IMG/VR virus record: IMGVR_UViG_3300036715_000070 | Coordinates: 1-34,662 of that record | Length of the DNA stretch: 34,662 bases | Source: a virus | Reading direction: 5' to 3' (one strand) | Shown here: positions 1 through 34,662 of the stretch, piece after piece | Layout: each line of letters begins with the position of its first letter | Numbering within the stretch: the stretch's first letter is position 1 | The notes under the pieces: model-generated | The model's input: the letters and a program-made list of their open reading frames with translations, nothing else | Database searches by the model: none | Told to the model about the DNA's origin: nothing | Made by a program: the position numbers and the translations under genes

Positions 1-1
1 G

Positions 2-268
2 CACTTCCTATCGGATTGCCCTTCACACCTAATGCGACTCTTATCCCGCCTTACGCTTGGTAATGCTGGGACAATTATTGCATCGTCAGCTTCCACTAAT
101 ACTGGAAGCTACGATGCCGTAACTGCCCTCACGCTTTCTACCGCAACTCTTGTCATTAGTGGTGCGACTACCGCTGCAACCTTTACCGCTGGCGTTACTG
201 TCTATGGAGACATTGACCAAGTGGCGTTAACTGGTGGCGCAATGGCAATCTACGCTCGCAAGGATTAA
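2..268 (+). CDS. Small virion-surface-type protein, 5' end cut by the window
   Basis: This frame is open from the window edge, so the gene may start upstream. The first ATG, at 32, would give 78 residues but has no visible ribosome binding site. The product is rich in Thr, Ala, Ser, Gly and Val with alternating short beta-type stretches, no Cys and no membrane helix. That composition is typical of small phage decoration or surface proteins, which is an inference and not a family match. It precedes another small structural-type gene by 6 bases. A competing frame (1-63) is also open at the edge and ends at 63, so either frame could hold the tail of the preceding gene. Confidence 0.55.
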   Translation, partial: HFLSDCPSHLMRLLSRLTLGNAGTIIASSASTNTGSYDAVTALTLSTATLVISGATTAATFTAGVTVYGDIDQVALTGGAMAIYARKD

Positions 269-274
269 CCCTCG

Positions 275-688
275 ATGGGCAGGCAATTAAATCAGATCCT
301 TTCTGACTTAAGTAACATCACAAGTGGTACTTCGGTCATTAATGTTAATTTAACTGACATCGAAGCGTTACTAACCACGCTCCAGGCGGATGTGGCCGAT
401 GGCATCCGATTGCCCAATGCTACTACTGGTGGAACAGGTCCGACTACATTTACCAGCACCAGCTATGGAACAATTGCTACGGCAAGTACTGGTAGGTTGG
501 GTTGCACTCTCTTTAATGAAGGTGCGGGTCGATTACACGCAACCCTTGGAACATCCACTACGTCAACAACCCTGTACACTGTCAGCATTGGGAGCGGCGA
601 GTACTACGAGGTTCCAATGAACTACACAGGTCTTATTGGTGGCATATTTGCTACAGCGGGAACAGCTAGAGTTACAGTGTTAAGTTAG
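275..688 (+). CDS. Hypothetical structural protein, 137 aa
   Basis: The protein has a short helical start (about residues 1-40, Leu/Asp-rich, possibly a trimeric coiled coil). A Thr/Gly/Ser-rich beta segment follows, including a stretch near the end that reads like a jelly-roll domain (NEGAGRLHATLGTSTTSTT). Such proteins sit between capsid and tail-fibre genes in many podovirus-like phages, and a capsid decoration or fibre role is likely but unproven. It lies 6 bases after the first gene and 9 bases before the LamG-like gene, in the same late operon. No family is recognised with certainty. Confidence 0.7.
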   Translation: MGRQLNQILSDLSNITSGTSVINVNLTDIEALLTTLQADVADGIRLPNATTGGTGPTTFTSTSYGTIATASTGRLGCTLFNEGAGRLHATLGTSTTSTTLYTVSIGSGEYYEVPMNYTGLIGGIFATAGTARVTVLS

Positions 689-697
689 AGGTAGATC

Positions 698-1441
698 ATG
701 CCTCTGTATTCAACAGCTTGCCCTCTTCCACTCAATAGGAAAATATTTAGGCACAAAGCACCCTCTGCCCCCTTCTCTCCTACCGATATCGCTGGGATAT
801 CTCTTTGGTTAAAAGCTGATGCAGGGGTTACTGTTTCTGGTGGCTTTGTAACAGCTTGGGCAGATCAAAGTGGCAATGGAAATAATTGTAGTTCGCCAAA
901 TGCTGTAGTTTTAAACTCTAGTCCCTTTCCTTCCCTATATTTTGATGGAGATAATTCAGAATCAGAAATTACTTTGCATCCAAATGTGTTTAATGGCTTT
1001 TCTGCTTTGTCCTTGTTTGCCGTTTGGAATATAACAGATGGCGGGAATCAAGGTATTTTGGGTAGTACCACTAATGTTAATTTTGAAATAATAACTCAAG
1101 ACGGCTCGGTAGTTCGTATGCGTAATAATAATTATGATTCCAATATAAATTTAGGTGGATTGTGGTACTCAGAGGAATTTTCTTTATCTACAATTACTGC
1201 TGATTCTGCTGGCGGTGGGTCTGGAACAGCGAGAAGAAACGGCAGTACAACTGGTGTTGATTTTGATGATGCAAATATAGAGGCATTGCAAAGTGGGCAA
1301 ACCTATAAGATTGGAGTCTATGCTGGAAGTAATTTTGCATATTTATCCCTAGCCGAGCTAATTGTATATTCCCAAAAGCTGAATGGTTCGCAGATAAATC
1401 AAGTTGAAGGATATCTAAACGCTAAATACGCAATCTACTAA
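698..1441 (+). CDS. LamG/concanavalin-like lectin-fold protein, likely receptor-binding
   Basis: After a short leader the protein reads GISLWLKADAGVT and AWADQSGNGNN, the hallmark of LamG-like (laminin G/concanavalin A jelly-roll) domains found in phage and bacterial surface proteins. The domain covers about residues 30-247 and ends with the usual LAELIVYSQKL strand and the NQVEGYLNAKY helix. In phages such proteins usually bind glycans as fibre tips or virion decorations, so host attachment is the most likely role. The gene is noticeably more AT-rich than its neighbours, which fits exchange of host-range modules. An upstream AGAGGTAGATC gives a reasonable ribosome binding site. Confidence 0.8.
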   Translation: MPLYSTACPLPLNRKIFRHKAPSAPFSPTDIAGISLWLKADAGVTVSGGFVTAWADQSGNGNNCSSPNAVVLNSSPFPSLYFDGDNSESEITLHPNVFNGFSALSLFAVWNITDGGNQGILGSTTNVNFEIITQDGSVVRMRNNNYDSNINLGGLWYSEEFSLSTITADSAGGGSGTARRNGSTTGVDFDDANIEALQSGQTYKIGVYAGSNFAYLSLAELIVYSQKLNGSQINQVEGYLNAKYAIY

Positions 1442-1442
1442 A

Positions 1443-1601
1443 ATGCCCCTCCTCCTCATCACCCTCTTGCTCTGCTCATGTTCTCCACGGCAACATGACC
1501 AAGGTAATGTGAACCCATTACCTAGATATAGCGACATGGGCGCGGCCTCCGATGCAGGCAAGACCCCTAGCCCAACCTTGAATAAGAAAACCTCTTATTA
1601 A
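1443..1601 (+). CDS. Small lipoprotein, possible outer-membrane spanin (52 aa)
   Basis: The ATG lies one base after the preceding stop. The product begins MPLLLITLLLCSCSPR: a short hydrophobic stretch ending in a Cys pair, with LCSC the more lipobox-like choice. The mature part is about 40 residues, polar and Pro-containing, and ends in a basic KK segment. A tiny lipoprotein next to a membrane-associated small protein (1872-2117) suggests a lysis role such as an Rz1-type o-spanin, but it could also be a superinfection-exclusion lipoprotein. A second, better spanin candidate lies at 31704-31964. Confidence 0.6.
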   Translation: MPLLLITLLLCSCSPRQHDQGNVNPLPRYSDMGAASDAGKTPSPTLNKKTSY

Positions 1602-1603
1602 AC

Positions 1604-1882
1604 ATGAAAACCATAGGCATCTGGCTGATCAATTTGAGTTTGCGTTTAGTGATGACGCGATCCGAGTACACCTGCTTCCAGGAGGCTTTAAAGTTTGCGG
1701 TAGAGAACAACAACATGGTCAAAGAGACCAAGTATGTTGGGAAGGTGAAACACCTCCTATCGGTCAATCGCTCAATCAAGCGGATTGTGGACGATGGCAG
1801 GGATCGGGACGAAGTGACGGATGCGGTTGTCCATCTTGCAGTTGCACTAAGATACTTGGAGGGCAGGGGTCGTGAGTCTTGA
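1604..1882 (+). CDS. Hypothetical protein, 92 aa
   Basis: This small, mostly helical protein has a hydrophobic N-terminus (about residues 4-16) interrupted by Arg, so it is not a clear membrane anchor. The rest is charged, with Asp/Arg/Lys-rich helices. It starts two bases after the lipoprotein stop and overlaps the next gene by 11 bases, so it is very likely translated as part of the same lysis or virion cluster. No family was recognised. The antisense frame across it is a shadow. Confidence 0.65.
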   Translation: MKTIGIWLINLSLRLVMTRSEYTCFQEALKFAVENNNMVKETKYVGKVKHLLSVNRSIKRIVDDGRDRDEVTDAVVHLAVALRYLEGRGRES

Positions 1883-2117
1883 CGAAGTAGCGGATCTTAG
1901 GGAGAAGGTTCAGAACGTGGCAATCGCAATAGTTCGGATAGAGGAACGCCAGATGACCTTGTATTCCATGATCGAACGCTCGCTTGCTTTTCATGGGGAT
2001 GTTGCTAATAGATTAGGTGCGCTGGAAACCTTAAAGACGAAGGTTTTGGCTGTAGCTGGAGTCGTTGGGCTGGCCTGCTCAATGGCGTGGGATGTACTCA
2101 AAAACCGCTTTAATTGA
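1872..2117 (+). CDS. XhlA/holin-accessory-like protein, coiled coil plus C-terminal membrane helix
   Basis: It starts with GTG and overlaps the preceding gene by 11 bases. About residues 3-35 form an amphipathic, coiled-coil-like helix. About residues 56-75 are hydrophobic (VLAVAGVVGLACSMAW) and end in a short basic tail. This architecture matches hemolysin XhlA-type and small phage membrane proteins encoded near lysis genes. A role as holin or holin partner is inferred from shape and from the lipoprotein gene upstream. The next gene has its own good ribosome site (GGGAGA). Confidence 0.65.
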   Translation: MSLDEVADLREKVQNVAIAIVRIEERQMTLYSMIERSLAFHGDVANRLGALETLKTKVLAVAGVVGLACSMAWDVLKNRFN

Positions 2118-2132
2118 TAGGGAGATAATACA

Positions 2133-3323
2133 ATGGCAAATTTCACAGCAGGAACTTCATTCTCAGACGGCGTAACCAACGATGTAACGGCGGCTAAACT
2201 CAACGCCCTGGTAGCCGATGCTGTTCCTACGTCTAACCTATCGCTTAATAGTACTACTGGAACCATTGCTACGTTTAATAGTACTACTGGAACAATCCCA
2301 ACCCTAGTTGCAACAACCCTCATTACCACAGGCACAGGCACAGCCGCAGCCCCAGCCATCGTTCCTACAGGCGATACTAATACAGGCATCTTCTTCCCCG
2401 CCGCCGACACGATTGCGTTTAGTGAGGGTGGGGCTGAGGCAATGAGAATTAATTCGAGTGGGCGGGTTGGGATTGGGACTGCGAGTCCTACGCACAACTT
2501 AACTTTAGAAAATGCAGATACAAATCCTTACATTTCGTTTAACACGGCGGGGGTTCTAAAGTGGCTTGTTGGAAAAGAAGGAACACAATCAGAGCGATTT
2601 GTCATTGCTAGCACCAGTGCTTATCGTATGGTTATCGACAGCAGCGGCAATGTTGGGATTGGGACTGGTTCAACAGGAATTACATCCAGATTAGATATCA
2701 CAGGAACTTCAGCGGCTACTCAATCCGCATTGATCTATGCTTCAGGTTCAAATCCAGTTCAACTTGGATTGGAAAATGGTTACGGAGCAAGGCAGGGAGT
2801 TGTTTTTTCAAATACAGGAAGTGCAGGTCATACATCATTTGGGATAATCAGTGAAAATACTGCGCTAACAATTAAAACTGCGGCATATAACATTGGAACA
2901 ACATCTGATCTAAACACATCATGGACAGAACGCCTCCGCATTGATTCAAGTGGCGGTGTAACTATTGCTGGTCTTGCTGGTTCTGGATCAAGGGCGGTAA
3001 ACGCAAGTGCAGCTGGATTACTTTCGGCGGCATCTGATGCCTCTCTAAAAGAAGAGGTTGTTGGGGCGCACATTGCTGGTCTTGATGAGATACTCCAAAT
3101 TCATCCAAAGATGTATAGATGGAAAGATGATATTGCTAATCGCGGTGACGAAGCATCAGTTGAACTTGGCTTTATTGCAAATGATGTTGCGCCAATAATT
3201 CCATCTGCCGCACCTATGGGCAATGATGGTCTTTATGGATTCTACGATAGATCAATTACGGCGGCATTGGTTAAAGCAGTTCAAGAACTTTCCGCTAAAG
3301 TCACCGCATTGGAGGCCGCATGA
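2133..3323 (+). CDS. Tail fibre/spike protein with self-cleaving S74 chaperone domain
   Basis: The N-terminus (MANFTAGTSFSDGV) is the short adaptor found on many phage fibres. Two near-identical NSTTGTI repeats follow (nt 2243-2302), then fibre repeats with GNVGIGT motifs. The last about 96 residues are an intramolecular chaperone auto-processing domain (peptidase S74). It contains SDASLKEEV with the expected Ser301 and Lys306 dyad, KMYRWKDD, LGFIAND and an ITAALVKAVQEL helix ending in a coiled coil. The family is known to trimerise the fibre and then cut itself off just before the Ser. This is probably the main receptor-binding fibre. GGGAGA lies about 9 bases before the ATG. Confidence 0.9.
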   Translation: MANFTAGTSFSDGVTNDVTAAKLNALVADAVPTSNLSLNSTTGTIATFNSTTGTIPTLVATTLITTGTGTAAAPAIVPTGDTNTGIFFPAADTIAFSEGGAEAMRINSSGRVGIGTASPTHNLTLENADTNPYISFNTAGVLKWLVGKEGTQSERFVIASTSAYRMVIDSSGNVGIGTGSTGITSRLDITGTSAATQSALIYASGSNPVQLGLENGYGARQGVVFSNTGSAGHTSFGIISENTALTIKTAAYNIGTTSDLNTSWTERLRIDSSGGVTIAGLAGSGSRAVNASAAGLLSAASDASLKEEVVGAHIAGLDEILQIHPKMYRWKDDIANRGDEASVELGFIANDVAPIIPSAAPMGNDGLYGFYDRSITAALVKAVQELSAKVTALEAA

Positions 3324-3451
3324 AACTCGACCTATCCATCCAAGAAGTAAACACCATCCTAGCCTGCCTTGGTCGCGCTCCGTATGAGGCAGTGTTTGAG
3401 TTGGTGGAGAAGATCCGTAGCCAAGCCAAAGAGCAATCCGAAGCCAAATGA
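3320..3451 (+). CDS. Conserved small phage protein, 43 aa
   Basis: The start overlaps the fibre gene stop as ATGA, and its stop overlaps the next start as ATGA, so it is translationally coupled on both sides. The product (MKLDLSIQEVNTILACLGRA and onward) is a single acidic/basic helical hairpin. Its pattern, an N-terminal LDLSIQEVN turn then EAVFELVEKIRSQA, recurs in many unrelated tailed phages as a tiny protein of unknown function. I know no assigned role. Position between fibre and adaptor genes suggests late expression. Confidence 0.8.
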   Translation: MKLDLSIQEVNTILACLGRAPYEAVFELVEKIRSQAKEQSEAK

Positions 3452-4143
3452 CCCTAACCGAAATCGCCCAGTTTGCGGGTGAGAAGATCGGCAAGACCGA
3501 TGCCGATACACTCACCTTCCTGCAAAAGTCAGCCAGTTTAAACTATAGGCGGGTGTGGAACTTTGCACCCTGGCGGGAAACAGTCACCACATCTACCTAC
3601 GCCGTTACTGCTGGTAGCCGTACAGTTACCCTTGGCTCCAACGTAGAGAACCCGCTTTCGGTTGCTTACAATAACTCAGAGTTGCAAGCGATGGATCTAT
3701 CAACCATTGTAAGCCAAAACGCTTCCTTACTTGATGACACAAGCACTGGCACACCTGTATTCTTTTACTTCAAGGGTCGTAACACTGGCGGGACGGCGCA
3801 ACTAGACGTTTATCCAATCCTAGAAACTGCCAGCACCAGCACGCTCTTGGTTGTGGAAAAGCTACAGTGCTTAACTAGGACTAACTTTGTCGTGGACTTT
3901 CCTCCCTCAGCCAGCGCAATTGGCGATGAACTTCGCTTGCCTCACGTCAGCCACGTTGTCCTTGCCTTAACCCACGCCGATGCCTTAGAGCGTGAACGCC
4001 AGTATGCCAAGGCGCAAACAGTTGTGCAGACGGCAAATTCTGACCTTTCTGCAATGGCTAGTTACGAGTTAAGTCAAGTAGGCGGGATGAAACAGATCAC
4101 GCCAGCCAGCTTAGGCGAACTTAGCATTGAGGAAATTATCTAA
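3448..4143 (+). CDS. Head-tail adaptor-like protein (T7 gp11/tubular A type)
   Basis: The 231-residue protein opens with a helical segment and then NYRRVWNFAPWRETVTTSTY, the Trp-rich pattern seen in podovirus adaptor (tail tubular A-like) proteins. A beta-rich middle follows, and the C-terminus is helical and carries an Arg/Glu-rich helix (LERERQYAKAQTVV). The T7 counterpart is about 196 residues. It is directly followed by the nozzle-like gene, the order expected for a ring adaptor that joins portal to nozzle. The assignment is by pattern and synteny; no sequence search was done. Confidence 0.65.
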   Translation: MTLTEIAQFAGEKIGKTDADTLTFLQKSASLNYRRVWNFAPWRETVTTSTYAVTAGSRTVTLGSNVENPLSVAYNNSELQAMDLSTIVSQNASLLDDTSTGTPVFFYFKGRNTGGTAQLDVYPILETASTSTLLVVEKLQCLTRTNFVVDFPPSASAIGDELRLPHVSHVVLALTHADALERERQYAKAQTVVQTANSDLSAMASYELSQVGGMKQITPASLGELSIEEII

Positions 4144-4157
4144 GTAGGCATTTTAAT

Positions 4158-5978
4158 ATGCCCTATTACAGTGACAATTTAGATGATCTGCTTGCCATAG
4201 CAGCATCTGTAAGCTTTGAGGGTGGACAAGTTTCTGGAATAACACCCAATCTTATTGGCAACAATCAAGCCAGCGAGTTAGTCAACATGACCATCAGCCC
4301 AAGTGGAAACTTGGAATCTCGCATGGGCATAGAGCAGATGTCTGCCAATTTGTCAGCAGGCTCAACAGTACAAGGGATGCACTACTTTGATACGCCATCA
4401 ATTGAGTCTTTGTTTGTAGCTTCCAACGGAACAGTCTTTCGATCTACTGCCTCATCCACCTTTGCCACTACTGGCGGGACTGTGATCAACCAGAGTGCTG
4501 AGGTTGACTTCTCTCAGTTTAACAATCGAATGTATTTCACCGATGGAAGTAGCAACCTTCACTTTTCAAATGGGACAACAACGTATCGCCAGGGTACAAG
4601 CATTCTTTCAATTACTGTTACAAATGATGGCTCTGGCTACACATCAGTACCGACTGTGACAATTGCCGCGCCAAACATTGCTTACGGAACAACTGCAACA
4701 GCAGTTGCAACAGTTGTTTCAAATAAAGTATCGGCTATTACTGTTACCAATGCTGGATCTGGATATACAACTGCCCCAGCAGTAACAATTACTGGTGGGG
4801 GCGGCACAGGCGCAACAGCAACAGCCAGCATTTCTAACCTTGCCCCGCCTGCCCTTCGTCTGGTTAGGCAGTTTACCAATAGAATCTTTGCGGTAGGAAC
4901 TGGAACAAATAGGAATACTTTATACGCATCTGATCTTTTGGATGCAGAGGTGTGGAAGTCAACTAACTCAATTATTGTGGGTGGTGATGATGGGGAAGAT
5001 ATTGTTGCGCTCCAACCATTCTTTGATTATGAACTACTGGTTTTTAAGCCTAACAAAATGTACCTGGTTACAGCCGATCCAACATCTCCTACCGCTTCTG
5101 GTTGGGTGACAAGGTTGCTAAACGACAAAACTGGTTGTTCCTCTGGGCGTAGCGTTAACTTTGTAAACAAAGACGTATTCTTCTTGTCCAACGATGGGAT
5201 TAGGTCTGTGACTAGGTCGATTGCTGATGATTTCTACATTGTAGGCACGCCAATTAGCGAGCCAGTAAAGAACATAATTTCAAGAATAAATAAGAATTAT
5301 ATCTCGTCTTGCAACTCTGCCTTCTACAATAATCGTTACTATCTCGCCATTCCCTTAGATACAGCAACCACGCCTAGCCACATACTGGTTTACAATGCCT
5401 TGTTTAATTCCTTTGAAGGGTTGTGGAGCATACCAGCATCTAAAATGGCTATTACTAATTTTGCTTCTGGATTTACAACCAACGCTCTAAAGCTTGCGAT
5501 TGGCAGTCCGACCAGCAAGGTTGGGCATTACCTTGGATATAAGGATGCTGATTCAGCCGATGCAACTTCTGATTACGTTGACTACACTTCTACTGGCAGT
5601 TACACCAGTGCTGTGACAACCAAGGCGTATGAGTTTGATGATCGCATGGCGCAGAAGTTCGGTTCGCACTACGAGGTTGAGTTCTTTAATTCTGGTTCAA
5701 CTGCGGCCACGATTAGTATGCGTAGGGATACTGATGGTGCAGACATCGCTATTGCCACTTCAGTTGATACCAGGTCATCTGGTGGTATCACCTTACCATT
5801 CACCCTTCCAGCCACCCTATCGGCAAATACTGTAAAGCGGGTGGCGAGTAGTTTAAGGTCATATCAGAAGTGGCGTAATATGAGGTTTGTCGTGTCTGCT
5901 CCAGTTAAGAAGCTGTCTATCCGAGGGATCTTGGTCGCAGCCAACCCAGACACAATTCAGATACAAAGTAACGTATGA
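4158..5978 (+). CDS. Tail nozzle/tubular-B-like structural protein with GSGYT repeats
   Basis: The 606-residue beta-rich protein starts with the signature of podovirus nozzle or stabilisation proteins: a segment like NQASELVNMTISPSGNLESR (about residues 37-56), then WD/propeller-like strands and an LFVASNGTVFR turn. Residues about 150-227 hold two tandem repeats with TVTNDGSGYTSVPTVTI and TVTNAGSGYTTAPAVTI, which look like an inserted adhesive or Ig-like module. The late region returns to propeller sequence (DDGEDIVALQPFFDYELLVF). Partner proteins are probably the adaptor upstream and the fibre. The function is inferred from order and composition. Confidence 0.7.
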   Translation: MPYYSDNLDDLLAIAASVSFEGGQVSGITPNLIGNNQASELVNMTISPSGNLESRMGIEQMSANLSAGSTVQGMHYFDTPSIESLFVASNGTVFRSTASSTFATTGGTVINQSAEVDFSQFNNRMYFTDGSSNLHFSNGTTTYRQGTSILSITVTNDGSGYTSVPTVTIAAPNIAYGTTATAVATVVSNKVSAITVTNAGSGYTTAPAVTITGGGGTGATATASISNLAPPALRLVRQFTNRIFAVGTGTNRNTLYASDLLDAEVWKSTNSIIVGGDDGEDIVALQPFFDYELLVFKPNKMYLVTADPTSPTASGWVTRLLNDKTGCSSGRSVNFVNKDVFFLSNDGIRSVTRSIADDFYIVGTPISEPVKNIISRINKNYISSCNSAFYNNRYYLAIPLDTATTPSHILVYNALFNSFEGLWSIPASKMAITNFASGFTTNALKLAIGSPTSKVGHYLGYKDADSADATSDYVDYTSTGSYTSAVTTKAYEFDDRMAQKFGSHYEVEFFNSGSTAATISMRRDTDGADIAIATSVDTRSSGGITLPFTLPATLSANTVKRVASSLRSYQKWRNMRFVVSAPVKKLSIRGILVAANPDTIQIQSNV

Positions 5979-6364
5979 ACGCTATGGAATATGTTGAGCT
6001 ATCTGGCGTGCCAGAGTCTCGCTGGCCTATCTTTAGGGAATGGTTTAGCTGGTACAATCAGCGTGGCATGGTTGGGGTTGCCAAGGACGGCGAGGAAATA
6101 GTAGGGGTAGCGGTAGCTAGGGTAATCAATGGTTCAGAAGAACCTACCCATTACCTACATAGACCAGATGGAGATACTGCTTTTGTTGACTTGACTGTTA
6201 CATCAACTGATGGTACAAGTACTCCTCGTAGCCGATTGGCTATGCAATGCCTGCTGACTATCCTATGGGATAGGTTTGGCCCCCGCAGGAGCCTAATCTT
6301 CAAACGCAATGGAGTTCAAAAAAAGTACGATTATATGAAATTTATGCAGAAAGCTTTGGCTTAA
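5975..6364 (+). CDS. Hypothetical virion-cluster protein, 129 aa, possibly GNAT-like
   Basis: Its ATG overlaps the nozzle stop as ATGA. The protein has an N-terminal helix, a strand reading GMVGVAKDGEEIVGVAVARV, a strand near TAFVDLTVT and a C-terminal helix with RNGVQKKYDYMKFM. This strand-turn-strand then helix order resembles GNAT acetyltransferase-fold proteins, to which T7 internal protein gp13 has been compared. I see no acetyl-CoA pyrophosphate loop, so enzymatic activity is doubtful. Its place just before internal virion proteins fits an internal core or assembly role. Confidence 0.65.
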   Translation: MNAMEYVELSGVPESRWPIFREWFSWYNQRGMVGVAKDGEEIVGVAVARVINGSEEPTHYLHRPDGDTAFVDLTVTSTDGTSTPRSRLAMQCLLTILWDRFGPRRSLIFKRNGVQKKYDYMKFMQKALA

Positions 6365-6365
6365 T

Positions 6366-6842
6366 ATGGGTGGTTCTCCATCTATTCCTTCTCCGCCCCC
6401 ACCGCCCGATCCAGCAGCGGTAGCGCAGGCTAATGCTGATGCCTATAAGAAGAATGTTGAGACTTACTTAGAGAAATCTCCAGAGATGGCTGCGATGGAG
6501 AACAAGCTTCGTATCCAGTATATGCCACAACAACGCTCGCTGGAGCGTCAATTATCGGCTTTGGATCAGCAATCGGCAACCTTGGCGGCACTACAGAATG
6601 AACGGCAATTTGGCCCCCAGCGTACTATGGAAGGATTGCGTAGGTCTTACGAACAAAGCCCCCAAGCGTATGCCCTTAATCGTGGGCTAGGCACACAGAT
6701 GACTCGCCAGTTTGAACGTCTTTACGGAGAAAGTCCTTACGCCTCGGTTGAACCTGGTGTGGCTTTTGCTCCTCGGCAGGCTCCTACTGACATCTACGGC
6801 ACGATTGGGACAAACATTGCTAATCCGAATTTAACAACTTAA
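6366..6842 (+). CDS. Internal virion/ejection-type protein with Pro-rich N-terminus
   Basis: The product starts MGGSPSIPSPPPPPDPAAVA, the Gly-Ser-Pro-rich leader seen on many podovirus internal proteins. A long Gln/Glu/Arg-rich helix follows (about residues 20-120) that could form a coiled coil, then a Tyr/Pro-rich tail. It starts one base after the preceding stop. No catalytic motif is visible. It is likely an ejected or core protein acting with the two large proteins that follow. Confidence 0.7.
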   Translation: MGGSPSIPSPPPPPDPAAVAQANADAYKKNVETYLEKSPEMAAMENKLRIQYMPQQRSLERQLSALDQQSATLAALQNERQFGPQRTMEGLRRSYEQSPQAYALNRGLGTQMTRQFERLYGESPYASVEPGVAFAPRQAPTDIYGTIGTNIANPNLTT

Positions 6843-6855
6843 AAGACTAAATAAT

Positions 6856-8727
6856 ATGGCAGTTTTAACCAAAAAAGAATTTTACGATAGTCAATATGCC
6901 CCCAAAACAGAATGGTCGAGGTATTTTAATGGCAATAATTCGGCTCATTTTAGCTCGGCAAACGCCCCAGAAGACTACAATAGTTTCTTAGCAGGTCAGT
7001 CAACATATAATGGAAATTGGAGTGGAAATAATAAAACAGTTCCAACTGAATCATCGGATAAGAATGCAATGCTTCGTGAGTTTGATAATGCTTATTCAGA
7101 CTACAAAGATGCCGCAAGGGATGCCGAGCAAAAGGAAAGTTTAGCTCAAATCCAAAGCCAAGAGAACGCTAAAACTGCTGCCGCTCAACAAATCGCTGCC
7201 TTAGCTGGAACTGGATTACAAAACAATTTGCAAGCTTCCAATATGCAATTTGCTGGTGGCACACCGAACTTCAACGAACAAACTGGAACTTACAACGCTG
7301 TTGCTGGTGGCATCCAGCAGTTGGCTGGTGGCAGAACAGATCCAGCACTTCTAGCTCTTTCGGCTGAACGCAACTATGGTGCTTCGCCACTTGCGTCTAA
7401 AGTGAATTTTCAAGTCTCCGATGATCAGATATTAAATGATTACAACACGGCTAAGGTAGATCGCTACAAGAGGGTTGTTGAACTTGGCAACACTCAAGCG
7501 GTTGGCATCCAAGAAAGGCTTACAGCAGCGCAAAAACTTCTTGATACTCTGCCAGCCAATAGCGCACAGAGGACTGCCAGCGATGTTTATGTGGACGGAC
7601 TCAAGAAAGATTTAGCCAGCGTGCGTAGTGCAGTTTCAGATGCAACAAGTAAGATTGGTAGCTTTAAACCCCTTGCTGTTGGTTCAACTGAGGCAGCAAA
7701 AGAAATCACTTCCTTCCGATCCTTCTTGCAATTGCCCGAAGAACGAGCCACCCAGCAACTACGCCAGATTGACCCCAATTCCTACGATACCTCGGTAGAG
7801 TTAGGCAAGCGTTATAGGAGTCTTGCTACTGAAGATATTGGCCCAACTAAAACCGCACAGACTGAACAACTTCGTGGTCAGCTTGAGCAGGAAGCAATTA
7901 ACCAACTTGCAATGGGTTCGCAACTTGGCGCGGAAGAACAGAGGCAGTACCAGCAGGCTGCTCGCGGAGCGCAAACCGCTCGCGGTAATATCTTTGGTAT
8001 TGCACCTGCGGTTGAGGAAGCGGTCACAACTGGACTCGCTGGGGAGCAACGTAAACTTGCTCGCTATGGCGCAGCGCAAAGCTTCTTAGGATCTGGCCTA
8101 GCTAGTGGAGATGCCCTTAAAGCTGACTTAGCCTTCCGAGACACGCTACGTCAGAATCGCCTTGGCGCAGCTTCCAATTTCATCGCTGGTGGACCTTCTG
8201 TTTACAACTTAGGCCAAGCACGCACAGCCCAGCAACAGGGTGCGATGCAACAATACATCCAAGCCAACCAAGCGTTGCCTGGTCAATTCGGGCAGGCGCA
8301 ATCTACGGCATCGCCTTTCTACCAGACTGTGGATCAAGGCATTCCTGTTTCGCTACAGAACGCTTTTGCAAACCTTTATGGCTCGCAGGCTAATTATGCT
8401 TCAAGCGTATATGGCACACAAGTCAATGCAATTTCTAGGCAGCCAAGTGGAGCGCAAAATTTTGCTACAATTGCTGGTGGGGTTAAGGATCTTGCTGGAG
8501 CGGCTGGAAGTGTAGCAAGCATGGGATTCATGTGTTGGGTTGCTCGCGAAGTTTACGGCATAGACAATCCTAAATGGCTACAATTTAGGGAGTGGATGTT
8601 GACTAAGGCATCAGACAACTTGAGAAACTTCTACATCGAGTATGGAGAAAGAATTGCTGAATCCATACGAAACAAGCCAAAGATAAAGGCAATCATCCGC
8701 AAGTGGATGGATGGAAAGATAAAATAA
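6856..8727 (+). CDS. Large internal virion protein with CFI-box-like C-terminus
   Basis: The 623-residue protein is Ala/Gln/Gly-rich and mainly helical up to about residue 555, a composition typical of ejection or DNA-channel proteins. The last about 65 residues are different: they begin CWVAREVYGIDNPKWLQFRE and continue with helices rich in Arg, Lys and Trp. This matches the CFI-box-CTERM type domain found at the end of many phage and bacterial surface proteins, where the initial Cys sits after a small hydrophobic stretch (SVASMGFM). Function of that domain is unknown to me. Its neighbours suggest it belongs to the virion core. Confidence 0.75.
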   Translation: MAVLTKKEFYDSQYAPKTEWSRYFNGNNSAHFSSANAPEDYNSFLAGQSTYNGNWSGNNKTVPTESSDKNAMLREFDNAYSDYKDAARDAEQKESLAQIQSQENAKTAAAQQIAALAGTGLQNNLQASNMQFAGGTPNFNEQTGTYNAVAGGIQQLAGGRTDPALLALSAERNYGASPLASKVNFQVSDDQILNDYNTAKVDRYKRVVELGNTQAVGIQERLTAAQKLLDTLPANSAQRTASDVYVDGLKKDLASVRSAVSDATSKIGSFKPLAVGSTEAAKEITSFRSFLQLPEERATQQLRQIDPNSYDTSVELGKRYRSLATEDIGPTKTAQTEQLRGQLEQEAINQLAMGSQLGAEEQRQYQQAARGAQTARGNIFGIAPAVEEAVTTGLAGEQRKLARYGAAQSFLGSGLASGDALKADLAFRDTLRQNRLGAASNFIAGGPSVYNLGQARTAQQQGAMQQYIQANQALPGQFGQAQSTASPFYQTVDQGIPVSLQNAFANLYGSQANYASSVYGTQVNAISRQPSGAQNFATIAGGVKDLAGAAGSVASMGFMCWVAREVYGIDNPKWLQFREWMLTKASDNLRNFYIEYGERIAESIRNKPKIKAIIRKWMDGKIK

Positions 8728-8730
8728 TTT

Positions 8731-9519
8731 ATGGCAGTTAATGCTTTAGGACTAGATCCGCAAGACCCACTTATTCCTATGCCTTGGCAGATGGATAGCA
8801 TAAGAGCATATCGCGCAAGTAAGGCTATGCAGGCCGAAGAAGATGCGCTCAAGATGGAGAAGCTTCGTCAGGAAGTAACAAAAGGTTACGATGAAACCCC
8901 CAAGGGAAAGGCAGGCAAGGCAGCCGATTTAACAGCATTTCTTGAACAAGAAAAACAAAAGGAATACGGCATTCCTATTGGCGAACAAATGGGCGCAAGA
9001 ATGACAGCGCAAGGAGGTCCAAGCATACTTGAGGCAACCAAAATGCAAGGCGAGCTTGATGTCGAATCCAAAATGAGGCAGGCTAGAGTTGCTTCAATAG
9101 AGAACTCTCTGGCTGGAGGAAAATCATTGCTTCCTACTGCGGATGTTGGCATGGGCGGAGTCAAGCAAACTGTTCTTGCATCAGAGGCTGGAAAAACTGG
9201 CGCAAATATCTATGGTCAAATTTATCAAAGCCAAGTACCTAGGCTTGCCGACACATATATTGCCGAAGGATATGATCGCGATACTGCTGTAAGAATGGCT
9301 AGCGCAGATGTTAGGAAGGAACTTGTAAAGGCATCAACAGGTGGCAAGGTTATTTTAGCTGTTGGTGATGGAACTATCTCATATTCAAATGAAGAGGCTG
9401 AAAGAAAGTGGAGAGATCCGCAAACTCCTAAAGTTATCAAAACACAATTAAATTCTATTTTCGGACAACAAGAAGAACCTCAAGCCGCAAGCTGGATCAA
9501 ATCAAGACTAGGTAGATAA
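8731..9519 (+). CDS. Hypothetical internal virion protein, 262 aa
   Basis: This helical, charged protein is rich in Lys, Glu, Gln and Ala, with a long amphipathic helix at about residues 25-75 (KAMQAEEDALKMEKLRQEV) and a beta-type segment near GGKVILAVGDGTISYSNEE. No known domain is recognised. It is wedged between two large internal proteins with spacings of 3 and 1 bases, so it is certainly part of the late structural operon. An ejection or core role is inferred only from that. Confidence 0.7.
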   Translation: MAVNALGLDPQDPLIPMPWQMDSIRAYRASKAMQAEEDALKMEKLRQEVTKGYDETPKGKAGKAADLTAFLEQEKQKEYGIPIGEQMGARMTAQGGPSILEATKMQGELDVESKMRQARVASIENSLAGGKSLLPTADVGMGGVKQTVLASEAGKTGANIYGQIYQSQVPRLADTYIAEGYDRDTAVRMASADVRKELVKASTGGKVILAVGDGTISYSNEEAERKWRDPQTPKVIKTQLNSIFGQQEEPQAASWIKSRLGR

Positions 9520-9520
9520 A

Positions 9521-12500
9521 ATGGCTGAAGCCCCAATACAGGAGCTATCTTCAGCTAATAGGATAAGAGAACTAGCTGGAATGCCAATTGAGGCACAACC
9601 AGCCCCAAGGCAAGAAGAACCTCCAGCGTGGAGTGAGATTAAGGATTCCGAAGACTACAAGACTCTTACCTATCCAGAGCAAGTTAATCTAGCTCGCCAA
9701 TGGGGTGCTGAAACAAAACAATACGCCGCGTCCCTACAGGACTACACGCCAGAGCAGGATGCCCAGATAGATGATTTTGTAAACAAGGATGCGGTTGATG
9801 TACCAGTAGAAGCAAAGGCAATTGCTGGACTAGCTGGATTGGCAAAAGGGGCTGGATCTACTGCTGGAGGAATTGGTGGTGCGGTTTTAGGTGGAGCGGG
9901 TGGAATGCTTGTTGGCGGTCCTTTCGGAGCAGCAGTTGGTGCAGGGGCTGGAGGAGCAGGTGGTGCGCTCGCTGGAGGCGAAATTGTTGAAAGGGGTCTT
10001 AACAAATTATTTCCAACAAAAGTTCCAATTTCAGAGCAACTTGCACCAGGTTATGCTGCCGCTGGTGAATATACCATACCAGTTGTAACTGGAGCAGTGG
10101 GTGGCGCACAGCTTGTCCAAGCAAGCAAAACACTTTTTAGGGAACTAGGGGTAAGGCGTGGAGCCGAGGAAATAGCTAAGGCACTAGTTGTACCTGCTGG
10201 TGTTGGTGCTGGGGCTGGAACTGGAGTTAGGGCGATTACTGGTCAAGAAATTACTCCTGGTACAGTTGGTCAAGATGCTTTTTATGGTGCGCTATTCGCT
10301 GGTCTAGGCAGCGGAACAAGAGTTAAGGGATATAACAGAGAACAAGCAATTGCGCTGAATGAAAAAGTTAAGGCTGGCAAGGCTACCGAAGCGGAATACC
10401 GCGATTGGAATGGCATACTGGCTGAAGCACAGAAAACTGGAGCCAGGGGAGTTGAGTCAGCGAAACGCACAACAGTTGATCTGGCTGGAAGACAGGTATT
10501 TGAGAAGACTGATCTTACAACCCCTCCAATGCGTCCAATGCCAACTGCCGAGTTACCACCAATACGACCAGCAGGATTGCCAGAATCTGGTGTGCGCGGG
10601 AACGTGCGCGGGACACAGGCTGATACGGCAGAGATGCAACGGCGTGGAATACCAAGCGAATTTCAAGAGAGCCTAATTGATCTTGATTACACACCAACAA
10701 GGCCAACAGTATTTACAATTGAATCTCAAGGTGGAGTTCTTGCCCCTAAGCCTAGCACTATGGTTGCACAAGAACCTATTGCCACACAGCCAACCAAGGA
10801 ACCATTGCAAGGCGAGATTGTAAGCGAAGGTCAGCTTGTCACGCCCAAGACGCAGTTGCCTAGTACGGAGAGGTTGGCGTTGCCAACTCCTCAAATTGAA
10901 TCAACTAAAGCAATTGAGAATGTATTACCAGCAGAACTTGAAGACTTAATGTCAAGAAGAGGACAAGCACGAAATAAAGTCAAGGGAGTTAATTTTACAG
11001 CAAAAGATGAGGCCAGATTTAAGGAACTTGTACAAGAGAATCGAGAAAAATTATTTGAAACAGTGGACATTAAGAATGATCCAGTTGTGGGAAATGACAT
11101 ATATGGATCACAAATTCAACAGTCAAAACGAGGAACATTTTACACAATAGAAAATGGAAGGGTAAGAACTGGTCCAGCGTTTTCGCCAGCTACGCCTGCC
11201 CCAACCATCCCTCGCCCTATGGGTGGCAAGGCTGGTGAGGCTGGATTCATCGTATCAGATGTTCAAGAAGGCGCGGCTAAGGTAGCAAAGAAGTGGCTTA
11301 CTACTGAAGGCAATCTTCCTAAAGAGATGTTTGACATCATGGAGTCTAAGGGATCGCGCACGCAGGCGATGCTCAAGCAGATTGATTTTACGCTCAAAGA
11401 CTTGGCTAAAGAAGCGAGGATTTTAAATGGTAAGCCCAGACTTACGCCAGAGCAATCTGGTCAGCTAGACCAATTCCTGCGCGGTGCTACTGATGCGACT
11501 ACACTTCCAGAATCCATCCAGCCAATAGCAAATCAAATGCGTAGGCAGTTGGATAACCTATCTGAAGGTCTTATTCAAGAAGGTACATTCTCGCAGGAGG
11601 TTGGGGCATCTGGGTTAAGCAAGGCCGACATCGTCAGAATGAACAAGGAACAATATCTTACTCGTTCTTATGAGAGAGAAGATAATCCTAAATACAATGT
11701 AGAACTTGTGAAGAAGCGAGATCCAAAGAGATTTGCAATAGCAGAGAATTTTGTAAGAACTCAAATGAAAGAAATAAACCCAGCCGTTACAGAGGCTGAG
11801 GTACAAGGTCAGATCAAGGTGTATATTGAGGGTGGCAAGGACAAGCCGTTTGAATCCTTAATTCAAGCGTCTGGGATTGGGAAGAAGCTTGGCATTACAA
11901 AGGCAAGGCAAGATATTCCAGAGCAGATCCGATACCTGATGGGCGAGTACACCGATCCAGTAATCAATTACGCCAGGTCAGCAAGCAAGATGATCAATCT
12001 TCTGCAATCACAGAGGCAGTTGAATGAGCTAAAGAATTTTGGGGTTGCCAACAAGTTGTTCTTTGAAAGACCTACTGGCAATGCAGCCACACAGATTGCA
12101 GCAGACGGCTCGGACACTCGCTCGCCATTAAATGGATTGTACGCAGAGAAGGAACTTGTCGATGCAATTGAGAATTTTGAGATGATGCATAAGGGCGGGA
12201 CAATGTACCAGCTTTACTCGATGGCTAATGCCTGGGTGAAGTGGGGTAAGACAGTTGGAAGCATTCAGGCTCAGTTTAGAAATCCTATTTCAAACGTATT
12301 GATTGAAGTGGCAAATGGGAACATAGCGTTTGGTGGAAGCCTAAAACCAATTAAAACAGTTTTGGCTGAGTTTGGCGTGCCGAGCATGGACACCAAAGAA
12401 GGTCGCGCCTATCTAACTAGAGCAACCCAGCTTGGTGTTTACGACAATACTGTTCTAAATGAGTTCACCCAGATGCTGAAGGACGCACAGCAGTACAAGG

Positions 12501-13900
12501 GTTCAACAATGGACTTTGCCGAGGAGTTGGCTGGGAAGACTGTAAGTCGTGTTGGAAGCCGTGTTGGAACTGGAGCAGGCATGATAAAGAGAGGCGCAAA
12601 GAACACCATTGATACGCTGAACAAGACCTACCGCGCTGGGGATAATTTATTCAAGCTGATGGCGTGGGAGAATGAAACAAAACAATTGATGGATGGCAGG
12701 AAAATATCACGCCAAGAGGCAGAGGTTATTGGAGCCGAGCGTGTGAAGAATACTAGGCCAACTTATTCGCGTGTGCCTAAACTCATTAAGGCATTAAGAC
12801 TTCAACCTATATTTGGAAACTTTATATCTTGGCCGTCTGAAATGCTAAGGTGTCTTCCCAATACAGTTAGGTATGCGGCAGAAGACTTGAAAACGCCTGG
12901 TATGCGTAAGTATGGAATCAGCAGGATGATGTACATGATCGCAGCCACAACAGCAATAGTTGGCATTACTAAACTTGGTATGTGGGCAACTGATTTTACT
13001 GGAAGAAAGATGACCGCATTAAGACGCTTTGTTGCACCCTATCAAAAGAATGCTTCTCTTATGCCCACAGGATCGGATGGCAAGGATGTTGGATACGTTG
13101 ATCTTTCATATACCGATCCATACGAAGTTATGCGTGGGCCATTTCAAGCAGTTATGTCTGGAAGAGATCCAGAGGATTCAATTTATGGTGCTATAAAAGA
13201 ATTCCTTGAGTCCTATATTGGTCCGAGCATTCTAGCCAATTCAATAGCTTCTGCGATCTATGGCAAGACTCCACAGGGTAGATCAATTCGCAATCCCCAA
13301 GACACGTTCTTAGATCAAAGACTAGACGATATTTCATATCTCTTACGGCAAAACGAGCCAGCAACAGTATCTCAAATCCGTAGAATTGGTTACGCTCTGA
13401 CAGGCCAACCCGATACATCCGTCTCTAAATATGGTCGCGTGTACAAGCCATCAGAGGAGTTATCTGCATTATTCGGTATCCGTCCTCAGTCTCTAAACAT
13501 ATCAAAGGCACTAGAATCAAAGGCATCTAGGTTCAATACGAACATGACAGATGTTGGGCGGATATTCACAGAGACTTACGGCGCGGTTGGCAATGTCCCA
13601 GAATCAAAGATTCGTGAACAATTCTCTAAGATGGAGAATCGCCGTAGGGTTATGTTCGATGAGGCCAATAAGGATTTCCACGCATCTATGGTGCTTGGCC
13701 TTAGCCGATCAGAAGCAATTTCAGCTATGCGTGTTGGTGGACTTAGTGGTGACAATGCTGTTGCAATAGCAAACAATAAGTACAGGGACTACAGAATAAG
13801 CAAGTCTCTGTCCAAACAGATGCGCCGTGAGTTATCACCAGAAGAAATGCAAAAGCGTCAAGACATAGGCCGAGAGCTTATGATGAAACAGGGAGAGTAA
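9521..13900 (+). CDS. Giant internal/ejection protein with glycine-zipper membrane segment (1459 aa)
   Basis: This is the longest gene. Residues about 102-153 form a glycine-zipper stretch (AVLGGAGGMLVGGPFGAAVG), able to insert into a membrane. The middle (about 330-500) is Pro/Thr/Gln-rich and low in complexity. The rest is a long helical region with a further hydrophobic segment near residue 1135 (MIAATTAIVGITKLGMW). Its size and position resemble T7 gp16-type ejection proteins or large polyvalent (LPD-type) proteins; the C-terminal part (NTYRAGDNLFKLMAWENE and onward) looks LPD38-like. I see no transglycosylase motif. It probably forms the trans-envelope DNA channel with the 623- and 262-residue proteins. 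Confidence 0.75.
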   Translation: MAEAPIQELSSANRIRELAGMPIEAQPAPRQEEPPAWSEIKDSEDYKTLTYPEQVNLARQWGAETKQYAASLQDYTPEQDAQIDDFVNKDAVDVPVEAKAIAGLAGLAKGAGSTAGGIGGAVLGGAGGMLVGGPFGAAVGAGAGGAGGALAGGEIVERGLNKLFPTKVPISEQLAPGYAAAGEYTIPVVTGAVGGAQLVQASKTLFRELGVRRGAEEIAKALVVPAGVGAGAGTGVRAITGQEITPGTVGQDAFYGALFAGLGSGTRVKGYNREQAIALNEKVKAGKATEAEYRDWNGILAEAQKTGARGVESAKRTTVDLAGRQVFEKTDLTTPPMRPMPTAELPPIRPAGLPESGVRGNVRGTQADTAEMQRRGIPSEFQESLIDLDYTPTRPTVFTIESQGGVLAPKPSTMVAQEPIATQPTKEPLQGEIVSEGQLVTPKTQLPSTERLALPTPQIESTKAIENVLPAELEDLMSRRGQARNKVKGVNFTAKDEARFKELVQENREKLFETVDIKNDPVVGNDIYGSQIQQSKRGTFYTIENGRVRTGPAFSPATPAPTIPRPMGGKAGEAGFIVSDVQEGAAKVAKKWLTTEGNLPKEMFDIMESKGSRTQAMLKQIDFTLKDLAKEARILNGKPRLTPEQSGQLDQFLRGATDATTLPESIQPIANQMRRQLDNLSEGLIQEGTFSQEVGASGLSKADIVRMNKEQYLTRSYEREDNPKYNVELVKKRDPKRFAIAENFVRTQMKEINPAVTEAEVQGQIKVYIEGGKDKPFESLIQASGIGKKLGITKARQDIPEQIRYLMGEYTDPVINYARSASKMINLLQSQRQLNELKNFGVANKLFFERPTGNAATQIAADGSDTRSPLNGLYAEKELVDAIENFEMMHKGGTMYQLYSMANAWVKWGKTVGSIQAQFRNPISNVLIEVANGNIAFGGSLKPIKTVLAEFGVPSMDTKEGRAYLTRATQLGVYDNTVLNEFTQMLKDAQQYKGSTMDFAEELAGKTVSRVGSRVGTGAGMIKRGAKNTIDTLNKTYRAGDNLFKLMAWENETKQLMDGRKISRQEAEVIGAERVKNTRPTYSRVPKLIKALRLQPIFGNFISWPSEMLRCLPNTVRYAAEDLKTPGMRKYGISRMMYMIAATTAIVGITKLGMWATDFTGRKMTALRRFVAPYQKNASLMPTGSDGKDVGYVDLSYTDPYEVMRGPFQAVMSGRDPEDSIYGAIKEFLESYIGPSILANSIASAIYGKTPQGRSIRNPQDTFLDQRLDDISYLLRQNEPATVSQIRRIGYALTGQPDTSVSKYGRVYKPSEELSALFGIRPQSLNISKALESKASRFNTNMTDVGRIFTETYGAVGNVPESKIREQFSKMENRRRVMFDEANKDFHASMVLGLSRSEAISAMRVGGLSGDNAVAIANNKYRDYRISKSLSKQMRRELSPEEMQKRQDIGRELMMKQGE

Positions 13901-14623
13901 ATGGCTAAGTTCGACATCTCTGGATCTTCGTCACGCCAAACTGGTTTGGGCCAGCAGGATCGCAACAACGCGATCCGCATGGAGTTTGAGCCTTATACTA
14001 AACCGCCAGAACAGACAGCAAGGATTGAACCTATGAGTGAATACGTCAAGCCACCAACAGCACCAGAGCAACAGGCTCCTGGTGGACTTCCCTTGCCATT
14101 ACAAACAGTAGAGTGGGAGAGTCGCAAGGATAAGCAGGGCAATCTTGCAGTCTATAAACTACCCTCTGGTGATATGGGCGGGAACTACGAGGTTGCGGGT
14201 ATCAATGACCGCTACCATCCAGAGGCGTTTAAGGCTATATCTTCTCTCCCTCCGCAGGAAAGGGCTAGTGCAGCGGCTGAGTACATCCAAGGCTATACCG
14301 CGCCACTTGTCGAAAGATTGCCACAAGCACTTCAGCCATTCACGCAGGACATGGCGTTTAATCGTGGTCTTGGTGGGGCAACTAAATACCTACAGCAAGG
14401 ATTAAACACGCTGGGTATGAGTGTGAAGGTTGATGGCGGCATGGGACCAAAGACACTGGAAGCAATCAACCAGGTCAATCCTAGGGCGTTGATGCAGGCC
14501 GCAAGCAAAGCACAGTTAGATGACGAATATCGAATGGCTGAGAAAAACCCAGATAGAAAGAAGTTTCTAAATGGGTTGGAGAGCAGGATTAGGAATAGAT
14601 TGTCAACCTTTGGACAAGGTTAG
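13901..14623 (+). CDS. GH108-like N-acetylmuramidase with peptidoglycan-binding C-terminus
   Basis: It starts directly after the preceding stop with GGGAGAG as ribosome site. Residues 1-70 are a disordered Pro/Gln-rich leader. The muramidase-type core begins at about residue 70 with VEWESRKDKQGNLAVYKLP, where Glu73 is the likely catalytic acid, and continues through GGNYEVAGINDRYHPEAF. The end holds LGMSVKVDGGMGPKTLEAIN (about 171-190), the family's peptidoglycan-binding helix-turn. It would cut the glycan backbone. The leader and late-operon place suggest a virion-carried or ejected lysin, but it may also be the endolysin, since no other is seen. It ends 4 bases into a convergent gene. Confidence 0.8.
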   Translation: MAKFDISGSSSRQTGLGQQDRNNAIRMEFEPYTKPPEQTARIEPMSEYVKPPTAPEQQAPGGLPLPLQTVEWESRKDKQGNLAVYKLPSGDMGGNYEVAGINDRYHPEAFKAISSLPPQERASAAAEYIQGYTAPLVERLPQALQPFTQDMAFNRGLGGATKYLQQGLNTLGMSVKVDGGMGPKTLEAINQVNPRALMQAASKAQLDDEYRMAEKNPDRKKFLNGLESRIRNRLSTFGQG

Positions 14624-15000
14624 CGAGTTGCCCATCCCTGCCTTACTGTGGTTGATCCAGCAGTAAAAGAATTAACTGGACCAATATAGCAGGATGCAAC
14701 TTTTTCGGTTAGTCCATCATTTGAAACAAATGCATTACCAGCGCGAACCACAACACTATTATCCTCTCGAATATATGTTGATCCAATGTGCTGACAGACT
14801 CGGCCATCTTGATAAATAAATCTACTACCAGACTTAAATATCAAACCATCTTCAGTCATAATAACATTTCCCGCCCGATGAACATTCCCACCTCCACGAT
14901 AAACACCTCCGATGAAATCATTCATCTCAGTTTCATCATCTTCCCCCATCACCGATGCCATCAGCATCGCCGTTACTGCAATCATTGTTATCGCTTTCAT
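14620..15000 (-). CDS. Secreted 15-residue-repeat protein, lone antisense gene
   Basis: I chose the ATG at 15000, which gives a clean signal peptide (MKAITMIAVTAMLMASVMG) and 126 residues. The open frame runs further upstream (to 15171) over an unrelated gene. After an acidic spacer the protein is built of 15-residue units at about 42-55, 56-70, 71-85, 86-100 and a degenerate fifth. The pattern is small-x-Gly-[Asn/Ser]-x-aromatic-[Ile/Val]-x-x-Asp-Gly, as in KSGSRFIYQDGRVCQ and RAGNAFVSNDGLTEK. This predicts a stacked beta fold outside the cytoplasm, with Cys70 and Cys104 able to pair. It is the only minus-strand gene in the left 26 kb, so a moron-like role on the infected cell surface is possible. 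No family recognised. Confidence 0.65.
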   Translation of the reverse strand: MKAITMIAVTAMLMASVMGEDDETEMNDFIGGVYRGGGNVHRAGNVIMTEDGLIFKSGSRFIYQDGRVCQHIGSTYIREDNSVVVRAGNAFVSNDGLTEKVASCYIGPVNSFTAGSTTVRQGWATR

Positions 15001-15028
15001 GTAAAAACTCTGTACCTTAAATAAAGCC

Positions 15029-15418
15029 ATGTCAAACAAATTATCTTCGCGCCAAGTGGGTGCGGTAGGCGTGGCCAGGGTAACTGGTGCGTTACTGCGG
15101 TGCGGGTACAACGTGCTTGCGCCTATAGAAGACTTCTCTGGGTACGATTTGGTTGCGGAGAAAGACGGCAAGTTTTACCGCATACAAGTTAAGACCGCGC
15201 AGGTGATGGAGCCTAATAGAACCAAGTACAGGTTCACAACAGCGTGTGGGAATGGATTAAATTCTGCCAAGAGATTGATTACTGGCGTGGATTATGTAGC
15301 GTGCTGGGCTATGAGTGACGATTTGTTCTGGCTAATCCCAATTGCAAAATGCAAAACCATTACCACTAAACTTTGCCCCTCGACAGGACAGAGTTGGCGG
15401 GTATTTTCAAGCCTGTGA
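15029..15418 (+). CDS. PD-(D/E)XK nuclease, group I intron-endonuclease/resolvase-like
   Basis: The 129-residue protein has the core of a PD-(D/E)XK nuclease: an N-terminal helix with RQVGAVGVARVTGALLRCGY, then SGYDLVAEKDGKFYRIQVKT, where Asp40 and the Gln53-x-Lys55 pair are the expected metal-binding and catalytic positions. The Gln variant of the (D/E)XK motif is known in group I intron-associated and related small nucleases. It opens the replication/recombination operon, 28 bases from the divergent secreted gene, and overlaps the next gene. It could process recombination intermediates or degrade host DNA. Confidence 0.7.
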   Translation: MSNKLSSRQVGAVGVARVTGALLRCGYNVLAPIEDFSGYDLVAEKDGKFYRIQVKTAQVMEPNRTKYRFTTACGNGLNSAKRLITGVDYVACWAMSDDLFWLIPIAKCKTITTKLCPSTGQSWRVFSSL

Positions 15419-15594
15419 CCGACAAAGAAGCGTGGGCTAAATTCGAGGATGGGCTGAAGGATGTTACCTCTATGGAGGAGGCATTGGCGTGGGTGAAGAA
15501 GAACCAGGCTATTGTGGAAAAGTTAAGCATTCGGGCAATGATCCGCAATTTCAACGATGATATAAGTCGGGCAAATAAATCTTGGCGTAATTAA
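15415..15594 (+). CDS. Hypothetical protein, about 59 aa
   Basis: The preferred start is GTG at 15415, which overlaps the preceding stop as GTGA, the coupling used all through this operon. A TTG at 15373 in the same frame would add 14 residues but has no ribosome site. The product is a small, charged, helical protein (AWAKFEDGLKDVTSMEEALA, then KKNQAIVEKLSIRAMIRNFN). No domain is recognised. It may assist the nuclease upstream. Confidence 0.55.
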   Translation: MTDKEAWAKFEDGLKDVTSMEEALAWVKKNQAIVEKLSIRAMIRNFNDDISRANKSWRN

Positions 15595-15601
15595 AATTTA
15601 G

Positions 15602-15631
15602 TTGACACGTATTGGCTCACCTCGCTAGACC
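15602..15631 (+). promoter_or_regulatory. Possible sigma70-type promoter
   Basis: A perfect TTGACA box lies at 15602-15607 in the gap before the resolvase gene, preceded by an AT-rich stretch (AATTAAAATTTAG). At 18 bases there is only a weak -10 (TAGACC). This is one of few non-coding gaps in the operon, which favours a real site, but the poor -10 keeps confidence low. Confidence 0.3.
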
Positions 15632-15637
15632 CGATGG

Positions 15638-16081
15638 ATGGGAAAAATCAATAGTAGGGCGAAAGGTGCAGCAGGGGAGAGAGAGTTAGCAAGTTACTTG
15701 CGCGAACAGGGTTGGCAGAAGGCTAGGCGCAGTCAGCAATACGCAGGCAATCCAGAGGGTGGTAGTGGGGATGTGGTTTGCGCGAACTTTCCATTTCACA
15801 TCGAGGGCAAGCGTTGCCAAGCATTAAAGCCAGAGGATTGGATGGCGCAGGCCAAGCGTGATTGCCCAGAGGGAAAGATCCCAGCGGTATTCTTTAGGCG
15901 CAATGGTCGCAAGGAATGGCTTGTTATCCTAACCGCAGATAGCGTGTGCGAATTAGCTAGACAGATCGCGCCTTCAGATGTGAAGATCGAATATATGCCA
16001 ACGATTGCTAGGGGATTTTACGTCAACACGCCAGAAGATTTAGAACGACTTCAACCCACAACAATAAACCCAAATAAATAA
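15638..16081 (+). CDS. PD-(D/E)XK Holliday-junction-resolvase-like nuclease
   Basis: Residues 5-30 (NSRAKGAAGERELASYLREQ) match the start of phage resolvase-like PD-(D/E)XK nucleases with Glu14. Asp45 sits in GGSGDVVC and the Glu56-x-Lys58 motif in FPFHIEGKRC, giving a complete active site. A C-terminal segment with VNTPEDLERL closes the domain. Such small nucleases cut branched DNA before packaging or in recombination. It precedes the SSB-like gene by 13 bases. A second ATG at 15634 is out of frame. Confidence 0.8.
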   Translation: MGKINSRAKGAAGERELASYLREQGWQKARRSQQYAGNPEGGSGDVVCANFPFHIEGKRCQALKPEDWMAQAKRDCPEGKIPAVFFRRNGRKEWLVILTADSVCELARQIAPSDVKIEYMPTIARGFYVNTPEDLERLQPTTINPNK

Positions 16082-16094
16082 AGGAGACACTACA

Positions 16095-16730
16095 ATGGCA
16101 CTAACAATCAGTGAGTCAGCAAAGATGGAACGCAAGCTCCCAGAGGCAGGAGCAACAATTGGTATTCTATATTCCCTAGTCGATCTGGGAACGCAGAAGA
16201 CTAACTGGGATAACGAAGAGAAGTGGACCCCCAAGGTTCGCTTAACCTTTGAACTACCCGAACAGCTAGATGAGTTCGAGGTGGAGGAGAATGGCAAGCG
16301 TACCAAGGTCAGCAAGCCAATGGTCGTTTCCATTGAGCAGACCCGCAGTCTTGGCGAGAAGGCCAGCCTACGCAAACTCTTGGAACAATGGCGCGGTCAG
16401 ACGTTCACAGGCGCAGAGCTAAAAGCATTCAGCCTAAAGAACCTGTTGGGCAAACCAGCCATGCTTACCCTCATCCACAAGACTAGCCAAGCTGGTCGCG
16501 CTTACTGCGCTATCGCTGGTGCATCTAAACTGCCTAAGAGCATGAAGGCTCCAGCTACATCTGTTAACGATCAAGTATATTACGAGATTGAGCAGAAAGA
16601 AGGCGGTCAGTTCGCAGATATGCCAGAGTGGTTGCAGGACAAAATCCGTGCATCGAAGGAGTTTGCTGGTGCAGCGGTCACAACCAAGGTTGGCGGTGAA
16701 GACGGAGACGGCAACCAGGTTCCGTTCTAA
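16095..16730 (+). CDS. Phage single-stranded-DNA-binding-like protein with acidic PF tail
   Basis: A textbook AAGGAG lies 8 bases before the ATG, the strongest ribosome site in the operon, fitting a protein needed in quantity. The core looks beta-rich with KVRLTFELPEQLDEFEVEEN and YCAIAGASKL, in keeping with an OB-type phage DNA-binding protein. The last residues, GGEDGDGNQVPF, form the acidic tail ending in Pro-Phe by which SSB proteins recruit partner enzymes. It sits between a resolvase and an exonuclease, typical company for an SSB. The alternative is a recombination annealing protein, but no such motif is seen. Confidence 0.75.
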   Translation: MALTISESAKMERKLPEAGATIGILYSLVDLGTQKTNWDNEEKWTPKVRLTFELPEQLDEFEVEENGKRTKVSKPMVVSIEQTRSLGEKASLRKLLEQWRGQTFTGAELKAFSLKNLLGKPAMLTLIHKTSQAGRAYCAIAGASKLPKSMKAPATSVNDQVYYEIEQKEGGQFADMPEWLQDKIRASKEFAGAAVTTKVGGEDGDGNQVPF

Positions 16731-16735
16731 ATTGT

Positions 16736-17557
16736 ATGGCTCTTACCATATCAGCTAAAGAGCCTTCCAATTCCCGCTTGGTCGCAACTGACCAGGCGGG
16801 ACATTGGTACACCCAAGAGGGTGATTCGGCTCATGTAATTATCGGAGCAAACGGCAAGGAACGTAACACCACAGTTACCGATGCTCGCAAGCTTGGGCTA
16901 CTGCCAAGCGTTACATCTATTATCGGAATCTTAGACAAGCCACAATTAACAAGCTGGAAGATAGAGCAGGGAATTATGTCCTCGCTTACTCTTCCCAAGG
17001 AGGAAAATGAAACGCTCGAAGATTACGCACGCAGGGTCGTTAAGGACAGCAAAGAGTCCACAAGCAAAGCAGCGGAGCATGGCACAAAGATGCATACCGA
17101 AATGGAAAACATCCTTCTGGGACGTGCTTGCTCCACAGATGAAGTCCTTAAACCTTACATCGAAACCTTTGGGAACTGGGCAAGTGAAAATGTCGAGAAA
17201 ACCTACTGGTGTGAAAAAGCAATGGTCGGTGCTGGTTACGCTGGAAGGTGCGATGCCTACGTCCGATTGAAGGGCATTGGCGATGCAATCATAGACTTGA
17301 AGAATCGGAAGGTTAATCCGCGCTACTCGCCTTTCTATGAAACCTCCGACTGCCCCCAGCTTTGGGCATACAGGATTGCCAGCGAGAATCCCAAGGCTGC
17401 CTGCGTGTCAATCGTCTTGGCATCCAACGATGCCAACAAGATTATGACCAGAACCTGGGATGACGATGAGTTGTACCAATCTGGCATTGCCTTCCAAGCG
17501 ATGCTGAAAATCTGGTGCTGGGTTAAGGGCTACACGCCTCCAGGTTGTAAGCTGTAA
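16736..17557 (+). CDS. RecB/Cas4-type PD-(D/E)XK exonuclease
   Basis: The protein shows the full motif order of RecB-type nucleases: His120 in GTKMHTEME, Glu160 in CEKAMV, Asp173 in AGRCDAYV, Asp187-x-Lys189 in AIIDLKNRK, and the QLWAY motif at 208-212. The length of 273 residues is normal for stand-alone phage members. It likely resects double-stranded ends for recombination with the SSB-like protein just upstream. Its first residues (MALTIS) are the same as in that upstream gene, which is odd. It overlaps the next gene by one base. Confidence 0.8.
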   Translation: MALTISAKEPSNSRLVATDQAGHWYTQEGDSAHVIIGANGKERNTTVTDARKLGLLPSVTSIIGILDKPQLTSWKIEQGIMSSLTLPKEENETLEDYARRVVKDSKESTSKAAEHGTKMHTEMENILLGRACSTDEVLKPYIETFGNWASENVEKTYWCEKAMVGAGYAGRCDAYVRLKGIGDAIIDLKNRKVNPRYSPFYETSDCPQLWAYRIASENPKAACVSIVLASNDANKIMTRTWDDDELYQSGIAFQAMLKIWCWVKGYTPPGCKL

Positions 17558-17853
17558 TGACCCCGCCAACCATTGCCGAGATGGGTGACGAAGCGGCAGC
17601 CGTAGTGTGGCGAATTATGGGCAAGGGTTCGGACAAGTCTGCTTATGGAGATTGGTTGCTGAAGGATAGGCCAACCCATGACTACCACATCGCCAGGGCT
17701 ATGCGCCACCTAGCTACAGCGCAAATGCAACTCCACAAGTCAACGCCTTGCCCTGACAATAACGGAGAAACCGCTACCGATCATTTAGAGCGTGCATTGG
17801 TTCGGTGTTTGTTTACGCTCGCACAAATAAAGAAAGAGGTGACAAGATTATGA
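17557..17853 (+). CDS. Hypothetical protein, weakly dATP/dGTP-pyrophosphohydrolase-like
   Basis: The 98-residue helical protein has paired helices with HDYHIARAMRHLATAQMQLH and TATDHLERALVRCLF. The histidine-rich helix and second DHLERAL helix faintly recall DUF5664/MazG-type phage nucleotide hydrolases, but key acidic motifs are not clear, so no function is assigned. It starts at the last base of the exonuclease stop (TAATG) and ends in an ATGA overlap with the next gene, so it is firmly in the operon. Confidence 0.65.
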   Translation: MTPPTIAEMGDEAAAVVWRIMGKGSDKSAYGDWLLKDRPTHDYHIARAMRHLATAQMQLHKSTPCPDNNGETATDHLERALVRCLFTLAQIKKEVTRL

Positions 17854-18116
17854 AAGAGACGGAAGTGGATTTTAGCTGGAATGGAGAAGAGTACAGCGCG
17901 ACAGGCATAGCAGAAGTTGAAATTACTGAAGAGGACATTGGACCTTGTAGGTGGGGTGAGCATTTCATGTCAGAGACTGTTAATTCGGTTGAAATGTCTG
18001 ACATTGAAATCTTGAAAGACGGACAGCTTGTAGTTGATCCTCCCAAGGATTTGCTTGATAAAGCAGATAGCCTTCTCTGCTTGAAGGCAGGGGATGATTG
18101 GGAGCGTTCTAATTGA
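17850..18116 (+). CDS. Hypothetical acidic protein, 88 aa
   Basis: I take the ATG at 17850, which overlaps the previous stop as ATGA. The frame is open further back but only over the previous gene. The protein is strongly acidic, with beta-type stretches (VDFSWNGEEYSATGIAEVEI) and Cys residues at about 33 and 77. No family is recognised. Its size, charge and place in a run of tiny early genes would fit a host-takeover or DNA-mimic role, which is speculation. Confidence 0.65.
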   Translation: MKETEVDFSWNGEEYSATGIAEVEITEEDIGPCRWGEHFMSETVNSVEMSDIEILKDGQLVVDPPKDLLDKADSLLCLKAGDDWERSN

Positions 18117-18268
18117 AACTCGCTCTGTCATGGATCTGCTACCACATAGGAAACATAATCAGCTTAACTCTGATGCGGTGGGGGTTGGGTTATCCAACCT
18201 ATACTCGCCTTATGGTTTGGTCTTCAAACTTAGATAAAGATGGAGTCATCTGGAAAGACGCAAAATGA
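18113..18268 (+). CDS. Conserved small phage protein with TTG start, 51 aa
   Basis: TTG at 18113 overlaps the previous stop (TTGA), and the stop overlaps the next ATG as ATGA. The product (MKLALSWICYHIGNIISLTL at the start, then YTRLMVWSSNLDKDGVIWK) has the recognisable pattern of a small protein found in many tailed phages: an LSWxxYHxGN start, a Trp/Tyr-rich hydrophobic middle and an LDxDGxIW end. About residues 4-24 could lie in or on the membrane. Function is unknown. Gene finders limited to ATG or to longer frames would miss it. Confidence 0.8.
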   Translation: MKLALSWICYHIGNIISLTLMRWGLGYPTYTRLMVWSSNLDKDGVIWKDAK

Positions 18269-18930
18269 GAAAAGCATTAGTCACGCAAGCATTCGGAGAT
18301 GAGTGGAAGAAGATACTTGAACTAACCAAACCGCGCATGGAAGCTTACTGCAAGCGTCACCAGATTGATTTCATCGCACTAGAGAAGCCATTGGCCGAGC
18401 CTGTCCAGTACAGCAAGTCAGCGATTGGAAACATCATGGCAACGAAGGGCTACGAACAAGTCACGTTCCTAGATGCTGATGTCTTGGTTGCAGCCGATTG
18501 CCCCGACATAGGCGAGGACGCTGGCGTGTTTTGTGCTTTCGATGAAGGTGCTTACCTGGATAGAAAGCTTGCGATGGGTAAGCTTGCTGGAACTTTCGGC
18601 GCGATCATCGACCCGCGCTTCTACTTCAACACTGGCGTGTTTGTGATTTCCTCCAAGGTGGTAGGCGCACTATCTATGCCACCACTAGGACTACTGCCTA
18701 ACCACTTCGCGGAGCAGACCTGGATGAACATTATGGTTCACATCTGGAACATCCCGCTGACCGAGCTTGATCCTGTTTACAACTGCATGACCAGCGTGGA
18801 AGAACACTTTGGTCTAGACCGCTACAAAGATGCGATGTGTATTCATTACGCTGGGCAGAGTGCTGACTTAGCCAAGCTAGCAGAGCTAATTAAGGCCGAT
18901 GAAGCAGAGCTAGTTGCTGTAGGCCGATGA
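18265..18930 (+). CDS. GT8-like glycosyltransferase
   Basis: The 221-residue protein has the layout of a GT-A fold, family 8-like enzyme. Asp70-x-Asp72 in VTFLDADVLV binds the metal and nucleotide sugar. RFYFNTGVFVISS (about 118-130) and FAEQTWMNI (about 148-156) form the acceptor side, and His194 in CIHYAGQ supplies the usual last metal ligand. It would move a sugar onto an unknown acceptor. Phage targets can be host surface glycans, modified DNA bases or proteins; the second glycosyltransferase at 21183 suggests a shared pathway. Confidence 0.8.
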   Translation: MRKALVTQAFGDEWKKILELTKPRMEAYCKRHQIDFIALEKPLAEPVQYSKSAIGNIMATKGYEQVTFLDADVLVAADCPDIGEDAGVFCAFDEGAYLDRKLAMGKLAGTFGAIIDPRFYFNTGVFVISSKVVGALSMPPLGLLPNHFAEQTWMNIMVHIWNIPLTELDPVYNCMTSVEEHFGLDRYKDAMCIHYAGQSADLAKLAELIKADEAELVAVGR

Positions 18931-19136
18931 ACTTTGTGCGAGTAGTGCCAGAGTGTGGCAAGTGGCGGTTGCACACCATGAACGGCGAGGCTTTAGGACC
19001 GCGCCTAATCGGAGCGCACATAGAAGGCGTGGCTCCTTTCATGGACATCTTTGATACCAAGGATGAAGCCCAAGACGCAGCGCAATGTTGGAACATTCTT
19101 GCCACCACTTGCAAGCCCAAGAAAAGCTATAAGTGA
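18927..19136 (+). CDS. Hypothetical protein, 69 aa
   Basis: It starts in an ATGA overlap with the glycosyltransferase stop and ends in a GTGA overlap with the next gene. The sequence has beta-type segments (ECGKWRLHTMNGEALGPRLI) and an Asp/Ala-rich helix (KDEAQDAAQCWNIL). No family or catalytic motif is recognised. The tight coupling supports real expression. Confidence 0.6.
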   Translation: MNFVRVVPECGKWRLHTMNGEALGPRLIGAHIEGVAPFMDIFDTKDEAQDAAQCWNILATTCKPKKSYK

Positions 19137-19450
19137 TCAAAGGCTCGCTAGTCAAGGGAGGATACGATGAAAAGCTACAGCAGTTGGCAGGCGAGGTTGC
19201 CTTGCGTGCAATCATGGATCTTCGCACGCTCCGCAGGCGCGGGGTGGTTAAGTGTATGAAGATTATTGCTAGGCCAGAACTAGCCAACCTTCGCGATATG
19301 CCCGAATACAAAAACTCGCACAATGTCCAGAAGCTACTGGAAGATTTCCGAAACGGCACAGTCGGCTGGTGGTGCAGGGCGGCTGGTATTCGTATCTGCA
19401 ACCGCACGCTCCTTCGCCGAATGAGGGAGGACGATTATGTTCTTTGCTGA
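19133..19450 (+). CDS. Hypothetical basic helical protein, 105 aa
   Basis: Starts with GTG in a GTGA overlap. It is rich in Arg and Leu (VALRAIMDLRTLRRRGVV), with a helix containing NSHNVQKLLEDFRNGTVGWW and four Cys residues. The basic character would allow nucleic acid binding, but no motif proves it. It overlaps the next small gene by 14 bases in another frame. Confidence 0.6.
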   Translation: MIKGSLVKGGYDEKLQQLAGEVALRAIMDLRTLRRRGVVKCMKIIARPELANLRDMPEYKNSHNVQKLLEDFRNGTVGWWCRAAGIRICNRTLLRRMREDDYVLC

Positions 19451-19577
19451 TATAGCTGGCATAGCGTGGGTAATTAGCTGGATGATTCTTTACGCCTGTG
19501 TAATTTTATCTGGTATATATTTCGCGCTTTACATAATCCTCTGGATCATAGATCGTATAAAAAAGGAACTAGAATAA
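19437..19577 (+). CDS. Small membrane protein, 46 aa
   Basis: The ATG lies 14 bases inside the previous gene and the stop overlaps the next start as TAATG. Nearly all of residues 1-37 are hydrophobic (WVISWMILYACVILSGIY, then FALYIILWII), either one long or two short membrane helices, followed by a basic-acidic end (DRIKKELE). It would sit in the inner membrane. No family is recognised; an early-gene role at the host membrane is possible. Confidence 0.65.
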   Translation: MFFADIAGIAWVISWMILYACVILSGIYFALYIILWIIDRIKKELE

Positions 19578-19774
19578 TGAGAAGAAAAAAACAACAAATA
19601 GAAGTACTAGACATTCGGGAAGTTAAGTCGGCGGTGATCGACATTAAGGTGGATGACAAGACCTTCAACGCTCTAGCTGAGGCTGGTAGGATTCATCTAC
19701 AGAAGGATAAGAAGGCGTGCTTTGAGTACGCTCTAAACAAGGCACTAATCGAACTATCTGAGCAACTCAAATGA
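19577..19774 (+). CDS. Hypothetical protein, 65 aa
   Basis: Starts in a TAATG overlap and ends in an ATGA overlap. The sequence opens very basic (MRRKKQQIEVL), has a strand-like DIREVKSAVIDIKV and ends in a helix (CFEYALNKALIELSEQLK). A ribbon-helix or small DNA-binding fold is conceivable, but nothing is diagnostic. It precedes the oxygenase and may be its small partner. Confidence 0.6.
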   Translation: MRRKKQQIEVLDIREVKSAVIDIKVDDKTFNALAEAGRIHLQKDKKACFEYALNKALIELSEQLK

Positions 19775-20343
19775 CTGAAGCCTTCAAGCAGAAGGTTCTA
19801 ACCGCCAGCGTGGATCGTTACGTTCTCACGCCTACGCAATGCGCCATGCTACGCCAGGATGCCGAGGTCATGGGCATGAAGCGTGCAACTGTAATGAATA
19901 AGGACGGCACAACCCGCAAGTCATTTGCAAGAAGCTGCTCATCGTGCTGGGTTCCTTTCGCTACACATTACGAGTGGATCTACAAAGTGATGCGAGAGCT
20001 TACAGACAGCATCAATGCCGATGTATGGCGATTCGACATCCAAGGCATCCAGCAGTTGCAGATCCTAAAGTATAATCCGCTACAGCAATTCTGGTGGCAT
20101 TGGGACGCATTCACCTCCGAGGCTCCAGTTAGGAAGCTGACAGCAGTGGTCAACCTATCTGACCCTAGTGAGTACCTGGGCGGTGGGTTGCAAGTTAAGG
20201 CTGACTTGGAGAATGCTCGGTTTATACGAGCGCAGGGGGCTGGCTGCTGGTTCCCATCCTACATCGAGCATCGCGCTCGCGCTCCTATCTTTGGTACACG
20301 CTGGGTATTGGTAGCGTGGTTTACAGGACCAGCGTGGAAGTAG
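19771..20343 (+). CDS. 2OG-Fe(II) oxygenase, prolyl-hydroxylase/PKHD type
   Basis: The double-stranded beta-helix core carries all expected ligands: His110-x-Asp112 (WHWDAF), the distal His167 (YIEHRARAPI) and Arg177 in GTRWVLVAWFTGP for 2-oxoglutarate. GGGLQV at about 137-142 is the usual turn between them. The length of 190 residues is right for phage PKHD-type enzymes. It would hydroxylate a protein or other substrate with oxygen, iron and 2-oxoglutarate. It sits among glycosyltransferases and a radical SAM gene, which hints at a modification pathway. The substrate is unknown; it does not look like a TET/JBP base oxidase. Confidence 0.8.
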   Translation: MTEAFKQKVLTASVDRYVLTPTQCAMLRQDAEVMGMKRATVMNKDGTTRKSFARSCSSCWVPFATHYEWIYKVMRELTDSINADVWRFDIQGIQQLQILKYNPLQQFWWHWDAFTSEAPVRKLTAVVNLSDPSEYLGGGLQVKADLENARFIRAQGAGCWFPSYIEHRARAPIFGTRWVLVAWFTGPAWK

Positions 20344-20564
20344 TCCAACTCAATCCCGAACTATGGATGATGACTCCCAAGGGTGAAGGGCTTGCATTCC
20401 TGGTGACTGACTACGGAATGGATCACAACAAGATATTCACGATCATGCTCAATCACGGCGAGATTCTTGACTTTGATTTGCGGGATTGTCGCAGATGTGA
20501 GAACCCAAGCTTTGGGGTGCAAGCACCAGCAGTGCCCAATCCCTATTACAAACAAGGAGAATAG
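20334..20564 (+). CDS. Hypothetical protein, 76 aa
   Basis: I chose GTG at 20334 because AGGA lies 5 bases upstream and the start overlaps the oxygenase stop by 10 bases. GTG at 20316 in the same frame is an alternative that would add six residues. The protein begins VEVVQLNPELWMMTPKGEGL and runs into strands, a HNKIFTIMLNHGEILDF segment and RRCENPSFG. It is similar in layout to small phage proteins of unknown function. The next gene has a strong AAGGAG. Confidence 0.6.
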   Translation: MEVVQLNPELWMMTPKGEGLAFLVTDYGMDHNKIFTIMLNHGEILDFDLRDCRRCENPSFGVQAPAVPNPYYKQGE

Positions 20565-20567
20565 TAT

Positions 20568-20735
20568 ATGCTCGGAAAAGATATTGGTAAGAACATTAAA
20601 GAATTGCGTGCAGACAATATGAAGAAGGGTAAGGCTCGCGGTGCTGGTGGTAAGGTGCGTGGACCTAAACAGATCCTAGCCATTGCCCTACGTTCCGCAG
20701 GGGTAAAGCCTAAGTACAAAATGAAGTCGGCCTAA
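20568..20735 (+). CDS. Small basic Lys/Gly-rich protein, DUF6496-like (55 aa)
   Basis: AAGGAG lies 9 bases before the ATG. The sequence ELRADNMKKGKARGAGGKVR followed by GPKQILAIALRSAG is a common pattern of tiny basic phage and plasmid proteins related to DUF6496, sometimes found as a tail on larger proteins. Function is unknown; the charge allows nucleic acid binding. Its stop overlaps the next start as TAATG. Confidence 0.7.
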   Translation: MLGKDIGKNIKELRADNMKKGKARGAGGKVRGPKQILAIALRSAGVKPKYKMKSA

Positions 20736-20914
20736 TGCTTGTAGATACAAAGGCTAGACTCAAATGGTCACGCGATATACTTCTCACCGCCAGGGAGAAG
20801 CTGGTGCTAGAAAAGAATCGCGCGGATCGTGGAAGATCGGTTGACATTATACAGATTATCACGATGGTGGATGCAGCAGCATTAATAGCGAAGGAAATAC
20901 TGGAGAGCGAATGA
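20735..20914 (+). CDS. Hypothetical helical protein, 59 aa
   Basis: Starts in a TAATG overlap and ends in ATGA. It is almost entirely helical and charged (ARLKWSRDILLTAREKLVLE), ending in a helix with AAALIAKEILESE. No domain is recognised. Its double coupling in the operon is the main evidence that it is a gene. Confidence 0.6.
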   Translation: MLVDTKARLKWSRDILLTAREKLVLEKNRADRGRSVDIIQIITMVDAAALIAKEILESE

Positions 20915-21186
20915 ACATACGAGATCAGATCCTAGAAGACTTTGGCGAGGAGGCTGAGACAATCCTGTTCGCGGATGGATTCGATGATGCGATCTTGGGT
21001 GTTGGTAATACATTCGGTGGCAAGTTGTGCGCGATTTACGATACTGACATGGTGCTGAAGTCCTGCATGAAGGATGGGATGGAATACGATGAGGCTTTAG
21101 AGTACTTCGATTTTAACATTGCAGGAGCTTATGTGGGAGAGCAGACTCCAATTTTCATTCACAAAATAGAAAGGCAGGGCAAATGA
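20911..21186 (+). CDS. Conserved phage hypothetical protein, 91 aa
   Basis: The acidic protein has an N-terminal helix (RDQILEDFGEEAETILFADG), a central AILGVGNTFGGKLCAIYDTD segment and YDEALEYFDFNIAGAYVGEQ near the end. This last motif is one I associate with a widely spread phage protein of unknown function that appears next to replication genes. Two coupled starts (ATGA) flank it. No enzymatic residues can be assigned. Confidence 0.75.
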   Translation: MNIRDQILEDFGEEAETILFADGFDDAILGVGNTFGGKLCAIYDTDMVLKSCMKDGMEYDEALEYFDFNIAGAYVGEQTPIFIHKIERQGK

Positions 21187-22289
21187 AACTATGGATCAAT
21201 AATACCAACTCAATCCACAAGGTGGATGACAACTTACTCCACACCCGCAACACATACGTCATTCCAGACGAGCTTACTGGACCATTATGGGATGATGCTA
21301 TTCCCTGTCCTCATAAGATTAAACCCTACGCCAAGGGCAGGGCAGCAGGCGGAGCAACAGCAGTGTACCGCGCTGGAGCTATCGGGGATGCTGTCATTGC
21401 AACCGCATTCGTTAATTACTTGGTGCAGGAGTCGGGAGGAGTGGTAGATGTTTACGCCCCTGCTCGCAACTTGCCGCTATACGCTGGCATAGGCGCGAAG
21501 CTATTCCCTCTGCCTTGCACGCTAGAGGCGTGGGATAGTTATGACGCGCACTTACCCTCGGACGACCTGTTCAGTGGTCAGGTAGGTAATACCAAGCTAG
21601 GCACTGGCCCAGGTAACTGCTACCAGCGGGTGTACGAGTGGATGGGAGTGTGGGATGAGAAGACGATGGCGAAGTATTGTAGGCCGAATCTGTACCTAAT
21701 TGAACCAGATCACGAAGAACTAAAGGCGATGGGCAAGTGGCCACTGCCAGATCCATACTTCGCTTACCACGTTTCATCGAGTGGACCAACTCGCACCTAC
21801 CCCCCAGCTATGGGGCAACAGGCGGTGCTGGCGTTGCTGGAAGCTTATCCCAAGCATCACGCTGTTATCATTGGCCTAGACAACGCAAACAATTTCAAGG
21901 TGGATCACCCTCGCGTGATTGACTTGTTCAACACGACCAAGGCGATTCGTTCCTTGTTCCCTGTAGTTGCCAACGCTGACTTCGTAGTGGCTCCAGATAG
22001 TTCAGTCAACCATATCGCTGCGGGGTTAGATACGCCGTGTGTGTCGTTGTGGGGCAGTTATGACCCCGCCGACAGAATGACGTACTATAGTAAGAACGTG
22101 TCGGTGTTCAAGCCCGATACCTGCCCGCACGCACCTTGCCGACCTCATGCTGGGTTGCCACAAGCGAAGTGTAAGGATGCGAGCAACAAGACACCCAAGA
22201 CTCAGTACTGGTGCAATGCTCTGCGAAACATTACGGCGGAAGATATTGTTGTTGCATCGCGCAAGGCGATGGAGCTAGAAGAGAAGTAA
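21183..22289 (+). CDS. GT9/heptosyltransferase-like glycosyltransferase
   Basis: The GT-B fold is visible: AVYRAGAIGDAVIATAFVNY (about 60-79) matches the N-terminal GT9 loop with its Gly-Asp pair, and FVVAPDSSVNHIAAGLDTP (about 267-285) followed by VSLWGS is the donor-binding C-terminal motif with the usual Ser-Val-x-His. At 368 residues it is of normal length. GT9 enzymes add heptose or related sugars to LPS; in a phage the acceptor might be host LPS (serotype conversion), modified DNA or a virion protein. The Cys-rich end (CPHAPCRPH) is unusual. Confidence 0.8.
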   Translation: MKLWINNTNSIHKVDDNLLHTRNTYVIPDELTGPLWDDAIPCPHKIKPYAKGRAAGGATAVYRAGAIGDAVIATAFVNYLVQESGGVVDVYAPARNLPLYAGIGAKLFPLPCTLEAWDSYDAHLPSDDLFSGQVGNTKLGTGPGNCYQRVYEWMGVWDEKTMAKYCRPNLYLIEPDHEELKAMGKWPLPDPYFAYHVSSSGPTRTYPPAMGQQAVLALLEAYPKHHAVIIGLDNANNFKVDHPRVIDLFNTTKAIRSLFPVVANADFVVAPDSSVNHIAAGLDTPCVSLWGSYDPADRMTYYSKNVSVFKPDTCPHAPCRPHAGLPQAKCKDASNKTPKTQYWCNALRNITAEDIVVASRKAMELEEK

Positions 22290-22310
22290 GAAAGAGTACA
22301 TCGCATGGTA

Positions 22311-22327
22311 CGCAGGGAGATCCTGCG
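22311..22327 (+). other. Small hairpin in the gap before the radical SAM gene
   Basis: CGCAGG (22311-22316) and CCTGCG (22322-22327) form a 6-bp stem with a 5-base loop in the 90-base gap. There is no T-run, so it is not a classical terminator. The same gap has an open frame without a start codon that ends in an ATGA overlap with the radical SAM gene and may be a gene remnant. Confidence 0.3.
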
Positions 22328-22379
22328 GCTGGTCCTTCTGTGTGTCGAACCACTTGAAACAAAGATGTAGATTTTTATT

Positions 22380-23348
22380 ATGAAAGTAAGAATAACGCAT
22401 TTAGACGGAAAGCTACCTAACATCGCTTTAATGAAATTATCTGCTTGGCACAAAAGCCAGGGCGATGAGGTATATTTTAGTAAGTCCATGCAAAAAGAAC
22501 TATGGGAGGGTGATTATGATAGGGTATATGGAAGCTCAATCTTTGCTTGGAGCAAGCCAGCAAGAGATTTATTTTTAGCAAATTTCCCAAACGCAAACAT
22601 TGGTGGAACTGGATCGGGCAAAGTACAGACCATAGAGGAAATTACTGGGATGGATTTTGATGAATATGATTATTCAATTTATCCTTGGTTTAAGCAATCA
22701 ATAGGATTTAGCCAGAGGGGTTGCCGCCTTAAATGCTCATTTTGCGTTGTGCCTACTAAAGAAGGAAGAATAAGGGACAACTCATCAATAAGAAGGATTT
22801 GGAGGGGAGAGCCACACCCAAAGCAAATAATGTTACTGGACAACGATTTTTTTGGACAACCAAACTGGAAACAAAAAACAGAAGAAATTTTAGAAAACAA
22901 TTTTGAAGTCTCATTTAATCAAGGGATAAATGTTCGCCTAATCCACAAAGAAGGGGCTAAAGAATTGGCAAAAATTAAATATAGGGATGACCAATTTAAA
23001 AGCAAAAGAATTTATACAGCTTGGGACAACAGAAAAGACGAGGCCATATTCTTGCGAGGAATAAATACGCTTATGGACGCAGGGATAAAGCCCCAGCATA
23101 TAATGGTTTATTTTCTTTGCGGTTATTGGCCTGGTGAGAAGTTCGAGGACATATATTATAGATTTGAAACAATGGATAAAATGGGGCTTTTGCCATACCC
23201 AATGGTATATAACAATGACAATCCAGAACTAAAAAAATTTCAAAGATGGGTTATACGAAGATACTACAAGTTTATACCTTGGGGTGATTACTCAATTGGT
23301 GGTGATTCTCATTCAAAGAAATATGAAAATCAATTAAATCTTATATGA
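22380..23348 (+). CDS. Radical SAM protein of unknown substrate
   Basis: The diagnostic iron-sulphur motif is Cys115-x3-Cys119-x2-Cys122 (QRGCRLKCSFCVVP). The N-terminal about 100 residues (MKVRITHLDGKLPNIALMKL and DRVYGSSIFAWSKPA) resemble the cobalamin-binding-like half of B12-radical SAM proteins, without the B12 His signature that I can see. The body has LLDNDFF, VSFNQGINVRLI and HIMVYFLCGYWPGE, typical barrel strands. It would make a 5'-deoxyadenosyl radical to modify RNA, DNA, peptide or a small molecule. It is markedly more AT-rich than its neighbours, a sign of recent transfer. It overlaps the primase-helicase start as ATGA. Confidence 0.85.
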   Translation: MKVRITHLDGKLPNIALMKLSAWHKSQGDEVYFSKSMQKELWEGDYDRVYGSSIFAWSKPARDLFLANFPNANIGGTGSGKVQTIEEITGMDFDEYDYSIYPWFKQSIGFSQRGCRLKCSFCVVPTKEGRIRDNSSIRRIWRGEPHPKQIMLLDNDFFGQPNWKQKTEEILENNFEVSFNQGINVRLIHKEGAKELAKIKYRDDQFKSKRIYTAWDNRKDEAIFLRGINTLMDAGIKPQHIMVYFLCGYWPGEKFEDIYYRFETMDKMGLLPYPMVYNNDNPELKKFQRWVIRRYYKFIPWGDYSIGGDSHSKKYENQLNLI

Positions 23349-25318
23349 CACCACAACGCATCGCAGAATCAATAGTCGGGGAAGTAGATTGGCAGTCCGA
23401 GAATCACGGACTATGCAAATGCCCTGGGGAAGCCGCGCATACCAGCCACACCAGAGTCAGGGATACCACAGTTTTTATTGACGGCGCACCTACTATATTC
23501 TGTTGGCACTCCTCCTGCACGCCATACCGAGATGAGGCCAACCGCAAGCTGAGGCGCGCTATATCCAGCGACCCGCTGTACAGGTCAGCAGTTAAGGATT
23601 CCTTAATGACTCAAGGTAGCAGTTGCGCACCTCGATTAGTAATCCAGAAAGATCCAGAGTCAGAAGTACTCGACCGCATTAAGACTATTGCGGAGTCAAA
23701 CAAGCAACGCTATCTCACGCACTACAATTGGGACCCTGCGGATATGTTCGAGGAATCGCCTACCCCCATACCAGACGAGCCACAGGCGCAGTACGAGGCA
23801 ATGTTGTCGCTGTTCCGACCAGATGACATCGTGTGGATAGGTGGGGTGAAGGATAGTGGGAACCACCCACTTCACTTCAAGACCGCAAGCGAGTGGATGC
23901 AGACACCGCCCATCGGTCAGTTTACGACCGCTGGGGTGTTTGCGGCTGGTACTATCAGCCGAGCCAATGAGAATGTTATTACACGCCGTTACCTTGTCAT
24001 TGAATCGGATGTTTTGACCAAACCGCAGATGGGTGCGGTGTTCCAGCTTATGCGGGATGTATTCAGAATGAAGCTTCGCGCCATTGTAGATACTGGCGGG
24101 AAGAGTCTGCATGGTTGGTTTGATATTCCATCCAACGAAGAAGTTGTGAGTCAGTTGAAGGCTTTCCTTGTTCCTATCGGATGCGACCCAGCCACCTTCA
24201 AACCAAGTCAACCAGTTAGAATGCCAGGTGTAAAAAGAAATAACGACAACATGCAGAGTCTTCTGTGGTTCTGCCAAGGAGGTAAGATGAAAGAATTGCC
24301 AATGATCGAACCAGCAGTAGCACTAGGAATTAAGCCCAAAACCGATGAGTGGCCACCCATTAAACGCTATGATGAACTAATGGTGGAGAAGTTACCAGAG
24401 CCAGAGATTCTAATAGCTGGCATCTTGCATCAAGGTGGCAAATTGCTACTTGGTGGAGGCAGTAAGTCTTTTAAATCGTGGGCATTGATTGATCTCGCCT
24501 TGTCGATACAGGTGGGCGGGTTGTGGTGGGGGCAGCAGTGTAAGCGTGCGAAGGTGTTGTTCATTAACTTTGAGATCCAAGAGTGGAGTTTCCGTAATCG
24601 CCTAGCCGATGTAGTGAAGGCCAAGAACCTAACCCAAGATCAAGTAGCAGACTTCGATGTGTGGACGTTGAGGGGTTACGCTGCTGACTTGACAACCATC
24701 AGACCCATCATCGAGAAGCAAATCGAGGGGAAGGGCTACCAGGCGATCATTCTTGACCCTAACTATATGCTTATGGGTGATCGTGATGAGAATAACGCTG
24801 GTGACATGGCAAATTTGATGAATGAGTTTGAGGTTCTGGCAGTTAGACACAATCTTTCTGTCATATTGTCACATCATTTTGGCAAGGGAAACAAGAGTAA
24901 TTCGGAATCTATTGACAGATTCAGTGGCAGTGGTGTCTTTGCACGCAATCCAGACTCGCTCGTAGTCCTTACGGCACATGAGGAGGATGAGAGGAGCTTT
25001 ACTTGTGAAGTCACGCTCCGTAACTTCCCACCCTTAGACAGCTTCGTAGTTCAATGGCACTACCCACTATTCTTGACCAACTATTGCCTAAACCCAGACA
25101 ATCTAAAGAAGGCTGGAGCGCACAAAGCGATCAACGATTCGGACCTACTAAAAGCAATGGGTAGCAAAGCTTGGGTAGCAAATGACTTGGTCAAAACGAT
25201 GGCAGAAAAGATGGAGGTTTCGGACAGGACTGTTTATCGCTACATTAAGAGGCTGACAAACGCTGGCAAGATCGTGATAGACAACGGCTTCTATTCTGCC
25301 AACCAAGCTACTTTCTAG
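23345..25318 (+). CDS. Primase-helicase fusion (zinc finger, AEP-like primase, RepA-like ATPase)
   Basis: Four parts are visible. Residues 24-58 hold Cys24, Cys26, Cys53 and Cys58 (FCWHSSC), a zinc finger as in phage primases. Residues about 215-300 look like an archaeo-eukaryotic primase: YLVIESDVL with Glu220 and Asp222, DTGGKSLHGWFD with His256, and PVRMPGVKR. Residues about 366-545 are a RecA/RepA-type ATPase with LGGGSKSFKSW as Walker A, AIILDPNY as Walker B, and SHHFGKG. The end (about 598-657) is a winged helix (VSDRTVYRYIKRLTNAGKIV). It would prime and unwind DNA at the origin. No DNA polymerase is encoded in the window, so it probably loads the host's. Confidence 0.85.
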   Translation: MTPQRIAESIVGEVDWQSENHGLCKCPGEAAHTSHTRVRDTTVFIDGAPTIFCWHSSCTPYRDEANRKLRRAISSDPLYRSAVKDSLMTQGSSCAPRLVIQKDPESEVLDRIKTIAESNKQRYLTHYNWDPADMFEESPTPIPDEPQAQYEAMLSLFRPDDIVWIGGVKDSGNHPLHFKTASEWMQTPPIGQFTTAGVFAAGTISRANENVITRRYLVIESDVLTKPQMGAVFQLMRDVFRMKLRAIVDTGGKSLHGWFDIPSNEEVVSQLKAFLVPIGCDPATFKPSQPVRMPGVKRNNDNMQSLLWFCQGGKMKELPMIEPAVALGIKPKTDEWPPIKRYDELMVEKLPEPEILIAGILHQGGKLLLGGGSKSFKSWALIDLALSIQVGGLWWGQQCKRAKVLFINFEIQEWSFRNRLADVVKAKNLTQDQVADFDVWTLRGYAADLTTIRPIIEKQIEGKGYQAIILDPNYMLMGDRDENNAGDMANLMNEFEVLAVRHNLSVILSHHFGKGNKSNSESIDRFSGSGVFARNPDSLVVLTAHEEDERSFTCEVTLRNFPPLDSFVVQWHYPLFLTNYCLNPDNLKKAGAHKAINDSDLLKAMGSKAWVANDLVKTMAEKMEVSDRTVYRYIKRLTNAGKIVIDNGFYSANQATF

Positions 25319-25321
25319 TCG

Positions 25322-25357
25322 CTGACAAAGGTACTGCCAAACGTACTGACAACTACA
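25322..25357 (+). repeat. Three 12-bp tandem repeats (iteron-like)
   Basis: The units are CTGACAAAGGTA, CTGCCAAACGTA and CTGACAACTACA, placed exactly 12 bases apart. Units one and two share 10 of 12 bases, and one and three share 8. The third unit is also the left arm of the inverted repeat CTGACA-N9-TGTCAG (25346-25366). Confidence 0.6.
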
Positions 25358-25406
25358 CTATGTCAGACACCTATAGTACATATAGAAATACAATCTGCAA
25401 AGGAGA

Positions 25407-25438
25407 GGGGGAAAGGCTCCCTGAATCCGCCTTCCCCC
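25407..25438 (+). other. Strong GC-rich hairpin in the candidate origin
   Basis: GGGGGAA(A)GGC (25407-25417) pairs with GCCTTCCCCC (25429-25438): ten pairs with one bulged A and an 11-base loop. No T-run follows on the plus strand, so it is more likely a single-strand initiation or primase site, or a transcript end signal without a T-tract. Confidence 0.5.
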
Positions 25439-25510
25439 CAACCAATCCGAAGCAGCCTTGAGCGTGTATTTAAAAAAACAAATGGCATCGCGGTCGGCGT
25501 GTGATAAAGT

Positions 25511-25651
25511 ATGCAAATGAATAAATCCAAACCTGGTTTGTATGCCAACATCAACGCTCGCCGTAAGGCAGGCACTAGCCGTCCGAAATCGCAAAGCACC
25601 ATCAAACCGAAAGTGTGGCGGATGATGAAGGCCAAGAAGGGTACGTTCTGA
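25511..25651 (+). CDS. Small basic phage protein, 46 aa
   Basis: The product (after MQM, with a second ATG at 25517) reads NKSKPGLYANINARRKAGTS followed by RPKSQSTIKPKVWRMMKAKK. The GLYANIxARRxAGxSRP pattern is shared by many tiny phage proteins near structural or replication genes; the role is unknown. It is strongly basic and might bind DNA. It is the first gene after the candidate origin. Confidence 0.7.
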   Translation: MQMNKSKPGLYANINARRKAGTSRPKSQSTIKPKVWRMMKAKKGTF

Positions 25652-25674
25652 ACCCCGATAGGGATGAGCTAAAG

Positions 25675-25926
25675 ATGGCTCACAAGTTTATCAGTCTCCT
25701 TCAACTCGAGAATGCGAAGCTGCATGGAGTTGTGAGACTGCTGGGTGGGCTAGTGGATGACATGGAGGCTAACTGCTCCTATGAGGTGTTCGAGGCGCAG
25801 TGGGAAGGGTTGACTGCCTATGTTAAGGGCCTGTCAGAGTTCTTCAGCACCCACCAGAAGGCACTACAATCGCTTCAGGAGGCTTGCCCTGCCGTTTGGG
25901 ATCAAGATGAGGTGGACGAAACGTGA
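25675..25926 (+). CDS. Hypothetical protein, about 83 aa
   Basis: ATG at 25675 is preceded by AGGGATGAG and starts 23 bases after the previous stop, so I prefer it. A GTG at 25615 in the same frame would add 20 residues and overlap the small basic gene by 37 bases. The protein is helical and acidic, with KFISLLQLENAKLHGVVRLL (coiled-coil-like) and FFSTHQKALQSLQEACPAVW. It ends in a GTGA overlap with the next gene. Confidence 0.65.
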   Translation: MAHKFISLLQLENAKLHGVVRLLGGLVDDMEANCSYEVFEAQWEGLTAYVKGLSEFFSTHQKALQSLQEACPAVWDQDEVDET

Positions 25927-26159
25927 GTACCCAAGATTTACCCTGTAACAGCCCAAGGCGTACCCCTGGGGGACCAAAGAAGTTCGTAGTCCGAGCCTGC
26001 CAAGGCGGTGAGAGCAAGACAATCCGCTACGGAGACCCAAAAATGACCATCAAGAAGGGCAATCCCGCTAGGCGTAAGAGTTTTAGAGCTAGGCATAAGT
26101 GTGACAGTAACCCACCGAGCAAGCTGACTGCTAGGCACTGGTCTTGTAAGAACTGGTGA
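25923..26159 (+). CDS. Conserved small Arg-rich phage protein, 78 aa
   Basis: Starts with GTG in a GTGA overlap. The conserved part reads KKFVVRACQGGESKTIRYGD, then MTIKKGNPARRKSFRARHKC and ARHWSCKNW. This family (a beta hairpin with a RRKSFRARHxCD motif and a WSCKxW end) is widespread in tailed phages and lies beside packaging or virion genes. I recall no established function. Two of its Cys residues flank the basic core and could bind metal. Confidence 0.8.
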   Translation: MSTQDLPCNSPRRTPGGPKKFVVRACQGGESKTIRYGDPKMTIKKGNPARRKSFRARHKCDSNPPSKLTARHWSCKNW

Positions 26160-26161
26160 GC

Positions 26162-26242
26162 TTGAAGCGACCAGATTTAATAAAAAAAGGCACTAGGATG
26201 GGCAAATTTGGCGTTTATAGCCCCGTGGCGAGGTCTTTGTGA
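26162..26242 (+). CDS. Possible tiny gene, 26 aa, coupled to the HNH gene
   Basis: TTG at 26162 opens MKRPDLIKKGTRMGKFGVYS, and the stop overlaps the HNH start as GTGA. GGTGAG lies just before the TTG. ATG at 26198 is a shorter alternative (14 residues). The spacing and overlap are those used across this operon, but the size makes it uncertain. Confidence 0.35.
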   Translation: MKRPDLIKKGTRMGKFGVYSPVARSL

Positions 26243-26775
26243 CCAATTCGACCGCGGAGACGACTGTTGAAAGGCAGATGGTTCCCGATTACCTGTTTGG
26301 TTGCCGTGGAATATGCACTTACTGCGGTGATACAGCCAACTCAATAGACCATGTGATACCAGTATCTTATTTTGACGGCAAAATTGTAAGGAGTGGATCA
26401 ATGAATGGTCGAGGAGTTAGGACTTATTCATGTACCGATTGCAATTCCAACCTATCGAACAAGTACTTCGAGTCATTTTATGATAGGTGCGAGTATGCCA
26501 ATAAAAGAATAGCCCAAAGGAACAGAAAGATCCTCAACCTTCCAATCTGGTCCGAGGAAGACTTCGAGGAACTGGGCAAGAACATCAAGGCGCGTTTGGC
26601 TGGCAAACTAAACTTCAAGGCATTAGTCCTTGAAAGATTAAGATGGCAGAGTACAAATGAGTTCAATGAATACCGCCAAGAAGCTCAAGACTACTTCAAT
26701 TCCAAAACCAAAATCATCAGCAAAGAGTGGATGCGAGAATACTTCTCAGTCGTTAAAACCATTCAAAGCAACTGA
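26239..26775 (+). CDS. HNH endonuclease
   Basis: The protein has a full HNH/zinc-knuckle active site: CTYCG (Cys26 and Cys29), NSIDHVIPVSYF with Asp37-His38, and YSCTDCNSNL with Cys65, Cys68 and the Asn69 of the HNH fold. The remainder is a charged helical region (about 75-178), likely DNA-binding. At 178 residues it fits a free-standing homing endonuclease or a packaging-associated HNH enzyme. It is more AT-rich and less codon-matched than the operon, which fits mobile DNA. GTG start in a coupled overlap. Confidence 0.8.
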   Translation: MTNSTAETTVERQMVPDYLFGCRGICTYCGDTANSIDHVIPVSYFDGKIVRSGSMNGRGVRTYSCTDCNSNLSNKYFESFYDRCEYANKRIAQRNRKILNLPIWSEEDFEELGKNIKARLAGKLNFKALVLERLRWQSTNEFNEYRQEAQDYFNSKTKIISKEWMREYFSVVKTIQSN

Positions 26776-26791
26776 CCTGGACAGACCTCTA

Positions 26792-26813
26792 GGCAACCGA
26801 GCGTGCTGTTGCC
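26792..26813 (+). terminator. Stem-loop between convergent genes
   Basis: GGCAAC (26792-26797) and GTTGCC (26808-26813) can pair around a 10-base loop in the 48-base gap between the HNH gene and the minus-strand block. It has no T-run. A role in ending transcription from both sides is inferred from position only. Confidence 0.35.
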
Positions 26814-26823
26814 GTATCGGTCG

Positions 26824-27042
26824 CTAGGCTTCCGTTTGTCTGACGCTCCCGCGACTACGCTTCCGTTTGGCCTCTGGCCTGCCGTTCTCTAACCGCCACT
26901 TTTGCCAACGCTCCCGCTGGGTCTGCGCTACCATTTGGTAATGCTCCCGCGACATCTTGCGCGCCTTGGTAATTCCAGTGACGCTCCCGCCCTTTCGTCC
27001 GATGGTTGCCATGTATTCTTTTATGATTTGGTTTTTATCCAT
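26824..27042 (-). CDS. Hypothetical basic protein, 72 aa
   Basis: This is the last gene of the minus-strand block. AAGGAG lies 10 bases before the ATG. The product reads IIKEYMATIGRKGGSVTGIT, then ARKMSREHYQMVAQTQRERW, and ends in an Arg/Lys-rich tail. The KGGSVTG start resembles GKKGG-type small basic proteins of phages and plasmids. DNA binding is likely from charge; the exact role is unknown. A conserved leader lies before it, with its GCCGTTTGAAT core 30 bases upstream. Confidence 0.7.
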   Translation of the reverse strand: MDKNQIIKEYMATIGRKGGSVTGITKARKMSREHYQMVAQTQRERWQKWRLENGRPEAKRKRSRGSVRQTEA

Positions 27043-27053
27043 TCCTTATATGC

Positions 27054-27086
27054 TCCTTATATGCCTACGCTGCCGTTTGAATAGCT
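27054..27086 (-). repeat. Conserved leader repeat, copy 1
   Basis: On the plus strand it reads TCCTTATATGCCTACGCTGC then CGTTTGAATAGCT, and copy 2 (27332-27365) is TCCTTTATAGTTCCACGCCG then CCGTTTGAATGGCT. The shared GCCGTTTGAAT begins exactly 30 bases upstream of the start codon in both. The AAGGA part serves as ribosome site. Confidence 0.55.
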
Positions 27087-27150
27087 CACTTGGGCGAGCC
27101 ATTGCAAGCGGAAAGCTTTAGGGGTTGAACCCTTGGGCTAAATTAGTTCT

Positions 27151-27321
27151 TTAGCTATTCATCAAGTCAAATACAGCAATCCCAAAACTATCCTCAAACC
27201 AATGCCATATTTCCTCCCGATGAGTTCCAACTTGAAAATGTTGGAATGGAAGCTCAATGCAATCCTTATCGTCTGTTGGAATGTCTCGCAACTTTTGCCA
27301 TAATACTTTTACTTTATTCAT
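27151..27321 (-). CDS. Hypothetical protein, 56 aa
   Basis: The frame begins at ATG 27321 with AAAGGA upstream. It reads NKVKVLWQKLRDIPTDDKD, then LPFQHFQVGTHREEIWHWFE, and ends SFGIAVFDLMNS. The GTHREEIWHWFE core and acidic/Trp pattern occur in small proteins of phages and bacteria of unknown function. Its well-ordered composition and the shared leader support a real gene despite its short length. Confidence 0.7.
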   Translation of the reverse strand: MNKVKVLWQKLRDIPTDDKDCIELPFQHFQVGTHREEIWHWFEDSFGIAVFDLMNS

Positions 27322-27331
27322 ATATTTTATT

Positions 27332-27365
27332 TCCTTTATAGTTCCACGCCGCCGTTTGAATGGCT
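27332..27365 (-). repeat. Conserved leader repeat, copy 2
   Basis: Second copy of the leader described at 27054-27086. A further partial copy (GCGCTGCCGTTTA) follows at 27366-27378. On the minus strand, 5' to 3', it runs from the GCCGTTTGAAT core down to the AAAGGA ribosome site. Confidence 0.55.
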
Positions 27366-27408
27366 GCGCTGCCGTTTATTAGGTCAACCCGATAGGGTCA
27401 ATCCATTC

Positions 27409-27433
27409 CTTCCCACCTTGCTAGGATGGGAAG
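27409..27433 (-). terminator. Stem-loop after the 32-aa gene
   Basis: CTTCCCA (27409-27415) pairs with TGGGAAG (27427-27433), extended by CC/GG with one bulged A; the loop is 6 bases. It starts 12 bases after the stop of the minus-strand gene at 27445-27543. A weaker ACCC/GGGT stem lies next to it (27388-27399). No T-run is present, so the call rests on position and stem strength. Confidence 0.35.
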
Positions 27434-27444
27434 ACATGGTGTGA

Positions 27445-27543
27445 CTACTTGCGCGGTTTGTCCCGTGGCGTGCAAAGCCACACGAACAAGCACAACGCAA
27501 CGGCGTGCATCATGCCTAGCGCGTACATCTGCGGGTCGTTCAT
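27445..27543 (-). CDS. Tiny membrane protein, 32 aa
   Basis: The ATG at 27543 overlaps the upstream stop as ATGA and has GAGGTGA before it. The product reads MNDPQMYALGMMHAVALCLF and continues with VWLCTPRDKPRK: one membrane helix (about 7-23) and a basic end, giving a typical positive-inside C-terminus. It is too short for most gene finders. Coupling to the 57-residue gene is the best support. Confidence 0.55.
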   Translation of the reverse strand: MNDPQMYALGMMHAVALCLFVWLCTPRDKPRK

Positions 27544-27713
27544 TCCTTCACCTCTTCCGCGCGAAGTATCTCCCAATCTCCACTAGGTGAATCTTCGCTC
27601 CAATCCGCGCCGTCAATGTTTGCCGCCTTGTCAAGGGCCTCGTATTCATCCGCCGCCATGACTTCTAACTCGTACTGCGTGACGCTTTGCGCGATCACTA
27701 TGTATTTTTTCAT
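27540..27713 (-). CDS. Hypothetical acidic protein, 57 aa
   Basis: AAAGGAAA precedes the ATG at 27713. The product begins KKYIVIAQSVTQYELEVMAA and continues with DEYEALDKAANIDGADWSED, with an acidic end. The VTQYELEVMAADEYEALDKA pattern looks like a small beta-helix fold known in phage-encoded and host proteins of unknown role. High acidity would suit a DNA-mimic, but that is not shown. It shares four bases with the downstream gene. Confidence 0.65.
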   Translation of the reverse strand: MKKYIVIAQSVTQYELEVMAADEYEALDKAANIDGADWSEDSPSGDWEILRAEEVKE

Positions 27714-27731
27714 AATGTTTCCTTTCTATCC

Positions 27732-27995
27732 CTAATCAATATAGGGCAATGCTAAGTTTCGATCTTTCCAAGGTTTGAGGGTGATAATGTAATGCACCCT
27801 ATTGACGAAATGATAACCCGCGACAACCACAAGCTTTCCGTAGTCATCATCCATTAACGTCCAAACGTGATCCTCCCTTTGACTCCTTACGAACTCAAGA
27901 TCCTCGCCGTATGTTTCAAACGCCATGCTGCAATCTTCGCGGAATAGTGGAACGTAGTCATCAATACTTGGTTTTTGCTTTTTAGTTTTTTTCAT
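27732..27995 (-). CDS. Hypothetical protein, 87 aa
   Basis: AGGGAGA lies about 11 bases before the ATG. After a Lys-rich start (KKTKKQKPSIDDY) the body is mixed alpha/beta with FVRSQREDHVWTLMDDDYGK and LVVVAGYHFVNRVHYIITLK. That last run is a good beta-hairpin. No known motif. Two bases separate it from the gene upstream, so they are cotranscribed. Confidence 0.65.
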   Translation of the reverse strand: MKKTKKQKPSIDDYVPLFREDCSMAFETYGEDLEFVRSQREDHVWTLMDDDYGKLVVVAGYHFVNRVHYIITLKPWKDRNLALPYID

Positions 27996-27997
27996 TT

Positions 27998-28237
27998 TTA
28001 TACCATCTCCCTTTCTTTTTTTTCCTTACCCCATCTTGCCGCCGTATTGCTCATTATGAATCTGATAGCATTCATGGTTGACGCATTCCAATTATATGAG
28101 GCGCGATCCCTTTCTAAATTGATTCTAAATATCATAGAATCCTCTTGCCCCATTGTCGCGTTTTCTACTGCGATTCTCCGCGCTTTGGGATATTTTTGAA
28201 TCGCCAATTCAACCGCCTCTTCCCATGTATATGTCAT
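27998..28237 (-). CDS. Hypothetical protein, 79 aa
   Basis: I use ATG at 28237, which has AAGGAG 10 bases upstream; the frame is open further back only over the neighbouring gene. The protein is helical, with WEEAVELAIQKYPKARRIAV and DRASYNWNASTMNAIRFIMS, and ends in Lys/Glu-rich sequence. No family is recognised. It starts one base after the 47-residue gene stop. Confidence 0.65.
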   Translation of the reverse strand: MTYTWEEAVELAIQKYPKARRIAVENATMGQEDSMIFRINLERDRASYNWNASTMNAIRFIMSNTAARWGKEKKEREMV

Positions 28238-28238
28238 A

Positions 28239-28382
28239 TTATACTTTCTCCTTCTTGATCTCCGCGCTCCATTCCATCTCATTCCGCACTGCCCAACGTA
28301 GGGCGCGAGCGTAGGACGTGAACCGCGCGAAGAATTGACCACGTGAATTGTAAACTGCGAAGTAATGCCTAGTGCTTTCCAT
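28239..28382 (-). CDS. Hypothetical basic protein, 47 aa
   Basis: ATG at 28382 has a perfect AAGGAGG 9 bases upstream, so I prefer it to the longer open frame up to 28469. The product reads MESTRHYFAVYNSRGQFFAR and FTSYARALRWAVRNEMEW. An aromatic/Arg pattern with a strand-turn-strand then helix suggests a compact small fold. It overlaps the end of the GP88-like gene by 14 bases. No family recognised. Confidence 0.6.
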   Translation of the reverse strand: MESTRHYFAVYNSRGQFFARFTSYARALRWAVRNEMEWSAEIKKEKV

Positions 28383-29001
28383 AAGCCACAACCTCCTTAT
28401 TTTTGTCCCAACATGCGCGGCAAGTGAGGCACTTATTCCCCTGTTTTGAACTAGGGCAAGTCTCACCACTCGTCACCACAGTTGACACTTGCACACCCAG
28501 CCGCCGTGCTAGTGCCAACGGCGCAGGGCCGTCAATCATGTGCGCGGAAAGGCGAATGGTGAGATTCGCGGGAACCTTGCCGCCGTTGTTCAAGTATGAC
28601 TGCACAACCCCTGCCTCCCTGGTTGGCAACCAATGCCGCACGTTTGGGGTTTTCTCGCAAACCTCTATAATCTTTTTCAGATGGTTTGAGTTTTGCAAAT
28701 CTCCCGCATCGTGCCAACGGAAGAAAGAGTTTCCCTCCGCCTCTATTAGATAGACCATGCTTTCAACCCAATCTTCGCGCCGTAGTGAACGCAACCGCCG
28801 CGCTAAGGCAGCGCGAACTGCAGGGAACCCATAGTTTCCTTTCATCGCGTAGCACTTACTACAAACCGAACCTTCAACCTTGCGAAGTTTACCGCCAACC
28901 TTGCAAAGGCTCGCGGGAATTGAATAGGCAGGGCAGGGCATTTTAGAAGGGCGCGAGAATCCGCCGCCCGTTGACGTTGTGGCATGTTCGAATGTCATCA
29001 T
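28369..29001 (-). CDS. GP88-like protein, Cys-rich
   Basis: The 210-residue protein carries CPAYSIPASLCKVGG, then CSKCYAMKGNYGFPAVRAAL, FRWHDAGDLQNSNHLKKI, TPNVRHWLPTRE and CPSSKQGNKCLTCRACWDKN. This is the pattern of the gene product 88 family found in mycobacteriophage and other phages. The Cys groups likely bind metal or an iron-sulphur cluster, and the HDAGDLQ core has the look of an enzyme active site, but no activity is known to me. GGAGGA before the start supports the ATG at 29001. It is the largest gene of the minus block. Confidence 0.8.
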   Translation of the reverse strand: MMTFEHATTSTGGGFSRPSKMPCPAYSIPASLCKVGGKLRKVEGSVCSKCYAMKGNYGFPAVRAALARRLRSLRREDWVESMVYLIEAEGNSFFRWHDAGDLQNSNHLKKIIEVCEKTPNVRHWLPTREAGVVQSYLNNGGKVPANLTIRLSAHMIDGPAPLALARRLGVQVSTVVTSGETCPSSKQGNKCLTCRACWDKNKEVVAYGKH

Positions 29002-29004
29002 GGC

Positions 29005-29082
29005 TCAATTCCTCCCCATGAGATAACCAAACGCAACTCCGATGATAAAAACCGCGCCTACGATTAGGGGTAAGTTGTGCAT
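29005..29082 (-). CDS. Tiny membrane protein, 25 aa
   Basis: The ATG at 29082 is preceded by GGTGGGGAT. The product (MHNLPLIVGAVFIIGVAFGY and then LMGRN) is one membrane helix with a basic end. It lies one base from the gene upstream and three bases from the next, so it fits the gene spacing of the block. It could be a phage membrane effector. No function can be assigned. Confidence 0.5.
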   Translation of the reverse strand: MHNLPLIVGAVFIIGVAFGYLMGRN

Positions 29083-29083
29083 C

Positions 29084-29293
29084 TTATATCCCCACCACGT
29101 TCCACAAATTCGCTTTCATTCCACGGCGGCGGAGAATCACAATCTCCCTATATTGATAGGCAGTATTATTTAATGCGCGGCCACTAATTGCATTAACAAG
29201 AATATAAAACTTTTTGCCGTTTGGATTGTTTGTCGAGAATGGTTTAAAAGCGTCTTTAACCGCGCTTAATTCGGTGTGTGTTTTATTTGTCAT
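29084..29293 (-). CDS. Hypothetical protein, 69 aa, first gene of the minus block
   Basis: The protein reads TNKTHTELSAVKDAFKPFST, then KKFYILVNAISGRALNNTAY and QYREIVILRRRGMKANLWNV. It has a beta-type middle and a basic end that might bind nucleic acid. AGGTTGAG precedes the ATG. It faces the divergent small terminase gene, so it is the promoter-proximal gene of its operon. No family recognised. Confidence 0.65.
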   Translation of the reverse strand: MTNKTHTELSAVKDAFKPFSTNNPNGKKFYILVNAISGRALNNTAYQYREIVILRRRGMKANLWNVVGI

Positions 29294-29365
29294 ACGCTCA
29301 ACCTAGTGCAAACGGCATGCATTGCAAGCACTTTATTTTAATATTTTTTAAGGTAGGGTAAGCGC
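29294..29365. promoter_or_regulatory. Divergent control region with an operator-like dyad
   Basis: This 72-base gap must carry signals for both the minus block and the packaging genes. It has a dyad TGCAA-N10-TTGCA (29307-29326) around a GCATGC palindrome, then an AT-rich stretch (TTTATTTTAATATTTTTTAA). No clear -35/-10 pair is seen on either strand, so promoters are inferred only from the gene arrangement. Confidence 0.45.
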
Positions 29366-29977
29366 ATGGAAGAAAGCATTGTGGAGAAGGGGAAGAATGG
29401 GCGCGATATATTTACCGAAAAACTCGCGGACGAAATTGTAGCAGCGTGCGGGAGTGGATTCACCTTAGAGAAAGCTGGTGCGTTGGTTGGGGTCAATCCT
29501 TCCACCATTAGAACGTGGGCGCAAAGGAAACCCGATTTCGGCAAGCGAGTAGAGACGGCGCGCAAAAAGCATGAATTGTCCCTCCTCCGAGATGTACAGC
29601 TTGCGGGGGAGAAGAGTTGGCAGGCCAAGGCTTGGATTCTGGAGCGTGGGTATAATTGGGCGCAACCCTCTGCCCGTCTTGCAGTTACGCAAGAACACAC
29701 GCATGGAATATCCTCAAACCTTGCCTCACTCCTTGCTGGGATTGCGGTGAAGAAGAAGGCGCAAGTGATTGACATCCAAGATGTTAAAGCCAAACCCGCA
29801 CTTAATAGTTTACACAATAGCAATTGTGCGACAAGTGGTACGCAAGATGTTGTCACTACAACACAATTAAAAATCTGTAAGCCTAGGAAGGTAGCCATGA
29901 AGAGGCGAAAGCCTAGGGCAGAGAGCCTAGCCAAGTACACCACCACGCCACCCGCCACGCCCCCAGCCCCCGCTTGA
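29366..29977 (+). CDS. terS: Terminase small subunit
   Basis: The N-terminal about 80 residues form a DNA-binding helix-turn-helix (AACGSGFTLEKAGALVGVNP, then STIRTWAQRKPDF). A helical part follows with SLLRDVQLAGEKSWQAKAWI and a RGYNWAQPSAR end, the standard small terminase layout. The last about 70 residues are basic and Thr/Pro-rich, ending in PPATPPAPA, probably disordered. It recognises the packaging start and delivers DNA to the large subunit, whose gene begins 61 bases downstream. GTAGGGTAAG precedes the start codon. Confidence 0.8.
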   Translation: MEESIVEKGKNGRDIFTEKLADEIVAACGSGFTLEKAGALVGVNPSTIRTWAQRKPDFGKRVETARKKHELSLLRDVQLAGEKSWQAKAWILERGYNWAQPSARLAVTQEHTHGISSNLASLLAGIAVKKKAQVIDIQDVKAKPALNSLHNSNCATSGTQDVVTTTQLKICKPRKVAMKRRKPRAESLAKYTTTPPATPPAPA

Positions 29978-30038
29978 TACACATAACCCCCCCTAAATTA
30001 TTGTGGCTCAAAACAAAAAGAGGTACTGACACACCACT

Positions 30039-31463
30039 ATGCCAAAACCCCCCAAGCGTAGCCAAGAAGAGGCGTTAGAAGACCTTGGTAAACCAGCCAA
30101 TTTCGCATCTAACGCATTGGGAATCAATCTCTATGACTGGCAACGGAAGGTATTGCGCGATTTAGAGCCAAGAGACTGTCGCGTAGCCTTGCGTGCAGCC
30201 AACGGCTCTGGCAAGACCAGCACAGTTATTTCGTCCATTTTGATATGGCACGCCCTCGTTTATCCGCGCTCAGTTGCTGTCACAACCGCTGGCGTGTACC
30301 GACAGGTTGAAAGTCAGTTGTGGCCTAGCCTGCGCCATCACATTTCTAAACTCGGTGGGGCATGGGAAGTGACATCTGGCGAGATCCGCTACCTACACCC
30401 CAACGGCAACACATCGCGCATTATCGGCTACTCAGCCACCGATGCAGGGCGTGCAGAAGGCTGGCACGCTGAAGACCACGACAACCATCCATTGCTCATG
30501 GTAGTGGACGAAGCCAAGACTGTTGCCGACCCTCTATTCGAGGCTATCAGTCGTTGCCAACCAACTAGACTGTTGATCGCATCCAGCCCAGGCGGGTCTA
30601 GTGGCGCATTCTACCGCGCCTTCACCAAGGAGGCGGATATGTGGAAGAAGCACGCTGTCACAGCGTTTGACTGCCCACACATCACACAGGTACAGATTGA
30701 TGAGGTTATCCAGCGGTACGGCGAGAAGCACCCGCTAACCCGCTCTATGATCTACGGCGAGTTCGTTGACATAGGTTCCGAGAGCCTTGTCATAAGCTTG
30801 AACCAACTTCAGCACTGCTTAACAACTCCACCCAGATTTAAACCTGGCACTAGGGTAGCAGGCGTGGACTTTGCAGCAGGCGGGGATTGCAACGTGCTGG
30901 CAATAAGAGATGGCAATAAGGTTCTGCCATTCCTAGCTTGGCGTGATCGTGACACGATGGCAGCCGTTGGCAGATTCATTGTGGAGTTCAAAAAGGCTGG
31001 GCTAGAGGCCAACAACATATTTGCCGATGCGAGCGGGTTGGGTATGCCTATGTGCGATGCGCTGGCAGAGGCAGGCTGGGAGGTCAACCGAGTCAACTTC
31101 GGATCGACTGCCTACGATGCGGATGCCTATACTAATCGGTCTGCTGAGATGTGGTACGGCATGGCAAAGAAGATTGATGGGGCTGAGATCATCCTACCAG
31201 AAGACGATGACCTAACTGCACAGCTAACTTGTAGGAAAAGCTTGGTCAACTCCAAAGGCAAGCTAGGCGTGGAATCAAAGGATTCGATGCGTGCCAGAGG
31301 TCTTGCCTCGCCTGACAAGGCTGACGCACTTGCTTTATGCTTGGATGGTGGCAACATGAGGTTCGACTTGACCTTTCAGATCGAAAGGCCAACTTGGAAA
31401 TCACTTCAAGCCATGATGGAGTTTCACGACCCTGTCATGGCTGGTTTTGAAGCAGGAGGATAA
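30039..31463 (+). CDS. terL: Terminase large subunit
   Basis: The ATPase has AANGSGKT (residues 53-60) as Walker A and LLMVVDE (152-158) as Walker B with Asp157 and Glu158, followed by the coupling motif in LIASSPGG (179-186). The RNase H-type nuclease starts at GVDFAAGGDCNVLA with Asp277; FADASG gives Asp330, and SPDKADALAL gives Asp426 and Asp429. At 474 residues it has the usual length. It drives DNA into the prohead and cuts it. The gap before it holds GTACTGACA, also found in the candidate origin. Confidence 0.93.
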   Translation: MPKPPKRSQEEALEDLGKPANFASNALGINLYDWQRKVLRDLEPRDCRVALRAANGSGKTSTVISSILIWHALVYPRSVAVTTAGVYRQVESQLWPSLRHHISKLGGAWEVTSGEIRYLHPNGNTSRIIGYSATDAGRAEGWHAEDHDNHPLLMVVDEAKTVADPLFEAISRCQPTRLLIASSPGGSSGAFYRAFTKEADMWKKHAVTAFDCPHITQVQIDEVIQRYGEKHPLTRSMIYGEFVDIGSESLVISLNQLQHCLTTPPRFKPGTRVAGVDFAAGGDCNVLAIRDGNKVLPFLAWRDRDTMAAVGRFIVEFKKAGLEANNIFADASGLGMPMCDALAEAGWEVNRVNFGSTAYDADAYTNRSAEMWYGMAKKIDGAEIILPEDDDLTAQLTCRKSLVNSKGKLGVESKDSMRARGLASPDKADALALCLDGGNMRFDLTFQIERPTWKSLQAMMEFHDPVMAGFEAGG

Positions 31464-31468
31464 AACTA

Positions 31469-31639
31469 ATGAATATATGGAACTGGATCACATCGAATTG
31501 GACGGAAGTGGTTGCCGCCGCTGGTGGCATTGTACTCGTTGCGCGAATCATTGTTAAGCTCACCCCCACTCCAGCGGATGACTCGATCTTGGAAAAGGTC
31601 GTTGCATTCCTGAAGACTGTCGGGTTAAACATCAAATAA
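31469..31639 (+). CDS. Small membrane protein, possible holin (56 aa)
   Basis: AGGAGG lies about 11 bases before the ATG. The product has a Trp-rich start (MNIWNWITSNWTEVV), one membrane helix (about 12-30, AAAGGIVLVARIIV), then TPTPADDSILEKVVAFLK and a KTVGLNIK end. The TPTxxDD then helix pattern is that of small holin-like proteins of podovirus-like phages. It lies directly before a spanin-like pair, so a role in the lysis hole is inferred. Confidence 0.7.
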   Translation: MNIWNWITSNWTEVVAAAGGIVLVARIIVKLTPTPADDSILEKVVAFLKTVGLNIK

Positions 31640-31645
31640 ATTTAA

Positions 31646-31834
31646 GTGATCGGTGCGATACTACAAATCATCGCATCGATCCTTCGCCTCATACCAGGTT
31701 GGTATGAGAAGCGTGTTGACAAGAACGCTACCGAGTGGAAGAACAATCGCGAAGCTATTGATCGTGAACTTGGTTCTGTTGCTTGGTGGGTGCGCGACAA
31801 CAAGTCCGATAACGAACACGACAGGGGCAGTTGA
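31646..31834 (+). CDS. i-spanin-like membrane protein, 62 aa
   Basis: It starts with GTG 6 bases after the holin-like stop. Residues 2-18 form a membrane helix (IGAILQIIASILRLIPGW), then a charged helix (KRVDKNATEWKNNREAIDRE) that would cross the periplasm. The +1 frame over its second half encodes a lipoprotein, the arrangement of embedded Rz/Rz1 genes. It is shorter than classical Rz (about 150 residues), which weakens the call. Confidence 0.6.
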   Translation: MIGAILQIIASILRLIPGWYEKRVDKNATEWKNNREAIDRELGSVAWWVRDNKSDNEHDRGS

Positions 31835-31964
31835 GTCGTTAATGAAAGACGATAACTACCCTGCGGTTCGTACTGCCTCTCCAGCCATTCGTGCTTGGTC
31901 AAAGAAGGCACTTGACTATGTTAATGATCTTTCCTATGAACTTCAAAGGGAGCGCAACAAATGA
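31704..31964 (+). CDS. o-spanin-like lipoprotein overlapping the i-spanin frame (86 aa)
   Basis: From ATG 31704 (AGG six bases upstream) the product has a basic start, a hydrophobic stretch and the lipobox LLLGGC with the modified Cys at about position 30. The mature part of 57 residues is polar (ATTSPITNTTGAVESLMKDD) and ends in a charged helix (YVNDLSYELQRERNK). The frame is open further back to 31653, and a TTG just before the hydrophobic part is another possible start. It overlaps the membrane protein gene by 131 bases in another frame. Such a pair fuses the inner and outer membranes in lysis. Ends in an ATGA overlap with the portal gene. Confidence 0.65.
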   Translation: MRSVLTRTLPSGRTIAKLLIVNLVLLLGGCATTSPITNTTGAVESLMKDDNYPAVRTASPAIRAWSKKALDYVNDLSYELQRERNK

Positions 31965-33841
31965 ACGCTAAAGATACACGCAGGAATGATTATTACACAC
32001 GGATTATTGACTCGCTCAACCAGCGTGAGACTTGGGAGAATCGTCAACGGCTGTTCTACCAAGCTCGCTATTTTGGTGTTAGGCGCAAGATTAAGCCTTG
32101 GCCTACAGCAGCCGACCTACACGTTCAGTTAATTGACTCTGCTATTGAGAAGCTAAAACCTTCCTTCGTCAATAGCGCAATAGGTAACGACATCCTCTCT
32201 AGCTTCGTTCCTATGCGCCAGCAGTTGGCTCCGCTGACAGTATCAGCCGAGCGTTGGTTTGATTACCAGATGCGTGAGCGTACCAACTTCCAGAAAGAGA
32301 TTGTTTCTGTCATCGACAACATCTTGCTCTATGGGCGTGGAGTAGCTAAAGTAATCTGGAACGAGGACAAGAAGCGTATTGACTTTGAAGCTATTGACCC
32401 CTTCCACATCATCGTTCCTTCCTACACAAAGGAGTTTAAAGATGCCGATTTCATTGTTCACATCATCTCGACCTCAGTCGATTCCTATAAGGCAAATCCG
32501 CTTTACAAGCAGGGGGACGAGTTCGTTAAAATCATTTCGGGTAAACCCTCGAAGTCAGTGGGCTTACGAAGTGAGATTCAAGACGAGATTTACAGGCGCG
32601 AAGGAATTACTCAAGAAGCTGACAATGATCGTATTGTCCTTTGGGAAATGTACACGCCGTCCGAAGATGGATGGAAGGTTGAAACCTATAGTCCCTTGGT
32701 TATAGACGAAGACATTCGCAAACCCTTTACGCTACCTTACCGACATGGTGAACCACCTTTCGTAGATTTCCCCTATGAGGTCACAGGGGGCGGTTGGTAT
32801 AGCCCTCGCGGAGTTGCAGAAATTCTCCTCCCTGGCGAGAATCTATTAAATAAGCTCAAGAACTCGTTGAGTGATTACGTTGAGCTTGCCAACCGACCCG
32901 TCTTTGAAGCGCAGAATCCTATCTCGCTAAACACAGCGAACCTAAAAATGCAACCTGGTCAGATCCTGCCACAAGGATTAAAGCCAGTTCAGTTTAGCCA
33001 GCCTCCATTCGACTTCCAGCGTTTGATGCTTGAAGAGCGTCAGCTTGCCGAACAGCGCATGGGCAACCCAGACTTCGGCGCAGGCTCGCAGTATAACGCT
33101 GCTGACAGGAAGACTGCCACCGAGATCCAGGCGTTGCAGTCGCAGTCAGCCGCCTCTGGCGATCTTCGCAATCGTATGTTTAGGATGGGTCTATCTCATC
33201 TTTTCAAGCAGTGCTGGTCACTCTACACGCAGTACAACAAGAAAGACTTGATGTATCGGTATGCGGAGGAAACTGGTTCGATGCCACCAGACGGCATCCA
33301 TGATGAGTACTCAATTGAACCAAAGGGCGGGTTAGACTTCATCAACCGCCAGTTTGCGTTGCAGAAGGCAGTCAGCCGTATGAGCATGTTCTCAAACAAT
33401 CCTTTCATCAACCAGGGAGAACTGGTTAAATCAGTCCTTGAACAAGACGATCCATCGCTGGTCCGTAGGCTCTACCAAGATCCTAACGCTGCCTCTGGGG
33501 ATCAAGCTGAAGATCAAGCGACTGAAATTGCGACTATGCTCACCACAGGCTTCCCTGTCGCTATCAAGCCTTCGGACGATCACAAGGCGCATATATCCGT
33601 TCTCTTCGCGTTTAACCAAGCTGCTCAGCAGCGGCAACAACAGGTCGATCAGAGCGCAATGCAAGTTCTGATGGCACACTTACAACAGCATTTAGCAGCG
33701 TTGGAGAAGATTGATCCCAACACATCCCGCGCAATTCAGAAACAGCTTCGAGATGCAGGACAAGGTCAGATGCAACAACAGGGGCAACAACTGCCACCTG
33801 AAGCGATGCAAGGCCAAGCACCAGCACCGATGCCTGCTTGA
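31961..33841 (+). CDS. Portal protein
   Basis: The 626-residue protein opens with a helical segment (RNDYYTRIIDSLNQRETWEN and YFGVRRKIKPWPTAADLHVQ), then SAIEKLKPSFVNSAI, NILLYGRGVAKVIW and IDPFHIIVPS, the classic podovirus portal pattern. PFVDFPYEVTGGGWYSPRGV is the wing, and GAGSQYNAADRKTATEIQAL the stem/crown entry. The last about 100 residues are Gln-rich (QQRQQQVDQSAMQVLMAHLQ) and form the barrel or disordered tail. Twelve copies would form the DNA gate at one capsid vertex. It follows terminase and lysis genes as usual. Confidence 0.92.
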   Translation: MNAKDTRRNDYYTRIIDSLNQRETWENRQRLFYQARYFGVRRKIKPWPTAADLHVQLIDSAIEKLKPSFVNSAIGNDILSSFVPMRQQLAPLTVSAERWFDYQMRERTNFQKEIVSVIDNILLYGRGVAKVIWNEDKKRIDFEAIDPFHIIVPSYTKEFKDADFIVHIISTSVDSYKANPLYKQGDEFVKIISGKPSKSVGLRSEIQDEIYRREGITQEADNDRIVLWEMYTPSEDGWKVETYSPLVIDEDIRKPFTLPYRHGEPPFVDFPYEVTGGGWYSPRGVAEILLPGENLLNKLKNSLSDYVELANRPVFEAQNPISLNTANLKMQPGQILPQGLKPVQFSQPPFDFQRLMLEERQLAEQRMGNPDFGAGSQYNAADRKTATEIQALQSQSAASGDLRNRMFRMGLSHLFKQCWSLYTQYNKKDLMYRYAEETGSMPPDGIHDEYSIEPKGGLDFINRQFALQKAVSRMSMFSNNPFINQGELVKSVLEQDDPSLVRRLYQDPNAASGDQAEDQATEIATMLTTGFPVAIKPSDDHKAHISVLFAFNQAAQQRQQQVDQSAMQVLMAHLQQHLAALEKIDPNTSRAIQKQLRDAGQGQMQQQGQQLPPEAMQGQAPAPMPA

Positions 33842-33852
33842 GAGTACCAGTA

Positions 33853-34368
33853 ATGCGAGATGCCTTCCAAGCGGAAGGCTTAACAAAACTGTGTGAGTGG
33901 GCGAATGAGGCGGGTGCGAATAATAAAGCGGTTGAGATTGGGTCTTACAGCGGGGAAGGTACAGTGGTTATTGCTAAACATTTCAAGGAGGTTATGGCGG
34001 TTGATCCTTGGTTGAATGGGTATGACATTAACGATGTGGCAAGTCAGCAATGCCCGATGAAGTTTGTCTTCGAGGCTTTTAAGGGACGCACTGCTCCGCT
34101 TGGCAATGTATTACACAGTAGAAGTAAAAGCCTAGATGCCTTACAGTTCTTTAGGGATGACGAGCTAGACTTTATCTACATAGACGGAGATCATCGCTAC
34201 GAAGGCGTGATTGCAGACTTGAATGGCTGGAGGCCAAAGCTTAGGGCTGGCGGGATAATGGCTGGGCATGATTGGAGCTTCAAGACAGTACAAAAGGCTT
34301 TAGTTGAGGTATTTAAGGACAAGGAAGCAGTTCTATTTCAGGGGGATTCATGGGGTATAAAGCTATGA
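33853..34368 (+). CDS. Class I SAM-dependent methyltransferase
   Basis: I prefer ATG 33853, which has GAGAG about 8 bases upstream, over TTG 33838 that overlaps the portal stop. KAVEIGSYSGEGTVVIAKHF is the SAM-binding motif I loop, AVDPWLNG ends with the acidic ribose-binding strand, and DFIYIDGDHRYEGVIADLNG, then LRAGGIMAGHDW, match the Methyltransf_24 (class I) type. Such enzymes act on sugars, small molecules or proteins and are common in phages among late genes. The substrate is unknown. It ends in an ATGA overlap with the next gene. Confidence 0.8.
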   Translation: MRDAFQAEGLTKLCEWANEAGANNKAVEIGSYSGEGTVVIAKHFKEVMAVDPWLNGYDINDVASQQCPMKFVFEAFKGRTAPLGNVLHSRSKSLDALQFFRDDELDFIYIDGDHRYEGVIADLNGWRPKLRAGGIMAGHDWSFKTVQKALVEVFKDKEAVLFQGDSWGIKL

Positions 34369-34662
34369 GAAAACTAAAAGCAGCACTGGCGTTCATACGC
34401 AACCAAGAATGGATCAACGAGCCTAAGTGGGAGGATGAGGATGAGAAGGCGTGGACAGGCTTCTTATCCACACCTACAGGCAAGAAGCTAAGTCTTATAC
34501 TTTTGAACCTAACCCTACGCCAGAACGCATCCGCAGTAATGAAAAAGCAAGAAGAACTTGCAGAAGCTTGTGGGCGTGCTAATGGATATAGGGCATGTGT
34601 TGCGACCTTAGAATCGCTCGCATCTCAAAAACTTAACTCCGCTGTCCCAGGCTATGGGGATG
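34365..34662 (+). CDS. Hypothetical late protein, cut by the window end
   Basis: The ATG overlaps the methyltransferase stop, and the frame is still open at the last base (99 complete codons). The product reads MRKLKAALAFIRNQEWINEP, a W/E-rich segment with KAWTGFLSTPTGKKLSLILL, then CGRANGYRACVATLESLASQ. Small proteins of this pattern, with a GKKL helix and a CGRANG turn, precede scaffold and capsid genes in many podovirus-like phages. I therefore expect the scaffold and capsid genes just downstream. Confidence 0.65.
   Translation, partial: MRKLKAALAFIRNQEWINEPKWEDEDEKAWTGFLSTPTGKKLSLILLNLTLRQNASAVMKKQEELAEACGRANGYRACVATLESLASQKLNSAVPGYGD

Follow-up and report, generated by a model that had tools for sequence, protein, structure and literature searches.

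What occupies the 198 bp that follow the primase-helicase gene in this phage of freshwater origin, and could replication start there? The window, by which we mean the whole stretch of DNA that was analysed (34,662 nt), had been read before without database searches, and this sequence-only reading proposed a candidate origin of replication in a sizeable gap of the plus-strand early operon. By the ORF list the gap is indeed the largest one there. It extends from 25319 to 25516, from the stop of the primase-helicase gene to the start of a small conserved ORF of 44 aa (MNKSKPGLYANINARRKAG..., phrog_25774; 25517-25651, plus strand), which is itself absent from the ORF list. Judging from the comparisons described below, we estimate a probability of roughly three in four that the gap is the phage's replication origin, located directly downstream of the gene of its own initiator.

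The gap begins with direct repeats. As claimed previously, three tandem 12-bp units follow each other on the plus strand at an exact spacing of 12 bases between 25322 and 25357 (CTGACAAAGGTA, 25322-25333; CTGCCAAACGTA, 25334-25345; CTGACAACTACA, 25346-25357). Behind them lies a degenerate fourth unit, CTATGTCAGACA (25358-25369, plus strand), in which the motif is inverted and which forms a dyad with unit 3. None of 1000 dinucleotide shuffles of the gap reached the score of the 3x12 array and, when any period from 9 to 24 was allowed, the score was reached by 0.2% of 1000 shuffles (P = 0.002). Throughout the rest of the window, a score of this level was found only in two low-complexity coding stretches. 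The repeats in the gap are not a product of chance.

To compare the gap among near relatives, we scanned viral contigs with the window protein, which yielded 80 loci with 64-100% identity; a second scan with the helicase alone again gave 80 loci, mostly on the same contigs. From the near relatives 47 distinct gaps were compared, which fall into three clades. In the genome contigs searched no relative was found, and the DNA of the region showed no similarity to reference phages. Loss of the repeats in relatives that keep the replication genes had been named as evidence against an origin. The repeats are kept, and what changes between the clades is their sequence, which differs among all three, and the unit length, with a period of 12 in the window clade and 11 in the other two. 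The CTGACA (25346)/TGTCAG (25361) dyad that had been described is present in the window, but it is not conserved: at this place other members of the clade have ATGACAG or ATGACAA. As it is peculiar to the window phage, we rejected it as an origin feature. The AT-rich dyad CTATAGTACATATAG (25371-25385), on the other hand, proved to be real, with arms of at least 5 bp in 45 of the 47 distinct relatives, and is our proposed unwinding element.

The third element is a GC-rich hairpin on the minus strand (25407-25439; 11 pairs including one G.T, with an 11-nt loop, GGATTCAGGGA), which is the one main hairpin within the gap and the putative single-strand initiation (priming) site. It had been described as a ten-pair hairpin; ten pairs are present on the plus strand, but an A.C mismatch breaks the stem there, while the minus strand forms 11 unbroken pairs. 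All 47 distinct relatives have the hairpin in their gaps. The minus-strand stem is unbroken over 11-14 pairs in 46 of them, and the plus strand reaches 7 at most in all. Exactly one G.T on the minus strand (A.C on the plus strand) occurs in each stem type (8/8). Several of the other stem positions vary by paired substitutions, such that the minus strand stays paired, and the hairpin bases flanking the loop are invariant across the clades. In addition, folding was energetically favoured on the minus strand, by 4-5 kcal/mol for nine of ten versions under RNA parameters and for all ten under DNA parameters. We read these hairpin data as suggesting that selection acts on the single-stranded minus-strand form, either as DNA or as RNA. 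Folding energy alone leaves the window gap unremarkable (z about -1.8), so that the case rests on comparison. A loosely specified loop-pattern scan of viral contigs gave matches beyond the known relatives at about the number expected by chance and was set aside.

Could the hairpin instead be a transcription terminator or a processing site, perhaps for leftward transcripts, with the repeats unrelated to it? In clade B the minus strand has TTTT past the stem, and the ORF list of the window contains minus-strand ORFs at about 27.7-29.3 kb, both of which would fit such a role. However, the window clade has no T-run, loops of 10-12 nt, as found among the hairpins, are long for a terminator, and plus-strand genes intervene. 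Moreover, the relatives have a typical terminator-like hairpin elsewhere, GCTGGGGAGG...CCTCCCCAGCTTT. We therefore regard a terminator or processing site as highly improbable. As a plus-strand terminator the hairpin was rejected, since it lacks a T-run and is weaker on the plus strand. The terminator-like hairpin of the relatives ends in TTT and is located at G001:34872-34903 and at equivalent positions in G002-G004 (four of four relatives); it was not seen in the window scan.

Furthermore, distant homologues with about 33% identity were found in phages of Streptococcus, Paenibacillus, Bacillus, Enterococcus, Flavonifractor and Faecalibacterium as well as in gut phages (54-55 phage records). 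Yersinia phage P744 and ctKR88, with much weaker matches (E about 1e-6 to 1e-5), were excluded from the gap counts given below. In the distant proteins PriCT_2 replaces the N-terminal region, and the ESD (E220-S221-D222) and KSLH motifs are invariant. Their gaps, mostly 210-407 bp long, start with direct repeats near or flush with the stop codon and have a stem-loop last. Direct 8-mer repeats (P<=0.02) were present in 13 of 14 distant gaps compared to 2 of 41 control windows taken from the same loci, and all 14 gaps had a stem-loop with z<=-3 on the better strand compared to 4 of 41 control windows, although these phages are mutually related and the counts are thus not independent. The best distant hairpins mostly lie 150-320 bp past the stop; in most of them the G-rich arm comes first, EFC-1 being an exception. 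Most distant relatives have more repeat units than the three of the window, which is a point against the origin. The elements themselves, their non-randomness, their order and their conservation in near and distant relatives are established here. The candidate origin is well supported by this comparison, in which the same order follows homologous genes in phages of distant hosts; as the order of repeats, AT-rich patch and hairpin is conserved in phages of differing bacteria, the gap is probably a replication start.

A minimum of the cumulative GC skew had also been expected at the gap. The minimum lies elsewhere and the gap is near the maximum, which was located 0.6-1.4 kb to the right of the gap in all five genomes (5/5); gene orientation switches there. 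GC skew therefore gives the origin no support and was rejected as origin evidence, yet with the switch in orientation at the maximum it is not decisive.

The 3' part of the gap probably contains a promoter for the small 44-aa ORF. An extended -10-like element, TGTGATAAAGT (25500-25510, plus strand), was read from the sequence just 5' of this gene, and TATAAT or TACAAT is found at its place in the relatives, although a sigma-70 pattern scan did not pick up the element. As the gap also holds this probable promoter, part of its conservation may be regulatory. The entire gap could also be a regulatory region. The repeats would then be operators of the genes that follow, bound by the helicase HTH or by a different regulator, and the hairpin would give the transcript its shape. 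Tandem operators do resemble iterons, and in several clades a -10-like element lies about 10 bases 5' of the small conserved ORF. The hairpin, however, is weaker on the plus strand and lacks a T-run there, an Rfam scan of the region gave no family, and the repeats directly adjoin the stop codon of the replication gene, a good way upstream of the promoter, as they also do in the distant phages. This makes a purely regulatory role unlikely. A tRNA scan of the region found none.

If the gap is an origin, which protein would read it? The gene that ends at its left border encodes a fused primase-helicase of 657 aa (23345-25318, plus strand; AAA_25, 6.6e-24; HTH_11, 2.3e-6; PHROG DNA primase, 2.7e-63), with an AEP-like primase at residues ~1-315, a RecA/RepA-type helicase at ~348-516 and a C-terminal winged HTH at ~598-655. 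The latter, matched by HTH_11 and encoded by 25136-25309 (plus strand), is the proposed reader of the iterons. AlphaFold predicts three helices (598-605, 612-622 and 627-639) followed by strands (643-652), with pLDDT ~72-87 from residue 601 on. The model as a whole has a mean pLDDT of 47, and only its helicase core and winged helix are of good quality. Across the three clades the sequence of the winged HTH varies in step with the repeats, a co-variation that fits recognition of the repeats and that rests on three groups. It is likely that the iterons are bound by the winged helix of the helicase itself and not by a separate RepC.

That the enzyme is fused holds for the window, but is not typical of the relatives, as only 9 of about 80 are fused: a single primase-helicase ORF is found only in the window and in loci L001-L008 and L020. 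In most relatives primase and helicase are two genes that meet in an ATGA overlap or in a TAAG/TAGT junction with a ribosome site. A frameshift was considered for these relatives and rejected, because start and stop codons overlap in the ordinary way at the junctions and ribosome sites are present. The gap is built alike in fused and split relatives, and the fusion is thus not needed for it. In the window, a ribosome site together with ATG codons (AAGGAGGTAAGATG...ATGATCGAACC, 24277-24304) persists inside the fused ORF at the position where the relatives begin their separate helicase gene, so that a helicase-only product is possible. The two genes are separated by about 200 bp of extra DNA in L033 and L079, and by about 430 bp, containing an ORF, in L075.

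The element of the window joins features of the SaPI/SCC, pRN1 and RSF1010 origins, and an origin function is likely. SaPI and SCC elements have iterons directly downstream of their helicase gene, which are bound by the C-terminal domain of the helicase (PMC7581432). Likewise, the window has short direct repeats directly 3' of the initiator gene, a neighbouring primase, as in SaPI/SCCmec (Cch2) (PMC7581432), and a helicase whose predicted C-terminal DNA-binding domain is the putative reader, a role that is proposed or shown for those elements. In contrast, the window helicase is RecA/RepA-like and not a SaPI/Cch-type Rep, unit length and sequence are different, and the window adds the conserved minus-strand hairpin. 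The Sulfolobus plasmid pRN1 requires a stem-loop downstream of orf904, and the idea of a stem-loop origin has been carried to phages with the BIP-1/BPP-1 phage stem-loop (PMC4234260). With pRN1 the window shares an AEP primase, a helicase and a C-terminal winged helix in one protein as well as a stem-loop 3' of the gene. It differs in the helicase, which is RecA-type (SF4-like) and not SF3 as in pRN1, in its 11-pair hairpin compared to a stem-loop of ~100 nt, and in its iterons, which pRN1 lacks.

The analogy to RSF1010 that had been drawn held in part: RSF1010 has a likeness in helicase fold and, marginally, in the primase, but relies on a separate iteron binder. The window and the RSF1010 oriV share iterons, AT-rich DNA and a hairpin, and may share a RepA-type helicase fold, with a marginal similarity of the primase (PMC4434180; PMC4234260). 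The helicase fold matches RSF1010 RepA (1g8y) with E 6.3e-6, on a model that is poor overall. A search of reference structures by sequence gave no convincing relative and RSF1010 RepA only at E 0.25. When the primase region was aligned to RSF1010 RepB', the sequence of which was verified against plasmid records, hhalign gave E 0.0043 with a probability of 8%, a marginal similarity near the catalytic residues. In RSF1010 the iterons are bound by the separate RepC, and the two hairpins ssiA and ssiB, one per strand, have a GTG start triplet. The gap, with its single main hairpin, lacks such a pair on opposite strands, and by reading the sequences of the window and its relatives we saw no GTG that is conserved in the vicinity of the hairpin. 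RepB' begins the primer on the 3' side of the ssi hairpin (PMC4434180). As mentioned in PMC6356513, the ori of the Streptococcus thermophilus phage Sfi21 has a PER element, and as far as it is described there it shares with the gap that it is a short noncoding origin element inside a phage replication module; Sfi21 is absent among the homologues listed.

From these comparisons we infer how binding, melting, priming, strand and direction might follow from the order of the elements. With its C-terminal winged HTH the helicase would bind the 12-bp units, and the helicase ring would assemble on them and open the AT-rich dyad. Unwinding would release the minus strand, which may then fold into the 11-pair hairpin. 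The primase part would recognise the hairpin and its conserved loop and start a primer 3' of the hairpin, on the AT-rich side, which a host or phage polymerase would extend rightward. We consider a minus-strand priming step at the hairpin conceivable, at somewhat less than even odds. Single-strand initiation hairpins that are read by host enzymes exist, and the hairpin could be another type of replication site, for instance one at which the primosome or the primase of the host acts and which the phage enzyme does not read. Conservation of the loop alone is silent on the reader. As the hairpin accompanies the primase-helicase family across hosts of different groups, such a site appears very unlikely, and the phage's own enzyme is the preferred reader.

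More broadly, though this is rather doubtful, the gap might represent a widespread origin module of tailed phages, from those of Firmicutes to freshwater phages, in which iterons, an AT-rich dyad and an oriented GC-rich hairpin go together with an initiator composed of an AEP primase, a RepA-like helicase and a winged helix. Initiation would then be strand-specific, with the lone conserved G.T marking the minus-strand hairpin as the target of the primase and giving a one-directional start of replication. For most environmental phages, origins are unmapped. A search rule by which repeats, an AT-rich patch and a G-first hairpin directly behind a primase-helicase-HTH gene mark the origin could locate the origins of many uncultured phages with no more than their sequence. 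As there are cultured relatives in Streptococcus, Enterococcus and Paenibacillus, this rule is testable at the bench, and so is the idea that strand and direction of the first primer are determined by the hairpin.

Some further features were observed around the gap. The genes adjoining the primase-helicase are a radical SAM gene and small ORFs, and just upstream of the replication gene lie those for a 2OG-Fe(II) oxygenase, a family 9 glycosyltransferase and the radical SAM protein (19771-20343, 21183-22289 and 22380-23348, respectively). G001 and G003, the records of L012 and L066, have 123 bases repeated at both contig ends and look like closed contigs, with lengths of ~38.1 and ~39.3 kb; the window probably covers some nine tenths of the phage genome. 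In clade B gaps, such as that of L033, a second short hairpin (CGCTACG...CGTAGCG), which is missing from the window, follows the first. Between this second hairpin and the next gene, clade B members such as L005 carry tandem GGGCT/GGCTG repeats of varying copy number, which in L005 are located ~150-200 bases after the helicase stop.
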